Part shown: positions 1 to 64,000 of the stretch, one piece after another
How positions within the stretch are numbered: the stretch's first letter is position 1
Layout: every line of letters starts with the position of its first letter
Source: Thermoplasmatales archaeon
GTDB taxonomy: Archaea; Thermoplasmatota; Thermoplasmata; Methanomassiliicoccales; Methanomethylophilaceae
Reading direction: 5' to 3'
DNA length: 64,000 bases
NCBI GenBank assembly: GCA_012520845.1
Contig: JAAYNL010000019.1
Span: 62,001-126,000, forward strand
Notes under the pieces: generated by a model
The model's database searches: none
What the model was told of the DNA's origin: nothing
What the model saw: only the letters and a program-made list of their open reading frames with translations
Program-made: the position numbers and the translations under genes

Positions 1-1
1 G

Positions 2-703
2 GTGATGGGGTTCACATATTCAAGCATACTGGGTCAATACGGCATCGTTACCAACGCGTTCCTTTTCGGACTGATTCCCGCCGCGGCGATAATCCTTCTG
101 TCCAGATTCGTTGATGCCTCGCCCGCAACGATGATCCTCGCGGGAATCGCGATATCCTACACATTCAATTCGTTCAACACTTTAATTATGATAACCAGTG
201 AGGCGGAAACACTGAAAAGCGTTTATGTTTGGCAAATCGGGACCCTTTCCAGAGCTTCCTGGAACGACTTGCCAACGATGCTGACAGTGACAATCGTAGG
301 CTCCGCGTTCGTTTTGCTTACCACAAGGCAACTGAACCTTCTCATGCTTGGCGAAAAAAGCGCGATAAGCCTGGGACTTGACGCGGGCACGTACAGGATT
401 GTGTGTCTCGCAATCCTTTCCGTCTCCACGGCCGGAATCATCAGCTACACGGGGATAATTGGTTTCGTGGGCTTGGTTTCGCCCCATATCGTAAGGATGT
501 TGATTGGTGCCGACAATAGGTATCTCGCCCCGGCCGCGATGGCCTTCGGTTCGGCTTTACTGATGGTTGCCGACATAATAGGAAGGATTATAGTGCAACC
601 GGCCGAATTGCCGGTGGGCGTCATACTTTCGTTCGTCGGGGCGCCGATATTCCTTTACATCATCATGCGCCAGAAGAAAGGGTACGGGGGTGACCTATAT
701 TGA
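2..703 (+). CDS. FecCD/BtuC-family ABC permease, 5' truncated by window edge
   Basis: C-terminal two thirds of a metal-chelate/cobalamin-type ABC importer permease (FecCD family); the beginning lies before base 1. Several hydrophobic helices are visible, and the family's conserved late segment GIIGFVGLVSPHIVRM is present, followed by the end motif LPVGVILSFVGAPIFLYIIM. The gene ends in TGA, which overlaps the TTG start of the next permease (TTGA). The pair would form a heterodimeric membrane channel. The substrate cannot be read from the sequence; iron-siderophore, heme or corrinoid are the usual options for this family. Confidence 0.9.
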   Translation: MMGFTYSSILGQYGIVTNAFLFGLIPAAAIILLSRFVDASPATMILAGIAISYTFNSFNTLIMITSEAETLKSVYVWQIGTLSRASWNDLPTMLTVTIVGSAFVLLTTRQLNLLMLGEKSAISLGLDAGTYRIVCLAILSVSTAGIISYTGIIGFVGLVSPHIVRMLIGADNRYLAPAAMAFGSALLMVADIIGRIIVQPAELPVGVILSFVGAPIFLYIIMRQKKGYGGDLY

Positions 704-1770
704 GTGATGCCAACACGGATTTCAAAACAGGCTACATGATATACATCTCCAAAAAGGTCCTGTTCATCACATTGTTTTGCATCTTGGCCGCATTGTCAGT
801 GGGATTGGCGCTTTCTTTCGGGAAATACCCGATAGGTTTCCTGGAGTCGTACGAAATATTCTTTGACCACATTCGCGGCAGGGTGCCGGAAGGGGAAATC
901 GCCGTGACGAAAGACATGATCATCTGGGAATTACGGGCCCCCCGTGTGCTGATGGGTTTAATCGCCGGCGCCGGTTTGGCCGCGTGCGGCGTCACGATGC
1001 AAAGCGTCATGAGGAACCCGCTTGCCGATCCATACACCACCGGCGTGTCCTCGGGCGCGTCGCTCGGGGCAATTATATACCTGATTCTCGGCATAAGCCT
1101 TGTACCCACGCTAATCGGTCAGAACGCGGCGATCGCAAACGCGTTCCTGTTGTCTCTCATCCCCGCCGGGTTGATAATCCTCATATCGAGATTCATGAAA
1201 ACCACCCCCGCAATGATGATTTTGATAGGCGTTTCCGTAATGTTCCTATTCAGTGCGATAACGTCGCTGATCATGCTCGTATCCCACCCGGATCAGGTGG
1301 CCGAAGCCTATTCCTGGACCGCGGGCACGTTGGGGCGGGCCACTTGGAGCAACATTCCCATCTCTGCCGGCATAGTCTCCGCTTGCTGCGCCATAATGAT
1401 GGTTTACTCCGGTAAACTCAACCTGCTTTCGTCCGGCGACAAATGCGCCAGAAGCCTGGGGTTGAACCCCGACGGGACCAGGGTCGTCCTTCTGGTGATC
1501 GTTTCTTTCGCTACCGCTTCCATAGTCGCTTTCACCGGCACCATCGGTTTCATAGGCCTCGTGGCGCCACACATGGTAAGGATATTCGTTGGTTCCGACA
1601 ACCGATACCTGATGCCCGCTTCAATGGCGTTCGGTGCCTTCATGCTCACCGCCGCGGACTGCCTCGCCAGGGAAGCCGGTACCGCGGGACTGCCCGTGGG
1701 CGTGGTCACCGCCATGATCGGAGGCCCGCTGTTCCTGTACCTGTTGGTGAGAAAGGGAAAAAGGACGTGA
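700..1770 (+). CDS. FecCD/BtuC-family ABC permease (second of pair)
   Basis: Full-length 356-residue permease of the FecCD family, the usual size. It carries the MRNPLADPYTTGVSSGAS motif around residues 104-122 and the late GTIGFIGLVAPHMVRI segment. The start is TTG, overlapping the TGA of the upstream permease by one codon register (TTGA). A purine-rich Shine-Dalgarno run (GGGGGTG) lies about seven bases before it, so translation is probably coupled. No ATPase follows on this strand; the nearest is the minus-strand ATPase at 3133-3972. Membrane protein, predicted importer channel half; substrate unknown. Confidence 0.93.
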   Translation: MSDANTDFKTGYMIYISKKVLFITLFCILAALSVGLALSFGKYPIGFLESYEIFFDHIRGRVPEGEIAVTKDMIIWELRAPRVLMGLIAGAGLAACGVTMQSVMRNPLADPYTTGVSSGASLGAIIYLILGISLVPTLIGQNAAIANAFLLSLIPAGLIILISRFMKTTPAMMILIGVSVMFLFSAITSLIMLVSHPDQVAEAYSWTAGTLGRATWSNIPISAGIVSACCAIMMVYSGKLNLLSSGDKCARSLGLNPDGTRVVLLVIVSFATASIVAFTGTIGFIGLVAPHMVRIFVGSDNRYLMPASMAFGAFMLTAADCLAREAGTAGLPVGVVTAMIGGPLFLYLLVRKGKRT

Positions 1771-1786
1771 CCGGGAAAGCCCCCGG
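1771..1786. terminator. Short inverted repeat between convergent genes
   Basis: CCGGG (1771-1775) pairs with CCCGG (1782-1786) just after the permease stop and before the convergent binding-protein stop. There is no clear T run, so a termination role is only suggested. Confidence 0.25.
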
Positions 1787-1804
1787 CCACGCCATGGGGT
1801 TTGA

Positions 1805-3055
1805 TCAGGTTGTGACGTCGGCCTTCTTCAGAAGGAAGGTGCCTTTCGTGACATCGTACTCGATGTTGCAGAAATTGTCGATGTATTGCTGATGGATCAC
1901 GTCGCCGTAGTCTCCGCCGAACAGATCGGGATAGATTTCCCCTGCGATGTATGCCACCCTGCATATCATTTGCATCGATCCGTTGACTACGAGCCCCTTG
2001 CCGTTTTCGTAAGCTCTGGTATTCACGACGTACTTGGTGCCATTGGTATAATGGTCCAACCTAGCATTCGCATCATGCAAATCGTAATTCATCGTTCTAG
2101 ACCAAATCATGTACTCGGCTTGGTATTTCTCCTGAAGGATGAATTCGTTGCCTATCTCTATGCGCTGGCTTTTTTCATCGAAATCGGCGAGGTTCTTGCA
2201 ACCTGCGAGATATGACACCTCCGCATAGGATGTGTGTTTACCAGCCACCGCGTTGGAATACCCCATCAACGTGGTTTTCCTGTTCCCCTCCCCGAGGGTA
2301 GCGGTCTTCTCCGCGATGTAGGACAAAATGTCGTCGCACCAACTTACGAAATCGATGGACTTCGCCTCACATTGGAGCATGAAACCAAGGGTTATCGCCC
2401 AACTCAGTTCATTGGCCATGTTTTCGTAACTAACCCTGATGACGTCGATGCCCGCGCCCTCCAGCCTGTCTTCGTCGCTAAGGTATGTGGGATGGTTCAT
2501 GACGACGACGGCATCGACCGAGATCTTCGATATCTCGTCCATGTTCACCTGTTGGGCCTTTCCAACCAAGGGGACGGCGGCCATGTCGGGATACCTGATG
2601 TCATCCCTGATCGTTAGGCCGGTAACCTTCCCGCTCGCACCGATGCACTGTATCTGAGGCGTGCAGCGGTCTATCGGAACCACCTTTTTTATCGGGTAAG
2701 AAAACGATTTGACCACGTCGTCCCCATTCATGTAATAGACTTTGTTTACCTCCTTTTTAGCCATTAGTTTCTGGACCATTTCTTTGTCTTTGACATCGAC
2801 GGCGCCATCCCTATTGGCATCGGCCAGGGGATAGTCTTCAGCATTCGCCTCCCCCGCGATTATCTTGTCGTAGAGAAGCAGGTCCTTGTGGTCGAGACGG
2901 TCATCGTTGTTCACGTTCCCGAATATCCTGAGCCTACCGATTTCACTCTCGAATACCGTGTCCTTTTCGCCGAAGTCGACGAAAACCAATATCGCGCCGA
3001 TGCTGACGACGGCCAGCAAAACGACGACACCAACGGCAATGACTTTTGCGTTCAT
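1805..3055 (-). CDS. Membrane-anchored substrate-binding protein with N-terminal dockerin-like module (SBP1)
   Basis: A 416-residue protein. Residues 1-27 are one hydrophobic segment without a lipobox cysteine, so an uncleaved anchor is likely. Residues about 46-100 hold two calcium-loop repeats of dockerin type (NVNNDDRLDHKD and DANRDGAVDVKD, each followed by a helix). The rest resembles the periplasmic-binding fold that partners FecCD permeases, ending with a YPDLFGGDYGD segment shared with the other three binding proteins here. The start is the ATG at 3055; the longer frame upstream is low-complexity and crosses the promoter. A palindromic operator lies 10 bases upstream. Ligand not known. 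Confidence 0.85.
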   Translation of the reverse strand: MNAKVIAVGVVVLLAVVSIGAILVFVDFGEKDTVFESEIGRLRIFGNVNNDDRLDHKDLLLYDKIIAGEANAEDYPLADANRDGAVDVKDKEMVQKLMAKKEVNKVYYMNGDDVVKSFSYPIKKVVPIDRCTPQIQCIGASGKVTGLTIRDDIRYPDMAAVPLVGKAQQVNMDEISKISVDAVVVMNHPTYLSDEDRLEGAGIDVIRVSYENMANELSWAITLGFMLQCEAKSIDFVSWCDDILSYIAEKTATLGEGNRKTTLMGYSNAVAGKHTSYAEVSYLAGCKNLADFDEKSQRIEIGNEFILQEKYQAEYMIWSRTMNYDLHDANARLDHYTNGTKYVVNTRAYENGKGLVVNGSMQMICRVAYIAGEIYPDLFGGDYGDVIHQQYIDNFCNIEYDVTKGTFLLKKADVTT

Positions 3056-3064
3056 TGTATCGGC

Positions 3065-3080
3065 TGGACATATTATCCAA
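3065..3080 (-). promoter_or_regulatory. Palindromic operator, copy A
   Basis: TGGACATATTATCCAA, ending 10 bases before the SBP1 start. It matches the TGGA-N8-TCCAA pattern found before several transporter units in this window. AT-rich promoter sequence (TTATAA at about 3086) lies next to it. Confidence 0.6.
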
Positions 3081-3132
3081 TTAGTTATAAGTACATTCTG
3101 GAAAATAATTTTTAATTGTCGAATGCAAGAAT

Positions 3133-3972
3133 TCAGGATGCGGCGACGCTGGGAGTGCCAGAGATGCCGATTTCTGGGCTTTCGTCTACGCAATCCGAGG
3201 AATCGCCCAGAGAATCATTGAGTATGACATGCGGCCTGCCGTTGTGCATCACCACGTTGGAATCGACCTTGTAAACAATCCTAATGTTTTCCTCCGTCAA
3301 CACTTCCTCGGGGGTGCCGACGGCAAAAATCGTACCTTCGTGCATGAGTATCATCCTGTCAGAAAATTTCGATGCTATGTTGAGGTCGTGGCTAATCATT
3401 ACTACGAGCATGTCCTTGGCGACGGATAGTTCCTTCAAGAGTTTTGTCACCTCGATTTGGTGCCTAATGTCCAGATTGGCCGTAGGTTCATCAAGAAGCA
3501 ACAACCTGGGTTCCTGAACGATTCCCCTGGCGAGCATCACCTTCTGGTGTTGCCCCGCGCTGAGTTCGTTGAATTGCCTCATGGCAAGATGTTCTATGCG
3601 CAGAAGCTTCAGCGTATCGTACACAATGTCCAAATCCGAATCGAGGGATTTCCATTTATTATGTGGGTGACGACCCATCAAAACGGTGTCGACGACCTTC
3701 AGCGGAAAGGCATCTCCGCCGGAATATGGGACATAGGCGAGTTTCTTCGCCAATTCCTTGAGGGGGATCCCTTTGATGTCCTCGCCGTTTATCATCACTA
3801 CGCCCTCGGTCGGCGTGAGGATTTTGTTCATGCAGTGGATTAACGTGGATTTGCCTACGCCGTTTGGACCGATTATCGAAACGAATTCGTTCCCCTCCAA
3901 ATCAAGGTTTATGTCCTTCAACACAGGCGTGCTGGAATAGGAAAAAGCAACGCCGTTGACGTTGATTCGCAT
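3133..3972 (-). CDS. FecE/BtuD-type ABC importer ATPase
   Basis: Cytoplasmic ATPase of a metal-chelate/cobalamin importer. Walker A GPNGVGKST, signature LSAGQHQK and Walker B LLLLDEP are all present, with the usual switch histidine (MISHDLN). The chosen ATG at 3972 gives 279 residues and lines up with the paralog at 13644. A TTG seven codons earlier (3993) would overlap the operator. It stands between two binding-protein genes with its own operator, so it may serve several of the permease pairs, two of which have no adjacent ATPase. The C-terminal 30 residues are variable. Confidence 0.92.
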   Translation of the reverse strand: MRINVNGVAFSYSSTPVLKDINLDLEGNEFVSIIGPNGVGKSTLIHCMNKILTPTEGVVMINGEDIKGIPLKELAKKLAYVPYSGGDAFPLKVVDTVLMGRHPHNKWKSLDSDLDIVYDTLKLLRIEHLAMRQFNELSAGQHQKVMLARGIVQEPRLLLLDEPTANLDIRHQIEVTKLLKELSVAKDMLVVMISHDLNIASKFSDRMILMHEGTIFAVGTPEEVLTEENIRIVYKVDSNVVMHNGRPHVILNDSLGDSSDCVDESPEIGISGTPSVAAS

Positions 3973-3977
3973 ATTAA

Positions 3978-3993
3978 TGGATATATCATCCAA
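3978..3993 (-). promoter_or_regulatory. Palindromic operator, copy B
   Basis: TGGATATATCATCCAA, six bases before the ATG of the ABC ATPase. Same spacing and half-sites as the other copies. The central AT-rich part may overlap the core promoter. Confidence 0.6.
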
Positions 3994-4064
3994 CTATATC
4001 AACCCACTTGTTCACCCTCACTCCGACTGCTCAAACATGACGAAACGTCCTGGAATCCAACGCG

Positions 4065-5348
4065 TCAAGCCATGACCGACGAGTCTATCACCAATAAATT
4101 CTCGGATGCCAGATAAGAGCCTTTCATATTGTCTTGGAAGTTGTCTATCCAGTATTGACAGATTACGTCCCCGTAACTCTCACCATAAAGTTCCGGATAC
4201 ATGACCTGGGCGGTATACGCCATCCTAACGACGAGCGGCATGTACGAGTTGATTATGGAGTACTTGCCATTTTTATACGCGTTCATTTTCGTGAAATACT
4301 GGCCATTCGAATCCCAGATCTCCGTGAGGTTTGGATTTTTCATGGGGAACTGTTTGTAGTGTATGATAAAATCGGCATCGTATGTATCATTCAGAAGCCA
4401 TTCGTCGCCTATCTCGAACTTTTTGGTGACGACGTCTTCCTTGAACAGGTTGGAGGCGCCGACGTGTTCGGTGACTTCATGATAATCCGATTTTAACCCC
4501 CCAATGGAATTCGACATCGTGACGTTTATGCACGTCACTATTTCTTCCGGCTTTATAGTGCCCGCCTTCGTTTCGATTTCCTTGTAAACGTCGTCACAGA
4601 ACTTGGAATACCTCCCGGCGCGTTCCTCCAGTTCCAGCATATACCCAAGGGTGATGACGGCGCTTACCGAGTCCCTGATGTTGGAGGTCGCCATCCTGAC
4701 CACGTCCACCCCCATACCCCTGATTGTTTCCTCGTTCTTCACGAAGGCTGTGCTGTCCATCGTAAAAACCGCGTTCAGGCCATCGTTCTTGAGTGTGGAA
4801 ATTTTCTCGTCGTCGGCACGCGTTACCGACGAGTCGCTCACCTTAAAAACGGTAGACAAGTCCGAAAACATCGTAGGATCCTTCTCCTCGCCCGTTGTGC
4901 CTATGATTTTGCTCGTCGCCCCGATTGACTGCAATGCGAGAAGCATGTTCGTCCCGACAACGGCACATTTCTTGACAGGGTAATTCAATGATTTTACCCT
5001 CTGTTCCTTGTTGTAGTAGTCGACGTAGAAGATTTTCATCTTCTCCCTGTTTACCATCCTCTTTACCCATTCGACGTCGTTTTCATCGACGACGCCGTCC
5101 TGGTTTGCGTCCGCAAGGGGATACTCCGTTTTCCAGTCCAATCCTTCGGCAATGATTTTCTCCAAGGTAGATACGTCTTCTCCATCCAGGTAATCATCGT
5201 TGTTTGCGTTGCCGAAAACCATCAGCCTGCCCGATCTGTCTAGAGACCTGTATGGCTTCTCACCTTCATTGAAAACGAACAGTACGCCGATTCCTGCCAC
5301 TACCAAAACAACGGCAACTACGATAGCCAGGATTTTTTTATCAATCAT
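4065..5348 (-). CDS. Membrane-anchored substrate-binding protein with dockerin-like module (SBP2)
   Basis: A 427-residue relative of SBP1. Residues 1-26 form a hydrophobic anchor with no lipobox. Residues about 46-100 contain two calcium-loop/helix units (NANNDDYLDGED, DANQDGVVDEND). The remainder has the binding-protein fold, including a YPELYGESYGD segment near the end. It is followed on the same strand, 38 bases before its start codon side, by the permease pair 5387-7788, which reads towards it, so the order of transcription is permease, permease, SBP2. SBP2 also has its own operator copy directly upstream. Substrate unknown; probably the binding component for that permease pair. Confidence 0.85.
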   Translation of the reverse strand: MIDKKILAIVVAVVLVVAGIGVLFVFNEGEKPYRSLDRSGRLMVFGNANNDDYLDGEDVSTLEKIIAEGLDWKTEYPLADANQDGVVDENDVEWVKRMVNREKMKIFYVDYYNKEQRVKSLNYPVKKCAVVGTNMLLALQSIGATSKIIGTTGEEKDPTMFSDLSTVFKVSDSSVTRADDEKISTLKNDGLNAVFTMDSTAFVKNEETIRGMGVDVVRMATSNIRDSVSAVITLGYMLELEERAGRYSKFCDDVYKEIETKAGTIKPEEIVTCINVTMSNSIGGLKSDYHEVTEHVGASNLFKEDVVTKKFEIGDEWLLNDTYDADFIIHYKQFPMKNPNLTEIWDSNGQYFTKMNAYKNGKYSIINSYMPLVVRMAYTAQVMYPELYGESYGDVICQYWIDNFQDNMKGSYLASENLLVIDSSVMA

Positions 5349-5351
5349 AAC

Positions 5352-5367
5352 TGGATTAATAATCCAA
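5352..5367 (-). promoter_or_regulatory. Palindromic operator, copy C
   Basis: TGGATTAATAATCCAA, an almost perfect palindrome three bases before the SBP2 start. An AT-rich TATA-like stretch (TATATAAAATA on the plus strand, about 5370-5380) lies just upstream in the direction of the gene. Confidence 0.65.
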
Positions 5368-5386
5368 TTATATATAAAATAATCTA

Positions 5387-6451
5387 TTAGCCTTTCAAGA
5401 GTTTGTTCTCTTTGATTAACAGATATATGAACAGCGGACCGCCAAACAATGCCGTAATGGTCCCGACGGGCAACCCAGTCGTCCCGACCGATCTTGCAAT
5501 GATGTCACACAACAATAGAAAAACGGCACCGAACGCCATCGAAGCAGGTAAAAGATACCTGTTCTCCGATCCAATGATCCTCCTGACCATATGTGGCACA
5601 GCCAAACCCACGAAGCCTATGGTTCCCGTGAAACTGACAATCGCGGATGTCATAAATGAGATTACGACCAAAAGATAAACCCGCAATGCGTTTATGTTAA
5701 TGCCCAGCGTCGCCGCGAGTTTGTCCCCAGAGGTCGAAACGTTAAGATGCCTCGACACAAGCATAAGCAATGCGGACCCCGATATGACGACGGTGGTTAC
5801 CACTCCTATGTTATCCCAGGTCGCTTTCCCAAGGGTGCCGACGCTCCATATGTACACCTCGGAAAGCGATTCGGGCTTCGCTAATAACTTTATCATGGCG
5901 GTCATCGCGGAAAAAACATACATTATCGCTATACCGGTGAGGATGGTCGTGGTGGCGGTCGTGTTTTTCTTGAAAATGTTCAATGCGACCATCACTGCAG
6001 AAGGGATGAGCGACAGCAGGAAGGCGTTGACTATTATCGCGTTTTGCCCCGTAATGGATGGCAACAGACAAAACCCGTAAACTATGGCAATGGAGGCCCC
6101 GAACGATGCACCGGAGGATACGCCCGTGGTATATGGGTCCGCTAGTGGGTTTTTCAACAAACTCTGCATGGCCGCGCCCGCCACGGATAGCCCGGCACCC
6201 ACAGAGACGGCCATCATGGAACGTGGCAACCTCATCTCCCAGACAACCTCGTCGGCCATCGTGACAACTTTATTTCGACCAAAGAGAATATTGATGAAAA
6301 TCCTGTAAGATTCCGTCACGCTCAATTCGTATTTACCGATTGACAGGGAAACGCAGAGTAGTGCGAATGTCAGGATGCAACACGCCGCGATGAATATCAT
6401 TTTTTTCCGGGTGTATGCGTGATATGATTTTTTGAAAGTAACCCTGCTCAA
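5387..6451 (-). CDS. FecCD/BtuC-family ABC permease (second of pair)
   Basis: A 354-residue importer permease with the LKNPLADPYTTGVSSGAS motif and the late GTIGFVGLAVPHMVRR segment. Start is TTG at 6451, overlapping the TGA of the upstream permease (TTGA), with GAGGG four bases before it. This repeats the arrangement of the pair at 700, suggesting translational coupling. Membrane; forms a channel with the product of 6448-7788. Confidence 0.93.
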   Translation of the reverse strand: MSRVTFKKSYHAYTRKKMIFIAACCILTFALLCVSLSIGKYELSVTESYRIFINILFGRNKVVTMADEVVWEMRLPRSMMAVSVGAGLSVAGAAMQSLLKNPLADPYTTGVSSGASFGASIAIVYGFCLLPSITGQNAIIVNAFLLSLIPSAVMVALNIFKKNTTATTTILTGIAIMYVFSAMTAMIKLLAKPESLSEVYIWSVGTLGKATWDNIGVVTTVVISGSALLMLVSRHLNVSTSGDKLAATLGININALRVYLLVVISFMTSAIVSFTGTIGFVGLAVPHMVRRIIGSENRYLLPASMAFGAVFLLLCDIIARSVGTTGLPVGTITALFGGPLFIYLLIKENKLLKG

Positions 6452-7788
6452 GAAACCCTCTCCCCATACGCTTTTTTCTGCCGTATTATAAAGTACAGGA
6501 ACAGCGGGCCCCCGACGAACGACATTACTATGCCTACCGGAATCTCCCCGCTTGGCACGATTAGCCTGCCTAACAAATCGGCCGACAGCAACATGGCCGC
6601 CCCCAGGGCGATGGACCCGGGGATGGTGAATTTATTATCGGCGCCGATTACCATCCTTACTATATGAGGGGAGACCAACCCCACGAACCCGATGACCCCC
6701 GTAAAGCTCATTATCGACGCGGCCATCAGAGAAACGAGAATCAGACATAGCATTCGATACGTCGCGGCGTCCAGACCGAGACTTTTCGCGCTTTCATCCC
6801 CCAGCATCATCAGGTTCAGTTTCCTTGAGGTGAACATAACCAACGCGGCCCCAATCAACGTCATCACAAGCATTATGCGAACATCAGACCACATGAGGTC
6901 CGTGATGGAACCGATTTGCCAATGGTAGACCTTGTGGATTTCCTCCACGCCCGTGGATACCAGCATCAACGTCGTGAACGAACTGAAAAGGTAGGACATC
7001 GCGACACCCGCCAGAATCACGGTTGCGGTGGTCGATCTCGGCATCCGGGACACGACAGCGACGACCATCGAAGGTATTATGCCAAACAAAAACGCGTTTA
7101 GGATTAGACCGTACTTCCCGACAACGGTCGTCACGGAGAAGCCGAACACCAGAGCCAATGCCGCTCCGAAGCATACACCGGACGAGACCCCCGTGGTGTA
7201 TGGGTCCGCAAGGGGATTCCTCAGCACGCTCTGCATGACCGTTCCGCAGATTGCGAGGGAAGCGCCGGCAATCAGGCCTGCGGCAATCCTCGGCAACCTG
7301 ACGTTCCAAATCACATACCAATCCAACCAATCCAAAGAACCGGGGGGATGCCTTACCCCCCTAATGTGGTTGAAAATAATCTCGTAGGCCTCGAAAAACC
7401 CGATGTCCCTGCTTCCAATCGTACAGCTAATTCCTGTCACCGCCACGCACACAATGACACAGAAAAAAATAAACAGAAGTTTCCTAGCAACGTAGGATTT
7501 GTATTCTCCATGGAATTCGACTGGGTACACCGGTTCTTTTTCCAACCCCTCCAATTTCCTCTTTTTTTCCTCCAGCTCAATGTCCCTTACCATAAAAGCC
7601 GAATAGACGATTACAACAATCGAAATCAGATGGGATATGACGACTATGATTACCGCGCTGTCGTCCTTGAACCCATAAACAGACGCCATAACAACCGTTA
7701 CGACGGCCATCAAAAGAACGACGGTCAGAATCAAAATCGTGAAAAACTTGCCGCGGCCCTCGAATTTCACCGTTTTTCGCACCACCAT
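6448..7788 (-). CDS. FecCD/BtuC-family ABC permease with N-terminal two-helix extension
   Basis: At 446 residues this is about 90 longer than its family. Residues about 15-37 and 45-66 are two extra hydrophobic helices, followed by a charged stretch (EEKKRKLEG) before the normal FecCD part starts near residue 100. The family motif LRNPLADPYTTGVSSG and the GVIGFVGLVSPHIVRM segment are present. First gene of the minus-strand unit 7788-5387, with an operator copy 16 bases upstream of the ATG. The role of the extension is not known. Confidence 0.92.
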   Translation of the reverse strand: MVVRKTVKFEGRGKFFTILILTVVLLMAVVTVVMASVYGFKDDSAVIIVVISHLISIVVIVYSAFMVRDIELEEKKRKLEGLEKEPVYPVEFHGEYKSYVARKLLFIFFCVIVCVAVTGISCTIGSRDIGFFEAYEIIFNHIRGVRHPPGSLDWLDWYVIWNVRLPRIAAGLIAGASLAICGTVMQSVLRNPLADPYTTGVSSGVCFGAALALVFGFSVTTVVGKYGLILNAFLFGIIPSMVVAVVSRMPRSTTATVILAGVAMSYLFSSFTTLMLVSTGVEEIHKVYHWQIGSITDLMWSDVRIMLVMTLIGAALVMFTSRKLNLMMLGDESAKSLGLDAATYRMLCLILVSLMAASIMSFTGVIGFVGLVSPHIVRMVIGADNKFTIPGSIALGAAMLLSADLLGRLIVPSGEIPVGIVMSFVGGPLFLYFIIRQKKAYGERVS

Positions 7789-7803
7789 CCATATTGAGAT
7801 AGA

Positions 7804-7819
7804 TGGAATATATATCCAA
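7804..7819 (-). promoter_or_regulatory. Palindromic operator, copy D
   Basis: TGGAATATATATCCAA, 16 bases before the permease start at 7788, with TATA-like sequence embedded in the centre, so a bound repressor would cover the promoter. Confidence 0.65.
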
Positions 7820-7996
7820 TATTATATCATTATTACTGAATTTTCAATGATGTCGCATTTATGCGTATTACTGTGATTACGGACACGATGCGGAATTTAT
7901 TGCAGATTTCGCCCTACGTCTATTAGCGAGAGAACATAAGGGCGGGCATTTTTGATTGCTCCGTTTCAAGGAACCGTGAAAAAACAAATTGAACAG

Positions 7997-8113
7997 TCAC
8001 TTCTCAATTGCTATCAGCAAATCGCCCATCTGTATCGTGTCGACGGCCCTGCCGCCGAGCATCAGTTTCCGTTCCGGCTCGAAATAGCCGGGGCCGACGT
8101 CGATTTCCCTGCC
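7997..8113 (-). pseudogene. 3'-end fragment of a second valyl-tRNA synthetase gene
   Basis: The 117 bases align without gaps to the 3' end of the intact valS at 14478-14594. I count 11 differences, all near the stop end and all silent; the last 57 bases are identical. The encoded tail (REIDVGPGYFEPERKLML and on to IAIEK) is the same protein. Upstream of 8113 the match stops abruptly and the frame runs into unrelated sequence, so only about 39 codons survive. No function expected. Best explained by a duplication or gene-conversion event followed by deletion. Confidence 0.8.
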
Positions 8114-8518
8114 ATCGACGAAGTCGTTCGAATACGGGTACAGAAGGCTCAAGGATTTGCGCACCGGAGGGGACACTCCGTTGGGCGACGCCCTCGTGAA
8201 ATCCCACGAATACATGACCAGGTACGCGAGGATGAACCCGGGAGAGGATGTTACGTGGTGCTGGTGACCGACGGCAGGGCGAACATCGCCTTAAAGAAGG
8301 GCGAGGACCCGAATTCCGAAGCCGTGGCCATCGCCAGGATGTTGTCCGATTCCTTTTTCAAGTGGATCGTCATCGACACCGAAACGGGGCCACCGACGTT
8401 CGGATGCGCCGCGAACCTTGCCAGGAACCTCGGTGCGACCTATTTCTTGCTGGAAGACCTCGATGCGGACGCGCTGAGGGACAGTGTGGCGTTTGTGACC
8501 GAAAAAACCGTTATTTAA
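8112..8518 (+). pseudogene. 3'-end fragment of a chelatase D (BchD/ChlD-like) gene with a frameshift
   Basis: Reading 8112 onward gives a VWA-domain segment (SFEYGYRRLKDLRTGGDTPL, then KSHEYMTRYARMNPGED) that stops in frame at TGA. Shifting frame near 8250 continues the same domain (YVVLVTDGRANIALKKG to the TAA at 8518). One missing base explains both. It resembles the C-terminal part of the intact BchD at 52454-54472 but is clearly diverged (for instance VTDGRANIA against MSDGRANVS), so it comes from a different paralog. The N-terminal AAA part is gone; its broken end touches the broken end of the valS fragment. Confidence 0.8.
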
Positions 8519-8519
8519 G

Positions 8520-8543
8520 AAAAATACGGGGGCGACGCCCCCG
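8520..8543 (-). terminator. Hairpin plus T run after SBP3
   Basis: On the minus strand CGGGGGC pairs with GCCCCCG (3-base loop) and is followed by TATTTTTCTT, seven bases after the SBP3 stop: a clear terminator-like structure. It lies right at the end of the bchD relic on the other strand. Confidence 0.65.
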
Positions 8544-8550
8544 AATGGGT

Positions 8551-9876
8551 TTACGCCTCCAGGGCATCCAGATACATTTGGTAGGTTATCGTCGTCGTGA
8601 TGTCCTTGGAGACGTCCAAATGGCCGTCCTCGACGCCGTCGTGCAAATACGGAAGGTATTTGTCGAGATAGTCCTGGAACATCTCGTCGCCGTAGCCGTC
8701 GAAAATGTTCGGATACAGTATCTCTGCGACGTACGCCACTCTTATCGGGACGGGGATGCTGGCGTTGACGTAGACTATCTTCTCGTATTTGGCAGACGCC
8801 TTCAAAATTGCCATCTGATCTTTGGTTGGCCTCTCCCATTCTTTCTTGATGTCGAGCTTCTTCAAATCCAGGGTTCTGTAGCTTATGATGTAATCAGCAT
8901 TATCGTACTTTGTTATGGCATCCCCCGTCAACGATATCGTCGTATCGCCTTCAAATCCAGAGATGTCGTTCCCGCCAGCCATCTTGGTGATGATTGCATA
9001 ATGGGAATATCTTTCCGATATGTGCACATACCTGCTCAGGGATATGCAATCGGCCTTATTGACGCCTTTGAGTTTCTTGGCGACGTTTTCCATGATAGCC
9101 ACGCCGTCGGCACACACGTTGTAACCCCTCTCCTCGTAATCGCCGCCGAACAGGAACCCAATCTTCAAGGCGGAGTTGGCAAAACCGATCGGGCTGGTGC
9201 AATCAACGTGTATTAATGGTACTCCCGCAGCTTCGAGGTCGCTTCTGTATTCGGCCACGGCAGGTTCGGTCATGTACAATATGGCGCCAACGCCGCCCTC
9301 GTCTGAAAGATTTGAGCTGAGGGTTTTGAAACTCGCATACGTCGCTTTGTTGATATATCGGGTCCCGTCCAGCCTAAAGATGCTTGGATCGTTGAGAATG
9401 TATGCCTGTTCGCAAGGGAATTCGTTTGCCCCGAAACCCGCCAACACATCCTTCGCGCCGAGGGAAATAATGAAGGAAAGCATGTCCGGGTTCATGGTCA
9501 CGACGTTTTTCAACGGGTATTTGACGGAAATTACGTTGTCGCTGTCGTCGACAACATTGATGGTCGTCTCGTCTCTGGCAACAATTTTCTTCAGAGCTTC
9601 GACGTCATTGGAATCGACTTTGCCGTCGTTGTTCACGTCGGCGAACGTATATTCGTCCGAGGTCCCGTCGGCTATTATCTCGTTCAGCTTATCGAGGTCG
9701 GCCTGGTCGATTTTGTGGTCGCCGTCGACGTTGCCCATTATCGCGAGGGTCATGCCGGACAGGTCTGTTGCCCTGACCTTCCTAGTCACCTCCTCGTCGT
9801 CCATTGTTATGTAAATCCCGACGGCGGCAACCGCGACGATGGCGACTACCCCTATCGTAATCAATTTAGCGTTCAT
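8551..9876 (-). CDS. Membrane-anchored substrate-binding protein with dockerin-like module (SBP3)
   Basis: A 441-residue protein, close paralog of SBP4 next door. Hydrophobic anchor at residues 1-25, dockerin-like pair of calcium loops at about 48-100 (NVDGDHKIDQAD, DVNNDGKVDSND), then the binding domain. The ATG at 9876 is the natural start. Unlike the other transporter units it has no TGGA-N8-TCCAA palindrome upstream; SBP4 is transcribed towards it but a terminator hairpin lies between. It therefore may be expressed differently from its twin. Presumed partner: a FecCD importer; ligand unknown. Confidence 0.85.
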   Translation of the reverse strand: MNAKLITIGVVAIVAVAAVGIYITMDDEEVTRKVRATDLSGMTLAIMGNVDGDHKIDQADLDKLNEIIADGTSDEYTFADVNNDGKVDSNDVEALKKIVARDETTINVVDDSDNVISVKYPLKNVVTMNPDMLSFIISLGAKDVLAGFGANEFPCEQAYILNDPSIFRLDGTRYINKATYASFKTLSSNLSDEGGVGAILYMTEPAVAEYRSDLEAAGVPLIHVDCTSPIGFANSALKIGFLFGGDYEERGYNVCADGVAIMENVAKKLKGVNKADCISLSRYVHISERYSHYAIITKMAGGNDISGFEGDTTISLTGDAITKYDNADYIISYRTLDLKKLDIKKEWERPTKDQMAILKASAKYEKIVYVNASIPVPIRVAYVAEILYPNIFDGYGDEMFQDYLDKYLPYLHDGVEDGHLDVSKDITTTITYQMYLDALEA

Positions 9877-9999
9877 ATTAATCCCTAATATAGTAACACG
9901 TAATTAAGATTAATAACATTTCGATTCATGCATACCGGTCACTGATTGTGACGCCGAACGGCTGTTGCACATTTCGCTATCGCGAATCGTTTTATATAA

Positions 10000-10022
10000 A
10001 AACGAAAAGGGGATACCCCTTT
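10000..10022 (-). terminator. Hairpin plus T run at the end of SBP4
   Basis: AAAGGGG and CCCCTTT (10006-10022) form a 7-bp stem overlapping the SBP4 stop codon. On the minus strand it is followed by CGTTTTTATA. This should end SBP4 transcripts before SBP3. Confidence 0.65.
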
Positions 10023-11349
10023 AGGTTTGTGCATCGATTTCCGCTTTGTACATCTGATAGGTCACCACGGTCGTAACGTCTTTGGAAACGTCCAATTTCC
10101 CGCCCTCGGCGTTCTCTTTCAGATACGCCAGATAATTGTCAACGAATTCCTGGAACGCCTCGTCACCATACCCTTTAAAAACGGTTGGGTGAAGTATTTC
10201 GGCAACGTATGCCACCCTGACGGGTACTGGGATGCTGGCGTTGAGGTAGACCAGGCCCTCGTACGACCCAGAAGCCTCTAGTATGGCTTTCTGTTCATTG
10301 TTTGGCTTTTCCCATACGTCGACAGAGGTGTATTTCCCCAAATCCAGCGTCCTGAAGCTTACGATGTATTCAACGCCGTCGTATTTGGTAATGGCATCAC
10401 CTTTCAAGGCGGTGGAACTCGTACCTTCCAAGTCGGTCAAGTTGTTCCCGCCTGAAAGTTCGGTAAGCAAGGTATATTGGGAATTCTTCTGGGTTAAGGA
10501 AACGGTCATTGTCAACGAAATGCAGTCCGTCTTCTTGACACCCTTTAGTTTCCCTGCGACGTGGTCCATTATGGCAACGCTATCTCTGCATATGTCCAGA
10601 CCCTTTTTCTCGAAATCGCCGCCGAAGAGGAATCCGAGTTTCAAGGCCGAGCCTGCGTAATCCAGAGGATTGCTGGCATTGACCCACAGCAGGGGGATTC
10701 CCGCGGCTTCAAAATCGCTCCTGTATCCGCCTAGTGCGGCCTCGGACATATACAGTATGGCCCCAATACCGCCCTCTTTGGAAAGATTCGAACTGAGGGT
10801 TTTGAAATTGGCGTATCCCGCCTTGGTGAACGCCCTCGTCCCGCCCAGGTCCACGATACCTTCAACATCCTTTATGTAAGCCTGTTCAATGGGGTAGGAA
10901 GTGGATACGTAACCAGCCAAAACGTCCTTTCCCCCAAGCGCTATCATGAGTGAAAGCATATCCGCCGTCAGACTAACGACGTTCCTCAACGGGTATTTTA
11001 TCGTAATTATGTTCGAGTTGTCGTCGACGACGTAGACGGTTGTCTTCTCCCTGGCGACGATCTTCTTCAAAGCCACGACATCATTGGAGTCCACTTTACC
11101 ATCATTGTTAACATCGGCGAACGCATAGCTATCCGCTGTGCCGTCGGCAATGATCTCGTTGAGTTTGTCGACATCCGCCTGGTCTATTTTGTGGTCTCCG
11201 TCGACGTTGCCCATGATTGCCAACGTCATCCCGGACAAGTCCGCGAATCTGTCTTCCTTTATGTCTTCGTCGCCCATCAGAAAATAAATCCCGACGGCCG
11301 ATGCTGCCACGATTGCGACGATTCCGACTGCGATTAGTTTGGCATCCAT
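10021..11349 (-). CDS. Membrane-anchored substrate-binding protein with dockerin-like module (SBP4)
   Basis: A 442-residue paralog of SBP3, probably from tandem duplication. Hydrophobic anchor at residues 1-25; two calcium loops at about 47-99 (NVDGDHKIDQAD, DVNNDGKVDSND) nearly identical to SBP3; then the binding domain with the shared end segment. The ATG at 11349 is preceded by AGGTG at six bases; the in-frame sequence further upstream runs through the promoter and is not coding. Divergent from the permease-permease-ATPase operon 11502-14477, which it most likely serves. Extracytoplasmic, anchored; ligand unknown. Confidence 0.87.
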   Translation of the reverse strand: MDAKLIAVGIVAIVAASAVGIYFLMGDEDIKEDRFADLSGMTLAIMGNVDGDHKIDQADVDKLNEIIADGTADSYAFADVNNDGKVDSNDVVALKKIVAREKTTVYVVDDNSNIITIKYPLRNVVSLTADMLSLMIALGGKDVLAGYVSTSYPIEQAYIKDVEGIVDLGGTRAFTKAGYANFKTLSSNLSKEGGIGAILYMSEAALGGYRSDFEAAGIPLLWVNASNPLDYAGSALKLGFLFGGDFEKKGLDICRDSVAIMDHVAGKLKGVKKTDCISLTMTVSLTQKNSQYTLLTELSGGNNLTDLEGTSSTALKGDAITKYDGVEYIVSFRTLDLGKYTSVDVWEKPNNEQKAILEASGSYEGLVYLNASIPVPVRVAYVAEILHPTVFKGYGDEAFQEFVDNYLAYLKENAEGGKLDVSKDVTTVVTYQMYKAEIDAQT

Positions 11350-11396
11350 AACTGCACCTACCATGAAAGATAAATACCAATGTATATATAATATAT

Positions 11397-11416
11397 TGGA
11401 TTTTACAACCATCCAA
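11397..11416. promoter_or_regulatory. Palindromic operator with longer spacer in divergent promoter, copy E
   Basis: TTGGAT and ATCCAA half-sites as in the other copies but with four more bases between them (TGGA-N12-TCCAA). It sits between SBP4 and the divergent permease operon. A second inverted pair, CCAAT (11377-11381) and ATTGG (11395-11399), flanks the TATATATAATATA promoter core on its SBP4 side. Confidence 0.5.
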
Positions 11417-11501
11417 TAATACATATATTTTATCATTTTGTGAAAGATAATCATAATTATATTTGAAACAGTATTACGATACACTGCGACACGGAGGAAA
11501 C

Positions 11502-12584
11502 ATGGAAAAGACTGTTGGAGCGGATGCCGTTTGGGCATACAGGAAGGATGTGGCGAAACGCATATCCTTCATAACAATTTGCATAGTCTCTGTATTCTTC
11601 GTCATACTTCTTTCAGGTTCCATCGGCACCACATATGGATTTTGGGACGTTTACGAAGTGATTTATGAACGCATCATGGGAATCACGCACCCCACGGCAA
11701 GTCCCGAATGGTGGAGAAGCCATTACATTTGGAACAATTCCCTGCCCCCAATCATAATCAGCGTCATAGCCGGCGCCGGGCTTGCCATCGGGGGGACCGT
11801 CATGCAAAGCCTCATGGGGAATCCGTTGGCGGACCCATACACCACAGGGATATCCAGCGGTGCCAGCCTCGGGGCGGTTTCGGCGATTGTCACGGGGTTT
11901 ACGTTCAGCTCGATCTCCGGCGAGATGGGCATAGTCTCCAGCGCGTTCCTCGGCGCGCTCATACCCGCGTTTCTGGTCATATTCCTGACGCGTTTCGTCG
12001 GCAATTCGCCCACGACCATGATCCTCATTGGCGTGGCAATATCGTATTTCTTTAACTCAATGGTCACCTACCTGATGATTACGACCGACACCGACAAGCT
12101 CCAGGAGGCGTTCTTGTGGCAGATTGGCTCGGTTTCCGGCACCGGATGGGGAGATATACCTCTCATGCTGACCATCGTCGTTTTTTCCGGCATAGCCGTC
12201 GGCCTGGTTTCCAACAAACTGAATCTGATGATGCTTGGGGATAAAAGCGCGAAAAGCATGGGTCTCGACATCGAGAACTTCAGGACCCTCTGCCTGCTGC
12301 TCCTCGCTTTCCTCGTGGCTTCCATAATAAGCTACACGGGCATCATCGGCTTCGTGGGCCTAATCACCCCGCACGTCGTTAGGTTCATAATCGGCGGCGA
12401 CAACAGGTTCGTCGCACCGGCGTCGGTCGCTATGGGAGCCTTCATCCTGGTTTCCGCCAACCTGATTTCCAATTTGCTTATGCCGATAGGCGATATCCCC
12501 ATAGGTGTCGTGATGTCCTTTGTCGGGGCACCGATATTCCTTTATCTCATTCTCAGAAGCAAGGCCGGGAGGGATATGTTCTGA
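11502..12584 (+). CDS. FecCD/BtuC-family ABC permease (first of pair)
   Basis: A 360-residue importer permease with the MGNPLADPYTTGISSGAS motif and the late GIIGFVGLITPHVVRF segment. The ATG at 11502 is chosen because GGAGG lies four bases before it; an in-frame ATG 13 codons earlier has no such site. First gene of a complete permease-permease-ATPase operon. Membrane; forms the channel with the next gene. Confidence 0.93.
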   Translation: MEKTVGADAVWAYRKDVAKRISFITICIVSVFFVILLSGSIGTTYGFWDVYEVIYERIMGITHPTASPEWWRSHYIWNNSLPPIIISVIAGAGLAIGGTVMQSLMGNPLADPYTTGISSGASLGAVSAIVTGFTFSSISGEMGIVSSAFLGALIPAFLVIFLTRFVGNSPTTMILIGVAISYFFNSMVTYLMITTDTDKLQEAFLWQIGSVSGTGWGDIPLMLTIVVFSGIAVGLVSNKLNLMMLGDKSAKSMGLDIENFRTLCLLLLAFLVASIISYTGIIGFVGLITPHVVRFIIGGDNRFVAPASVAMGAFILVSANLISNLLMPIGDIPIGVVMSFVGAPIFLYLILRSKAGRDMF

Positions 12585-13642
12585 AGGAATATGATTTCAG
12601 CGAATACAAAAGGGAAACTTGGAAAAAATTGATTTTCTTCCTGCTTTGCATAATCGGGTCTGTGTTTCTGTTTGTCTACTCCCTGGGGGTGGGGCACTTC
12701 GATTGCGGCATCCTCGAAGCATTCGACATAATAGGGAAATCCCTAAGGGGCGAGGAATTGGCCAGACAGACGAAACACATCATTTGGTACGGACGTACGC
12801 CCTCTGGACTGATGGCGATTGCCGCCGGGGCGATACTGGCGGCGGGAGGGGGCGTCATGCAGACCCTCCTAAGGAACCCGTTGGCCGACCCATATTCCAT
12901 GGGGATTTCCTCGGGTGCTCTATTCGGGGTTTCGATAGCCGTCATAATGGGCATCTCCATTTACGACTCCAGCCAAAGCTATGCGGTGATACTGAACGCG
13001 TTCGTATTCGCCCTCGTGCCCATGGCAATCATCCTGATGGCTTCCAGAAGGGGTGACATGACCCCTTCCAAAATAATTCTGACGGGTATCGCCGTGATGT
13101 TCGTATTTTCCGCCTTCTCAACAACGCTCATGCTTACGACGGACTCGGAGACATTGGCCACGGTTTATTCCTGGAGGGTCGGCACTCTTGACGGCATCAG
13201 TTGGGCATCCTTGGGCATCGTTTCCGTCGTAGGCGTCATCGGAATATCGTTCCTGCTTACTCAGGCACGCAAATATAATGTCATGACCGCCGGCGACAAC
13301 AGCGCGAAATCGATGGGTGTCGATCCCAAAAGGACGACGTTGGTTGGGATGACGGTCATATCCCTTATGACGGCTACCGTCGTGTGTTTCACCGGCACAA
13401 TCGGGTTTGTCGGTCTTGTGGGACCGCACATCGCAAGGCTTTTCGTGGGATCCGAATCCAAATTCCTAATACCCGCAGCAGCGGGATTCGGTGGCATCTT
13501 CCTATTGGCATCGAGCTGCGTCGCAAGGGTTTCTGGCCCGTTGGGACTTCCCGTCGGCGTTATTAGCGCCATGGTAGGTTGCCCATTATTCATAATAATC
13601 CTTGTAAAAATGAGATCCAACGTATGGGGGAGCGGAGTCTGA
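12581..13642 (+). CDS. FecCD/BtuC-family ABC permease (second of pair), probable CTG start
   Basis: Importer permease with LRNPLADPYSMGISSGA and GTIGFVGLVGPHIARL. The first standard start is TTG at 12629, but the frame already codes before it: residues KEYDFSEYKRETWKK match the charged N-terminal stretch of its paralogs. The best start is CTG at 12581, overlapping the preceding TGA (CTGA) with GGGAGGG seven bases upstream. That is the same overlap geometry as the TTGA starts of the other two permease pairs. From 12581 the protein has 353 residues, normal for the family; from 12629 it has 337. Confidence 0.9.
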   Translation: MKEYDFSEYKRETWKKLIFFLLCIIGSVFLFVYSLGVGHFDCGILEAFDIIGKSLRGEELARQTKHIIWYGRTPSGLMAIAAGAILAAGGGVMQTLLRNPLADPYSMGISSGALFGVSIAVIMGISIYDSSQSYAVILNAFVFALVPMAIILMASRRGDMTPSKIILTGIAVMFVFSAFSTTLMLTTDSETLATVYSWRVGTLDGISWASLGIVSVVGVIGISFLLTQARKYNVMTAGDNSAKSMGVDPKRTTLVGMTVISLMTATVVCFTGTIGFVGLVGPHIARLFVGSESKFLIPAAAGFGGIFLLASSCVARVSGPLGLPVGVISAMVGCPLFIIILVKMRSNVWGSGV

Positions 13643-13643
13643 A

Positions 13644-14477
13644 ATGAAGATAGACATCAAAGAAATGGGTTTTGGCTACACCGCCACGCCTGTGCTGAAA
13701 GGGATAAACCTGGCAATCGGAGGGAATCAACTCGTTTCCATACTTGGCCCAAATGGCGTGGGAAAATCCACACTGATTCACTGCATCAACAAAATCCTAT
13801 CGCCGAAAGAAGGCGTTGTGCTCCTCAATGACGTCGACGTCTCCGAAATAACCATTAAAGACTTGGCAAAGGAGATTGGATACGTTCCATATTCCACGAC
13901 CACGTCGTTCCCATTGTCGGTCGTCGACACCGTGCTCATGGGCAGGCACCCCCACAGCAAATGGAAAACAACGGACGAGGATTTGCAGAAGGTCTACGAA
14001 ACGCTTGACCTCCTAGGCATAGAACACCTTGCCATGAGATCTTTCAACCAGTTATCGGCGGGGCAACACCAGAAGGTCATGCTCGCAAGGGGTTTGGTCC
14101 AAGAGCCGAAAGTACTCCTCCTGGACGAACCGACGGCCAACCTTGACATCAAACACCAAATGGAGGTCGCAAGAATCATGCGAGACCTTGCCCATGAAAA
14201 GGGGATTACCGTCATCATGATTAGCCACGACATCAATATTGCCGCTACGTACTCAGACAACGTAATCCTGATGTACGAAGGCAGCATATTTGCCGTCGGC
14301 ACGCCGCATGAGGTCATAACGAAGGAGAACATCAAAAAAGTCTATGGCGTGGAATCGGAGGTGGTGGATTTCCGAGGCAAGCCCCACCTGGTCCTCATCG
14401 ATGAAAAATTGAAGAACCTTGAACTTCCGAAAGACTCCTACGTCTCGATGAGGGCGCAGGAAACCGCGGCCAGATGA
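13644..14477 (+). CDS. FecE/BtuD-type ABC importer ATPase
   Basis: A 277-residue ATPase with Walker A GPNGVGKST, signature LSAGQHQK and Walker B LLLDEP. It starts one base after the permease stop with GGAGCGGAG before it, so it is the third gene of the 11502 operon. Close paralog of the minus-strand ATPase at 3133. Energises uptake through the two permeases. Convergent with valS, whose stop is the next base. Confidence 0.94.
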   Translation: MKIDIKEMGFGYTATPVLKGINLAIGGNQLVSILGPNGVGKSTLIHCINKILSPKEGVVLLNDVDVSEITIKDLAKEIGYVPYSTTTSFPLSVVDTVLMGRHPHSKWKTTDEDLQKVYETLDLLGIEHLAMRSFNQLSAGQHQKVMLARGLVQEPKVLLLDEPTANLDIKHQMEVARIMRDLAHEKGITVIMISHDINIAATYSDNVILMYEGSIFAVGTPHEVITKENIKKVYGVESEVVDFRGKPHLVLIDEKLKNLELPKDSYVSMRAQETAAR

Positions 14478-17081
14478 TTATTTTTCTATCGCAATCAGCA
14501 AGTCACCCATCTGGATGGTGTCGACGGCCCTGCCGCCTAGCATCAGTTTCCGTTCCGGCTCGAAATAGCCGGGGCCGACGTCGATTTCCCTGCCGCCGAC
14601 GTCGACCTTGACGCCACCCTCGGAAAACGCCGCCGCCGCCTCGGCGGGGTCCATGCCCCCCACCGCTTCGGCGATGGCCTTGGCGTCTCCCTTGAACTCC
14701 GGCCCAAGTTTTGCGTGGACGGGTTTCATGGCGACTATCTCCTCCGAGATGTCGGCGGTTTCCGCGAAGACCACCTCAGCGGCCTTCACGGTCTCGGACA
14801 CGTCGACCTCGGACCCGGCCAGGTCCGCCACGGGTCCGCCTATCAGCTCGACGAGCGCCAACGGTGCGTTGAGCGGGATCTTGTTGTCGGACTTCCAGCC
14901 GCGGACGGCGGCGATGACGTCCCTGAGCAGGTCGCCGGCCTCCACGGCCCCGGGGTCGTCCATGACCGGCTCGGGCCAATCCGTCAAGTGAAGGCTCCTC
15001 GCGCCCTCGTGGGCGGCGAAGTGCTCCTGGTAGACGTCCTCCGTCACGTGGGGGAGGAACGGCGCCATCACCTTCAAAAGACCCAGCAAAACCGTGTACA
15101 CCGTGTACCTGGCGGCGTCGTCGTCCCTCGCCTTCACCATCTCCACGTAGTGGTCGGCGAACTCGTGCCACAGGAAATCCTCCGCTTCCCGCATGGCCTT
15201 GTCGAAGTGGTAGACGTCGAACTGGGCCGTCGCCTCCCTCAGCATGCGGGTGAACTTCGTCAGTATCCATTTGTCCAGGGTCCTCAGGGACTTCGGCTTC
15301 CCCGGCTTGGACTTTAGGAACCTGGAAGCGAACTTGCCCAGGTTGAAGATCTTGTTGCAGAGCCTCCGCCCGCGCACCACGTCCTTCTCCCGGAAGGCGT
15401 GGTCTATGCCCAAAGAGCAGGATGCCGCGTAATAGCGCAGGGCGTCGGCGCCGTATTCCTCTATGATCGGTATGGGGTCGATTACGTTGCCTATGGACGT
15501 GTGCATCGGCGTGCCGTCCGGGGCCATGATGAAGCCGTGAATCATAATGTCGTCCCACGGCCTGGATTCCTTGAGCTGCTCGCTCCTCAGTATGGAGTAG
15601 AAGGCCCACGTGCGTATGATGTCGTGGGACTGGGGCCTCATGGACATCGGGAACAGCTTCTCGTGCATGGCGGGGTCCCGCTCCCAAAACGTGTTGTACA
15701 GCGCCGATCCCGACGAATCCATCCAGGTGTCGAACACGTCCGTGCTGCCGACGAGTTCTCCGCCGCATTCCGGACACTCGGGCACGGGCGGCGCATCCTC
15801 TGTCGGGTCGCAGTAGCACATCTCCTCCGTGGCGGGCACGGCGTGGCCGCAGGCGCACTCCCAGACGGGGACCGGCGTGGCGAAAATCCTCTGCCTGCTC
15901 AGGACCCAGTCCCATTCAAGGGAGTTGACCCAGTCGTCCAGACGCGTCCTCATGAACTGGGGGTACCAGTTGATCTCGTCCGCCCTGGCCATGACCCTGT
16001 CCTTCAGGTCCACGGTCTTGAGGAACCACTGGGGCACCTGCAGGTACTCCACTGGGGCGTGGCACCTCCAGCAGACGGAGACGTTCTGGGGGCTGTCCCT
16101 CTGCTCCAGCAGCTCGCCGGATTCCCTCATGTCCTCGATTATCGCCGCACGGGCGTCGGCGACGGGCATGCCGGCGTACTTGCCGGCGAGTTCGGTCATC
16201 CTGCCGAACTCGTCGATGCCCTTCTCCATGGGAAACTTGTGCTTCATGACCCACTCAAGGTCGTCCTTGTCCCCGATGGTGCATATCATGACGTTGCCCG
16301 TGCCGAAGGCGGGGTCGACGCCCTCGTCCGCTATCACGGGGACCTCCTTGCCGAAGACGGGCGTCGTCAGCTTGCCGGCGGCCAGGATTTCCTTCTTGGA
16401 GACGTCGTCCGGGTGCACCGCGACGGCCTGGCAGGTGCAGAGCAGCTCGGGCCTGGTCGTGGCGATGACCGCGCCGCCGCCGGGGCCGCCGAATTTTATG
16501 AAATTGAGTTTGGTGACGTTGTCCCTGTATTCCACCTCCGCGTCCGCCAGGGCGGTCATGCAGCGGGGGCACCAATTCACCGGGAAGTTGCCCTTGTAGA
16601 CGAGACCCATGCGGAACAGCTTCACGAAGGAAATCTGGGTGATGCGCCTGTAATAGGGGGCGTCCGTCCTGTAGTAGATGCTGGGGTCCATGCTCTCCCC
16701 CAGGATCTCAAAGTGGTGGATCATCTCGTCGATGAAGCCGTCGGCGTACTCGGTGCACAGTTCCCTGTACTCCGACCTGGGCAGGTCCAGCTTGGTGATG
16801 CCGTGCTTTTTCTCGACGCGCACCTCGATGGGCGTGCCGTTGACGTCGAAACACAGCGGGAAGAAAACGTTGTGGCCGGTCATCCTTTTGTAGCGGGCGG
16901 CGAAATCGATCAGCGTGTAACCGGTGGCGTGGCCCAGATGCAGGGACCCGGAAGTGTACCTCGGGGGGTTGTCTATGCTGTACACGGGTTTGTCGGAGGC
17001 GGGGTCGAAACGGTAGACCCCGTCTTCTTTCCACATCCTCTGCCAGCGCCCCTCGATGGAGGCGGGGTCGTATTGGGCCAT
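14478..17081 (-). CDS. valS: Valyl-tRNA synthetase with altered KMSKS motif
   Basis: Class I synthetase of 867 residues charging tRNA-Val. The N-terminal HIGH-type motif is GSLHLGHA, followed by an archaeal ValRS-like RYKRMTGHNVFFPLCFDVNG segment. The NWCPRC and CWRCHAP cysteine pairs and a cysteine cluster near residue 420 look like zinc ribbons, and RPQSHDIIRTWAFY is typical of ValRS. The catalytic loop expected to read KMSKS reads GTPMHTSIGN, so both lysines are replaced. The identity as ValRS rather than LeuRS rests on the DVNG and RPQ.HDIIRTW motifs and the length. ATG at 17081 chosen; a GTG two codons earlier is possible. Confidence 0.9.
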   Translation of the reverse strand: MAQYDPASIEGRWQRMWKEDGVYRFDPASDKPVYSIDNPPRYTSGSLHLGHATGYTLIDFAARYKRMTGHNVFFPLCFDVNGTPIEVRVEKKHGITKLDLPRSEYRELCTEYADGFIDEMIHHFEILGESMDPSIYYRTDAPYYRRITQISFVKLFRMGLVYKGNFPVNWCPRCMTALADAEVEYRDNVTKLNFIKFGGPGGGAVIATTRPELLCTCQAVAVHPDDVSKKEILAAGKLTTPVFGKEVPVIADEGVDPAFGTGNVMICTIGDKDDLEWVMKHKFPMEKGIDEFGRMTELAGKYAGMPVADARAAIIEDMRESGELLEQRDSPQNVSVCWRCHAPVEYLQVPQWFLKTVDLKDRVMARADEINWYPQFMRTRLDDWVNSLEWDWVLSRQRIFATPVPVWECACGHAVPATEEMCYCDPTEDAPPVPECPECGGELVGSTDVFDTWMDSSGSALYNTFWERDPAMHEKLFPMSMRPQSHDIIRTWAFYSILRSEQLKESRPWDDIMIHGFIMAPDGTPMHTSIGNVIDPIPIIEEYGADALRYYAASCSLGIDHAFREKDVVRGRRLCNKIFNLGKFASRFLKSKPGKPKSLRTLDKWILTKFTRMLREATAQFDVYHFDKAMREAEDFLWHEFADHYVEMVKARDDDAARYTVYTVLLGLLKVMAPFLPHVTEDVYQEHFAAHEGARSLHLTDWPEPVMDDPGAVEAGDLLRDVIAAVRGWKSDNKIPLNAPLALVELIGGPVADLAGSEVDVSETVKAAEVVFAETADISEEIVAMKPVHAKLGPEFKGDAKAIAEAVGGMDPAEAAAAFSEGGVKVDVGGREIDVGPGYFEPERKLMLGGRAVDTIQMGDLLIAIEK

Positions 17082-17151
17082 CGGCACGCCTATGTTAAGG
17101 TTGTTGAAAAAGGTTTGCGGGTGGGCCCCTCCCGGGGCCCACCGGGAACGC

Positions 17152-18348
17152 TCAGCGTTTGGACCTCTTCTGCCTGTAGTCCAGCCTGGTTTCCTTGAAA
17201 CTCACGACGGCGGAAGTGAGCTTCTTCATCAGGTTGTTGACTCCCTGGACGATGTCCCAGCTTACCTCCTTCATGCTGACCACGTTGCCCTCGACGGTCA
17301 GGCGGGCGGTTATGCTGTATTTGTTCCTGTCCCCCTTCTCGTGGTACTTGGCCACGTGCATGGTGAGGGAATCGGGCCTCATGATCTTGGCGATCTTGGG
17401 GATCTCGTTCTCGATGGAGGCGTAGAGCAGGTCTATGTTGCCCTTATCCTGGTCGTCGAGGCCACTGATCTGGATGAAGACCATCTCCCTCTCCCGGGCG
17501 GCTGAAATCAGCTCGACGATGTCGTACTGGGTCAGCACGCCCACGAGCTCGCCGTCGTCCAGGACGGGGATGGTGGAGATGTTCCACTCGTCCATGATAC
17601 TCGCCGCCGCGGCGAGGCTGTCGTCCCATTCGACGGTCTTGACGGCGGTGGCGCAAATCGAGTGGGCGGTGGTCTCCGATTTCTGCCCCTTCTCACCGGA
17701 AAGGTCCGCGACGGTCTTGACGTCGCCCTTCCAGTAGTAGTCTATGATTTCCTTCATGCCCAGAATCCCGACGACGTGGTTCTTGGAGTCGACGAGGGGG
17801 ACGGTCTTAATGTCCAGGGCACCCATTATCTCGATGGCTTCCGAAAGGGAGGCGTCCTTGCCCACGGACTCGACGGGCGTGGTCATGATTTCCCACACCT
17901 TGATTTCGGCAAGGGTTTTGATCCCGGCGGCCACGCCGACGAGGTCGCCCCTAGAGATTATGGCGCCGACCTTCCTTCTGTTGCCGTCCATGATGGGCAG
18001 TTGGCGGTAGTTGTTCACTATCATGGTTTCCGCGACCTGGGTCACCTTGGCGCCCTTCTCCATCATGGGGTAGCCGGAAACCATCTTGCCGATTTTGGCG
18101 TCCATCTTCACGTTCCTTCTCTTCAGGATGGTGGAATAGCTGATCATGCCGATGTAGTCGCCGTTCGCCTCAACCACCGGTATGTCCTGCAGCCCGCTTT
18201 CCCTCATCAGGGAAACGGCGTCGACGACCCTGGCATCGGGGGAAAGCGTCGGGAAATCCCTGCTTGCGATGTCCATCAAATCCGTGCCCTCGATCTGGGA
18301 TCGGAGCATGGAGAGCTTTTTCAAATCCTGTAGGTCCTTGAGTCCCAC
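17152..18348 (-). CDS. Four-CBS-domain protein with C-terminal HPF/S30AE-like domain
   Basis: A 398-residue soluble protein. Four CBS modules are visible at about residues 20-80, 85-145, 150-205 and 220-280, each with the pattern of a hydrophobic IPVVD strand and a GI(I/L)S/T loop; such modules sense adenylates. Residues about 285-390 (QISGLDDQDKGNIDLL, then AKYHEKGDRNKYSITARL) resemble the ribosome-hibernation factor fold. This suggests an energy-sensing protein that acts on ribosomes or another RNA-protein target; that role is inferred. GTG start at 18348. Confidence 0.8.
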   Translation of the reverse strand: MGLKDLQDLKKLSMLRSQIEGTDLMDIASRDFPTLSPDARVVDAVSLMRESGLQDIPVVEANGDYIGMISYSTILKRRNVKMDAKIGKMVSGYPMMEKGAKVTQVAETMIVNNYRQLPIMDGNRRKVGAIISRGDLVGVAAGIKTLAEIKVWEIMTTPVESVGKDASLSEAIEIMGALDIKTVPLVDSKNHVVGILGMKEIIDYYWKGDVKTVADLSGEKGQKSETTAHSICATAVKTVEWDDSLAAAASIMDEWNISTIPVLDDGELVGVLTQYDIVELISAAREREMVFIQISGLDDQDKGNIDLLYASIENEIPKIAKIMRPDSLTMHVAKYHEKGDRNKYSITARLTVEGNVVSMKEVSWDIVQGVNNLMKKLTSAVVSFKETRLDYRQKRSKR

Positions 18349-18438
18349 CTCTTTACACCTCTTGTACTACATGTCCTTCTAGGGATATTATTGTTGTTGG
18401 ATGCCACGGAAACCCCTGTGGGTGCCGCGGGACGTGGC

Positions 18439-20430
18439 CTACGCGAACCTGGGTTTTCCCATGGCGGTGGCGACGACGGTGGTTTCCACGAGGATGCCGC
18501 CCTCCCTGTCGCCAAGCCAATGGTCCTCCCGCCCCACGGTGACGCCGGGATCGACGGCCCCCTGGGCGATCGCCGCCTCTACGGCCTTGGCGGAAGCCAT
18601 CTTCCGGGCGTGCTCGACAGCGGCGCCGAACCTTGAGAATTCCTTCCTTTCGAAGGGCGACATGAGGATGGCCCCGGATTCCTCGTGGTCCGCCCCGTCG
18701 CCGGTCGGCCTCACGACGATCCTTACGGTCTCGACTATGCTCCCGGTTATCGCGCCGACGGCGTTGCCCACGTCCGTCTCCCTCGGCAGCAGCAACTCGG
18801 CGTCGAATTTCGCGGCAACGGCCGGGAGGTACGCCCCCACCGGCGCGCCGATGCCTACGATCGGTTTGTTGAACCTGACGAAACAACCGTAATCTTTGCC
18901 GAACTCGCCGGAAATCGCCTTTGCGAGGAAGTCCGAATCGTGGCGCGACGGATTCCAATGCCCCGTTTCCTCCGTGGCCAGATCCCTAAGCAACGTCGCG
19001 GCCAGCCTGTCCACGACGGCCCGTTTCGTACGGACCAGGAACCCGTCGACGTCCATGCCCATTATCCCCGAAAGGTATTCCGCGCCAAGCATGGACGCCT
19101 CGGCGTCGTGTTCCCCGTACTCCCCGAGGGCGTGGACGACGTCTGTGGGGGTAAAACCGATTCTCTCGACGAGACCCAGGGCCTCCAGGGTGGCGTCGCC
19201 GAACGACAGCGGGTGGATGCCAGTCGCCGCCTCGGCCGCCCTCAGCGACACAGGGCCTGCGGATGCCAACTCGATCAGTTTCAACGAATTCGGGCCGAGA
19301 TTGTGGCGTCTGGGATCGGCGATTCCGTGGCTTACGAAAAACTCGCAATCGAGCACGACGTACGAGAGGTTCCGCGCCTTGCGTATTTTCTTAGGCCCTT
19401 TCGCCAACGTCTCGGCGAGGCTTTCCTTCACGGTGGGCCATCTCGCCGCGGCGACGCAAAGCGGGATTGCCCTGCGTGGCCCGACGGTCAGCTCCGGGCC
19501 GTTGGCGACTATCCTGCTGTCCCCGCCGATGCCGGTGGTGGAAACGCTGGCGGCGAGTACCTTCGTCCTCCTACCCCCGATCGTCGCTCCCTCCTCGACC
19601 AGCCTGGGTCGGCCACCCCTCAGGACCCCTATGTCCGTAGTGGTGCCGCCCATGTCGATGACTATGGCGTCGTCCCTGCCGGTCAACGCCCTGGCGCCTA
19701 TGAGGCTCGCGGCAGGGCCCGAGATGATGGTCTCTATCGGCCTGTCCAGGGCGGTTGGCTCGGACATCAGCGATCCGTCGCCCCTGACGACCATGAAGGG
19801 CGCATCGATTCCCGCCCGGGACAGGGATTCCTTGACCGATCCTATCAGCCCGCTGATGACCGGGAGCAGGCGGGCGTTCATGATTGCCGTCGTGGCCCTT
19901 TCGTCGAAGCCCAGGTCCGTGGAGAGCTGGTGGCCGCACACAACGGGGACCCCCAGGATCTCGTCGGAAAGGGTCTTGACCCTGCGCTCGTGCCACGAAT
20001 TCCTCACGCCCAGGTAGCCGGAGACGGCCAGGGCGTCCACCTTGCCCTTGGCCTCCTCGAGGAACGCGCGGACGGCGGATTCGTCGAGGGGTTCGTCCTG
20101 CTTCCCGTAGATGTCGTGCCTGCCCCCTACCGTGCATGACGCTTCGACGGGAACAGCCCTGCTGAACTCGAGCCCGATGCCCACGAAACCGACCCTGCCG
20201 CCCCGGCCCTCCACGATGGAGTTCGTGGCCAGCGTGGAGGACAGGGAAACCATCGTGACGTTCCCCAGAAGGCCGCCGTTCAGGCCGTTAATGGCGGCAT
20301 CGATGCCCTCGGACAGGTCGCCGTGGGTGGTCTGGGACTTGGTCTTGCAAAGGATGTCGCCCGTGGCGAAATCCAATATAACGGCGTCCGTGTGCGTGCC
20401 GCCGGTGTCGATGCCGAGCCCAAACCCCAT
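18439..20430 (-). CDS. Hydantoinase/oxoprolinase-family protein (HyuA-like)
   Basis: A 663-residue member of the ATP-dependent hydantoinase/5-oxoprolinase family. The N-terminal actin-like phosphate loop reads GLGIDTGGTHTDAV, and VIDMGGTTTDIGVL near residue 255 is the second nucleotide-binding signature. ATG at 20430 puts the nucleotide loop at the very N-terminus as in the family; the 14 upstream codons are not conserved-looking. No partner HyuB-like gene is adjacent. Substrate unknown; cyclic amide opening is the family's usual reaction. Divergent from the ABC exporter at 20528, with the operator copy between them. Confidence 0.82.
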   Translation of the reverse strand: MGFGLGIDTGGTHTDAVILDFATGDILCKTKSQTTHGDLSEGIDAAINGLNGGLLGNVTMVSLSSTLATNSIVEGRGGRVGFVGIGLEFSRAVPVEASCTVGGRHDIYGKQDEPLDESAVRAFLEEAKGKVDALAVSGYLGVRNSWHERRVKTLSDEILGVPVVCGHQLSTDLGFDERATTAIMNARLLPVISGLIGSVKESLSRAGIDAPFMVVRGDGSLMSEPTALDRPIETIISGPAASLIGARALTGRDDAIVIDMGGTTTDIGVLRGGRPRLVEEGATIGGRRTKVLAASVSTTGIGGDSRIVANGPELTVGPRRAIPLCVAAARWPTVKESLAETLAKGPKKIRKARNLSYVVLDCEFFVSHGIADPRRHNLGPNSLKLIELASAGPVSLRAAEAATGIHPLSFGDATLEALGLVERIGFTPTDVVHALGEYGEHDAEASMLGAEYLSGIMGMDVDGFLVRTKRAVVDRLAATLLRDLATEETGHWNPSRHDSDFLAKAISGEFGKDYGCFVRFNKPIVGIGAPVGAYLPAVAAKFDAELLLPRETDVGNAVGAITGSIVETVRIVVRPTGDGADHEESGAILMSPFERKEFSRFGAAVEHARKMASAKAVEAAIAQGAVDPGVTVGREDHWLGDREGGILVETTVVATAMGKPRFA

Positions 20431-20503
20431 GGTTGCGAAAGCGCATCGGGGATTTTGAATTGTCGCTCGCAAAATGGATGGAAATGTGTTAACTTTTATC
20501 TAA

Positions 20504-20519
20504 TGGATTATGTATCCAA
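20504..20519 (+). promoter_or_regulatory. Palindromic operator, copy H, before ABC exporter
   Basis: TGGATTATGTATCCAA, eight bases before the ATG of the exporter ATPase. It is the same 16-base pattern as at 3065, 3978, 5352 and 7804. A TTTTATC box lies just upstream (about 20494-20500). Confidence 0.6.
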
Positions 20520-20527
20520 ACCGTAAC

Positions 20528-21388
20528 ATGACGGACATCATCGTTGTGGAGGGCCTTGTCAAACGATTCAACGGTAAGGCCGCCGTGGACGGCATCGACC
20601 TCACCGTGAAGGAGGGGGAAATATTCGGGTTCCTCGGCCCCAACGGCGCTGGAAAAACAACGACGGTCAGGATGATAACCACGCTGACAGACCACGACGA
20701 GGGGAGGATTGTCGTGTGCGGTTACGACATAGACAAGAACCCCACCGAGGCAAAGGAACACATGGGCATGATTCAGCAAAGCATCACCCTCGACAGGGAC
20801 CTTACCGTTTGGGAGAACCTGACGCAGCACGGCAGGTACCATTGCATGACCAAGGCGGAAAGGAACGCCAGGATAGAGGAGATTTACGACATATTCGACC
20901 TTTGGTCCTACAGCGGATACCAAATCAACTCCCTGTCCGGGGGGTGGAAGAAGAAGGTGTCCATAGCCTGCGCCCTCATGCACAGCCCGGACATCCTTTT
21001 CCTGGACGAGCCCACGGCGGGCCTCGACATACAGTCCCGACGCCTGCTTTGGGATTTGATCAAGGAATTGCACGCTCACGGCAAGACCGTGTTCCTGACC
21101 ACCCATTACATAGAGGAGGCCCAGGCCCTCTGCGACAGGGTCGCCTTCATAGACAGGGGGAAAATCATCGCCAACGGGACGCCGGCGGAACTCATCGAGG
21201 GAATCGGCAAGTTCACCGTGGAATTCACCGACGAAAAGACGAGGACCCAGTACAGGCATTTCCCCCACAGGGACGACGCCGTCGCGTTCATGGAGACCCT
21301 CAGCAGCAAGGACGACATCCTGATAAGGCGCACCAACCTGGAGGACGCCTTCGTGGAACTCACGGGAAAGACAGTGGGGGGTGCGTGA
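20528..21388 (+). CDS. ABC exporter ATPase (DrrA type)
   Basis: A 286-residue ATPase of the drug/lipid exporter class. Walker A is GPNGAGKTTT, the signature region SLSGGWKKKV and Walker B ILFLDEPTAGLD; a C-terminal regulatory extension follows, as in DrrA-type proteins. ATG at 20528 is used because the upstream in-frame codons overlap the operator. The permease gene begins immediately after its stop (TGAATG). The operator links it to the uptake regulon at the left of the window, so export of a chelator or relief from metal/tetrapyrrole stress is possible but unproven. Confidence 0.92.
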   Translation: MTDIIVVEGLVKRFNGKAAVDGIDLTVKEGEIFGFLGPNGAGKTTTVRMITTLTDHDEGRIVVCGYDIDKNPTEAKEHMGMIQQSITLDRDLTVWENLTQHGRYHCMTKAERNARIEEIYDIFDLWSYSGYQINSLSGGWKKKVSIACALMHSPDILFLDEPTAGLDIQSRRLLWDLIKELHAHGKTVFLTTHYIEEAQALCDRVAFIDRGKIIANGTPAELIEGIGKFTVEFTDEKTRTQYRHFPHRDDAVAFMETLSSKDDILIRRTNLEDAFVELTGKTVGGA

Positions 21389-22150
21389 ATGGCCAATTGG
21401 TTCACCGAGGTGGGCAACGTCGCCTGGGGCGACCTTATGTTCATGAAACACAACCTGTTCAGGGTGCTCGTTTCCAGCCTGATGAGCCCGTTGCTCTACC
21501 TCCTCGCCTTCGGCTACGGCCTCGGCGGGGACGTGAACATGACGTACAACGGCGAGAGCATCAAGTACGTGACGTTCGTCATACCCGGCATCGCCGCGCT
21601 TTCCTCCATGAACTCGTCGTTCTCGTCGACCGCGACCAGGCTTAACGTCCAAAGGCTGTATTACGGGTGCTTCGACGAAATGGCGATGGCCCCGCTCAGG
21701 CCCACGGCGATAGCCGTCGGGAAGTCCATGCTGGGGGTCATCCGCGGTTTGCTGAGCTGCACCATAATATTCGTCATCGGGTTCATATCCAAGGCGGACC
21801 TGGAGGTCACGGTACTGTTGATTGTGTCGATACTGCTCTCGTGCTTCATGTTCTCCGCACTGGGGGTGACCGCCGCCATGTTGGCCAAATCCCACCAGAG
21901 CATGTCCGTCTTCAACAGCCTGGTCATCCTGCCGATGACGTTCCTCTGCGGCACGTTCTTCAACCTCGACAGTTTGCCCGACGTGTTCCACTACATCCTT
22001 TTGGCGATGCCCCTTTCCCACTCCAGCCTGACGATCAGGGCGTCCTCCCTGGGCGCCGCGTTCCCCGTAGGTTCGTTCGTCGTGATGCTGGCGTTCGCGG
22101 TCATCTTCCAGGGGATCAACGTGTTCCTGCTCAAGACCAGGAGGGTCTGA
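21389..22150 (+). CDS. ABC-2 type exporter permease
   Basis: A 253-residue membrane protein with six hydrophobic segments and the ABC-2 pattern, including VIPGIAALSSM and LPMTFLCGTFFNLDSLP near the end. It is the partner of the ATPase directly upstream, with no intergenic space. Cargo unknown. Confidence 0.9.
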   Translation: MANWFTEVGNVAWGDLMFMKHNLFRVLVSSLMSPLLYLLAFGYGLGGDVNMTYNGESIKYVTFVIPGIAALSSMNSSFSSTATRLNVQRLYYGCFDEMAMAPLRPTAIAVGKSMLGVIRGLLSCTIIFVIGFISKADLEVTVLLIVSILLSCFMFSALGVTAAMLAKSHQSMSVFNSLVILPMTFLCGTFFNLDSLPDVFHYILLAMPLSHSSLTIRASSLGAAFPVGSFVVMLAFAVIFQGINVFLLKTRRV

Positions 22151-22186
22151 ACCGGATAGCGGCCACCGCTTCCGAGAAAGGACGGG

Positions 22187-22951
22187 TCAGAAATCTTCCA
22201 GGCCGTGCCTGCTCCCGTAACCCCGGGGGGTGACCATCAGGCCATCACAGACGTAGGTTTGGGAATTCCCGACCACGACGATGCAGAACATGTCGATGTC
22301 CTCGCTTCCCACCTTGCCCAGGGTTGTGAGCCATTTCCTTTCCTCGGGCCTGCCCGCGTGGCGAACGACGCCCACGGGCGTATCGGCGCCCCTGTGCCTC
22401 ATCAGTATGGACGCGGCCTCCGCCAGATGGTCCGTCCTCTTCCTGCTGCGCGGGTTGTAGATGCACGCGACGAAGTCGCCCTTCCCCGCGCAGTCGACCC
22501 TCTCATAAATTTTCTCAAGGGGCGTCATCAGGTCGCTGAGGCTGATGAACGCCATGTCGTGCATGAGCGGCGCCCCCAGGACGGCGGCCGCGGCGGAGGC
22601 GGCCGTCACGCCCGGAACCACGACGATTTCCACGCCGGACCCGGTGTCATGGGCGACCTGGTAGACGGCGCCGGCCATGCCGTATATGCCCGAGTCGCCG
22701 CTGCTGACCATCGCCACGTCAAGGCCTTCCTCGGCCTTGCCTAGGGCAATCCTGCAGCGTTCGATCTCCTTCATCATAGGGGTCGCCAGGTATTCCTTGT
22801 CCGGGAAAACCGGCCTCAGCATGTCCACGTACGTGGTGTACCCCACCACGATATCCGCCGACGTTATGGCGTCGACGGCCGCCTGGGTCATGTGTTCCCT
22901 GCCCCCCGGGCCGAAACCCACCACGGTGATCTTCCCTTTCTTGGGCTTCAT
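22187..22951 (-). CDS. cbiH: Cobalt-precorrin-3B C17-methyltransferase
   Basis: SAM-dependent methyltransferase that methylates C17 and contracts the corrin ring in cobalamin synthesis. The 254-residue protein has the family's N-terminal GFGPGGREHMT loop, the MVSSGDSGIYGMA motif and the VVPGVTAASAAAAVLGAPL segment characteristic of CbiH/CobJ. ATG at 22951 is taken because the protein should begin just before the GxGPG loop. The start overlaps the cbiF stop by four bases (ATGA). Last gene of the minus-strand cbiL-cbiF-cbiH operon. Confidence 0.92.
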   Translation of the reverse strand: MKPKKGKITVVGFGPGGREHMTQAAVDAITSADIVVGYTTYVDMLRPVFPDKEYLATPMMKEIERCRIALGKAEEGLDVAMVSSGDSGIYGMAGAVYQVAHDTGSGVEIVVVPGVTAASAAAAVLGAPLMHDMAFISLSDLMTPLEKIYERVDCAGKGDFVACIYNPRSRKRTDHLAEAASILMRHRGADTPVGVVRHAGRPEERKWLTTLGKVGSEDIDMFCIVVVGNSQTYVCDGLMVTPRGYGSRHGLEDF

Positions 22952-23700
22952 TCGATACCCTTCCTGAACCCGTGGGTGAAGTGTTTGTCGTAAAGCTTGG
23001 ACAGGGAATACTCGTCGCCGAGGAAGCCGCCGACGACGGTGAGCGCCGTTCTGTCGATGCCCGCGCTCTCGACCTTGCCGGCTATGTCCTTCAGCGTGCC
23101 CGTCACGATTTTCTGGTCCTCCCACGTCGCCTTGTACACCACGGCCACCGGGGCGTCCTCGCCGTAATGCGGGATCAGGGTGGAGGCGAGTTCGTCCATC
23201 ATGCCGACGCTGAGGAATATCACCAGGCTGGCCCTGTGTTTCGCCAGGTCGGCCAGCTTCTCGTCGGCCGGCATGGGGGTCCTGCCCTCCATCCTGGTAA
23301 GGATGACCGTCTGGCTGACGTCGGGCAGGGTGTATTCCTTCTTCAGCACCGCGGCGACCGCCAGGAACGAGCTCACCCCCGGAACGACCTCGTACCCTAT
23401 CCCAAGTTCGTCCAGGCGGTCCATCTGCTCCCTGTGGGCGCCGTAGATCGCGGGGTCCCCGGTGTGCACCCTGACGACCTTTTTGCCGGCCTTGTGGGCC
23501 TTGGACATGACGTCGATGACCTCGTCGAGGTTCATGTGGGCGCTGTTGTGGATCTCCGCGCCCTTTTTCGCGTCCGCAAGGACTTCGGGATTGACCAAGG
23601 ACCCGGCGTAGACAATGACGTCCGCTTGGTCTATCAGTTTCTTGCCTTTTATCGTCAACAGCTCCGGATCCCCGGGGCCCGCGCCAATGAAGTGTATCAT
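22948..23700 (-). CDS. cbiF: Cobalt-precorrin-4 C11-methyltransferase
   Basis: SAM-dependent methyltransferase of the corrin pathway, 250 residues as expected. N-terminal FIGAGPGDPELLTIKG, then VRVHTGDPAIYGAHREQMD and VVPGVSSFLAVAAVLKKEYT, the last two typical of CbiF/CobM. Middle gene of the operon, with four-base overlaps on both sides, which suggests coupled translation. Confidence 0.95.
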   Translation of the reverse strand: MIHFIGAGPGDPELLTIKGKKLIDQADVIVYAGSLVNPEVLADAKKGAEIHNSAHMNLDEVIDVMSKAHKAGKKVVRVHTGDPAIYGAHREQMDRLDELGIGYEVVPGVSSFLAVAAVLKKEYTLPDVSQTVILTRMEGRTPMPADEKLADLAKHRASLVIFLSVGMMDELASTLIPHYGEDAPVAVVYKATWEDQKIVTGTLKDIAGKVESAGIDRTALTVVGGFLGDEYSLSKLYDKHFTHGFRKGIE

Positions 23701-24407
23701 TCCCTTTTTCCTCCAGTGTCCTTCTTGATCACCACTGTGGTGAAGTAACCGTAATCCCCGTCGCGCAGCGGTCCGACGTACTCGTCCCCCATCCCGACGT
23801 TGTGCATGACCGTCGCCCCGGTGACGGGGATCCCGTTCGCCTCCATGGCCTCCCGGATCTCCCCGATCCGTTTCCCCGCCTTCATCACGACCACGTTGTC
23901 GAAGTCCCTGATGGCGGTCCTCGCGTCGGCCATGTCCCTGGCCGCCGAGACGACGGCCAGGGATTCCCTGCCCATGACCAACGGTATCTTGGCCAGGGCT
24001 GCAGCGCCGCAGAAAGAGGGTATGCCGGGTATCACCTCGGTCTCGTAGCCCTCCGCCTCCACGGCATCGTTTATCCTCATGTACGTGCTGTAGATAGACA
24101 CGTCGCCCAAGGTGATCATGGCGACGTCCTTCCCCTCGGAAAGCAGGCGGACGACCGTGTCGACGGCTTCCGCCCTGTGCCCCGACCTGATGGCGACTGA
24201 CATCTCCATCCTGAACAGGGCTTCTACGAGTTCCTTCCCGGAAAGGTCTGCAACCTGTTCTACGATTCCCAAGGCCGCGCTTTCCTCCCCGGGCTCCGTC
24301 ACCGGGTAGACGACGGCGTCGGCCGCCTCGATCGCCTCCTTGGCCCTTAGCGTCAGAAGCCCTGGATCCCCCGGCCCCACGCCGATACCGTAAAGTTTCC
24401 CCTTCAT
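23697..24407 (-). CDS. cbiL: Cobalt-precorrin-2 C20-methyltransferase
   Basis: SAM-dependent methyltransferase adding the C20 methyl group of the corrin precursor; 236 residues, normal for CbiL/CobI. Motifs: LYGIGVGPGDPGLLTLRAKE at the N-terminus, ITLGDVSIYSTYMRI and VIPGIPSFCGAAALAKIPLV. ATG at 24407 places the GxGPGDP loop at residue 8. First gene of the minus-strand operon; promoter shared region with divergent cbiD. Confidence 0.94.
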   Translation of the reverse strand: MKGKLYGIGVGPGDPGLLTLRAKEAIEAADAVVYPVTEPGEESAALGIVEQVADLSGKELVEALFRMEMSVAIRSGHRAEAVDTVVRLLSEGKDVAMITLGDVSIYSTYMRINDAVEAEGYETEVIPGIPSFCGAAALAKIPLVMGRESLAVVSAARDMADARTAIRDFDNVVVMKAGKRIGEIREAMEANGIPVTGATVMHNVGMGDEYVGPLRDGDYGYFTTVVIKKDTGGKRE

Positions 24408-24434
24408 CGCCTTATCGCCATAGACATCCAATAA

Positions 24435-24473
24435 CTCATATATTCACCTATTCCCCCACCCGATGTTATAAAT
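24435..24473. promoter_or_regulatory. Divergent promoters of the cbi operons
   Basis: On the minus strand a TATA element (GAATATATGAG, 24435-24445) lies about 33 bases before cbiL. On the plus strand GTTATAAAT (24465-24473) lies about 50 bases before the chosen cbiD start and would place transcription near 24495. A single ATCCAA half-site (24427-24432) is present but no full palindrome. Confidence 0.45.
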
Positions 24474-24520
24474 CGATGAAGCAATCACCGTATTGGACGT
24501 TTTACCCAAAGGGTCTTGCC

Positions 24521-25648
24521 ATGAAATACGTTTACAGGGACTCCAAGATGCTTAGGTGCGGTTACACCACCGGCACCTGCGCCGCCGCCGCGGCGATGGC
24601 GGCGGCGATGCACGCCGCCACGGGGGCCGTTCCCGACACCGTGTCTGTCGCTTTGCCCAAGGGCGGGTCCTTGGATTTGGCCTGCTCCCTCGTGGATGGG
24701 GAAGGCAGCACGTTCGAAGTCGTCAAGGACGGGGGCGACGACGTCGACGCCACCGACGGCATGGCAATACGGGCGACCGTGACCCTGACCGACGAGCCCC
24801 GCGTGAGGATTTCCGGCGGAAGAGGCATCGGGAAAGTGACCAAGGGCGGCCTCGACAGGCCGATTGGCGACCACGCCATAAACACCGTGCCGCGCCTGAT
24901 GATCTCCGAGTCGGTTTCCGCGGCCCTCGCCAAGGCGGGCCACGACGGGGGGGCTGACGTCACCATATGGGCGCCGGAGGGGGAAACGGTCGCCGCCAAA
25001 ACGTTCAACGAGAGGCTCGGCATAATCGGCGGCATCTCCATCCTGGGCACCACCGGCATCGTCGACCCCATGAGCTCGCAGGCTCTGGTGGACACCATCC
25101 GCGCCGAGGTCAGCGTGGTCGCCTCGGAGGGGGCGGACCACCTGCTGGCCGTCCCGGGGAACTACGGCAAGGGTTATGCCGAGGAGCTCGAGGGCCTTGA
25201 CCCGGATTTCGCCGTGAAGTTCGGCAACTTCCTGGGACCGTTGATAGACAACGCCTCGGAATTCGGTTTCCGCGGACTGTTGATCGTCGGGAACTTCGGC
25301 AAGCTCGTCAAGGCCGCCGGCGGGATAATGGACACCCACTCCAGGAACTCCGACTCCCGGATGGAGATCATCGCGGCCCATGCCGCCGCCGAGGGCCTCG
25401 GGCGCGAAGGCGTGTCCGAGGTGCTCGGATGCGTCGCGACGGACGCCGCGTTGGACGTCCTCAAGGACCACGGGGTCATGGGAGCGACGGTCGACAGGCT
25501 GATCGGGAGGATGCATCATTACCTCAACGCCAGGGCCGGGGAGGGCCTGGCCGTGGAGGTTTCCGTGCATTCGTCGAAACACGGTTTCCTTGGGAGGAGC
25601 CCAGGGGCTTTGGCCATGGCGGAAAAAATCAGGGGGATTTCCAAATGA
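24521..25648 (+). CDS. cbiD: Cobalt-precorrin-5B C1-methyltransferase
   Basis: A 375-residue CbiD of the anaerobic cobalamin pathway, adding the C1 methyl group. The N-terminal RCGYTTGTCAAAAA motif is the hallmark, followed by DVDATDGMAI, GGIGKVTKGGLDRPIG-like and GTTGIVDPMSSQA segments. The ATG at 24521 is preferred to one at 24476, because the latter lies only three bases after the TATA element and before the likely transcription start. Stop overlaps the cbiG ATG (ATGA). Start of the plus-strand operon cbiD-cbiG-cbiJ/E/T. Confidence 0.94.
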   Translation: MKYVYRDSKMLRCGYTTGTCAAAAAMAAAMHAATGAVPDTVSVALPKGGSLDLACSLVDGEGSTFEVVKDGGDDVDATDGMAIRATVTLTDEPRVRISGGRGIGKVTKGGLDRPIGDHAINTVPRLMISESVSAALAKAGHDGGADVTIWAPEGETVAAKTFNERLGIIGGISILGTTGIVDPMSSQALVDTIRAEVSVVASEGADHLLAVPGNYGKGYAEELEGLDPDFAVKFGNFLGPLIDNASEFGFRGLLIVGNFGKLVKAAGGIMDTHSRNSDSRMEIIAAHAAAEGLGREGVSEVLGCVATDAALDVLKDHGVMGATVDRLIGRMHHYLNARAGEGLAVEVSVHSSKHGFLGRSPGALAMAEKIRGISK

Positions 25649-26670
25649 GGGTTTCAATCGTTTGTTTCTCGCCCAGGGGGGCGGAGACCATGGGCCGCAT
25701 AGCGGGGATGTTCGAAAGCGGGGGGCATGAGGTGGACACACTGTCGAAGGGTGCCTTCGCCCCGAAATCGAAAAGGGTGTCCCTGGGCAAATGGACCGAA
25801 AAAGCGTTCAGGGAATCCAGGGCGTTGGTTTTCGTCGGCGCCGCCGGCATCGCCGTCAGGCACGTCGCCCCCTTCGTCAAGGACAAAACCACCGATCCCG
25901 CCGTGATCGTGGTGGACGAACTGGGTCTTTATTCGATACCGATATTGTCGGGCCACCTGGGCGGCGCCAACGAAATCGCGAAGGACATCGCCGCCACCCT
26001 CGGTTCCGTCCCTGTCATAACAACCGCCTCCGACATCAACAACCTCCTGTCGCCGGACATGTTCGCCAAGAGGAACGGCCTGATCATCGGCAGCATGGTG
26101 GCGGCGAAGGACGTGGCTGGTGCGATCGTCTCCGGCAGGGAGGTTTGCTTCCGCTCGGACTATCCCACCAAGGGTGCCGTCCCGAAGGAACTGACCGTCT
26201 CCGATTCCGGCGACATCGGCATATGCGTTTCCGGCGCGGGCCTGAAACCGTTCAAAAGGACGCTCCTGTTGGCACCAAGGAACCTCGTCCTAGGCGTGGG
26301 ATGCAGGAGAGGCACCCCCCAAGACCGCCTTGCGGGTTTCCTCAAGGGATTCTCCAAAGAGGCCGGGTTCGACCGAAGGAGAATCGCCAAGGTCGTCAGC
26401 ATCGACCTCAAAAGCGACGAGGCCGGCCTGCTGGAATTCGCCGAGGGGCTCGGGGCCGGTACGCGATTCTTCACTTCCGACGAATTGGCCGCCGTGGCCG
26501 GCGATTTCGACGAGTCCGAATTCGTCAAAAAGACCACGGGGGTCGGCAACGTGTGCGAAAGGTCCGCCGTTGCCGCCGGCGGCGTGCTGGTCCACGGAAA
26601 GAAGGCGGGCGACGGCATCACCATGGCCGTGTCCGAAACCCCCTTTACCGTAAGTTTCGAGGTCGATTGA
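25645..26670 (+). CDS. cbiG: Cobalt-precorrin-5A hydrolase
   Basis: CbiG opens the lactone ring of cobalt-precorrin-5A and releases acetaldehyde. The 341-residue protein has the N-terminal part with ALVFVGAAGIAVRHVAPFVK, then ILSGHLGGANEIAKDIA, and the C-terminal part with LVLGVGCRRGTP. ATG at 25645 overlaps the cbiD stop by four bases. Next gene starts immediately after its stop. Confidence 0.94.
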   Translation: MRVSIVCFSPRGAETMGRIAGMFESGGHEVDTLSKGAFAPKSKRVSLGKWTEKAFRESRALVFVGAAGIAVRHVAPFVKDKTTDPAVIVVDELGLYSIPILSGHLGGANEIAKDIAATLGSVPVITTASDINNLLSPDMFAKRNGLIIGSMVAAKDVAGAIVSGREVCFRSDYPTKGAVPKELTVSDSGDIGICVSGAGLKPFKRTLLLAPRNLVLGVGCRRGTPQDRLAGFLKGFSKEAGFDRRRIAKVVSIDLKSDEAGLLEFAEGLGAGTRFFTSDELAAVAGDFDESEFVKKTTGVGNVCERSAVAAGGVLVHGKKAGDGITMAVSETPFTVSFEVD

Positions 26671-28650
26671 ATGGCAAAAAAGGTGTTGGTCTTCGCCGGG
26701 ACGGCCGACGGCAGGAAGGCCGCGGCAGAGCTGGTTTCCGCAGGGGCGGACGTGACGGTTTCCGTGGCAACCGAATACGGCTTGTCCACGCTCAAACTGC
26801 CCGGCGCAAGGGTAATCCACGGCGGGTTGGGCGGGCCGAAGGGCATATCCGATTATTTGATGAAAAACGGCATCGACGCCGTTTTGGACGCCACCCATCC
26901 CTACGCCAGAAAGATTTCCGCATCCATCGCCGAGGCCTGTTCCTCCTCCAAAGTGCCGATGGTCAGGATGCTGAGGGAGGCGGGGGACTGGGACGGGATG
27001 ACCGTCGTCCCCGACGTGCCTTCCGCCGTCGAATACCTGAAAGGCACCGAAGGCAACGTGTTGGTCACCACCGGCAGCAAGGAGCTCTCCGAATACGTCG
27101 CTTTGGAAAACTTCGCCGACAGGGTATACGCCCGGGTGCTCCCGTTGCCAGACGTCGTCTCCAAGTGCCTGGAACTCGGTTTCCGGGGAAAGAACCTGAT
27201 ATGCGCCCAAGGCCCGCACACCGAGGAAATGAACGCCGCGACCCTCGGCCAGGTATCCGCGAGATACCTAGTGACAAAGGATTCCGGCGCCGAGGGGGGT
27301 TTCCAGGAGAAAATCTCGGCGGCCGCCCGAATGGGTGCCGAAATCGTCCTGATAGCGAGGCCGCCGGAGGGGAGGGGTTTACCCTATGGTAAGGCGGTCA
27401 CGGAAATACTGAGCATACTGGGTCTTGAGGCCCGGCGGCCGTCGCGCCTGGTCCACGTCATCGGGATAGGGACCGGCGGAGACGGCATGACCCTGTCCGC
27501 CCTCGCTGCCTGCGAGGAATCGGATGTGCTCATCGGCGCCAAGAGAATGGTCGAGTCCGTCCCTGTCAAAGGGAAGTCGACTTTCACAGAATACAGGGCG
27601 GAAAAAGTCATAGAATACCTTCTCGAACATCCCGAATACGGGACGGCGGCCGTTCTTTTCTCCGGGGACATAGGTTTCCACAGCGGCGCCAAGAAACTGC
27701 TGGAATCCATCCCCGCCGATTGGGCCGTCGAAACCCATCCGGGGATAGCCTCGCCCGTGTACCTTTGCTCCAAACTCGGCATCCCGTGGGAAGACGCCAA
27801 ACTCGTCAGCGCCCATTGGAAGGATTGCAACGCGACCGGGGAAATCGCCGCAAACGGGAAAACATTCCTTCTGCTCGATGGCCACGCAGGTTTCGAAGGT
27901 TTGGCCTCGGATTTGAAAAAAATGAATCTGGGTCATGTGGTTCTGCACGTTGGCATCGACCTCGGCGGGCACGACGAGAGAATCGTCTCCGGGACGGCGT
28001 CCGACATGCCCGACGCCTCCGGGGGTTCCCTTTACTGCGCATTGGCATTGAACGACAAACCCAGGGCCGTAGTTTCCGCCGCGTCGATACCCGATGCCTC
28101 GTTCCAGAGGGGCGGGGCCCCGATGACGAAGGCCGAGGTGCGATCCATCTGCGTCGCCAAACTCGGCCTGTCCAGGGATTCCGTGGTTTACGACGTGGGC
28201 GCGGGGACGGGTTCCGTCTCGATCGAGATGGCGCTCGCCGCACTGTCCGGGAAGGTATACGCCTTCGAAAAGGATCCCGAATCCGCCAATCTGATTAGGG
28301 CGAACGCCGAAAGGTTCGCCCTTTCCAACGTCGAGGTCGTCGAGGGTTCGGCGCCAGAATCCTTTTCCGGCCTGCCCACGCCGACCCACGCGTTCGTCGG
28401 CGGGTCATCGGGCAATATGGGGGCGATAATGGATTCCCTCCTGGGCATGGACCCAGGGATGCCGATCGTCGTCACCGCCGTAACCCTGGAGACGATGGCC
28501 GAAACCCTCGCATACGTAAAATCCAAGGATCTGGCACATGAGGTTTCCCACATATCGGTGGCAAAAGCCAGAAAAGTCGGGGACTACTCCATGATGACAT
28601 GCTCCAACCCCATCTACGTCATATCGGTGAACTCAAAGGTCGGCGAATGA
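26671..28650 (+). CDS. Triple fusion: precorrin-6A reductase, C5/C15 methyltransferase and decarboxylating methyltransferase (CbiJ-CbiE-CbiT)
   Basis: A 659-residue protein joining three steps of corrin synthesis. Residues about 1-250 match CbiJ/CobK (VFAGTADGRKAA at the start, DATHPYARKIS near 72, TTGSKELSEY). Residues about 258-460 match CbiE (VIGIGTGGDGMTLSA, LFSGDIGFHSGAKKL, PGIASPVYLCSKLGIPWEDA). Residues about 480-655 match CbiT (PMTKAEVRSICVAKLGL, VYDVGAGTGSVSIEMA). The domain order follows the pathway order, allowing channelling. CbiET (CobL) fusions are common; a CbiJ domain in front is less so. Its end overlaps the convergent glyS by 18 bases. Confidence 0.93.
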   Translation: MAKKVLVFAGTADGRKAAAELVSAGADVTVSVATEYGLSTLKLPGARVIHGGLGGPKGISDYLMKNGIDAVLDATHPYARKISASIAEACSSSKVPMVRMLREAGDWDGMTVVPDVPSAVEYLKGTEGNVLVTTGSKELSEYVALENFADRVYARVLPLPDVVSKCLELGFRGKNLICAQGPHTEEMNAATLGQVSARYLVTKDSGAEGGFQEKISAAARMGAEIVLIARPPEGRGLPYGKAVTEILSILGLEARRPSRLVHVIGIGTGGDGMTLSALAACEESDVLIGAKRMVESVPVKGKSTFTEYRAEKVIEYLLEHPEYGTAAVLFSGDIGFHSGAKKLLESIPADWAVETHPGIASPVYLCSKLGIPWEDAKLVSAHWKDCNATGEIAANGKTFLLLDGHAGFEGLASDLKKMNLGHVVLHVGIDLGGHDERIVSGTASDMPDASGGSLYCALALNDKPRAVVSAASIPDASFQRGGAPMTKAEVRSICVAKLGLSRDSVVYDVGAGTGSVSIEMALAALSGKVYAFEKDPESANLIRANAERFALSNVEVVEGSAPESFSGLPTPTHAFVGGSSGNMGAIMDSLLGMDPGMPIVVTAVTLETMAETLAYVKSKDLAHEVSHISVAKARKVGDYSMMTCSNPIYVISVNSKVGE

Positions 28651-30339
28651 CAGTTCGCCGCAGACGAGCAGGTCTATGATTTCCGGAACGTCCTCGGCGG
28701 CCAGCCTTTTCTGTTCCTTGGTGTCCCTGTCCCTCACCGTGACGGTGCCGTCCTCAAGGGACTCGTAGTCGACGGTGACGCACCAGGGCGTACCGATCTC
28801 GTCCATGCGGGCGTACCTGCGGCCGATGGTACCGGACGCATCGTAATAGGACTCCACGCCGTATTCCCTGACCATCTCGTCGAGCTCCGTGGCGAAGTCA
28901 CCAAGGCCGTCCTTGTCCATCAGCGGGAACACGCCGACCTTCACCGGGGCGACGGAGGGTTTGAGGCGCAACACCGTGTAGCCGTCCTCGGGGTCCTTGT
29001 CGTAGGCGTGTTCCAATACGGAATAGAATATCCTGTCCAGGCCGTAGGACGGCTCGATGACGTGGGGGACGACCCTCTTGCCGGAAACCTTCTCGCGTAC
29101 CCGGACGATTTCGAAGTACTCGCCGCCCAGTTCGATCTCCTCGCCGTCGACGGCGACGCGGACGGTGCCGCCCTTCGCCGCGGAGGGGTCGAGGGCCTCT
29201 ATTGCCTCGGCGATCGCCTTCGCCCCGCCCTTGAACGCGGGTCCCAGGGCCTTGTGCTTCGCCCTGACCTTCTCCACGTCCATCTCCACGGGCTCGTCGA
29301 AGGGCTTGAAATGGGTGAGGTCCTGCCCGGAGAACTCCATGTGCCTGGAAAGGTCCCAGCAGCCGCGGTCCGCGACGCCGGTGACCTCCGTCCAACCGTA
29401 GGACAGCAGCGCCTCGGCGTCCCAGCAATCCATGGCGTAGTGGGCCATTTCGTCCTTCAGGTGCTGCCTGAACCTGATCCTGGCCGGGTCTATGCCGACG
29501 AACTCGAGCAGTTCCTTCGTGGCGTAAACGAAGTACGCCAGCACCTCGTTGATTATTATGCCGCGCTCCACGGCCTGGGCCACGGTCACGGTCACCTCCC
29601 TACCATCCTGGGGCACCAGGGTAATCTCCTCGTCGGCGACCTCGTGGAACCTTGGCCATGTCTTGTCCTCGGGGTCGACGAAGAGCTCGACCTCCATCAT
29701 GTTGAACTCCCTCATACGGATCATGCCCTGGCGCGGCGCGATCTCGTTCCTGTACCCGCGGCCGGTCTGTATGACGCCCAGCGGCATCTTCTCCCTGCCG
29801 TACCTGTACAGGTTGGGGTAGTTGACGAAAATCCCCTGGGCCGTCTCCGGCCTGAGGAAGCCGGGCCTGGAGGAACCCGGGCCTATGGTCGTCTTGAACA
29901 TCAGGTTGAAATCCTCCACCGGCCCCAGCTCGCCGCCGCATTCCGGGCACTTGACGCCGTTGGCGCGGAAGGATTCCTCCAACTCGGCGGGGGAAAGCAC
30001 GTCCGGGTTCTCGCAGTACCCGGAGACGAGGTGGTCCGCCCTGAAGGGCGAGTCGCAGGACCCGCAGTAGGTGATGTAGTCTGAGAACTGGTCGACGTGC
30101 CCGGAGGCCTTGAGGACCTCCCTGGGCGTGACGGTCTCGGAATCGATCTCGATGAAACCCTCCCTGCCCCTGTAAAGCAGCCTCCAGGCCTCGACTATGT
30201 TGTTCCTCATGGTTATGCCCAGGGGGCCGTAGTCGAACATGCCGGCGACGCCGCCGTACATCTCGAAGGAGGGCCAGATGTAGCCCCTCCTCCTGCAAAG
30301 GCCCAACAAATCGGCGGGATCGGGTTTCAATTCATTCAC
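28633..30339 (-). CDS. glyS: Glycyl-tRNA synthetase (alpha2 class II type)
   Basis: Class II synthetase of 568 residues charging tRNA-Gly, of the dimeric archaeal/eukaryal type. Motifs: FEMYGGVAGMFDYGPLG near the N-terminus, the cysteine pairs CGSC and CPEC of a zinc site, SRPGFLRPETAQGIFVNYPN for class II motif 2, and VIEPSYGLDRIFYSVL for motif 3. A C-terminal anticodon-binding domain follows. Its start overlaps the stop of the upstream CBS gene by eight bases. Confidence 0.96.
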   Translation of the reverse strand: MNELKPDPADLLGLCRRRGYIWPSFEMYGGVAGMFDYGPLGITMRNNIVEAWRLLYRGREGFIEIDSETVTPREVLKASGHVDQFSDYITYCGSCDSPFRADHLVSGYCENPDVLSPAELEESFRANGVKCPECGGELGPVEDFNLMFKTTIGPGSSRPGFLRPETAQGIFVNYPNLYRYGREKMPLGVIQTGRGYRNEIAPRQGMIRMREFNMMEVELFVDPEDKTWPRFHEVADEEITLVPQDGREVTVTVAQAVERGIIINEVLAYFVYATKELLEFVGIDPARIRFRQHLKDEMAHYAMDCWDAEALLSYGWTEVTGVADRGCWDLSRHMEFSGQDLTHFKPFDEPVEMDVEKVRAKHKALGPAFKGGAKAIAEAIEALDPSAAKGGTVRVAVDGEEIELGGEYFEIVRVREKVSGKRVVPHVIEPSYGLDRIFYSVLEHAYDKDPEDGYTVLRLKPSVAPVKVGVFPLMDKDGLGDFATELDEMVREYGVESYYDASGTIGRRYARMDEIGTPWCVTVDYESLEDGTVTVRDRDTKEQKRLAAEDVPEIIDLLVCGELSFADL

Positions 30340-31174
30340 CGAGCAGCGCGAGGAGGACGTCCACGTCGTATATCATGCCGATCAGTTCGTCCCTGTTCCC
30401 GTGGACGGGTATCTGGCCGAAGTCCTTTTCCTTCATGATTTTGGCCACGTCGGACAGGGATGCCTTCTTGAAGACCGACAAGGGGTCCTCGACCATCGAG
30501 TCCCTGACTATGTGTTCCTCCGGGATGTGTTCCTGGGTCGCGACGTAGAACAGGGGTATCACGTTGCGGTAACCGGCGTAGTTGACCATGGTCTCGTCCA
30601 TGCCCATGCGCCTGAGGTCCGCCTCGCTGGGGGACTGGTCCACGAACAGGTCCCTGTCAGTCAGGATGCCGACGAGCTTGCCGCGGGCGTCGAGGACGGG
30701 CATGGCCGCTACGTCGCTGATGCGCATGGCCGCGATGGTGTAGGAAAGCGGCTCTTCCTCGTAGGCGGTGACGCACTTGATCCTGATCGCCTCCTCGGCC
30801 GTCATTTTGGTTTTCATCGCCGCCACCGCGTCCAGAAGGTCGGTGGGGGTGACTATCCCCACCAGGCTGCCGTCGTCGACGACGGGAAGCCTGTGTATCC
30901 TCCTGTCGACGAATATCCTTGCCGCGTCCCTGATGTCCGCGTCCGGGGATATCGTGATTATGTCCTTCTTCATGACGAGGGACAGCTGCTCCTCCTCGAA
31001 TTTCTTGAACACGTCCCTCCTGGAGACTATGCCCATGAGCCTGCCCGTCTCGGCGTGCACGACCGGCAACCCGGTCAGTTTGTTCTTCACCATCACGTTG
31101 ATGGCATCGCTGCTCTTGCCCGGCACCTCCACGACAATGGGGGCGCTCGTCATTATGTCCGCGACCGTTTTCAT
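30332..31174 (-). CDS. Four-CBS-domain protein
   Basis: A 280-residue soluble protein made only of CBS modules, at about residues 5-60, 65-120, 130-185 and 220-278. Motifs such as LPVVHAETGRLMGIVSRRDV and LPVVDDGSLVGIVTPTDLL are plain. Such proteins bind adenine nucleotides or SAM and regulate partners. ATG at 31174 overlaps the Usp stop (ATGA) with GGAGG about 13 bases and AAAGGAA immediately upstream. Located between usp and glyS in one tightly packed unit. Confidence 0.87.
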   Translation of the reverse strand: MKTVADIMTSAPIVVEVPGKSSDAINVMVKNKLTGLPVVHAETGRLMGIVSRRDVFKKFEEEQLSLVMKKDIITISPDADIRDAARIFVDRRIHRLPVVDDGSLVGIVTPTDLLDAVAAMKTKMTAEEAIRIKCVTAYEEEPLSYTIAAMRISDVAAMPVLDARGKLVGILTDRDLFVDQSPSEADLRRMGMDETMVNYAGYRNVIPLFYVATQEHIPEEHIVRDSMVEDPLSVFKKASLSDVAKIMKEKDFGQIPVHGNRDELIGMIYDVDVLLALLGE

Positions 31175-31614
31175 TTCCTTTCGACCTCCGGGGGCCTGAC
31201 GACCATCACCGGGCATTTGGAATACCTTACAACCTTCTCGGCGACGCTTCCCATCATGAGTTTGGAGAAACCCGTCCTCCCGAGGGAGCCCATCACTATC
31301 ACATCGTGCTCCGAGGATTCCTCGACTATTACCTTGACCGGCGAACCCTCCACGATTTTGGTATCCACCTCGATGCCCGCCCCCTTGGCAACCTCCTCGA
31401 CGTAGCCGACAGCGTTCTTGCCCTCCTTCTCAAGAACCGAGTAGACGTTCATGACGGCGGAGTCCAGGGGCATGTTGACGAAGACGGTGTGATCGAGGAC
31501 GTACAGCGCGGTGATTTTGGCGCCGAAGCACTTGGCCATCTCCACCGCCGCGTTGGTCGCATGTTTTATGAATTCGCTCCCGTCCGTGGGCACTAGTATC
31601 CTTTTGAATGCCAT
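31171..31614 (-). CDS. Universal stress protein family (UspA)
   Basis: A 147-residue single Usp domain. The N-terminal ILVPTDGSE motif and the C-terminal ATP-binding loop MGSLGRTGFSKLMMGSVAEK are typical, the latter fitting G-2x-G-9x-G-S. Likely an ATP-binding stress or energy regulator in the cytoplasm. It lies two bases after the amidohydrolase gene and overlaps the CBS gene downstream, so the CBS and Usp proteins are co-translated and may act together. Confidence 0.93.
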   Translation of the reverse strand: MAFKRILVPTDGSEFIKHATNAAVEMAKCFGAKITALYVLDHTVFVNMPLDSAVMNVYSVLEKEGKNAVGYVEEVAKGAGIEVDTKIVEGSPVKVIVEESSEHDVIVMGSLGRTGFSKLMMGSVAEKVVRYSKCPVMVVRPPEVERK

Positions 31615-31615
31615 C

Positions 31616-32650
31616 TCATCCCGTCCCCCTTATCCTTATCCTGTCCTTTCCTCGCATCGCGTCCAATGGCAGGGTCCCCTTTCCCGAAGGGAACACCGTG
31701 AAATCGGCCTTATCCCCGATTCGGCCGCCAATCTTCCTTTTGTCATATAATATCTTCTTCCATCCCTCGAATGCCACTGCCAGGGATTCCGACGGGTCCC
31801 GGCCCTGTTTGGCCAGCAGGGCGGCCAATGCGGAAACCTCCCCCCGGAGCGATCCGTCGGACAGCATGGCGTTGTCCGTGCCCAAGGCGACGTGCGCCCC
31901 CTCGGAGAGCATGTCCGCGACGGGGGGTTCCAAACCGAAGTACGCGTTGGATCTCGGGCACACGACTATCGGCACACCCGCGTCGGCACATCTCGCTATG
32001 TCCCCCTTCGTGGCGGAGGACATGTGCACCACGAAATCCGGTTCCAGGGACAGCGCCGCCTCCACGTCTTCCCTGACGGCCTCCGACAGGTGCAGGGCGA
32101 ACGCCTTCCCGCGGCGGCGGCACTCGTCCGAGAGGGTCTCGGCGTACGGGTACGGGACGTCGCCAAGGCCCGACAGGCCGATGCCGTCGGCGACATCCAA
32201 CAGACGGGATACCTCCTCGCCGTCGAAATCGGACGATCTGGGTCTTCCCAATGCGATTGCCCCTGGAACGGTCTTTTTGAGGGTTTCGCACCCTTCCGCG
32301 CCACCTTCCCTGAAATCCACCGCCGCCGAAAAACCCGATTCTTGCATGTCCGCCCAATAAGCGGCCATACGGGCCGCCTGGACCCCGGGGTCGACCGTGG
32401 ACAGATACCAGTGTTTCAAGCCGTCCGGCGGTGCTACCAACCCCTCCAAGGTGTGCTTCCCCCCGGGATCGAACCCGGCGTCCCCCAAGTGGGTGTGGCA
32501 GTTCACGACCCCGGGGGCGATGAACCCCGTTGCGACGGGTTCGGAGGGGGGTCGGCCCTCGCCCCTTTCCACAATGATCCCGCCGGACACGCCCACGTAC
32601 CCCTCGATGGGCCCATCTGGGGTCCAAAGAATCCCGGCGTAGCATTCCAT
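31616..32650 (-). CDS. Amidohydrolase-family protein (chlorohydrolase/deaminase-like)
   Basis: A 344-residue metal-dependent hydrolase. It has the metal-binding motif GVVNCHTHLGD, a later histidine in AFALHLSE, HMSSA near residue 210 and the aspartate motif LGTDNAMLSD. The TIM barrel and flanking beta segments (N-terminal VGVSGGIIVERGEG, C-terminal KADFTVF) fit the aminohydrolase superfamily. About 100 residues shorter than SAH/guanine deaminases; the substrate is not assigned. Followed closely by usp. Confidence 0.78.
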   Translation of the reverse strand: MECYAGILWTPDGPIEGYVGVSGGIIVERGEGRPPSEPVATGFIAPGVVNCHTHLGDAGFDPGGKHTLEGLVAPPDGLKHWYLSTVDPGVQAARMAAYWADMQESGFSAAVDFREGGAEGCETLKKTVPGAIALGRPRSSDFDGEEVSRLLDVADGIGLSGLGDVPYPYAETLSDECRRRGKAFALHLSEAVREDVEAALSLEPDFVVHMSSATKGDIARCADAGVPIVVCPRSNAYFGLEPPVADMLSEGAHVALGTDNAMLSDGSLRGEVSALAALLAKQGRDPSESLAVAFEGWKKILYDKRKIGGRIGDKADFTVFPSGKGTLPLDAMRGKDRIRIRGTG

Positions 32651-32785
32651 GGCACCCCATCGCCGACGTCGTATTTATCGTGGCCATCCCGGCGCGGCGC
32701 GATTTTCGGATGCTGGATGAATCAGGAATCCCTTATCGAAAATGTTCAAATACGCAGCAATCCTTGACTAGGTGAGGTAACCAAA

Positions 32786-32953
32786 ATGGCACCCAAAGTA
32801 ATCGCTGAGGAGTGCGTCGGTTGCGGCGCCTGCGCGGACGTATGTCCCGAGAACGCCATAACCGTGGACGACATCGCCATCGTCGACGCGGACGCCTGCG
32901 TCGACTGCGGCGCATGCATCGACGAGTGCCCCGCCAGCGCCATGGTAGAGTGA
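32786..32953 (+). CDS. Two-cluster [4Fe-4S] ferredoxin, 55 residues
   Basis: A complete small gene: ATG at 32786, GGTGAGGT eight bases before, TGA at 32951. It contains two CxxCxxCxxxCP motifs (CVGCGACADVCP and CVDCGACIDECP), the pattern of clostridial-type ferredoxins carrying two [4Fe-4S] clusters. Soluble electron carrier. It faces the flavoprotein reductase 32993-33931 tail to tail, a likely redox partner. Confidence 0.93.
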   Translation: MAPKVIAEECVGCGACADVCPENAITVDDIAIVDADACVDCGACIDECPASAMVE

Positions 32954-32975
32954 TTCCCCAGGGAATCGAAAAAAA
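32952..32975. terminator. Bidirectional terminator-like element
   Basis: GATTCCC and GGGAATC form a 7-bp hairpin at the ferredoxin stop. The next seven bases (32969-32975) are all A, which on the minus strand gives the T run expected just after the end of the reductase gene. Confidence 0.5.
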
Positions 32976-32992
32976 CCCCTTAACAACCTTTC

Positions 32993-33931
32993 TCAAGCCC
33001 AATAGGGCTTTTTCGCGAATTTGTAAGCGGACACCACGGCCGTCGCCGCCTCGCCGCACCCGGTTATGATCTGTTTGTATTTGCCGGGGTAATCTATCAC
33101 ATCGCCGCAGGCGAAGATGCCGGGGCGGGAGGTCTGCATGTCGGGATCGATCTTGACGAGTCCGTTCTCGGTGAGTTCCAGGTTCCAGTTCTTGAGTTCC
33201 TCCAAATCGGAGGAGATGCCGATGTTAATCACCACGAGGTCGGCCCTCTCGACGACTTCCCCCTTTCCCTTGACCTCCAGGGTGACGGATTCGACGCGGT
33301 CCTTGCCGTTGACGCTTTTGAGCTCGGCATCCATGATTTTCCTGACCCTGCTCATCTCCAGCTCGCGGACGTTGCTCTCGTCCGCCCTGAAGGTGTCCCG
33401 CCGATGGACGATGGTCGTATCCGTGACCGTCCCGGCGACCAGGGCCATGTCTATGGCGCTGTTGCCACCGCCGAACATGACGACTTTCTTGCCGACCAGC
33501 TCCTCCTTGACCGGCAGGATGTAGGTGAGGCCGCGCCCCTCGAACTCGTCCTCGCCGGGGACCTCCATCCTGCGGGGTTTGAACATGCCCATGCCTATGG
33601 CCACCACCACGGACAGCGCCTTATGGACGCCTTTCTCGGTGACCACCTCGAAACATTTGTCGCCGTCGTTGATTTCCGTGACCTTCTCGTTCTCCAGGAT
33701 ACGGCACCCGAGGGATTCCGCCTGGGCGTGGAGCTTGTCGGAAAGCTTACGGGCCTGAATCCTCTCGAACCCCGGGTAGTTGTGTATCCCCTTTTCCGGA
33801 TAGAGGCTGACGAGCTGCCCGCCGGCGGACCCCGCGTCGAGGATGAGTGTGTCCATCAATTTCGATCTGGCGTAGATTCCCGCGGTCAACCCAGCCGGAC
33901 CGGCGCCTACGATTATGATGTCATGGACCAT
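32993..33931 (-). CDS. Thioredoxin-reductase-fold flavoprotein, probably ferredoxin-NADP reductase type
   Basis: A 312-residue FAD/NAD(P) protein. FAD loop IVGAGPAGLTAGIYA at the start, NAD(P) loop VVMFGGGNSAIDMAL near residue 160, and the late FACGDVIDYPGKYKQI flavin motif. The redox CxxC of thioredoxin reductases is missing, which points to the TrxR-like ferredoxin-NAD(P) reductase class. The convergent neighbour is a 2[4Fe-4S] ferredoxin, supporting that reading. Cytoplasmic dimer expected. Confidence 0.85.
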   Translation of the reverse strand: MVHDIIIVGAGPAGLTAGIYARSKLMDTLILDAGSAGGQLVSLYPEKGIHNYPGFERIQARKLSDKLHAQAESLGCRILENEKVTEINDGDKCFEVVTEKGVHKALSVVVAIGMGMFKPRRMEVPGEDEFEGRGLTYILPVKEELVGKKVVMFGGGNSAIDMALVAGTVTDTTIVHRRDTFRADESNVRELEMSRVRKIMDAELKSVNGKDRVESVTLEVKGKGEVVERADLVVINIGISSDLEELKNWNLELTENGLVKIDPDMQTSRPGIFACGDVIDYPGKYKQIITGCGEAATAVVSAYKFAKKPYWA

Positions 33932-34052
33932 CCGGAATGTATCTGGATTTTCCTATAAAGTGTTGTCCATGTCTCGCGTCCACGGCGCCGGCCACGGGCC
34001 GCCCTACCAGCCCTTAAATAAAGCCCGGGCGATTCCCACGGGAGGCGATACG

Positions 34053-34400
34053 ATGGACAAGGGAGAATACACGGACCAGCTGCTGAACGTCATCCTGGAC
34101 GAAATCGACGACATCATCCTGCTTCACGATTGCGAGCACAGGATCGTATGGATGAACAGGTCCGGTCTTGACGCGTTCAAGGTCCGCCTGGACGGCGTCA
34201 TGGGGAAAAGCTGTTACACGCTTTTCGGGAGGAGTACCTGCTGCCAGGACTGCGAGTCCACGCTTACCGTGGGCAGCAAGAGGAGGATGACCAAGACCAT
34301 CCCCGGCACGGACGACACGTACATGTGCAAATCCACCCCGCTCATTTCGGATGGCGAGGTAAAACTCGTCGTCCAGCACCTCTCCCGCGTCAAGGAATGA
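34053..34400 (+). CDS. Single PAS-domain protein with cysteine cluster
   Basis: A 115-residue protein consisting of one PAS fold (HRIVWMNRSGLDAFKV near residue 30, GKSCYTLFGRST, then the C-terminal TPLISDGEVKLVVQHLSRV strand). Cysteines at about residues 54, 62, 63 and 66 form a C-x7-CCxxC cluster that could bind metal or sense redox state. No output domain, so it must act through a partner. ATG at 34053 chosen for the GGAGGCG five bases before it. Stand-alone gene with the small membrane protein downstream. Confidence 0.75.
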   Translation: MDKGEYTDQLLNVILDEIDDIILLHDCEHRIVWMNRSGLDAFKVRLDGVMGKSCYTLFGRSTCCQDCESTLTVGSKRRMTKTIPGTDDTYMCKSTPLISDGEVKLVVQHLSRVKE

Positions 34401-34418
34401 CCGCGGGCGCGCGCCAAC

Positions 34419-34427
34419 ATAAATATA
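34419..34427 (+). promoter_or_regulatory. TATA box of small membrane protein gene
   Basis: ATAAATATA, centred 27 bases before the ATG at 34450, which places the transcription start at or next to the start codon. Confidence 0.6.
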
Positions 34428-34449
34428 CGGAATGGGGGATAACTGGGGC

Positions 34450-34545
34450 ATGGACCTTTCGGGATTCTACGCAGTGATCGTGGCCAGCGTCGTGTACGCC
34501 GCCGCCCTCCTAGTTTACAACAAGTTCGCCAAGGCCGAGGCCTGA
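34450..34545 (+). CDS. Tiny single-pass membrane protein, 31 residues
   Basis: A short reading frame with a strong promoter (TATA at 34419-34427). The product begins MDLSGFYAVIVASVVYAAAL and ends with a short charged tail containing two lysines and one glutamate. Nearly all of it is one hydrophobic helix, so an inner-membrane peptide with cytoplasmic C-terminus is likely. Function unknown. It would be missed by gene finders with a 90-base or longer cut-off. Confidence 0.6.
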   Translation: MDLSGFYAVIVASVVYAAALLVYNKFAKAEA

Positions 34546-34601
34546 ACCCCCCGTCGCACAATCACCCTGAAATACGCGTGCGGGGATACCCGGGCGATAC
34601 C

Positions 34602-35000
34602 ATGGTCAAGATACCCGCCAGAGTCCTGGATTTGATTTCCCGCCCCGAGTCCTCGAAGATCCTTTGCAGCGTCGATTCCGAGGGGCAGCCCCATTCAATC
34701 GTATGCGGCAGCGTGTTCGCCATCGACGAGGAGACCCTCGCCGCCGGCGAGGTCCTGATGAAAAGGACGAAGGCCAACATGGCCGGCAACAAAAAGGTGG
34801 CGATAATGGTCGTTTCCGGCAAGGACGCCTACAACATCGACTGCGTCGTGGACTCCAGGCTTGATTCCGGACCCGTCCTCGACGGCCTCAACGTCAAACT
34901 GGACAAGATGAACCTGAAGGCCCACGCCGTCTGGACGTTCAAGGCCTCTGCCGTCTACGACCAGGGCGCGAACCCCAACGCGGGCAAAAGGATAGCCTGA
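34602..35000 (+). CDS. FMN-binding split-barrel (pyridoxamine-phosphate-oxidase-like) protein
   Basis: A 132-residue protein resembling small flavin split-barrel proteins: KILCSVDSEGQPHSIVCGS near residue 20, MKRTKANMAGNKKVAIMVV around 55 and a final strand pair. Such proteins bind FMN or F420. ATG at 34602 follows the pattern better than the upstream in-frame Met. It is followed after four bases by a two-helix membrane protein. Substrate unknown. Confidence 0.7.
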   Translation: MVKIPARVLDLISRPESSKILCSVDSEGQPHSIVCGSVFAIDEETLAAGEVLMKRTKANMAGNKKVAIMVVSGKDAYNIDCVVDSRLDSGPVLDGLNVKLDKMNLKAHAVWTFKASAVYDQGANPNAGKRIA

Positions 35001-35004
35001 GCCG

Positions 35005-35223
35005 ATGTTCTGGTCGAAGGGCAGGGCGAAGTCGCTCTTCTTCACGGGCGCCATGCTCGCCTTCATCGGTCTCGGCCTGCACCTGATGGGGCATTCCCTG
35101 GTCGGCGCCCTCTCCCTTTCCCTCGGCATGGCCATGATAGTTATCGGCATGGCCGTGCTCAGGATGCTGTTGGTGCTGGAAATGAGGGGCGTCGACCTCA
35201 GGGACGCCGGCCGAGATAGGTGA
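35005..35223 (+). CDS. Small two-helix membrane protein
   Basis: A 72-residue protein with two hydrophobic helices at about residues 11-30 and 33-57 and charged ends. It starts four bases after the stop of the preceding gene and overlaps the end of the convergent methyltransferase by 26 bases. No recognised family. Confidence 0.55.
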   Translation: MFWSKGRAKSLFFTGAMLAFIGLGLHLMGHSLVGALSLSLGMAMIVIGMAVLRMLLVLEMRGVDLRDAGRDR

Positions 35224-35815
35224 CCCAGTCGCCGTTCCCATGGTGCAAAGCCCGGGCCTCGAGGCCCTCGGACCGCATGGCGCCCAGGACTTCCCCGTCC
35301 GTCAGCAAACGCATTCCGTAAACCGATTCGTATTCCAGGACCGCGTCCTCGTTCCCTGGCTTGGCCCTGACCTCGGATACTACGGCGATGACCCCGCCGG
35401 GGGCCACCAGACGGCACGCCTTCCTTATGTCCTCCGTGGGCTCCGGCCAGAAGAAATAGGTCTCGAAGGCGGTGACCAGGTCGAAGGAGCGCTCGGTGAA
35501 CGGCATGTCGGACACGGATGCCGCGAGGACGTCGCACCTGCCCGCTTCGACGAGCGGGGCGTTGCGGGCAAGCGAAACCTCCACGGCGTCGGCGGAATGG
35601 TCTATGCCCGTGACGTGGGAACCCTCGTACGCCCCCGCCAACAATTCGAGGGAGAGCCCGCCCCCGCAGCCGATGTCCAGGATGCGCCCCCTTCCGGGCG
35701 GCAGTTCGCCGATCGCCCAGACCATGAGCGGCCTATGATGGGCGTTCATGTGTTCCATGAGTTCCCTGCCGTCCTCCCCGTCGGGCTTCCTGTAAAGAGA
35801 AGGATCGAAATCCAT
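35198..35815 (-). CDS. Class I SAM-dependent methyltransferase
   Basis: A 205-residue methyltransferase with the SAM loop ILDIGCGGGLSLELLAG near residue 45, the acidic residue in TGIDHSADAV, and the motif FDLVTAFETYFFWPE. The closest resemblance is to small ubiE/biotin-type methyltransferases with unknown substrates. ATG at 35815 chosen; the longer upstream frame is the shadow of the GC-rich leader. Confidence 0.82.
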   Translation of the reverse strand: MDFDPSLYRKPDGEDGRELMEHMNAHHRPLMVWAIGELPPGRGRILDIGCGGGLSLELLAGAYEGSHVTGIDHSADAVEVSLARNAPLVEAGRCDVLAASVSDMPFTERSFDLVTAFETYFFWPEPTEDIRKACRLVAPGGVIAVVSEVRAKPGNEDAVLEYESVYGMRLLTDGEVLGAMRSEGLEARALHHGNGDWVTYLGRRP

Positions 35816-35900
35816 GGGCAGCGATTGCGGCACCAGGATAAAAGAGAGTGAGTAAGGGTTTGGGATTCGCACACCGCGCGAAAATGCGCGGCCGGTGAAA

Positions 35901-36098
35901 TCACCTGGGCCTGCTGGGGCCGGGGCGCCTTTCCCTCGGGGGGGCGTGCTTCTGGAAGCAGTCCCTGCAATAGACGGGCCTCCCCTCCGTTGGTTTGAAG
36001 GGAACCTCGCATTCCTCCCCGCAGTCGCTGCATGTGGTCTTGTGGAACTCCCTCGGGGGGCGGTCCCTGTTGCCGTAACCTCTGTTCTGGTAGGCCAT
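35901..36098 (-). CDS. Small CxxC zinc-ribbon protein
   Basis: A 65-residue protein with CSDCGEECEVPFKPTEGRP then VYCRDCF: two CxxC pairs 20 residues apart, flanked by basic, arginine- and proline-rich tails. This is the widespread CxxC-x-CxxC small protein family found in archaea and some bacteria; likely zinc-binding and nucleic-acid-associated. GAGG lies about 11 bases before the ATG. Confidence 0.82.
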   Translation of the reverse strand: MAYQNRGYGNRDRPPREFHKTTCSDCGEECEVPFKPTEGRPVYCRDCFQKHAPPRERRPGPSRPR

Positions 36099-36224
36099 TT
36101 CCTATTCCTCTGTTGGACGCCCCCTCCGCAGGCCGCATTCCGGCGGCGCGGTTTCGCGGGCACCAGGCGTGGTAACCTGCGTGCGGATTTAACCTTATCT
36201 GTTTATTGGATGGGATTGGCGTGG

Positions 36225-37139
36225 TCACGACCTGCCGCATCCGGGACAGACCTTTTTCCCGGACGGCGAGGTGACCAGAACGTGGTCGCATGCGGCGCAG
36301 ACGGCCTTCCGTTCCAGGTCCGAATCCCTCAACCCGTAGACGATTTTGGAGGAAAGGTCCTCGGAGGCCCAGGAAAGCAGATCGGACAGATCGTAAAACT
36401 CGGCCTCCGCCGCCTCACTGTAAGAGTCGAGGTTGTCGTACTCGTTGTAGAGCCTTTCCCTGATTTTGTTTATGGCCTCCGCGACGTTGTTCTGGGTCTT
36501 CGCGTCGATCCTCCGTTCGGGGAACACGTTCTCCCTGTAGCGCACGTCGAGGTAGCGCCTGGCGCCCCTCGCGAACGACATGAACCGGCGCTCGTCCGGG
36601 AGCACCGGATCGGACAGTATCAGATCCAGCATCCCCTCGGTTTCCTCGGATTTCGAGGCTATCCTCGCCAAGGCGCGGGCAAGGGCCTTCTTGGCCTCGC
36701 CGTCGGATTTGCCGTACGCCCTCCTGATCCGTGGTATGTCCCCGACGCCGGCGTGGGTGGCCAGCCTTCCCGCGGCGGCTATCCGCCCTTCGGGGTCCGA
36801 AGACTCGATTCTCTCGAAGAGCGACTCCAGGAGCCGTTCCGATTCGCCGATGGCGTCCATGTAGGACAGGCAGGCCGACGAGACCAGGTCCCCCTCGCTG
36901 TGCCACATCTCCCTCACCTGGGGTTCGGCCGCCCTTTCGTTAAGTTTCGACAGAAGGAGCACGGTCTCGGCCTTGACCCGCGGGTCGTTGCCGCGGAGGT
37001 ACGGCTCGAATACGCCGAAGAACTCCGGCCTGTAATCCGTGACGAGCCGTCGGTCGTCGGAAATCGCCCCGGTCCTCCCGGATTGGACGAAGTCCACGCG
37101 GGAAAGGTAACGTTCCAGATACTGGAGCCTGGTGACCAT
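36225..37139 (-). CDS. Helical-repeat protein with C-terminal zinc ribbon
   Basis: A 304-residue protein of unknown family. Residues about 30-180 show HEAT-like paired helices (VKAETVLLLSKLNERAAEP, GRIAAAGRLATHAGVGDI, KKALARALARIASKS). The end has a four-cysteine ribbon (CAAC and CPGC). ATG at 37139 chosen. It follows the PC4-like gene by five bases and likely forms one unit with it, hinting at a nucleic-acid-related role, which is inferred only from that neighbour. Confidence 0.65.
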   Translation of the reverse strand: MVTRLQYLERYLSRVDFVQSGRTGAISDDRRLVTDYRPEFFGVFEPYLRGNDPRVKAETVLLLSKLNERAAEPQVREMWHSEGDLVSSACLSYMDAIGESERLLESLFERIESSDPEGRIAAAGRLATHAGVGDIPRIRRAYGKSDGEAKKALARALARIASKSEETEGMLDLILSDPVLPDERRFMSFARGARRYLDVRYRENVFPERRIDAKTQNNVAEAINKIRERLYNEYDNLDSYSEAAEAEFYDLSDLLSWASEDLSSKIVYGLRDSDLERKAVCAACDHVLVTSPSGKKVCPGCGRS

Positions 37140-37144
37140 CACTA

Positions 37145-37369
37145 TCAGAGGTCTTCTATCGTGTTGAGGGCCTTCTTGAGGATGGCGGCCTCCTCCAGGG
37201 AGAAGGTCACGCCCTTCCCCATCTTTTGGCGGTCGGGGGCCCATTCCCTGATGTCGTACTTGGCTTCCCTGTCGTTCCAGGAAACCAGGTTGAGTTCCTT
37301 TCTCCAGCCCTTGGGGGATTCGGAAAGCACCGCAATCTCCTCCACTATCTCATACTTGAATTCGGCCAT
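37145..37369 (-). CDS. PC4/YdbC-family single-strand nucleic-acid-binding protein
   Basis: A 74-residue protein resembling the PC4-like (YdbC) fold: EIVEEIAVLSESPKGWRKEL, then WNDREAKYDIREWAPD and GVTFSLEEAAILKKAL, i.e. a four-strand sheet plus helix. Expected to bind single-stranded DNA or RNA. GCAGGTG precedes the ATG, and a TATA box lies at 37406-37415. Confidence 0.82.
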   Translation of the reverse strand: MAEFKYEIVEEIAVLSESPKGWRKELNLVSWNDREAKYDIREWAPDRQKMGKGVTFSLEEAAILKKALNTIEDL

Positions 37370-37405
37370 GCATTCACACCTGCAATAAAGGTTGAATTGC
37401 CGTCA

Positions 37406-37415
37406 TAATATATAA
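37406..37415 (-). promoter_or_regulatory. TATA box of the PC4-like gene
   Basis: Minus-strand TATATTATGA-type box (plus strand CATAATATATAAG) about 40 bases before the ATG at 37369, giving a short leader that contains the Shine-Dalgarno site. Confidence 0.5.
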
Positions 37416-37479
37416 GCGTAAAATAAAAAGTCGCACGCGTGCGCACATTCAATCGCGCGCTTACATCCCGATGCTAGGA

Positions 37480-37489
37480 AAATATATAA
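37480..37489 (+). promoter_or_regulatory. TATA box of membrane protein 37514-38143
   Basis: AAATATATAA centred 29 bases before the ATG at 37514, so the transcript should be leaderless. A GCACGCGTGC palindrome (37433-37442) lies between this promoter and the divergent PC4-like promoter. Confidence 0.6.
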
Positions 37490-37513
37490 CTTGGTTCGAT
37501 GATTCCCGAAACC

Positions 37514-38143
37514 ATGTCATTCCTTGACGACACTAAAAACTTCGGACTCGTCATGCTGATACTCGGCCTTGTGGCCTCCATATCCGCCCTCGTGTCCATC
37601 GCCGACAGCTTTGGAAACGATATGATTGACGTACTGCTCTACGTCGGTCAGGTGATTTACGCGCTGATGATCCTGACGTTCGGCTTTGCGATATACAGCG
37701 GGAAAATACTCCTGTTCAAGGACCTGTACGACCAAGGCGTTGACAGCAAATTCGGCATCCTTGCGACGTTCGTCACGATCCTCGGTGTTGCCAACCTCAT
37801 ACTCGGCGCGCTCGCAATCGGTAACCACTTCATGGACAACTGCACCGATACCCTGGCCGCCGGCGCCGTCAACATCGTCGTGGGCATCATCCTGCTCATA
37901 GTCGCGATGTTCATGAAGGACGGTGCCACGACCACGATGGACAAGATTATCTGGATTATCCTGGCGATCGTCTTCATCCTCGGCATAATCGGATCCTTCA
38001 TCGGCATCTTCGCGGTCTTCGACGGCGGCGAGGCGCTGACAGTGGCGGTCAACCTCCTGGTTGCGATCTGCTACACGCTGATGTACCTCATGCTCTTCGT
38101 CTACCTCATCTCCGACGAGGTCAAGGCGAAAATGGGCATGTAA
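37514..38143 (+). CDS. Six-helix membrane protein of unknown function
   Basis: A 209-residue integral membrane protein with about six hydrophobic segments (from LVMLILGLVASISALVS near residue 12 to LLVAICYTLMYLMLFVYLI near the end) and short soluble loops. No recognised family. ATG at 37514 matches the TATA spacing; an in-frame Met five codons earlier would lie before the transcription start. A strong hairpin follows the stop. Confidence 0.78.
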   Translation: MSFLDDTKNFGLVMLILGLVASISALVSIADSFGNDMIDVLLYVGQVIYALMILTFGFAIYSGKILLFKDLYDQGVDSKFGILATFVTILGVANLILGALAIGNHFMDNCTDTLAAGAVNIVVGIILLIVAMFMKDGATTTMDKIIWIILAIVFILGIIGSFIGIFAVFDGGEALTVAVNLLVAICYTLMYLMLFVYLISDEVKAKMGM

Positions 38144-38166
38144 GGTCCGGAAAACCTTTCAAACCC

Positions 38167-38190
38167 CCCGCGGGGCCCCGGCCCCGCGGG
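38167..38190 (+). terminator. Strong GC hairpin after membrane protein gene
   Basis: CCCGCGGGGCC and GGCCCCGCGGG form an 11-bp perfect stem with a two-base spacer, 24 bases after the stop. No T run follows (AAACATCTTTAA), so the termination mechanism is uncertain, but the position fits an end-of-transcript structure. Confidence 0.45.
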
Positions 38191-38210
38191 AAACATCTTT
38201 AAACTGCACC

Positions 38211-38335
38211 CTTATATAACCCGCAACAACGGTGGGATTCTTAATCTCGAATTATATCGCATTTTACGTCCGGGACCGTCCCCGTGACTTCGCAACACGC
38301 GCCCCCCGTGGGCCTTTCACGGCCCAAAGGCAGGG
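38211..38335 (+). promoter_or_regulatory. Promoter and about 95-base leader of the CorC-like gene
   Basis: TATA box CTTATATAA (38211-38219) predicts transcription from about 38240, leaving an unusually long leader for this genome. The leader contains a hairpin (CCGTG...CACGG, about 38308-38324) shortly before the start. I could not match it to a known riboswitch. Confidence 0.35.
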
Positions 38336-39619
38336 ATGTACGAAATGATCAATATATTGGCAACGGTCGCATTGGCGGCGTTGATTGGGTGTTCCGCGTT
38401 TTTCTCCGCCACGGAGACCGCGTACACGAGCATGAACAGGATCAGGCTGAAGAACCTGGCCAAGGAAGGGGACAAAAGGGCGGAGAAAACCCTCGAGATT
38501 TCCGAAGACTACGACAAACTCCTGACCACTGTGCTTGTCGGCAACAACCTGGTCAACATCCTCTCCTCCTCCATCTGTACCTGGATTTTCACAGAGAATT
38601 TCGGCGCGGTGGGCGTGCCGCTCGCCACGGTCGTCATGCTGGTCACAATCCTCATCCTGGGCGAGATAACGCCCAAATCCTACGGCAAGGCGAACGCCGA
38701 GAAATTCGCCATGAGGGCGAGGAGGCCCTTGCGCGCCGTCATGATTATCCTTTGGCCCCTGGTTGTCGTCTTCAAAGGCATCGCCGGCGGCCTTGCCAAG
38801 AGAATGGCGAAAAAAGACGAGGAGGCCGTCACCCTGACCGAGGACGAGCTCCTCGTGTTCATCGAGGAGATCGAGGAAGAGGGGACCATCGAGCAGGCCG
38901 AGAGCAAGCTCATCAAATCCGCCATATCCTTCGACGACAAAACCGTCGACGGGATCCTGATACCCAGGGTCGACGTCGTGGCCGTGGAGAGAGGCGTCAG
39001 TATGGACGACCTCAGGGACGTGCTCCTTAGCTCCGGCTTCTCCAGGATCCCGGTCTACGAGGGATCTATCGACGACATCGTCGGCGTCGTCTACGCCAAG
39101 GATTTCTACAACTGGTATTTCGACGGCAAGGAATTCGACACGTCCGACGTCATGAGGCCCGTGAAGTTCATCCCCGAGTCCACCACCCTGGCGAAGGCGT
39201 TCTCAGAGATGCAGAAATCCATCGTCCACATGCTCATCGTCGTGGACTCCCACGGCGGCACCGTCGGCATCCTCTCCATGGAGGACCTTCTCGAGGAATT
39301 GGTCGGCGAGATATGGGACGAGAGCGACGAAGTGCAGCACGCCGTCACCAAAGAGCACGACGGCAGCTATTCCGTCCTGGGCGACGCCAACGTCTACGAG
39401 GCCATGGAGGCCATGGGCATCGAGCTCGACACGGAGGGATTCGACGAATACACCGTCGGCGGGTTCATACAGTTCAAACTCGGCAGGGTGCCGATCAAAG
39501 GCGACAGGCTCAGGGACGGCAACGTCCTCATCATAGTCAGGAACGTGAAGAACCGCAGGGTGAGGCTCGCCCAGTTCATCGTCAAGGAGAAGCCGGCGGC
39601 CGAGCCAATCGCCGAGTGA
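38336..39619 (+). CDS. CorC/HlyC-family transporter (DUF21-CBS-CorC_HlyC)
   Basis: A 427-residue membrane protein. Residues 1-135 form the DUF21 transmembrane part (FFSATETAYTSMNRIRLKN, ILGEITPKSYGK). Residues about 195-320 hold two CBS modules (DGILIPRVDVVAVERG, FSRIPVYEGSIDDIVGVVY, MLIVVDSHGGTVGILSMEDL), and the last 90 residues are the CorC/HlyC domain. Magnesium or cobalt efflux is the usual role. The start could be 38336 or the ATG nine bases later, which has AGGG at a better distance. The 3' end overlaps the convergent RNA-binding gene by 38 bases. Confidence 0.9.
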   Translation: MYEMINILATVALAALIGCSAFFSATETAYTSMNRIRLKNLAKEGDKRAEKTLEISEDYDKLLTTVLVGNNLVNILSSSICTWIFTENFGAVGVPLATVVMLVTILILGEITPKSYGKANAEKFAMRARRPLRAVMIILWPLVVVFKGIAGGLAKRMAKKDEEAVTLTEDELLVFIEEIEEEGTIEQAESKLIKSAISFDDKTVDGILIPRVDVVAVERGVSMDDLRDVLLSSGFSRIPVYEGSIDDIVGVVYAKDFYNWYFDGKEFDTSDVMRPVKFIPESTTLAKAFSEMQKSIVHMLIVVDSHGGTVGILSMEDLLEELVGEIWDESDEVQHAVTKEHDGSYSVLGDANVYEAMEAMGIELDTEGFDEYTVGGFIQFKLGRVPIKGDRLRDGNVLIIVRNVKNRRVRLAQFIVKEKPAAEPIAE

Positions 39620-40040
39620 CCTTCTCGAGAAAATCGGAGAGGTTGGCCAGGGCCACCTCCCTCTTGGCAGGGTGGGCGATCACCTTTCCCAGGACGGTCA
39701 CCGTATCGCCGCCGGCGGACAGCATTCTATTGCCCATGGCAAGTTCCTGCTTGTCTAAGCGCAGGTGGAAAACGAGATCCTCGTCCAACCTGTCCTCGGT
39801 CTCCGAGGACGCCCTTCGCAATATGTCGAGACCCAAGGACTCGTACATCGCGTTGATTTTGCCGCTGTTCCAGAGCGTCGCCTCCATGATGAGGATCGGG
39901 TTGCCGTGGTGGCCTTCCGCCGTCTCGACGTCCACCTCCTCGACGCCCGTGAGTTCCGTGAGCAGTCCCCTCACGGTTTCGGGATCCTCCGTGGCGTGGG
40001 AGAAAGCCCTTACCTTCGCCCAATGGAAAACGGGTGCCAT
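39582..40040 (-). CDS. Archaeal exosome-associated-type RNA-binding protein
   Basis: A 152-residue protein matching the archaeal family formerly called predicted exosome subunit: N-terminal HWAKVRAFSHATED, middle EGHHGNPILIMEATL, and LVFHLRLDKQELAMG. These are thought to bind RNA. The ATG at 40040 gives the family's normal start; the longer frame crosses noncoding sequence. Confidence 0.85.
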   Translation of the reverse strand: MAPVFHWAKVRAFSHATEDPETVRGLLTELTGVEEVDVETAEGHHGNPILIMEATLWNSGKINAMYESLGLDILRRASSETEDRLDEDLVFHLRLDKQELAMGNRMLSAGGDTVTVLGKVIAHPAKREVALANLSDFLEKVTRRLARPPASP

Positions 40041-40193
40041 CCATTGGCGATTTCCTCGTCGGTATATCCATCTATCGAGTCGTGAGGGGAAAGACCCAGG
40101 CGTGCAGGCGTGCACCACACGCACGCCGCGTATGGCAAACCCGGTTTGTGGAAACCTTTTTATCATCCAGCCATATAGCCTGACCTCACAAAC

Positions 40194-40268
40194 GCTCCCG
40201 TAGCCTAGCCTGGTTTGAGCGTCCGGCTGATAACCGGAAGGTCACCGGTTCAAATCCGGTCGGGAGCA
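40194..40268 (+). tRNA. tRNA-Ile (GAT anticodon)
   Basis: Full cloverleaf: acceptor GCTCCCG / CGGGAGC, D-arm 40203-40220, anticodon stem TCCGG / CCGGA with loop CTGATAA (anticodon GAT, 40229-40231), five-base variable loop, T-arm ACCGG / CCGGT with loop TTCAAAT, discriminator A. No intron and no encoded CCA. A TTTTTATC box lies about 33 bases upstream. Confidence 0.96.
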
Positions 40269-40405
40269 CTCATGATTCCAACTTATACCTCTCGGTAATC
40301 CATATGGGAAACAAAATCAACCGTGTGCATGCAATGTTACGGACAATGCGGCCCGCGACCATGGGCCGGGGGTGATTCAGCCGGGTTGGCCAACGGTTCG
40401 GAGAG

Positions 40406-41272
40406 ATGTCTGCGTGGATTTTGTTTGCGGCGGGGTCCGCCCTATTCGCCGGCGTGACTTCGATATTCGCCAAATGCGGCATCAAAAACACGGACTCCAA
40501 TGTGGCTACCGCCATACGCACGGCGGTCGTCCTAGTGTTCGCATGGGCGATGGTGTTCATCGTCGGCTCCCAACACGATGTCAAAAGCATCGATTCCAAG
40601 ACCTGGTTTTTCCTGATCCTTTCCGGTTTGGCCACCGGGGCTTCGTGGCTCTGCTATTTCAGGGCACTTCAAATCGGTAACGTGAACAAAGTGGTTCCCG
40701 TAGACAAATCCAGCACCGCCCTGACGATAGTGCTGGCGCTGATCTTTCTCGGGGAAGGCGTGACCTTCTTGAAAATTCTGGCTACGGTTTCGATTGGCGT
40801 GGGGACGCTGATGATGATCCAGAAGAAAGAAGGGGAAATCGAAGAACCCGAAGGAAAGATGTGGCTGCTCTATGCCGCGCTCTCTGCCGTCTTCGCAAGC
40901 CTCACCGCCATATTCGGCAAAATCGGGATAAGCGGGGTCGAATCCAACCTTGGTACGGCAATCAGAACGATAGTTGTCCTGGCGATGGCGTGGTTGGTTG
41001 TCTTCGTGACCAAAAAACAGCACACGGTCCGTGACACGGAAAAGAGGGAATTCGGATTCATTTGCCTGTCGGGCATTACCACCGGCGCTTCATGGCTGTG
41101 TTTCTACAAAGCGTTGAAAGATGGGCCGGCAAGCGCGGTCGTTCCGATAGACAAACTCAGCATCCTTGTCACGATCGCATTTTCGTACATTGCGTTCAAA
41201 GAAAAACTCACCGCGAAAGCGGCAATCGGACTTGTGTTGATAGTCGCCGGCACGCTGGCACTGTTATTCTGA
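40406..41272 (+). CDS. EamA/DMT-family transporter
   Basis: A 288-residue membrane protein with two homologous five-helix halves. Each begins with an LFAGVTSIFAKCGI or VFASLTAIFGKIGI segment and includes SGLATGASWLCYFRAL or SGITTGASWLCFYKAL, showing the internal duplication clearly. Drug/metabolite transporter superfamily; substrate unknown. GGAGAG precedes the ATG closely. The codon use looks slightly less GC-rich than its neighbours. Confidence 0.9.
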   Translation: MSAWILFAAGSALFAGVTSIFAKCGIKNTDSNVATAIRTAVVLVFAWAMVFIVGSQHDVKSIDSKTWFFLILSGLATGASWLCYFRALQIGNVNKVVPVDKSSTALTIVLALIFLGEGVTFLKILATVSIGVGTLMMIQKKEGEIEEPEGKMWLLYAALSAVFASLTAIFGKIGISGVESNLGTAIRTIVVLAMAWLVVFVTKKQHTVRDTEKREFGFICLSGITTGASWLCFYKALKDGPASAVVPIDKLSILVTIAFSYIAFKEKLTAKAAIGLVLIVAGTLALLF

Positions 41273-41330
41273 CACCGTGAACCACCATCTACAAAATGTC
41301 ACGAATAAGCCGGCGAGAAAGTCGGGCAAC

Positions 41331-41446
41331 GACAGAAGGAGCGTCGGGACTGCTAGGAACCAGGCCGCCTACCGATGCCGGGTCCCTGCGCTCGGCAACC
41401 CTCTGGCGGGCATCGGAGGGATTCCTGCCGAAGGGTGGCGATTGTC
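41331..41446 (+). ncRNA. Structured element resembling a SAM-I-clan riboswitch aptamer (orphan)
   Basis: By hand a four-way junction can be drawn. P1 is GACA (41331-41334) with TGTC (41443-41446). P2 is GAGCG and GGGAC (41339-41350) with GTCCC and CGCTC (41382-41393). P3 is CCCTC (41399-41403) with GAGGG (41416-41420). P4 is GCC (41427-41429) with GGC (41437-41439). The linkers GGCAACC (after P2) and ATTCCTGC (after P3) are SAM-I hallmarks, and AGGAA in the P2 loop can pair with TTCCT to make the pseudoknot. No gene follows on this strand; the terC 3' end lies opposite. A competing helix (CCGATGCC/GGCATCGG) also exists. Not verified by covariance. Confidence 0.3.
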
Positions 41447-42413
41447 ACGTCTCGACGGTTTCGACGACGCCGCCCTCCCCGGAATCGGGACCTTTGCCAC
41501 CGCCGCCCCTCCTGTCTATTATGACGGAAAGCACCGCGGTCACCGCCAGCACGCCCAATATCACGGCCAGGGAAATCGCGACGGGTATGTGGTAATGGTC
41601 GGAGATAATCATCTTCACGCCCACGAAAGCGAGTATTACGGCGATGCCGTAACCGATGTGGGTGTACCTCCCCAGGATGCCGGCCAACGCGAAATACAGG
41701 GACCTCAGGCCCAATATGGCGAAAATGTTGGACGTGTACACGATGAACGTGTCGGTGGTTATCGCCAACACCGCCGGGATCGAATCTATGGCGAACACGA
41801 TGTCCGCGAACTCAATCACCAGTATGGCCATGAATATGGGCGTGGCGTAGAGAAGGCCGTCCTTCCTGACGAACAGCTTGCCGCCCTCGAACTCGTCCGT
41901 GGCCCTGATCTTGCTGACGAGAAACTTGACGAACCTCCCCTCCCTGGGGTCCTTCTCCTTCTTCGGGACGGCGGCCTTGACGGCCGCATATATAAGGAAG
42001 GCGCCGAACACGTACATCATGAAGCTGAAGTTCTCGAGCAGCCCCACGCCGGCGAATATGAATATCGCCCTGAACACCAGGGCGCCTATGATGCCGTAAA
42101 ACAACGCCTCGTGCTGGTACTCCGGCGGGATTCGGAACGAACTGAATATGAGGATGAAAACGAACAGGTTGTCGACGCTCATGCTCTTTTCGACCACGTA
42201 GGCGGCGAGGAACTCCATGGCCAGTTCGGAACCCATCCTGTAATACACGTAGACGTTGAACAGCAACGCAAGGGCTATCCAAAAGGCGGAGAGGGCAATC
42301 GCCTTCTTGGTGCTTATCGCCTTGTGGCCCCTGTTGAAGACGCCCAGGTCCAACACCAGGAGGAAGGCGACCAACGCGAGGAAACCCGCCCACTCCATCG
42401 GGCCGTGTATCAT
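41445..42413 (-). CDS. TerC-family integral membrane protein
   Basis: A 322-residue polytopic protein of the TerC/Alx family. Hallmarks: FLAAYVVEKSMSVDNLFVFI with acidic residues in the helix, and VIEFADIVFAIDSIPAVLAI. These proteins are linked to manganese or metal export and tellurium resistance. The C-terminal tail is soluble and glycine-rich. A structured element overlaps its 3' end on the other strand. Confidence 0.93.
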   Translation of the reverse strand: MIHGPMEWAGFLALVAFLLVLDLGVFNRGHKAISTKKAIALSAFWIALALLFNVYVYYRMGSELAMEFLAAYVVEKSMSVDNLFVFILIFSSFRIPPEYQHEALFYGIIGALVFRAIFIFAGVGLLENFSFMMYVFGAFLIYAAVKAAVPKKEKDPREGRFVKFLVSKIRATDEFEGGKLFVRKDGLLYATPIFMAILVIEFADIVFAIDSIPAVLAITTDTFIVYTSNIFAILGLRSLYFALAGILGRYTHIGYGIAVILAFVGVKMIISDHYHIPVAISLAVILGVLAVTAVLSVIIDRRGGGGKGPDSGEGGVVETVET

Positions 42414-42471
42414 TCTTGGGTGACTGCGCCGTTTGCGTTAAAACCTTTCGTAGGGCAATTGCGCCGACAGG

Positions 42472-42478
42472 GTTATAG
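42472..42478 (+). promoter_or_regulatory. TATA box of nikR
   Basis: GTTATAG centred about 26 bases before the ATG at 42501, predicting a leaderless transcript. Confidence 0.45.
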
Positions 42479-42500
42479 CGCAACCGCGGGATTGGCCTGC

Positions 42501-42884
42501 ATGCCCGTGGTCAGCGTTTCCCTCTCCGAGGACAGCATGGTCGCCCTGGATGCCGTAATGAAAACCCTCGGACTGAGCAACAGGAGCGAGGCCGTGCGCG
42601 CCTCGATCAAGATCGCCGACTCCGCCCTCAGGGACGGCGACGGCGCCGAGGGTCACGTCGAGGGCGTCCTGGTAATAACCCACAGGGACCACGGCGACCC
42701 TTGGCTTTCCATGCTGCAGCACAGATTCGAGGGCCACATAAAGACCCAGTTGCACTCCCATCTCAAGGACAGAAGTTGCCTCGACGTCATGATCGTGTCC
42801 GCGGACGGCGCTGTCCTGGCGGAAATGATCAGAGCCGTCCATTCCTCCGGGAAAGCGGATTACGTCAAGTTCGTCAAAGGTTGA
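42501..42884 (+). CDS. nikR: NikR-type nickel-responsive regulator
   Basis: A 127-residue regulator. Residues 1-45 form the ribbon-helix-helix DNA-binding part (VSVSLSEDSMVALDAVMKTL, SNRSEAVRASI). The C-terminal ACT-like domain has the nickel site pattern HSHLKDRSCLDVMIV with an upstream histidine (QHRFEGH), matching the His-His-Cys ligands of NikR. Expected to repress nickel uptake or similar metal genes. No nickel transporter is adjacent, and no NikR-like dyad is apparent here. Confidence 0.88.
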   Translation: MPVVSVSLSEDSMVALDAVMKTLGLSNRSEAVRASIKIADSALRDGDGAEGHVEGVLVITHRDHGDPWLSMLQHRFEGHIKTQLHSHLKDRSCLDVMIVSADGAVLAEMIRAVHSSGKADYVKFVKG

Positions 42885-42916
42885 TCCCCGGCGTCCATGG
42901 ACGCGTTTCGCTTAAT

Positions 42917-42924
42917 TTTATAAA
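42917..42924 (+). promoter_or_regulatory. TATA box of the 72-bp-repeat protein gene
   Basis: TTTATAAA about 38 bases before the ATG at 42959. Confidence 0.5.
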
Positions 42925-42958
42925 GGTGTAACCCTTACAGAATTGCGGATGGGATAGC

Positions 42959-44578
42959 ATGGGTTCTGAGAACCTCAACGATAGCAACCGCTTTAGCGCT
43001 AGGCTGGCCGGTGCGTTCAGAAAGGCGTGTCGGACGATTGTCGAAAGGATAACCGGGTTCTGCCGCTCGGTCGCGAATGTCTTCAAAAGGAACAAAGAAA
43101 CCGAGTTCAGACCGATGGTCTTGGAAAGGCCGACGTTCAGAAAGAACGTCGTTTCCGGGGCCCCGTTGCCGGGCGCCTACACCGGGATCATAGCCTCCGG
43201 GACCGCAGCCGCGGAAACCCCCGCCGCCTCCGCCGAGGAGGAGTGGCTCTGCAGGCTCTCCGAGGTCATGGAGGAAATCTGCGTCATACCCAAGGTTTCC
43301 GCCGCGGCGGAAGAACCCCGGGCGGACCCGCTCACGATAAATCCCTTGGCGTTCGCCGCGGGATTGGACGGCGCGGAACCCGATGCGCCGACGGCCGAAC
43401 GCATCGAGATTGCGGATGAGGCGCCTGTGGGGGTCTCCCCCGTAACGGAAACCGTCCCGGACATCCCTAAAGTCGAGGAATGCCCCATCGAGGAGCCGAT
43501 GCCGGAGGAACCGATGGTTTGCCGCAGGTCCGGCATAAGGATGGACAGCCCCCTCGCCAGGGTGCTTTCAACGCCCACCGGCTCCGGCGCGAGCGTCGCG
43601 CCCTCCAGCAAATACGTTTTCGACTTCGATTGCTGGGACGACTGGGACGTACATGACGCCGACGTCGAAGTAAGGGGGGCAGAGGACCTGGCGACCGAAC
43701 CGGCCGCCGTCCCCGCACCGCCCGCATGCCTGATAACCGAGGTCGACATCACCGTTGCCGAAGGCCCATCCGATGCCGCGGGTGCCGGCCGCGAACCCAT
43801 CCTCCACGCCGAAGACGGCGGATCTGACGAGCCCGCATGCGAGAAACCTTTGTTTCTGGCCGCGCCGGCAACGGTTCCCGCCCTGGCGATTGCGGAAGAA
43901 CCCCTTGCGGTACCCGTTGGGGAACCCGCGGAAAGCGTGTCCTACGACGGCGACTTCTCCTGGATTTCCGACATGGACCCGTTCATAGGGAAGGAGCCGG
44001 AAGAGGGGGTCTCCTACCTTGGGGATTTCTCCTGGATTTCCGACATGGGCGCCTTCGTTGAGAAGGAACCCGCGGAAAACGCGTCCTACGACGGCAACTT
44101 CTCCTGGCTCTCCGAAATGGATGCTTTCGCCGGGGCGGGGCCCGTAGAGGCGCACGCGTCCCCGGGATCCGACGTCCCTGCGGAAACGCCGGAGGCCCTT
44201 CTCGGGGGGCCCGCTCCTATGACGGCCATTGCCGCGCCGCCTAGGATTTTCGCCCTCCCCGCGGCCACGCCGCGGGAACCCGTCGCCACGGAGGTTTTCG
44301 ATATCCCGGCGCTTGAGGACGCCGTTTCCTCGGAAAGTGCCGTTGGGCCCGTGACCGAAGCCCGCCCGGCATGGGCGACGCCCCAGGAACCCGCGGGTAC
44401 CGGCATAGCCTTCGGCGTTGGCGCCGCGGCGAGCGGCGGGACCTGCGTCTCGTTCTCGTTCTGCAACGGCGCGCCCGAGCCCGAGGAATCCGTCGAGGAG
44501 CTCTCGGAATGTTTTGTCCCAGTGCCCGAATCCGTGCACGCGTGCGCCCCGTACGCCGGCTTCCGCCTGACGCTTTGA
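42959..44578 (+). CDS. Acidic repeat protein of unknown function
   Basis: A 539-residue protein with no family I recognise. Residues 1-50 are basic with an amphipathic stretch (ARLAGAFRKACRTIVERITG). The rest is acidic, alanine/proline/glutamate-rich and probably disordered. Residues about 328-399 hold three exact-length 24-residue units (YDGDFSWISDMDPF-like). A cysteine-containing tail ends it (CVSFSFCNGAPEPE, later CFVPVPESVHACAPY). No signal peptide, so probably cytoplasmic or associated with membrane or nucleoid through the basic end. It has its own TATA box. Confidence 0.7.
   Translation: MGSENLNDSNRFSARLAGAFRKACRTIVERITGFCRSVANVFKRNKETEFRPMVLERPTFRKNVVSGAPLPGAYTGIIASGTAAAETPAASAEEEWLCRLSEVMEEICVIPKVSAAAEEPRADPLTINPLAFAAGLDGAEPDAPTAERIEIADEAPVGVSPVTETVPDIPKVEECPIEEPMPEEPMVCRRSGIRMDSPLARVLSTPTGSGASVAPSSKYVFDFDCWDDWDVHDADVEVRGAEDLATEPAAVPAPPACLITEVDITVAEGPSDAAGAGREPILHAEDGGSDEPACEKPLFLAAPATVPALAIAEEPLAVPVGEPAESVSYDGDFSWISDMDPFIGKEPEEGVSYLGDFSWISDMGAFVEKEPAENASYDGNFSWLSEMDAFAGAGPVEAHASPGSDVPAETPEALLGGPAPMTAIAAPPRIFALPAATPREPVATEVFDIPALEDAVSSESAVGPVTEARPAWATPQEPAGTGIAFGVGAAASGGTCVSFSFCNGAPEPEESVEELSECFVPVPESVHACAPYAGFRLTL
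43940..44155 (+). repeat. Three tandem 72-bp coding repeats
   Basis: Units start at 43940, 44012 and 44084, exactly 72 bases apart. Each encodes S-Y-(D/L)-G-(D/N)-F-S-W-(I/L)-S-(D/E)-M followed by an acidic linker. The aromatic core is conserved while the linkers vary. Confidence 0.85.
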
Positions 44579-44642
44579 CGCAAACCCTTCCCTTTCCCCG
44601 CCCAAGGGAAAGGTTTTTCTCCGAAACAAGTATGGTGACGCC

Positions 44643-45917
44643 ATGGGTATCGATCTGCAATCGATTCTGCTGATGCTCGTTGTGGTCCTCGTCCTTGCGA
44701 AGACCACCGCCTTCGTTTTCAACAGGTACGGGATTCCCGGCCTGATAGGGGAAATCCTGGTCGGTATCCTGATAGCGAACCTAACCATCGGCGATTGGTC
44801 GCTGAAAGGCGCCCTGGACCTGGCTGACGGCACGTTCAACTACGACCTGCTCTCCACGCTGGCGGAATTGGGCGTCATCTTCCTTCTGTTCGCCGTTGGC
44901 CTCGAAACAAAAGTCAAAGACCTGACGTCCGTCGGCAGGTCGGCGATGCTCGTGGCCGTGCTGGGGGTGATAATCCCCTTCGTATTCGGCTTCATCTTCA
45001 TCGAACTGTACGAGAGCAACGTCGAGCACGCCCTGTTCATGGGCGCCGCCATGGTGGCCACCAGCGTGGGCATCACCGCCCGCGTGATCAAGGACATGAA
45101 GGTCCTGGACACCAAGGAATCCAGGATCGTCATCGGCGCCGCCGTCATAGACGACATACTCGGCATGATAGTGCTCGCCATCGTCGTCGGCATGGCGTCC
45201 TCCGGATCAATGGAAGTCGGGTCCGTGGTCACGATAACGGCCAGCGCCGTGATATTCGTGCTTGCCGTAATAGCGTTCTGCGCCTACGGCGTCCCGTGGA
45301 TTACCAAAAAGGTGGAGGAATACCACGAGAACAAGCTTCTGGCCAATCCCGACTACGTACCGTACAAGCCCAACATGCTCTCCGTGGCCATCGCCACGTG
45401 CTTCGCCCTGGCCCTGGCCGCTCAGTATATCGGCCTCGCCGCCATCATCGGCGCGTTCCTCGCCGGCATGATTTTCGCCAACGGCGCCTTCGCCTGGAAC
45501 CTCGACGGCAGGATCGACGCCATAAACGTCCTCCTCGTCTCGTTCTTCTTCGTCTACGTCGGTTTCATGGTCGACCTGAGCCAGGTTTCCAGCAACGTCC
45601 TCATGCTCGCCTGCGTCCTGATCGTGCTCGCCATAATCTCCAAATACGCCGGGGCATACATCGGGGCCAAGATCGGCGAAAGGGGTTCCCCGGAACCCGC
45701 ATCCGCCCACATCATCGGCATCGGCATGATCCCCAGGGGGGAGGTGGGCATCCTTGTGGCGGCCTACGGCCTGAGATACGGCTTCCCGCTGGAGCTCTAC
45801 GTCGTCGTCGTGCTCATGTCGGTCATCACCACGATAATAGCGCCGCCGCTGCTTTCCAGGGCGTTCAGGAAGAAATACCCGCCGGAGTACCTCATAACCG
45901 CCGACGACAGGATCTGA
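44643..45917 (+). CDS. CPA2-family cation/proton antiporter
   Basis: A 424-residue membrane protein with about 12 helices. Typical segments are GIPGLIGEILVGILIANL, LAELGVIFLLFAVGLETKV, ATSVGITARVIKDM and AVIDDILGMIVLAIV; the aspartate pair in the last is the transport site. Exchanges sodium or potassium for protons. No C-terminal TrkA domain. It follows the repeat protein by 64 bases. Confidence 0.92.
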   Translation: MGIDLQSILLMLVVVLVLAKTTAFVFNRYGIPGLIGEILVGILIANLTIGDWSLKGALDLADGTFNYDLLSTLAELGVIFLLFAVGLETKVKDLTSVGRSAMLVAVLGVIIPFVFGFIFIELYESNVEHALFMGAAMVATSVGITARVIKDMKVLDTKESRIVIGAAVIDDILGMIVLAIVVGMASSGSMEVGSVVTITASAVIFVLAVIAFCAYGVPWITKKVEEYHENKLLANPDYVPYKPNMLSVAIATCFALALAAQYIGLAAIIGAFLAGMIFANGAFAWNLDGRIDAINVLLVSFFFVYVGFMVDLSQVSSNVLMLACVLIVLAIISKYAGAYIGAKIGERGSPEPASAHIIGIGMIPRGEVGILVAAYGLRYGFPLELYVVVVLMSVITTIIAPPLLSRAFRKKYPPEYLITADDRI

Positions 45918-45972
45918 ACCCCGTCGGATGGGCACATCTATTTACCGCCCCTGCAATCCGAGGGGGGTTGGC

Positions 45973-48900
45973 ATGAGGGTAGTAGCGGTGATGTGGGATT
46001 CCCTTTCGGCCCTGATGGCGCCGGCCGCCCGGGAGGCTGGGGTCGACGTCGTTTCCTATCCCATAAGGGCCCTCGACGGGTCCGACGGGTTGAGGGAGGA
46101 GATGTTCTCCGCCGCCATGGGGGCGGACCTCGTACTGCTCTACAGGACCACCAACCCCTTTTGGGGCGAGGAAGAGGAAAGGCTCGAGGCCGTCGCGCGG
46201 GAAAGGAAGGTCATATGCGTCGGGCAGAACCCGATGTACTGGACCCTGTCGAACGTGGACCCCGCCGTCGTCTCCGGGACCTACGGCTACCTCAGGAACG
46301 GCACCCTCGGCAACTTCGTGAGGATGCTCCGCTACCTGGCGCATTCCATGGGCTTCTCCGACGCCGAGCCGGAACCGCCGGTCGTCATCCCGTGGCAGGG
46401 GCTCGTTTCCCTGGACGACCCGGAAAGGGTCTTCGGCACGCTGGAGGATTACCTAACGGAACACCCGCCCCCCAACGACGGGCCCAACGTCGGCGTCATA
46501 GTGTCCCGCGGCGCCTGGATCTCCGGCCAAAGGTCCATAGAGGAGGAAATCGCCGCCGCCCTGGAGGCCGAGGGGATGAACCCCATCCTTCTGATGACGA
46601 ATTCCCTCCACGACCCCGAGGTCGGGTCGATGAACATCTCCGAATGCGTCGAAAGGCACTTTGTCAGAAACGGCGAACCCGTCGTCTCCGCCATACTCAA
46701 GCTCGTCACCTTCATGTCCGGGAAAATCCCGGGGGACACGGACGGCGCTTCCGCGTCGAATTCCACCCCGCTGTACGCCGGGCTCAACGTCCCGGTCTTC
46801 CAACCGATAGTGTCGTTCGCCATGTCCCGGGACGAGTGGCTGGAATCCGACGGCATCTCGTCGGACGTGTCCTGGGCCGTGGCGCTGCCCGAGTTCGAGG
46901 GTGCCGTGGAACCGGTCATGCTCGGGACGACCATGGGCACGGGCGCCGAGTACGACAGGTCGCCCGTCCCGGGCAGGGCGGGGAGAATCGCCGCCAGGAT
47001 AGGCAACTGGGTCTCCATGGCCGCGAAGCCCCCCGGCGAGAGGAGAATCGCGATAGTGCTCAACAACAACCCCTGCGAGTCCTCCGAGGCCAACGTGGGC
47101 AGTGCTTCCGGTCTCGACGCCCTCGAGAGCGTCGCGAGGCTCCTGGCCGACCTCCGCGGGAACGGGTATTCCGTCGACGTCCCGGAAAGCGGGAAGGCCC
47201 TCGCGGAAACGTTCCTGGAAAGGAAGGCCCTGTCCGAGTTCCGGTGGACCACCAAGGAGGAGATAATCTCCCATGGGGGCGTGGCCTACAAAATGCCTGC
47301 CCGGGAATATTCCAAGTTTTTCGAATCGATACCGGAAAAGGCCCGTTCCGGCATGTTGGAGACGTGGGGGGAACCCCCCGGGGAGGGCATGGTCGCGGAC
47401 GGGCACATCCTCATACCCGGGCTGCCCATGGGCAACGCCTTCGTCGCGGTGCAACCGAAAAGGGGATGCTTCGGCGCCCGATGCGACGGGTCGGTGTGCA
47501 GAATCCTGCATGACCCCACGTGCCCGCCCACCCATCAATACGTCGCGTTCTACCATTACATCAGACATGTGTTCAAGGCCGACGCGATAATCCACGTGGG
47601 AACCCACGGAACAATGGAATTCCTGCCCGGCAAGGGAATCGGCCTTTCGGGGGACTGTTTCCCGGATGTCTGCGTCGGGGACACCCCGTTCGTGTACGTC
47701 TACAACACGGACAACCCGGCCGAGGCCACCACCGCCAAGAGAAGGGCGTACGCGATAACCTTGGGCCACCTCCAGGCCCCGGCCGCCGTGTCCGGCCTCT
47801 ACGGCCCCTTGGAAAAACTGGATTCGCTTCTCGCCGAGTACGCCACCGCCTCCACCGACCCGTCCAGGGAGCATGCCCTGCAGCACATGATCCTCGACGC
47901 CGCCGGGGAGGCGGGCATAGAGGACCCGGCGATAGGGCACGGCGCCCCCATGGACGCGCTGGTCAGGAAGTGCCACGAGATACTGACCCAGATAAGGACC
48001 ACAATGAGGGGTTCGGGCCTTCACGTCCTCGGGGACGCGCCGACGGGGGACGGGTTGGTCGATACCGTCGCGTCCGTCGCGCGTTTCGACCCAGGCAACG
48101 ACCCCGACGCCTGCCGGAGGGTCGTGGGGCGGTCCATGGGCGTCGACTACGAAACCGCCCTCAACGACCCTTCCGGCTTCGACGCCGATACCGGGATGTC
48201 GCACGGGGCCATCCTAGAAAAAGTCGATCGCAACCTGAACGCAATGGTCCGGGACGTGCTCTCCGGCACCGACGTGAACAATTCCGCCAAGAACCTGGGT
48301 CTTTCCCCCGACGGGGCTTTCGCCCAAATCGCTGCCAAGGTATCGGACATAGCGTCGAGGATCGTTTCCTCCGACGAGCTCGGCTCCCTGCGCAACCGCC
48401 TTTCGGCCGGGTTCACGGAACCCGGGCCCTCCGGATACATGGACAGGGGCAGGGACGACGTGTTGCCGACCGGGCGGAACATGTATTCGCTGGACCCGAA
48501 AAGGATACCCACCACTTCCTCGTGGAGGGTCGGCACCAGGCTGGCCGAGGCGCTGCTGGACAAATACGTGGCGGACGAGGGCAGGCTCCCGGAGTCCGTG
48601 GCCTTCCAATGGATGACCAGCGACATCACCGGTTCCGACGGGGAGATGATGGCCGAGATCCTTTGCCTTCTGGGCGCCGAACCCGTGTGGTCGAACGACG
48701 GGCGGGTCGTCTCGGTAAGACTGGTACCGCTTAAGGAATTGGGAAGACCCAGGATAGACGTCACCATGAGGATTTCGGGCATCCTGAGGGACAACTTCTC
48801 CAACTGCGTCGACCTGGTCGACGCCGCCGTGGAGTTGGCAGCGACGGCCGACGAGCCCCCGGAGCGGAACTACGTGCGCAAACACTACCTGGAGGACGTC

Positions 48901-49764
48901 TCGGAAGGGGTGCGGCACAGGGAAGCGACGGCCAGGATATTCTCCATGAAACCCTGCGCCTATTCCAGCGGCGTCAACCTGGCCATCCTTTCCGGCGCAT
49001 GGAAGGACAACGAGGACCTGGCGCGGATCTACATCGCGGGGAACGGTTACGCCTACGGCGGCGGCCGCAACGGGGAGGGGGCCCACGCCCAGTTCGCCTC
49101 CGGCCTGAAAAAGGTCGAGCTGACGTTCAACAAGGTGGTTTCCGACGAACACGACCTGCTTGGATGCTGCTGCTACTACGCCAACCAGGGCGGGCTGACC
49201 TCCGCCGCCAGGCATCTCTCCGGCAAGGACGTCAAAACGTATTACGGCGACACCAGGGAACCGTCGGCGGTCGGCGTCAGGACCCTCGCCGAGGAAATCC
49301 GCAGGGTCTCGCGGGCGAAGCTGCTGAACCCGGAGTGGATAGAGGGCATGAAGGCCCACGGGTACTCCGGGGCAACCCACATCATGAAGCGGGTTTCCCG
49401 CATTTACGGCTGGGAGGCGTCCACCGGAGAGGTCGAGGATTCCATATTCAATGACGTCGCCGAAACCTTCGTCATCGACCCGGAAATGAGAGGGTTCTTC
49501 AGGGACAACAACCCCTACGCCCTCGAGGAAATCGCCCGCAGGCTGCTCGAGGCGGAGAGGAGGGGGCTCTGGGACGCCGACCCGGAGGTTTTGGAAAGAC
49601 TCAGGAAAACCTACCTGGAAATCGAGTCCTGGATGGAGGGCCTCGCCGGCGACGGGGAATTCCAGGGCGGGTCAATCGATATATATGGCCCCTCGGACAT
49701 TGACGGATGGGGCGACAACATAAACGAGATCATGGAAGCCGTGCGCAGGAGGCTGGGGAGATGA
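45973..49764 (+). CDS. cobN: CobN-type chelatase large subunit
   Basis: A 1263-residue protein of the CobN/BchH family, which inserts metal (cobalt in CobN, magnesium in BchH) into a tetrapyrrole with the help of AAA subunits. Family motifs include KADAIIHVGTHGTMEFLPGK near residue 540, NPAEATTAKRRAYAITLGHL near 590, and VDYETALNDPSGFDADTGMS near 720. Length is normal for CobN. ATG at 45973 with AGGGGGGTTGGC just before it. The stop overlaps the next gene (ATGA). The AAA partners are at 51448-54472. Metal and substrate in this organism cannot be read from sequence. Confidence 0.93.
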   Translation: MRVVAVMWDSLSALMAPAAREAGVDVVSYPIRALDGSDGLREEMFSAAMGADLVLLYRTTNPFWGEEEERLEAVARERKVICVGQNPMYWTLSNVDPAVVSGTYGYLRNGTLGNFVRMLRYLAHSMGFSDAEPEPPVVIPWQGLVSLDDPERVFGTLEDYLTEHPPPNDGPNVGVIVSRGAWISGQRSIEEEIAAALEAEGMNPILLMTNSLHDPEVGSMNISECVERHFVRNGEPVVSAILKLVTFMSGKIPGDTDGASASNSTPLYAGLNVPVFQPIVSFAMSRDEWLESDGISSDVSWAVALPEFEGAVEPVMLGTTMGTGAEYDRSPVPGRAGRIAARIGNWVSMAAKPPGERRIAIVLNNNPCESSEANVGSASGLDALESVARLLADLRGNGYSVDVPESGKALAETFLERKALSEFRWTTKEEIISHGGVAYKMPAREYSKFFESIPEKARSGMLETWGEPPGEGMVADGHILIPGLPMGNAFVAVQPKRGCFGARCDGSVCRILHDPTCPPTHQYVAFYHYIRHVFKADAIIHVGTHGTMEFLPGKGIGLSGDCFPDVCVGDTPFVYVYNTDNPAEATTAKRRAYAITLGHLQAPAAVSGLYGPLEKLDSLLAEYATASTDPSREHALQHMILDAAGEAGIEDPAIGHGAPMDALVRKCHEILTQIRTTMRGSGLHVLGDAPTGDGLVDTVASVARFDPGNDPDACRRVVGRSMGVDYETALNDPSGFDADTGMSHGAILEKVDRNLNAMVRDVLSGTDVNNSAKNLGLSPDGAFAQIAAKVSDIASRIVSSDELGSLRNRLSAGFTEPGPSGYMDRGRDDVLPTGRNMYSLDPKRIPTTSSWRVGTRLAEALLDKYVADEGRLPESVAFQWMTSDITGSDGEMMAEILCLLGAEPVWSNDGRVVSVRLVPLKELGRPRIDVTMRISGILRDNFSNCVDLVDAAVELAATADEPPERNYVRKHYLEDVSEGVRHREATARIFSMKPCAYSSGVNLAILSGAWKDNEDLARIYIAGNGYAYGGGRNGEGAHAQFASGLKKVELTFNKVVSDEHDLLGCCCYYANQGGLTSAARHLSGKDVKTYYGDTREPSAVGVRTLAEEIRRVSRAKLLNPEWIEGMKAHGYSGATHIMKRVSRIYGWEASTGEVEDSIFNDVAETFVIDPEMRGFFRDNNPYALEEIARRLLEAERRGLWDADPEVLERLRKTYLEIESWMEGLAGDGEFQGGSIDIYGPSDIDGWGDNINEIMEAVRRRLGR

Positions 49765-50720
49765 CCCAGATAATGGCGTGGGGACTCACGAAAAAATACG
49801 GCGACAACCTTGCCGTGGATTCCCTGGACCTTTCCGTGGGCAAGGAAATCTACGGTTTGCTCGGCCCGAACGGTTCCGGGAAGACGACCACGGTCGGGAT
49901 GCTGACCACGTTGGTCAGGCCCGCCTCCGGCACCGCCACGGTGTGCGGCCACGACATCCTCACCGACAGCGTCGGCGTCCGCAGGTCCATGAGCTACGTG
50001 CCCCAGGACATGGCCGTGGACATCAGGCTTACCGGGAGGGAGAACGTGGACCTCATGGCCAAGCTATACGGCATCCACAACAAATCCGTCAGGAAGAGGA
50101 GGGTCGACGAGGCCATCGGGGCCATGGGGCTGACCGACAGGGCGGACGAAGCCACGAACAGGTATTCCGGCGGCATGAGGCGCAGGCTTGAGCTGGCGCA
50201 GGCGTTCGTGCACGACCCGGAGGTTCTCTTCCTGGACGAACCCACCGTCGGGCTGGACGTCGCCTCCCGCAGGTCCATCTGGGAATACATCAAGAACATG
50301 AGGGGCGGGGGCATCACCGTATTCGTCAACACGCACCACATGGACGAGGCGGAGAGATACTGCGACCGCGTCGGCATCCTGAAGCGCGGCGTCCTGACCA
50401 AAGAAGGGACTCCCAGGGAACTGGTCGCTGAATTGGACGACGTAATCACCGTGAGGTATACCGGCGTCCTTCCCGGGACCTTGCCGGACGGCATCGTATT
50501 CATAGAGACGGACGGGGAAAACGCTATGTTTTCCACCCCCGAGGGCGGCGCCGACATGGAAACGTTGGTCGCCCATCTCAAATCCGAGGGCGTGGACGTG
50601 ATTTCGTCCTCGGTGCGGCAACCGACCCTTGAGGACGCCTACGTGCAGTCCGTCGGCCCCGGTTCCGACGGGGGGTCGTTCAACACCAGACAATTCAGGA
50701 ACGTGATGATGAGGAGATGA
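49761..50720 (+). CDS. ABC exporter ATPase (DrrA type)
   Basis: A 319-residue ATPase. Walker A is GPNGSGKTTT, the signature is YSGGMRRRLELA, Walker B is VLFLDEPTVGLD, and the switch motif is THHMDEAE. A C-terminal extension of about 90 residues follows, as in DrrA-type proteins. ATG overlaps the cobN stop by four bases, so it is co-transcribed with the chelatase. It may export a tetrapyrrole or a toxic product of the chelatase step, or load a membrane; this is inferred from position. Confidence 0.92.
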   Translation: MTQIMAWGLTKKYGDNLAVDSLDLSVGKEIYGLLGPNGSGKTTTVGMLTTLVRPASGTATVCGHDILTDSVGVRRSMSYVPQDMAVDIRLTGRENVDLMAKLYGIHNKSVRKRRVDEAIGAMGLTDRADEATNRYSGGMRRRLELAQAFVHDPEVLFLDEPTVGLDVASRRSIWEYIKNMRGGGITVFVNTHHMDEAERYCDRVGILKRGVLTKEGTPRELVAELDDVITVRYTGVLPGTLPDGIVFIETDGENAMFSTPEGGADMETLVAHLKSEGVDVISSSVRQPTLEDAYVQSVGPGSDGGSFNTRQFRNVMMRR

Positions 50721-50721
50721 A

Positions 50722-51447
50722 ATGAGATACGCGCTGGCATACGTCAAGAGGGACCTGATGAGGTGGGGCAGGGCGCCGTTGAACGTGGCCTCCAGCCTGG
50801 CCCTGCCCGCGGCCTGGCTGCTGTTCATGGGCCTGGTGATGCCAATCAACAGGCCGGGATACATGGATTTCATCCTCCCGGGGATATTGGTGATGACCAT
50901 GTTGGGCACCGGCCTCAGCGGCGGCTCCTCCATGATGTTCGACAAATCCCTCGGGTACCTCGGCAAGTTCCTCGCCGCGCCTTCGCCCAGGGAATCGATC
51001 CTCGTCGGTAAAATCATCTTCATCACGGTAAGGGGGCTCGCCCAGTCGACGGTCATATTGATGCTGGGTCTGTTGGCAGGGGCCACCCTTCAGAGCCTGA
51101 CGACGTATCTCGCGTACTACGCGATACTCGCCCTGTTCGGGGTGGCGTTGGCCACCTTCGGCACGACCGTCGCCCTGCACATGGAAATCTACGACAACTA
51201 CGCCGCGTTCCAGGCCTTCGTCACGATGCCGCTGTACCTCGCGTCCACGGCCCTCGTCAGGTACGACGACATGCCCACGGCGCTATACTACATAGCGAAG
51301 GTCAACCCGGTCAGCTACGCCATCGACGCCTGCAGGGACGTCTCCGTCGGGGTGTTCCCCGCCGCCTCCATACTGGTCCTGCTGGCGCTCATCGCTGTTT
51401 TGATGCCGATCTGCGTCAGAAGGTTCAGGAAAATAACCGTGAGCTGA
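50722..51447 (+). CDS. ABC-2 type exporter permease
   Basis: A 241-residue membrane protein with about six hydrophobic helices; YMDFILPGILVMTMLGTG and NPVSYAIDACRDVSVG are typical of the ABC-2 class. It starts one base after the ATPase stop and is the third gene of cobN-ATPase-permease. Tail to tail with bchI, whose stop is the next base. Confidence 0.9.
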   Translation: MRYALAYVKRDLMRWGRAPLNVASSLALPAAWLLFMGLVMPINRPGYMDFILPGILVMTMLGTGLSGGSSMMFDKSLGYLGKFLAAPSPRESILVGKIIFITVRGLAQSTVILMLGLLAGATLQSLTTYLAYYAILALFGVALATFGTTVALHMEIYDNYAAFQAFVTMPLYLASTALVRYDDMPTALYYIAKVNPVSYAIDACRDVSVGVFPAASILVLLALIAVLMPICVRRFRKITVS

Positions 51448-52452
51448 TCATTTCTCCAGGGCCGGGCCGAAACCCTTCTCGGAAAAGGGGGTCTTCTTGA
51501 CCCTGTGGGGCAGCACCATCGACGCCGCCTCCCTGACCTCGTCCATGCCGACGGCCTTCTTGCCCCTGAAGGCCGCCAGGGCCTTGGAGGCCTTCACCAT
51601 GGCTATGTCGCCCCGGTGCCCGTCGATACCAAGGGAGACGCACATCTCCACGATCTCGGTGAGTATGTCCCTGCCGACGGCGACTTCCGGCAGCCTTTCC
51701 TTGGCCTCGACGATGCGTTTGGCAAGTTTTTCGGTTTCGTCAGACCATTTCTCGACGTAGCCTTCGGGATCCTCGTCGAACTCCAGCCTGCGAGTGACAA
51801 TCTCCAACCTGGTTTCCGGGTCGCCGATGCCGCCGATCCTGACGCAGAGGCCGAACCTGTCCAGGAGCTGGGGCCTCAGGTCGCCTTCCTCCGGGTTCAT
51901 CGTCCCGACGAGTATGAACTTCGACGGATGGGAATAGGAGACACCCTCCCTCTCCACGATGTTCACCCCCATCGCGGCGGCGTCCAGGAGGACGTCGACG
52001 ATGTGGTCGTTCAGCAGGTTCACCTCGTCAACGTAGAGGATGTTCCTGTTCGCCTCGGCCAATATGCCGGGCTCGAAGACCTTTTCCCCCGATTTTATCG
52101 CCGCGGAAATGTCTATGGTGCCGACGACCTTGTCCTCTGTGGCGGACACGGGCAGTTCCACGACCCTCATCCTGGTCGTCTCGGAACCCCTGCCCCCGGC
52201 CCTGCAGGCGGCGCACATGCCGCCCGGGTCCGACGGGTCGCAGGAATAGACGCAACCGGACATGACCGAGTGCTCCGGCAACAGCAGTGCCAGGGACCTG
52301 ACGGCGGTGGATTTGGCCGTGCCCCTCTCCCCCTCTATCAGGACTCCTCCTATCGACGGGTCGACGGCATTCAGAATAAGTGCCGTCTTCATCGCGTCCT
52401 GGCCGACTATGGCCACGAACGGATAGACGGGCCTCTTGTGTGTCTCAGACAT
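51448..52452 (-). CDS. Chelatase AAA subunit I (BchI/ChlI-like)
   Basis: A 334-residue AAA ATPase of the magnesium-chelatase I type. Walker A is [14 protein letters not shown] near residue 40, Walker [21 protein letters not shown], and sensor [21 protein letters not shown]. Between Walker A and B is a four-cysteine insert ([17 protein letters not shown]), a possible zinc or cluster site. It should work with the adjacent BchD and the CobN-type subunit. Starts one base after the BchD stop. Confidence 0.93.
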
Positions 52453-52453
52453 T

Positions 52454-54472
52454 TCATCCCTCTCCTCTCGCGTTGATATTGGCGCGTCCCCAGCCGCCCG
52501 GCTCCACGAGGCCGCGGACCGTTTCGGCCGTCAGGTCCTCGAGGCGCATGTACTCGGCCCCGAGGCGGTCCGCCAACCCCTTGGCGAAGCCCAGGGACAG
52601 GAATCCCGTCTCGGAATCAAGGACCAGGGACTTTATTTTCATTTCCCCGATTTCCTCCGCCGCGGCCCAGGCCTCCTCCATCGGGTCGCCGCCGGTGGCG
52701 CTGACGTTCGCCCTGCCGTCGGACATGACGATCAGAAGGGGTTTCACGCTTCTGTCCTTGGAGGTTTCCCTCCTTATCAGCTCGCCGGCGGCCTTCAGGC
52801 CGGCGGCGATCGGGGTGCGGCCGCCCGTCGGTATCTCCGCCATGAGTTTGGCCGCCAGGTCGGTGCTGCCCGTGGGTGGGACGACGGTCTCCGCGACGGA
52901 GCCGCGGAACGCTATGAGCGCCACCCGGTCCCTTTTCTGATACGCGTCCTTGAGCAGCGACAGGATCGCGCCCTTGACCGCGGACATCCTGCGCTCGGCG
53001 CCCATGCTGCCGCTGGCGTCCACCAGGAACACGAGGAGGTTGCCCACCTTCCTCTGCCTCACCTTCTCCTTCACGTCGTGTATCGTTATGTCTATGGCCC
53101 TGTCGGGGTCGTCCGACCTCCCCTTGGCGGCGGCTGCCCTGACGGTCGCGTCGATCGCGATGCTCGCCGGTTTTCCGCTGGGGTCCCTGTGGCCGATGTA
53201 CCTGCCGTCCGAGGACTCGGTGACGCTCCGCCTGCCGGAGGAACTGCGGAGGATGGAATCCACCCTCAGGTCCCCGGCGATGGCGTCCCGTCTCACCTTG
53301 TGGGATTCGCCGACCTCGAAAAGTTCCTCGGCGCCATCGGAATCCGGCGCCTCCATCCCCTCGGACGGCGAGAAGCTCTCCCCCTCGACGCTTTCGCCCC
53401 GGTCGCCGTGGCCGCCGGCGCTTTCGTCCGGGCCCTCTTCGCTCTCGGCGTCCGGGTCCGGGTCCTCGACCGGCTCTTCCTCCTTGGGCTCCTCCTTCCT
53501 GGATTCCCCCGGGGGGCCGGCCCTGTGGGGCAGCGCCAGCTCGGCGGCGGCGATCACGTCCTCCTCCGTCACGCGGTCCCTGCCGTCCAGGGCGGCGATT
53601 GCCTTGGCCGTCCTGACCACGGTTATGTCGGCCCTGTGGCCGACGACGTTCGAATCGATGCATATCTCGACGGCGAGCATCATCTCGTCCCTGCCCATTC
53701 CCACGGACGGGAGCTGTTCCCGGGCCAATACTATCCTGGCGGAGACCGCCTCCTCCTGGCGCTTCCAACCGGCGGCGAACCCGCCGGGGTCCTCCTCGAA
53801 GGCCAGTCTCCTTTCCACGATTTCCAGCCTCTCGGGGGTGTCGTGTATGCCCGTGGCGACGGCGCAGAGCCCGAACCTGTCCAGCAGTTGCGGCCTCAGG
53901 TCCCCTTCCTCGGGGTTCATCGTGCCGACCAGCACGAACCTTGACGGGTGGGAATGGGAGATGCCCTCCCGCTCGACGGTGTTCACCCCCATGGCGGCCA
54001 CGTCCAGCAAGGAATCGACGATGTGGTCGTTCAGCAGGTTGACCTCGTCGACGTAGAGGATGTTGCCGTTGGCGTCGGCGAGTATGCCGGGCTCGAAAAC
54101 CTTCTCGCCGCGCTTCACGGCGGCGGTTATGTCGATCGAACCGACGACCCTGTCCTCCGTTGCGGACACGGGCAGCTCGACGACCCTGGTCGGCACCACC
54201 GTGACATCCGGGTCTTTCCTGGATAGACAATCGGGGCACATGTTCGCCCTGTCGAGCGGGGCGCATCCGTACGGGCAGCCGGCGACGGTCTCCCTGGGCG
54301 GCAGGAGAGCCGCCAGGGCGCGGACGGACGTGGATTTGGCCGTTCCCCTTTCCCCTATAATCAGGACGCCGCCTATGGAGGGGTCGACGGCGTTGAGGAC
54401 GAGGGCCTTCCTGAGCCTGTCCTGGCCGACTATGGCGGAAAACGGGTAAACCGGCGGCAATCCGTCGCTCAT
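52454..54472 (-). CDS. Chelatase subunit D (BchD/ChlD-like), AAA plus VWA domains
   Basis: A 672-residue protein. Residues 1-330 are an AAA domain close to BchI, with an intact Walker A (GERGTAKST) and [15 protein letters not shown], so it may still bind ATP. An insert again has four cysteines (CPYGC and CPDC). Residues about 330-430 are an acidic linker rich in Glu, Asp and Pro. The last 210 residues are a VWA domain with the metal-ion site LVDASGSMG and the SDGRAN strand. First gene of the bchD-bchI pair, convergent with the cobN operon. Confidence 0.93.
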
Positions 54473-54520
54473 CGCGCCCCCATAGGCGCAACTCCGATAA
54501 ATGCTAGACGCTGGAAAACG

Positions 54521-54685
54521 TCAGAGAGGGAAGAAATGCTGAAGGAGGATGACCAGCACGGAAACCCCTATGGCCAGGCCCACGACCGCCTTGGGGCCGA
54601 TCTTGGGCGCCAGGTCGTTCTCGGTGTCGAAATACCTCACAAGACCCGCCTGGGATTGGAAACCGCCCTCGTTCTTCTTTGCCAT
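54521..54685 (-). CDS. secG: Preprotein translocase Sec61-beta subunit
   Basis: A 54-residue archaeal Sec61-beta. It has the family pattern FQSQAGLVRYFDTEND followed by APKIGPKAVVGLAIGVSVLV, one transmembrane helix near the C-terminus. Part of the membrane Sec channel. ATG at 54685; the longer upstream frame runs through the promoter. A TATA box at 54708-54716 predicts a leaderless mRNA. Confidence 0.93.
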   Translation of the reverse strand: MAKKNEGGFQSQAGLVRYFDTENDLAPKIGPKAVVGLAIGVSVLVILLQHFFPL

Positions 54686-54707
54686 CGGACAATGGAGGTT
54701 GGATTGC

Positions 54708-54716
54708 GTATAAAAA
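54708..54716 (-). promoter_or_regulatory. TATA box of secG
   Basis: Minus-strand TTTTTATAC, centred 27 bases before the secG ATG. Confidence 0.55.
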
Positions 54717-54791
54717 GGTGTTGCAATCGCAATTGTGTTGTGATGGCGACAGAAAATATATTTAGGATGAACATCAAGGAAGTGGAAAAAC

Positions 54792-55922
54792 ATGACAATA
54801 AAAAAGAAAAGCGGGAACAAAGGCGAATGGTCCGAATTCTACGTATTCCTCAGATTACTTTCGGACGGCGAAGTGTTCGGTGCAGATGACATGCTAAATG
54901 TCAATAGGGATGTCCATTACCATATAAAAGGCATAGAAACCGCATCAAAGGGAAATCCTGTCGAATACATCATTAACAAAGAAAAAAAGATGGTGTATGC
55001 CAAAGGCGTCCTTCATTTGGATCCTTTACCACAAAAGGAATACGCTAAGGAAGCCGAGCGCCTTCTGAATGAGATCCGAATTAGCACAGGAACCTGCTCA
55101 TTCGATTTTGCAGAAAAATTCATGGAAAAAATTGGACGTGTCAAGTTAAAAGCGAGCAGTGCTAAAAAAGAAGACGTGAGACTCATCCTGGAAGACCCCA
55201 GGGCGGGAGGAACTGTAAAGATGGGTTTCAGCATAAAATCCCATATCGGTTCGCCCCCCACTTTGTTAAACCCCAGCAAAAGAACGAATTTCATCTTTGA
55301 ATTGCATGGCGCTAACGACGAGACGATGAAAAATGCTAATTCGTTCATCAGAGCCGCCCCAGCTGCTTATAGAGCCGAAACCCACCAGGGCAATAGTTCC
55401 GACATAAGAAAAATGATGGATATTTTGAAAGAAAGAGGTGTGGAGTTCTCGTATGCTGGCATGTCAAACCCCATATTCAGAAACAATTTGATGATTATCG
55501 ATTCGGATTTGCCTGAAATTGTATCAAAAATGCTGCTAATTTTCTACTCGGGAAAAGGAACCGACGTTACAAAAATATGTAAGATAATAACCGAAGAAAA
55601 TCCATTTGGTTTCGATTTTTCAAAAAAACAACCGTATTATAACCTAAAAATTAAAAAATTATTGTCATCAGTTGCCACAGGAATGGTCCCAGGAACGCCC
55701 TGGATGGGCGAGGAAGAAGCCAACGGGGGATATCTTGCCGTAAAAGAGGATGGAGCAATTGTATGTTATAACCTGTATGACCGCAAGGATTTTGAGGAAT
55801 ACCTCTTTAAAAACACAAAACTCGATTCCCCGTCCACAACTCGCTACGATTACGGGTATGTATACAAAGAGGATGGTCGTTACATGCTAAAGCTTTGCTT
55901 ACAGATTCGCTTCAAAAACTAA
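54792..55922 (+). CDS. HpaII-family type II restriction endonuclease
   Basis: A 376-residue protein resembling HpaII, which cuts CCGG. Family marks: N-terminal KGEWSEFYVFLRLLSDGEV, and the catalytic-core region GFSIKSHIGSPPTLLNPS followed by TNFIFEL. It is visibly AT-rich and uses many AAA/AAT codons, unlike the GC-rich neighbours, a sign of transfer. AGGAAGTGG precedes the ATG, with a TATA (AAAATATATTTA) about 35 bases up. Its last 24 bases overlap the convergent methyltransferase. Confidence 0.85.
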   Translation: MTIKKKSGNKGEWSEFYVFLRLLSDGEVFGADDMLNVNRDVHYHIKGIETASKGNPVEYIINKEKKMVYAKGVLHLDPLPQKEYAKEAERLLNEIRISTGTCSFDFAEKFMEKIGRVKLKASSAKKEDVRLILEDPRAGGTVKMGFSIKSHIGSPPTLLNPSKRTNFIFELHGANDETMKNANSFIRAAPAAYRAETHQGNSSDIRKMMDILKERGVEFSYAGMSNPIFRNNLMIIDSDLPEIVSKMLLIFYSGKGTDVTKICKIITEENPFGFDFSKKQPYYNLKIKKLLSSVATGMVPGTPWMGEEEANGGYLAVKEDGAIVCYNLYDRKDFEEYLFKNTKLDSPSTTRYDYGYVYKEDGRYMLKLCLQIRFKN

Positions 55923-56975
55923 TCTCTCGGCAATTTTCGAAGTCGTCTCACCCATGCCTGCGGATTTAACATTCAAATTAAGCGTCTTGAATATTTCCAA
56001 CGCTATCGCCTCAATAACAGGCACGGAAACGCTGTTTCCAAGCTGTTTGTACAGATGCGTGTCGGCCAACGGCAGTTTGAACGATTCGGGAAATCCTTGC
56101 AACCTTGCCCATTCACGGGGGGTCATACGCCTTACCCCTTCCCGGTTCACCCTGCCCGTGATGTTCGTGACTGGCGTGAAATCCGTAATCCTGTGGTCGT
56201 AAATCAGATTTCTCTCCCGCCCCATACCGCCACAAACTATCGCCGAGGCTATCTCATCGTCATTGCGAATAACGTACCCGAATCCATTGCCCTTGGATTC
56301 GTGCCTCCTCCTATGTTCCCGCAAAGTCTCAAGATACCTCTCGCTCAGGAAATATTTCGTGGATGGGACTGTTATTTCTTTTATGTCGGAAATCCTTTTC
56401 GTGGAATCAGTCGGCTCAGGGAATCTGAACCCTGTCGGGTCGATGTCCTTCCTGAATGCAACAATGTAAATTCTTTCCCTGTTCTGCGGCACACCGAAAT
56501 CCTTACTGTTGAGAATTTCATCTACGACGGAGTAGCCAATCTTGTCCAGGGTTTTCTTGATTACCCCCATCGTGTTCCCATTATCGTGTATGGCAAGGCC
56601 CTTCACGTTCTCACAGAAAATTACCTTGGGTTGGTGGTAGTCACATATCCTTGCGACATCGAAAAACAAGGTCCCTCTGCACATCCCTTTGTAATCGTCG
56701 TCGAACCCCATCTTGCGCCCCGCGATGGAAAAGGCCTGGCAAGGAAATCCGGCGAGGCAGATATCGAAGGGGGGAATGTCCTTCTCATCGATTTTCGTTA
56801 TGTCGCCCATCACCGGCGGGTTGCTTCCGAAATTCGCCACGTAGGTTTCTTGCGCGTACCTATCCCACTCGCTGACGAATTCGGTGGATATCCTTTCCCC
56901 AAACGCCTTCTCAAAGCCGAGCCTGATGCCCCCTATCCCCGCAAAGAGATCGATGGATCTGTACCTTTTAACCAC
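55899..56975 (-). CDS. DNA (cytosine-5)-methyltransferase
   Basis: A 358-residue C5-cytosine methyltransferase protecting against the endonuclease opposite. Motif I SIDLFAGIGGIRLGFE, motif IV with catalytic Cys in AGFPCQAFSIAGR, motif VI FCENVKGL, motif VIII PQNRERIYIVAF, motifs IX-X REWARLQGFP and KQLGNSVSVPV. GTG start at 56975. Target is probably CCGG, inferred from the partner. Confidence 0.95.
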   Translation of the reverse strand: MVKRYRSIDLFAGIGGIRLGFEKAFGERISTEFVSEWDRYAQETYVANFGSNPPVMGDITKIDEKDIPPFDICLAGFPCQAFSIAGRKMGFDDDYKGMCRGTLFFDVARICDYHQPKVIFCENVKGLAIHDNGNTMGVIKKTLDKIGYSVVDEILNSKDFGVPQNRERIYIVAFRKDIDPTGFRFPEPTDSTKRISDIKEITVPSTKYFLSERYLETLREHRRRHESKGNGFGYVIRNDDEIASAIVCGGMGRERNLIYDHRITDFTPVTNITGRVNREGVRRMTPREWARLQGFPESFKLPLADTHLYKQLGNSVSVPVIEAIALEIFKTLNLNVKSAGMGETTSKIAERLVFEANL

Positions 56976-57284
56976 TTTCTACAACCAATTTCAGTATGTG
57001 CCTGGAATATATTAACATACCGGTATTGTAAAAAAATATGTGTGCTGGCACTGGTGTTTAAACGAGCCCGCACAGCCTTCTTGCGAATATTCGTTTCCGA
57101 TACCGCCTTGGCGGTTCTGCTATTTCGATTTGCAAAAATTAAAATTTTAGAAGTTTTATAGCGTAAGAAATCTTTCAAAGCAATAAAAAATATTAAATTT
57201 ACAAATTTTATAGCGTAATGAATTGTCTAAAGAATAAAAACTTTTAATAAAACAAAGTTTTATCGATACAATTGGGGTGAAAAC
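56976..57284. other. AT-rich spacer with direct repeats
   Basis: No gene seen. The first part reads with moderate GC, then turns very AT-rich from about 57125. TTTTATAGCGTAA occurs at 57153-57165 and again at 57206-57218 (53 bases apart), each followed by a similar AAAG/AATAAAAA stretch. A third TTTTATCG lies at 57258-57265. Each contains a TATA-like core, so this is probably the promoter and operator region of the following ATPase gene. Confidence 0.5.
57153..57218 (+). repeat. Pair of 13-base direct repeats in AT-rich spacer
   Basis: TTTTATAGCGTAA at 57153 and 57206, exact copies. The flanking bases are also alike (imperfect repeat of about 35 bases in total). Confidence 0.65.
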
Positions 57285-58505
57285 ATTCGGGAACTGAAAC
57301 GGGAGAGATACCTTTCGCAAATCCGACCGTTCTACGACGACGGCATGATCAAGGTCCTCACGGGTATGAGGCGCGTGGGAAAATCCACGATAATGAGGCA
57401 GATCCGCGACGAATTGCTTGCCGGGGGGGCGAGTCCCGAAAACGTCCTGTACCTGGACCTGGACAGCCGTGTCGACAGGGACGTGACCACGCCCGACGCT
57501 CTGGACGAAAGGATATCCCTTTCGATAGGGGATGTCCGCGGCCAAAGGTACCTGTTCGTAGACGAGATCCAAAACGTGGAGGGGTTTGAAACCGTGATAA
57601 ACGCGTACCGCAACGAGGGCGTGTCCGTGTTCATCACGGGCAGCAACTCATACCTCCTCTCCGGCGAACTCGTGACCAAATTGACTGGCAGGTACGTAAA
57701 ATTCAGGATATTCCCATTCTCGTTCTCCGAGGCCCGGGAATTCAGAAGGCTGAACGGGCTGCGAATCGACGACCGCAGGGATTTCGACGATTACCTCGTG
57801 TACGGCGGGCTGCCGAAAAGTTTCGAATACCCCGAAGATTCCGTCCGGGAAAAATACATCAGATCTGTATTGGAGGAGACGAAGGAGAAGGACATACTCA
57901 TGATGAACGACGTGCGCGACAGGCACCTTCTCGACGGCATAATGCGGTACTTGGCTTCCGCGCCGGGCGCGGGGATCAGTTCCACGTCCATCAAAAAATA
58001 CCTGGTGGCCGAGGGCGTAAGGACGACGCCCGCTACGGTGCAGAGATACCTCGACATGATTTTCGCGAGTTACGTGGCTTCCAAATGCGAGAGGTTCGAC
58101 GTCGTCGGGAAAAAGGCCCTGAAGACTTTGTACAAATCATACCTTGCAGACCCGTCGTTGCACACGCTGGTCTCCGGGAGGAGGGACAGATTGGATTACG
58201 GGATGCTCGTGGAGAACGTCGTGTATAATGAGCTGGTTTCACGCGGATACGAGGTCATGGTCGGGAAAAAAGGACCTTATGAGATAGATTTCGTCGTGTT
58301 CCGGGGATACAAGAAGGCCTACGTCCAGGTGGCGTACCGCATACACGAGGACAACGTCGAGAGGGAAGAGGGCCGATTGCTCTCGCTCAAGGACAACCAT
58401 CCGAAATACATCATCTCGATGGAACCCATCAACATCGGCAGCGGCGGGATAATCAGGTTGCATCTTGTCCACGACTTCCTGCTGGGCGACGGTTTCACCC
58501 TGTGA
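57285..58505 (+). CDS. DUF4143-type AAA ATPase, non-ATG start
   Basis: A 406-residue ATPase of the family with N-terminal AAA and C-terminal DUF4143 nuclease-like domain. Walker A GMRRVGKSTIM, Walker B YLFVDEIQNVEGFE, ITGSNSYLLSGEL sensor, LVYGGLPKSFEY linker, and EIDFVVFRGYKKAYVQVAY, a PD-(D/E)XK-like core. The first ATG (57345) would cut off the conserved IRELKRERYLSQIRPFYDDG lead, so coding begins earlier. ATT at 57285 has GGGGTG five bases upstream and a TATA at 57257; CTG at 57294 is the alternative. Often found in mobile or toxin-like islands; function unclear. Confidence 0.83.
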   Translation: MRELKRERYLSQIRPFYDDGMIKVLTGMRRVGKSTIMRQIRDELLAGGASPENVLYLDLDSRVDRDVTTPDALDERISLSIGDVRGQRYLFVDEIQNVEGFETVINAYRNEGVSVFITGSNSYLLSGELVTKLTGRYVKFRIFPFSFSEAREFRRLNGLRIDDRRDFDDYLVYGGLPKSFEYPEDSVREKYIRSVLEETKEKDILMMNDVRDRHLLDGIMRYLASAPGAGISSTSIKKYLVAEGVRTTPATVQRYLDMIFASYVASKCERFDVVGKKALKTLYKSYLADPSLHTLVSGRRDRLDYGMLVENVVYNELVSRGYEVMVGKKGPYEIDFVVFRGYKKAYVQVAYRIHEDNVEREEGRLLSLKDNHPKYIISMEPINIGSGGIIRLHLVHDFLLGDGFTL

Positions 58506-58637
58506 TCTGACCATTGGGGAATCCGGGATTGCGCCGACACCGTGGAGGGGTGGCGCGCCTACGCAAATCGGCCAGGCCTATTCGCAAACCGATTTTGCAC
58601 ATCCCCGCGGGAAAGTAAATTGAAAGGGTTTGAACCC

Positions 58638-58675
58638 CTCTTCCTCCGCGGAAGAGAGGCGACCCCTCGAAGGGG
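58638..58675 (-). terminator. Two hairpins after the surface protein gene
   Basis: CCCCT/AGGGG (58663-58675) and CTCTTCC/GGAAGAG (58638-58656) follow the surface-protein stop within 45 bases on the minus strand. The rest of 58506-58680 shows nothing else. Confidence 0.45.
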
Positions 58676-58680
58676 GCCCG

Positions 58681-61600
58681 TCAGCGCCTCCTGACGAGGA
58701 TCACGGCCGCGACGACAACCGCCACAGCGGCCACCGCGGCCACCGCGATCAGCGTCATGTCCAACCCCCCCTCTTCGGCGGGGGCGGGGCTCTCGACGAC
58801 CACCGCGTAATGGGAGAGGTGGCTGGTCTCGAAGGTCGCGTAGCCGTCGTCGTAGACGCAGGGTATGCGCTCGTAGGTGCCGTCGTCCTTGATGTACCAA
58901 ATCCATACGTTCTCGGCGCTCTCGCCATCCTTGAGCGTGTACCTGAGGGACACCGTCAGCTTCCCGGCGAACTCCTTCGTCTGCCCGACGTTGATGGAAT
59001 AAACGGGGAAGTCCCCTATCATCTCCGCCACGTCCTGGCTGATTTCGCTCTTGTCCATCTGGCGGAGCTCCACCGTCTGTTCCTCGGAGGAGGCCAGCGA
59101 GCCGACGGAGGGGGCGTCCATCTTGATCTTCCCGCCGCTCAGCTCGATGGTCACCGTCTTCTTGTCGTCCGTGGCGGCGGCCGTCTGGATCTGTTGGACG
59201 ATGGCCTGGGGCAGCACCGCCGTGTCGGAATCCGCCCCGGCGATGTTGATTGATTCAGGCTCGACGTCCACGTTTATTAGGACGAGCTCGAAGATTGCGG
59301 CGAAGGTCATGTCGGCGGAGGGCGGCGCCCCCTCCACGTAGCCCCTCCAGCCCTTGAACCGGTTCTCGCGGTCGTCGGACACCTGGTTCTCCGGGTCATC
59401 GGGCGGGACGATCGCGTCTTCCTTCGTCAGGACCTCGGTCTTGACCACATCGCCCCTGACCGTCCATTTGATCTCGAACTCGACCTGATCCCATATGACG
59501 TAGAGCCTCACGACCCTGCCTTCGGCGACGGCGGTGAGATCCGATGCTTGGTGCGTGGTTCCGAAATCGAAACTGGTGCCGCTGTCATCGGCCTTGGTGT
59601 TCAGGTGGATGGGTACGTAACGCTCCCTGGCCCACGGGAACTCCTCGCCCGGGCCGGGCAGGCTCGGCATCTCGATGGACGTGCCCTCGACCAACATGGG
59701 CCCGTAGAAACGGTCAGTACCGTCGTTCGCGTGGAGGAATCCGTAGTAATCGGATCCCGTCGGGACCCATATGATGTATATGTTTAGGACCCCGCCCTTG
59801 GCCTGGGCGGCCAAATCCGATATCCTGTACGTTTTCCCGAAATCGAACCTCTTGCCGGTGCCGTCGGCCTTGGTGTTGACGTGGCTGGGCTCGAAACCTT
59901 CCATGCCCCACGACGGGTCGGAGACCTCGGACTTGGGCGGTAGGGTGACGGATCCCCCGTCGTTGTCAAATCCCATCGGCCCCTCGTGGGCGCCGGAGCC
60001 GTTGTTCACGTGGAAGTATACGATGAAATCGTAGTCCCCCACAACCCACCTCACGTGGAATTCCACGACCCCGTCCACGATGGGCAGGTCCGATACCTGG
60101 TACGTGGTCCCGAATTCGAACCTCTTGCCGGTGCCGTCGGCCTTGGTGTTCAGGTGGTCGGGCTTGTGGCCCTCCAAAGCCCATTCCGTCTGGTAGAACA
60201 GGTACTTGGGCGGTATGGGAATAGGGTCCCCGTCGTTGAATCCCTGGGTTTTGGAATCGCCGGTGCCGTTGTTCGCGTAGAAGTGCGCATGGTATTGGTA
60301 CTCCTCCTCGCCGGGGTCTACCTGGTCTTCCCACTCCCCTTTCAGGAAGAGGGTGACTTCGTTGCGGCCGCCGACCAAATCCACCAATGCGCTCAGGGGG
60401 ATGCCTTCCCCGTGTTCGAACGAGGCGCCGTCCATCTCGCGGTTGAAGTACACGGTGTAAGGGAACTTCAGAGCGTAATGAGTCTGGTCCTCGGAAGCCT
60501 GGGGCAGGGTTGCCACGCCGTCGTCCAACCTGTAATTAATCAACCCGCATGAACGGGTCGCGCCGTCCAGGGTTTCGAAATACAACGTGTAGTCGACCGA
60601 GGATACGGGGGGCGTCCATAGCGCCCATATGACGTAGAGCCTCACGATCCCTTCCCCGTCCGCGGAGGCGGCCACCTCCGATTGCGGATACCCGGTTCCG
60701 AGATTGAATCCCGTGCCCCCGCCGTCAGCCTGGGTGTCCAGACGGCTAGGCACGTAACCGCCTTTGATCCAGCCCTTTTTCATAATGTCGGCCTTGGTCG
60801 GGAATGTGACGGGTTCCCCGTCGTCCAATCCCAAGGGTCCCGCGAAAAATTCGGTGTCGTTGTTCGCATAGATGTATCCGTGGCATCCCTGGGGTACCTC
60901 CACCTGCCTTTCTTCCAGGTAAAGGACGATGCGGTTGCCGGAATCGCCGGCCCATTCCTTCAGCGTACCCCCAAGGATGTGTTCCACGGGTCCGAAGGAT
61001 TCGCCCGTCTTCTCGGCGTTGCGGTACGCGGCGTAGGTCTGCATGCCAAACTGTTTCGCGGAAGGCAGGTAGACCCAGCTATACTCGAGAAAAGTGCAAT
61101 CCCAATACGTGTGGGTCGGATCGTCTATGGATACGAGGGCCAATTCGTATGCCTTGGGGGGCTCGCCGGTATCCCAGTCGATGTACAGCGTGATGACGTT
61201 TTCGCCGTCCGCGCATTCCATCAGCAAATGCTGCGGCACCGAACTCCCGAATCCGAAGTTTATGCCGTCCCAACCCGGACTGCTCTTCAGAGATTCTGGA
61301 ACCCAGCCCTCCTCGCCCCAGCCCTTTCCTTTGACGTAGGACACGTCGGGCATGGAGAAGCGCTCATCACCGAATCCGGTGACCGTGAACGTGCCCCATT
61401 CGACCGGATCGATTCCGGAGATGCCGGGGTCCACCATCACGGTGAACACCCTCACCGCGTCTGCGAGGAGGGTGATTTCGTCCCTTCTGTTGGGCGGCGG
61501 CAACTGGCTCACGGCGTATTCAGTCCCGGGCTGGAATTCCGTGCCCTGCTTTTCCCTGTTGGAGTATGCTACGTAGGACTGCGCCCCTATCGCTTCGGCC

Positions 61601-63459
61601 GTGGGGAGCTTCACCGTCCCACCCTCCCTTAGGATTTCGCATGAATAATAGCGTTCTTCGGTCACTATGTCGACCAGTTTGAATTCACAGTAGTTATAGC
61701 TCCAGAAGAGTTGCAACGCGATGACGCCACCGTCCGCTAACCACGTCATGGATGCCGCCTCGACCTGAGTACCAAAGAAATACTTGACGGCGAAGCCTTC
61801 CTTGCCTATGTGGGCGGGCGACCAGCCCTCCTTGGCCCAACCCTTCTCGGTCACGAAGGAGGCGGGCGGTATGTCGACGTTGGTTTCGTCGCCGGTGAAC
61901 GTAAAGAACACGGCGGCTTCCTTCCCTTCGATGCCCGGGTCCAGCATCACGGTGTATTGGGTTGGTCCCGTCCGGGACGTCCATGCGAGGTTGAGCGTGA
62001 GCTCGGTGCCGCCGCCCATAAGGTTGATGAGCGATGCGGTTTCGACGTTGTCCTCGAAGTCGAACCTCGAAACGCCGTCGGGGAAGTAAGTGTGATCCGG
62101 GATATGCCCGGGTGCGACCCAGCCCTTCTCGGTCACGAAGGAGGCGGACGGTATTTTGACGTTGTCTTTGTCGCCGGTGAACGTGAAGAACACCTCCTTC
62201 GGCACGCCCTCGAGGAGGGGGTCCAGGTAGACGGTGTATTCCGTCGGGCCGGGTTCCCCCTCGACCCATGCGACGTAGAGGTTCACGACCCTTCCCTCGG
62301 CGCGCTGGATAAGTTCCGACGCCTGGACCGTGGCCCCGAACTCCACTCTGAAGCCCGTGCCGTCGTCCTTGGTGCTCAGGTAACCGGGCTCGTGGCCCAG
62401 TTTGGACCATCCCTCGTCGCCGAGGTGGGACTTGGTCGGCATGGCAACGACCTCCCCGTCCCTGAACCCGATGGGCCCCTTGCGGTCGCCCGTGCCGTTG
62501 TTCGCGTTCAGGTACGCCGAGTACCTGACCTCCGAGTCGACGTAAAAGAAGATGGAGCCGGACCACGACAGCCCGATCATCGTTTCCGCGGGGACCCCGT
62601 CCCCGGGCCCGTAGGCCTCGCCGGCCATGCCGGGGTCGAGGTACGCCGTGTAGGCGGTCAGGGAGAGCGTCTCCGCGGGAGGCAGGAAGAAGGCCTCGTC
62701 GGTCGCCGGGAAGTCCTCCGCCCCTATGAAGGAATCGTCCTGGTCCTTGAAGACCACGCCGTACTTTATGCCGCCCAGGTAGAGGGTGACGATGTCCCCG
62801 GACGCCGATCCCTTCAACGTGCCCACGGGGATGCTGCCCCAGTAGTAATCGTATCCGGTGCCGCCCATGCCCGGGTCGAGGTACGCGGTGTAGGACGATA
62901 TGGCCGTGCCGAACGTGCTCGTCAGCGGGTAGCTCGCATCGGTGCCCAGGAAGCTGTCGTACCACAGGGCGTCGCCGTTCGAGACGTATTTCACGTAATA
63001 GGTGTCGGGAACGGGCTCCGCGTCGGCCCAGATGACGTAAAGGCTCAGCGTGTCGCCGGAGAGGTACCCGGACACGCCCTCGAGGGTCCCGCCGAAATCG
63101 ACCCTCTGGCCCGTGTTATCGGCCTTGGTGTTCATGTGGCTCGGCTCCTGGCCGGGTTTGATCCACCCGAGCCCCATGTCCGCGCTCCCTATGTACTCCT
63201 TGGGCGGCACCGACCTGTACATATTGGCGTATAGGGAGCCGCCGCCGTATTGCGATATGAGCTTCGAATAGTCGAAGCGCGTCGGGGTGCCGTTGTTGGC
63301 ATACCATATTTCGTAGTACCCCTCCCCGAGGTCGATGTAGAGGGTTACGACGTTCTCGACGACGCCGTAACCGAGCAGCGTTTGCACGGAGATCGTCTCC
63401 CCGGGCCCGTGGCCGGCGCCGGACATCCCCTCGTCGGGGTACAGCCTGTAGGCTGTCAC
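58681..63459 (-). CDS. Giant cell-surface repeat protein, main part (frame-shifted from its signal peptide)
   Basis: A 1592-residue stretch of about 80-90-residue repeats followed by a soluble domain and a C-terminal membrane anchor (MTLIAVAAVAAVAVVVAAVI then RRR). One repeat kind centres on LNTKADGTGKRFEFGTTYQ and a final VxLYVxW strand, like the Listeria-Bacteroides (InlB B-type) repeats; another on YLDPGMxGxxY with a VTLYLG strand. Extracellular adhesin or wall-less surface-layer role inferred. The beginning lies in another frame (63456-63953). A GTG at 63459 overlaps that frame's TGA, so restart is possible, but a one-base indel is the simpler explanation. Confidence 0.85.
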   Translation of the reverse strand: MTAYRLYPDEGMSGAGHGPGETISVQTLLGYGVVENVVTLYIDLGEGYYEIWYANNGTPTRFDYSKLISQYGGGSLYANMYRSVPPKEYIGSADMGLGWIKPGQEPSHMNTKADNTGQRVDFGGTLEGVSGYLSGDTLSLYVIWADAEPVPDTYYVKYVSNGDALWYDSFLGTDASYPLTSTFGTAISSYTAYLDPGMGGTGYDYYWGSIPVGTLKGSASGDIVTLYLGGIKYGVVFKDQDDSFIGAEDFPATDEAFFLPPAETLSLTAYTAYLDPGMAGEAYGPGDGVPAETMIGLSWSGSIFFYVDSEVRYSAYLNANNGTGDRKGPIGFRDGEVVAMPTKSHLGDEGWSKLGHEPGYLSTKDDGTGFRVEFGATVQASELIQRAEGRVVNLYVAWVEGEPGPTEYTVYLDPLLEGVPKEVFFTFTGDKDNVKIPSASFVTEKGWVAPGHIPDHTYFPDGVSRFDFEDNVETASLINLMGGGTELTLNLAWTSRTGPTQYTVMLDPGIEGKEAAVFFTFTGDETNVDIPPASFVTEKGWAKEGWSPAHIGKEGFAVKYFFGTQVEAASMTWLADGGVIALQLFWSYNYCEFKLVDIVTEERYYSCEILREGGTVKLPTAEAIGAQSYVAYSNREKQGTEFQPGTEYAVSQLPPPNRRDEITLLADAVRVFTVMVDPGISGIDPVEWGTFTVTGFGDERFSMPDVSYVKGKGWGEEGWVPESLKSSPGWDGINFGFGSSVPQHLLMECADGENVITLYIDWDTGEPPKAYELALVSIDDPTHTYWDCTFLEYSWVYLPSAKQFGMQTYAAYRNAEKTGESFGPVEHILGGTLKEWAGDSGNRIVLYLEERQVEVPQGCHGYIYANNDTEFFAGPLGLDDGEPVTFPTKADIMKKGWIKGGYVPSRLDTQADGGGTGFNLGTGYPQSEVAASADGEGIVRLYVIWALWTPPVSSVDYTLYFETLDGATRSCGLINYRLDDGVATLPQASEDQTHYALKFPYTVYFNREMDGASFEHGEGIPLSALVDLVGGRNEVTLFLKGEWEDQVDPGEEEYQYHAHFYANNGTGDSKTQGFNDGDPIPIPPKYLFYQTEWALEGHKPDHLNTKADGTGKRFEFGTTYQVSDLPIVDGVVEFHVRWVVGDYDFIVYFHVNNGSGAHEGPMGFDNDGGSVTLPPKSEVSDPSWGMEGFEPSHVNTKADGTGKRFDFGKTYRISDLAAQAKGGVLNIYIIWVPTGSDYYGFLHANDGTDRFYGPMLVEGTSIEMPSLPGPGEEFPWARERYVPIHLNTKADDSGTSFDFGTTHQASDLTAVAEGRVVRLYVIWDQVEFEIKWTVRGDVVKTEVLTKEDAIVPPDDPENQVSDDRENRFKGWRGYVEGAPPSADMTFAAIFELVLINVDVEPESINIAGADSDTAVLPQAIVQQIQTAAATDDKKTVTIELSGGKIKMDAPSVGSLASSEEQTVELRQMDKSEISQDVAEMIGDFPVYSINVGQTKEFAGKLTVSLRYTLKDGESAENVWIWYIKDDGTYERIPCVYDDGYATFETSHLSHYAVVVESPAPAEEGGLDMTLIAVAAVAAVAVVVAAVILVRRR

Positions 63460-63953
63460 GTATATTTCCGCGGCGAGGGGCAGGGTGACGTTTTGGTCCC
63501 CCGACGTGAAATTGAGGCGCTCGAATTCCCCCCGCTCTCGGTGGTGAAACGCAGCGCGTATTCCGTCTGGCCGCCGTACGCCTCCGCGTAAAGGTAAGCG
63601 TCCCCATCTGTCGCCAAAGACTCCAGCGTGTAGACCGAAACCTCGTCCCCGGGCCTATAGCGGTCGCCCAGCCTTTTCGCGTTCGTATACGCCCTGTAAT
63701 CCCCCAGGCCCGGGAGCGTCGCGGGCAGAACAAAGTCGTCGCCGTCCGGGTCGAACTGCTCTTGCAGGTAAACGGTCGCATGGTTGTTGATGTCCACGAT
63801 TCTCAGGGTGTATTCCCCGGGCATCGGTTCGGCGTCCGCGCCCGAATCCGCGAATGCGCAGAAGGCAGCTAGGAAGACGCCTATGGCGAGGGCGAGGCCG
63901 AGGTATCTGGCTGGTCTGCCCGTCTTTCCGGTGACATCGACGGTTCGATTCAT
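63456..63953 (-). CDS. N-terminal part of the surface protein with signal peptide
   Basis: Starts at ATG 63953 with TATA (63973-63984) 26 bases upstream, leaderless. Residues 1-41 are a signal peptide: basic start, then YLGLALAIGVFLAAFCAFA and a cleavage-like site before DSGADA. The frame leaves the domain at a six-G run (plus strand C at 63528-63533). Adding one base there reads on as EFERLNFTSGDQNVTLPL and joins the 58681-63459 frame exactly. After the run the present frame gives only a nonsense tail of about 20 residues. So this and the previous entry are one gene of about 1757 residues with a +1/-1 difference. Confidence 0.85.
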   Translation of the reverse strand: MNRTVDVTGKTGRPARYLGLALAIGVFLAAFCAFADSGADAEPMPGEYTLRIVDINNHATVYLQEQFDPDGDDFVLPATLPGLGDYRAYTNAKRLGDRYRPGDEVSVYTLESLATDGDAYLYAEAYGGQTEYALRFTTESGGNSSASISRRGTKTSPCPSPRKYT

Positions 63954-63972
63954 GCTTTGGCATAGGTTTGAC

Positions 63973-63984
63973 TATTTAATAAAT
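63973..63984 (-). promoter_or_regulatory. TATA box of the surface protein gene
   Basis: Minus-strand ATTTATTAAATA, centred about 26 bases before the ATG at 63953. Confidence 0.55.
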
Positions 63985-64000
63985 CGCTCAAAATTAAATC

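Follow-up and report, generated by a model that had tools for sequence, protein, structure and literature searches.

Dockerin-like modules precede the binding domain in four FecB-type binding proteins of a Methanomassiliicoccales archaeon without a detected cohesin

Four dockerin-bearing binding proteins at a FecCD importer locus

The window analyzed here, a stretch of 64,000 nucleotides (C11:62001-126000), comes from a 1.38 Mb, 94% complete genome that its nearest named relatives place in the Methanomassiliicoccales, Methanomethylophilaceae-type. It carries four minus-strand coding sequences (SBP1-4; Table 1), whose products of 416-442 residues each combine a hydrophobic segment at the N-terminus with a match to Dockerin_1 and a binding domain of the FecB/TroA type. 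Peripla_BP_2 (PF01497) is matched by Pfam in SBP1 and SBP2, while the binding domains of SBP3 and SBP4, which are encoded by a DNA repeat of 70-76% identity, were assigned through alignment to SBP1 and SBP2. The dockerin family PF00404 matches SBP2 with an E of 1.0e-4 (the other three values are in Table 1). In whole-protein Pfam scans one of these four matches lies over the cut-off and the remaining three fall under it by 0.1-2.5 bits, and in a Pfam search at genome level all four lie over it. The A4 family-specific dockerin profile, which includes three of the SBP1-4 sequences among its members, scores the four modules at 72-96 bits (E 1.8e-27 to 7.5e-20); with such scores, and with homologous segments in 118 ORFs, a chance occurrence of D-x-D-x-D motifs is ruled out. 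The reading in the initial annotation of a membrane anchor, dockerin-like loops and a FecB-like domain is thereby borne out by Pfam and profile matches as well as by the structure models described below. The genome contains eight intact dockerin matches, all of them within dockerin-bearing binding proteins, and a ninth such gene is broken by a single in-frame TAA (G000:C7:39496-40900; L014:3496-4900), which probably reflects either pseudogenization or a mistake in the assembly. No dedicated NCBIfam family for the fusion scored over its cut-off.

Table 1. Features of the importer locus, with positions counted from the first nucleotide of the window.
Feature	Position	Strand	Evidence
FecCD permease, convergent with SBP1	700..1770	+	PF01032 match at C11:62790-63752
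SBP1, membrane-anchored FecB-type binding protein with dockerin-like module	1805..3055	-	ORF; PF01497, 4.4e-11; PF00404, 5.9e-4
Dockerin-like module of SBP1	2756..2938	-	A4 profile, 86.9 bits, E 1.3e-24; C11:64756-64938 minus 62000
FepC-type ABC ATPase adjoining SBP1/SBP2	3133..3993	-	PF00005, 6e-29; likely start at ATG near 3972
SBP2, architecture as SBP1	4065..5348	-	ORF; Pfam; AlphaFold2 (pLDDT 94.3, pTM 0.91)
Dockerin-like module of SBP2 (protein residues about 40-103)	5043..5231	-	A4 profile, 96.1 bits; isolated fold; Foldseek
FecCD permease	5387..6451	-	PF01032, 5e-86
FecCD permease	6448..7788	-	PF01032 match at C11:68481-69446
SBP3, architecture as SBP1	8551..9876	-	ORF; PF00404, 2.7e-6
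Dockerin-like module of SBP3	9574..9750	-	A4 profile, 73.1 bits
SBP4, architecture as SBP1, close paralogue of SBP3	10021..11349	-	ORF; PF00404, 1.5e-4
Dockerin-like module of SBP4	11047..11226	-	A4 profile, 71.7 bits
FecCD permease, divergent from SBP4	11463..12584	+	PF01032, 3.1e-77
FecCD permease	12629..13642	+	PF01032 match at C11:74662-75609
FepC-type ABC ATPase	13644..14477	+	ORF with Walker/ABC signature

SBP1-4 are class III (FecB/TroA-type) substrate-binding proteins of FecCD ABC importers, with genes for FecCD permeases and their ATPases nearby in the window. The same holds across related loci, where within the fetched flank a FecCD permease accompanies 71 of 78 and a matching ATPase 66 of 78. 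To judge from their family, they probably bind an iron complex, another metal complex or a cofactor. The genome has 21 strong FecCD permease genes in its 1.38 Mb and thus invests heavily in importers of this kind. The window contains a palindrome, TTGGAT-N5-ATCCA (positions 3065-3080, 3978-3993, 5352-5367, 7804-7819 and 20504-20519), which is also found at C11:58472, C14:5948, C14:6866 and C8:56034. Its exact form occurs at nine places in the genome (14 strand hits; none for the reversed-pattern control), and in exact or near form it is found a short way upstream of six dockerin-bearing binding protein genes out of nine, and at permease and ATPase gene starts. It resembles an operator for a common repressor, which may respond to metal. 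Locus L021 (112-1728) encodes a 538-residue protein with two near-identical tandem FecB-type domains and no dockerin.

Fold and sequence type of the module

The AlphaFold2 model of SBP2 (88-row alignment; mean pLDDT 94.3) is of low confidence over the first ~30 residues (pLDDT in the 50s), while nearly all of the dockerin and the binding domain scores about 98. Since a pTM of 0.91 is reached despite this N-terminal stretch, the model suggests a firm placement of the dockerin relative to the binding domain, with little room for it to move freely. Predicted in isolation (66 residues, 54 rows), the SBP2 dockerin has a pLDDT of 94.9, and its best 33 matches in a Foldseek search against the PDB are all dockerins (TM mostly 0.65-0.76), at E values that are weak (0.03 upward) owing to the tiny size of the domain. 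The full SBP2 model retrieves iron-siderophore binding proteins with an E of about 1e-13, and a profile of the eight paralogues run against PDB chains matches dockerins and iron-siderophore binding proteins in separate segments. Together, the isolated fold, the dockerins found by Foldseek and the separate PDB-matching segments define the module as an extra domain, and Pfam, AlphaFold and Foldseek agree on the two tandem repeats of calcium loop plus helix that characterize PF00404. The alternative against which the initial annotation had set its reading, a segment belonging to the binding fold, is ruled out, since the module folds alone as a dockerin.

Compared with type I cellulosome dockerins (CelS, 2mte/1daq; Xyn10B, 1ohz/2ccl), the modules share the two calcium-type loop-helix repeats (TM about 0.65-0.76) and differ in having no cohesin partner that could be found, a first loop that starts with Asn and lacks Gly6, asymmetric loops, and polar or charged residues at the docking positions. 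They also lie N-terminal to a binding protein, whereas type I cellulosome dockerins are carried by a glycoside hydrolase. The C-terminal domain has the fold and family of class III iron/siderophore binding proteins (YiuA, 9hrp; the E. eligens protein 4hn9; TM0189, 2etv; CeuE), but the matched chains span the binding domain only, at an identity of just 13-18%.

The calcium-type loops of the SBP2 module comprise residues 47-58 and 80-91. In SBP1-4 loop 1 reads N-x-(N/D)-x-D-(D/H)-x-x-D-x-x-D, in which the first residue is Asn and the sixth is not Gly, and the canonical D-x-N-x-D-G appears in loop 2 only. Two D-x-(N/D)-x-D-G loops had been described initially; the presence of two calcium-type loops and the canonical form of the second stand, and the first does not conform. 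Asn occupies position 1 of loop 1 in all 88 aligned sequences of the binding-protein type, a count shaped partly by a retrieval pattern that selected for Asn-first loops, and in all 18 family hits that Pfam found independently of this pattern. Among the 88 homologues the calcium-ligand pattern (positions 1, 3, 5, 9 and 12) is near-invariant apart from this replacement of Asp, and positions 1, 5, 9 and 12, themselves nearly invariant, are at least as conserved as in the cohesin-associated type. On the strength of the sequence pattern, both loops would be expected to hold calcium.

The residues that recognize cohesin follow a different course. At positions 11 and 14 the family's cohesin-associated dockerins mostly have Leu or another hydrophobic residue, where the binding-protein type has Lys, Glu, Asp or Ala, and positions 10-11 and 17-18 vary between dockerin paralogues of the same genome, so that the recognition positions do not resemble those of cohesin-associated dockerins. 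Cohesin-bearing relatives have a canonical dockerin type, with GDVNGDGKVNVLDSLLLRKYL in both repeats (GDVNGDG..LDSLxLRKYLA), on different and often long proteins; by sequence type, the binding-protein dockerins do not belong with it. A tree from the short alignment separates the two types completely, with a support of only 0.45 that is no proof. Two homologous binding proteins of Methanosarcinia (L185 and L186; L186:229-1413) have an N-terminal module that seems to be single-loop (GDLNGDxIVSxEE) followed by helices, and in L186 Pfam matches the binding domain only.

Spread of the fusion and search for cohesins

When 84,980 species genomes were scanned, 78 loci were returned, most of them from Methanomassiliicoccales, with Methanothrix and Methanocellaceae in addition. 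Combined with the loci of the genome itself and of its family, these give 129 units of dockerin and binding domain in 118 ORFs, with a median gap of 8 residues, and in the 129 units the dockerin precedes its binding domain. Across the phylum, strong module matches fall within the order Methanomassiliicoccales. Of 200 genomes around Methanothrix, 57 contain a match, the highest copy number being at least 31, and the modules lie in arrays of adjacent genes of ~420 codons. Many of the modules in Methanosarcinia come after what resembles a signal peptide, and an anchor is not obvious there. Three Methanosarcinia genomes (G528, G532 and G484; loci L171-L190) hold arrays of neighboring genes, with 23 to at least 31 copies per genome. 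Sequence distances of the dockerins correlate with those of the binding domains (Mantel r 0.41, p 0.001), and the module is therefore mostly inherited with its binding domain; frequent swapping of dockerins between binding proteins is unsupported.

The order of domains is kept in tandem proteins, found in nine relatives with two or three units each (L071, L080, L081, L099, L105, L111, L122, L125 and L139), in which each unit starts with its own dockerin. For L080 the tandem reading is backed by Pfam (dockerins and two stretches of binding domain), and in L125 Pfam detects a pair of dockerins preceded by a Big_2 (Ig-like) domain. ABC importers with two or more binding domains per polypeptide are known from GlnPQ, and several binding domains per chain also occur in these relatives of SBP1-4; unlike in GlnPQ, every binding domain comes with a dockerin of its own, and array and permease are separate polypeptides.

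In ANME archaea dockerins are commonly found on ABC binding proteins of the NikA/OppA and TroA types, beside multi-cohesin proteins (Chadwick et al., 2022; PMC9012536), and the fusion as such is therefore already known. Common to the ANME proteins and SBP1-4 is a dockerin on ABC-importer binding proteins, among them members of the TroA superfamily, which takes in the FecB-type proteins. In SBP1-4 and their relatives the dockerin is of the Asn-first subtype and sits immediately before the binding domain. With the ANME proteins already described, and with the survey showing the architecture to be common in Methanomassiliicoccales and Methanosarcinia, the initial description of the fusion as unusual does not hold. 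Our search of the open-access literature found no report on dockerins in Methanomassiliicoccales importers, on a cohesin-free subtype or on tandem arrays.

Two profiles that would miss a divergent cohesin or an unrelated receptor found no cohesin in the 94% complete genome itself, neither PF00963 at E<=1 nor a profile of the family's own cohesins at E<=0.01, and a cohesin scaffold encoded in this genome is to that extent unsupported. Among 102 family genomes, 70 have dockerins, while cohesins are present in 16 at E<=0.01 (11 over the cut-off) and in 12 by the family-tuned profile, leaving 54 genomes that bear dockerins and no cohesin. Six closed genomes (G007, G010, G011, G049, G052 and G054) have 3-10 copies of the module each and no cohesin that was found. 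In a minority of relatives (L023-L033, L052-L061) cohesins are encoded along with dockerins of the canonical type, and in some of these a single long protein contains several cohesins; a true cohesin-dockerin system is possible in these gut methanogens.

Two trans-acting alternatives have to be weighed against these results. In the first, a large, cohesin-independent dockerin subfamily that is standard in archaeal metal/cofactor importers would act by recognizing a non-cohesin receptor or through calcium gating. This is possible, if unlikely, and if true the presence of a dockerin would no longer imply docking onto cohesin. In the second, which we consider improbable, the dockerin would attach the binding protein to a partner that escapes the sequence profiles, either a cohesin-like scaffold or a protein of the S-layer. 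The fold is indeed that of a dockerin, cohesins are encoded in those 12-16 family genomes, and scaffoldin-like multi-cohesin proteins stand beside dockerin-bearing binding proteins in ANME archaea (PMC9012536). However, no cohesin is detected in this genome, unlike those of ANME, or in most module-bearing relatives, the closed genomes included, and the cohesins of the family co-occur with the different, canonical dockerin type. The positions that are hydrophobic in docking dockerins are charged or polar here and vary among the paralogues of one genome, and the proteins are already anchored in the membrane. The suggestion of the initial annotation that the module fixes the binding protein to a scaffold thus finds no support, either in its proposed search for cohesins or in the docking face.

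A possible cis-acting spacer and its meaning

The reading we favor, with a confidence somewhat better than even, is that of an orphan, cohesin-independent dockerin subfamily that acts in cis as a calcium-stabilized rigid spacer or folding brace. It is supported by a module that keeps the calcium-ligand pattern and has kept neither the docking face nor a detectable cohesin partner, and likewise by the predicted dockerin fold, the constant location just ahead of the binding domain and the joint inheritance of the two. The dockerin-type double EF-hand would sit as an orphan between membrane anchor and binding domain, where two Ca2+ ions may stabilize a compact, autonomously folding spacer. Joined by a short linker to its own binding domain, such a spacer could set the distance and orientation of that domain with respect to the membrane and permease, with no docking of the module onto cohesin. 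The non-canonical first loop, with Asn1 and no Gly6, is to judge from its residues a point against a calcium-bound spacer. Moreover, given the Methanosarcinia homologues with no evident anchor and the seemingly single-loop L185 and L186, a membrane spacer is not the whole story.

Less probable still than docking, though possible, is the calcium control also suggested in the initial annotation, as a gate in which Ca2+ occupancy would alter the folding of the dockerin or the way it packs against the binding domain, switching substrate capture or delivery on and off. The strong conservation of ligand positions in both loops and the fixed geometry suggested by the AlphaFold model are consistent with such a switch, but extracellular calcium would rarely vary enough in such a setting to operate it, and the homologues with an apparent single loop suit a structural role better. 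Least probable of all is a contact of the module with the FecCD permease or a neighboring binding protein that clusters binding proteins at the importer, as the presence of a permease near most loci and the clustered binding domains implied by tandem proteins might suggest, since variable exposed residues speak against a single conserved interface and binding proteins of this genome that lack the module serve the same permease family.

Whether or not the module acts as a cis spacer, the term dockerin is read by annotation pipelines and papers as a sign of scaffold docking, and the data indicate that dockerins on FecB-type binding proteins of Methanomassiliicoccales and Methanosarcinia, methanogens of gut and wetland, form a type of their own, found mostly where cohesins are absent. 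For these proteins the functional inference from dockerin to scaffold docking is corrected. Some genomes have 8-31 or more copies, an expansion which suggests that much is invested in taking up metals or cofactors, and the dockerin-bearing binding proteins offer a simple, testable system for the role of a dockerin fold without cohesin.
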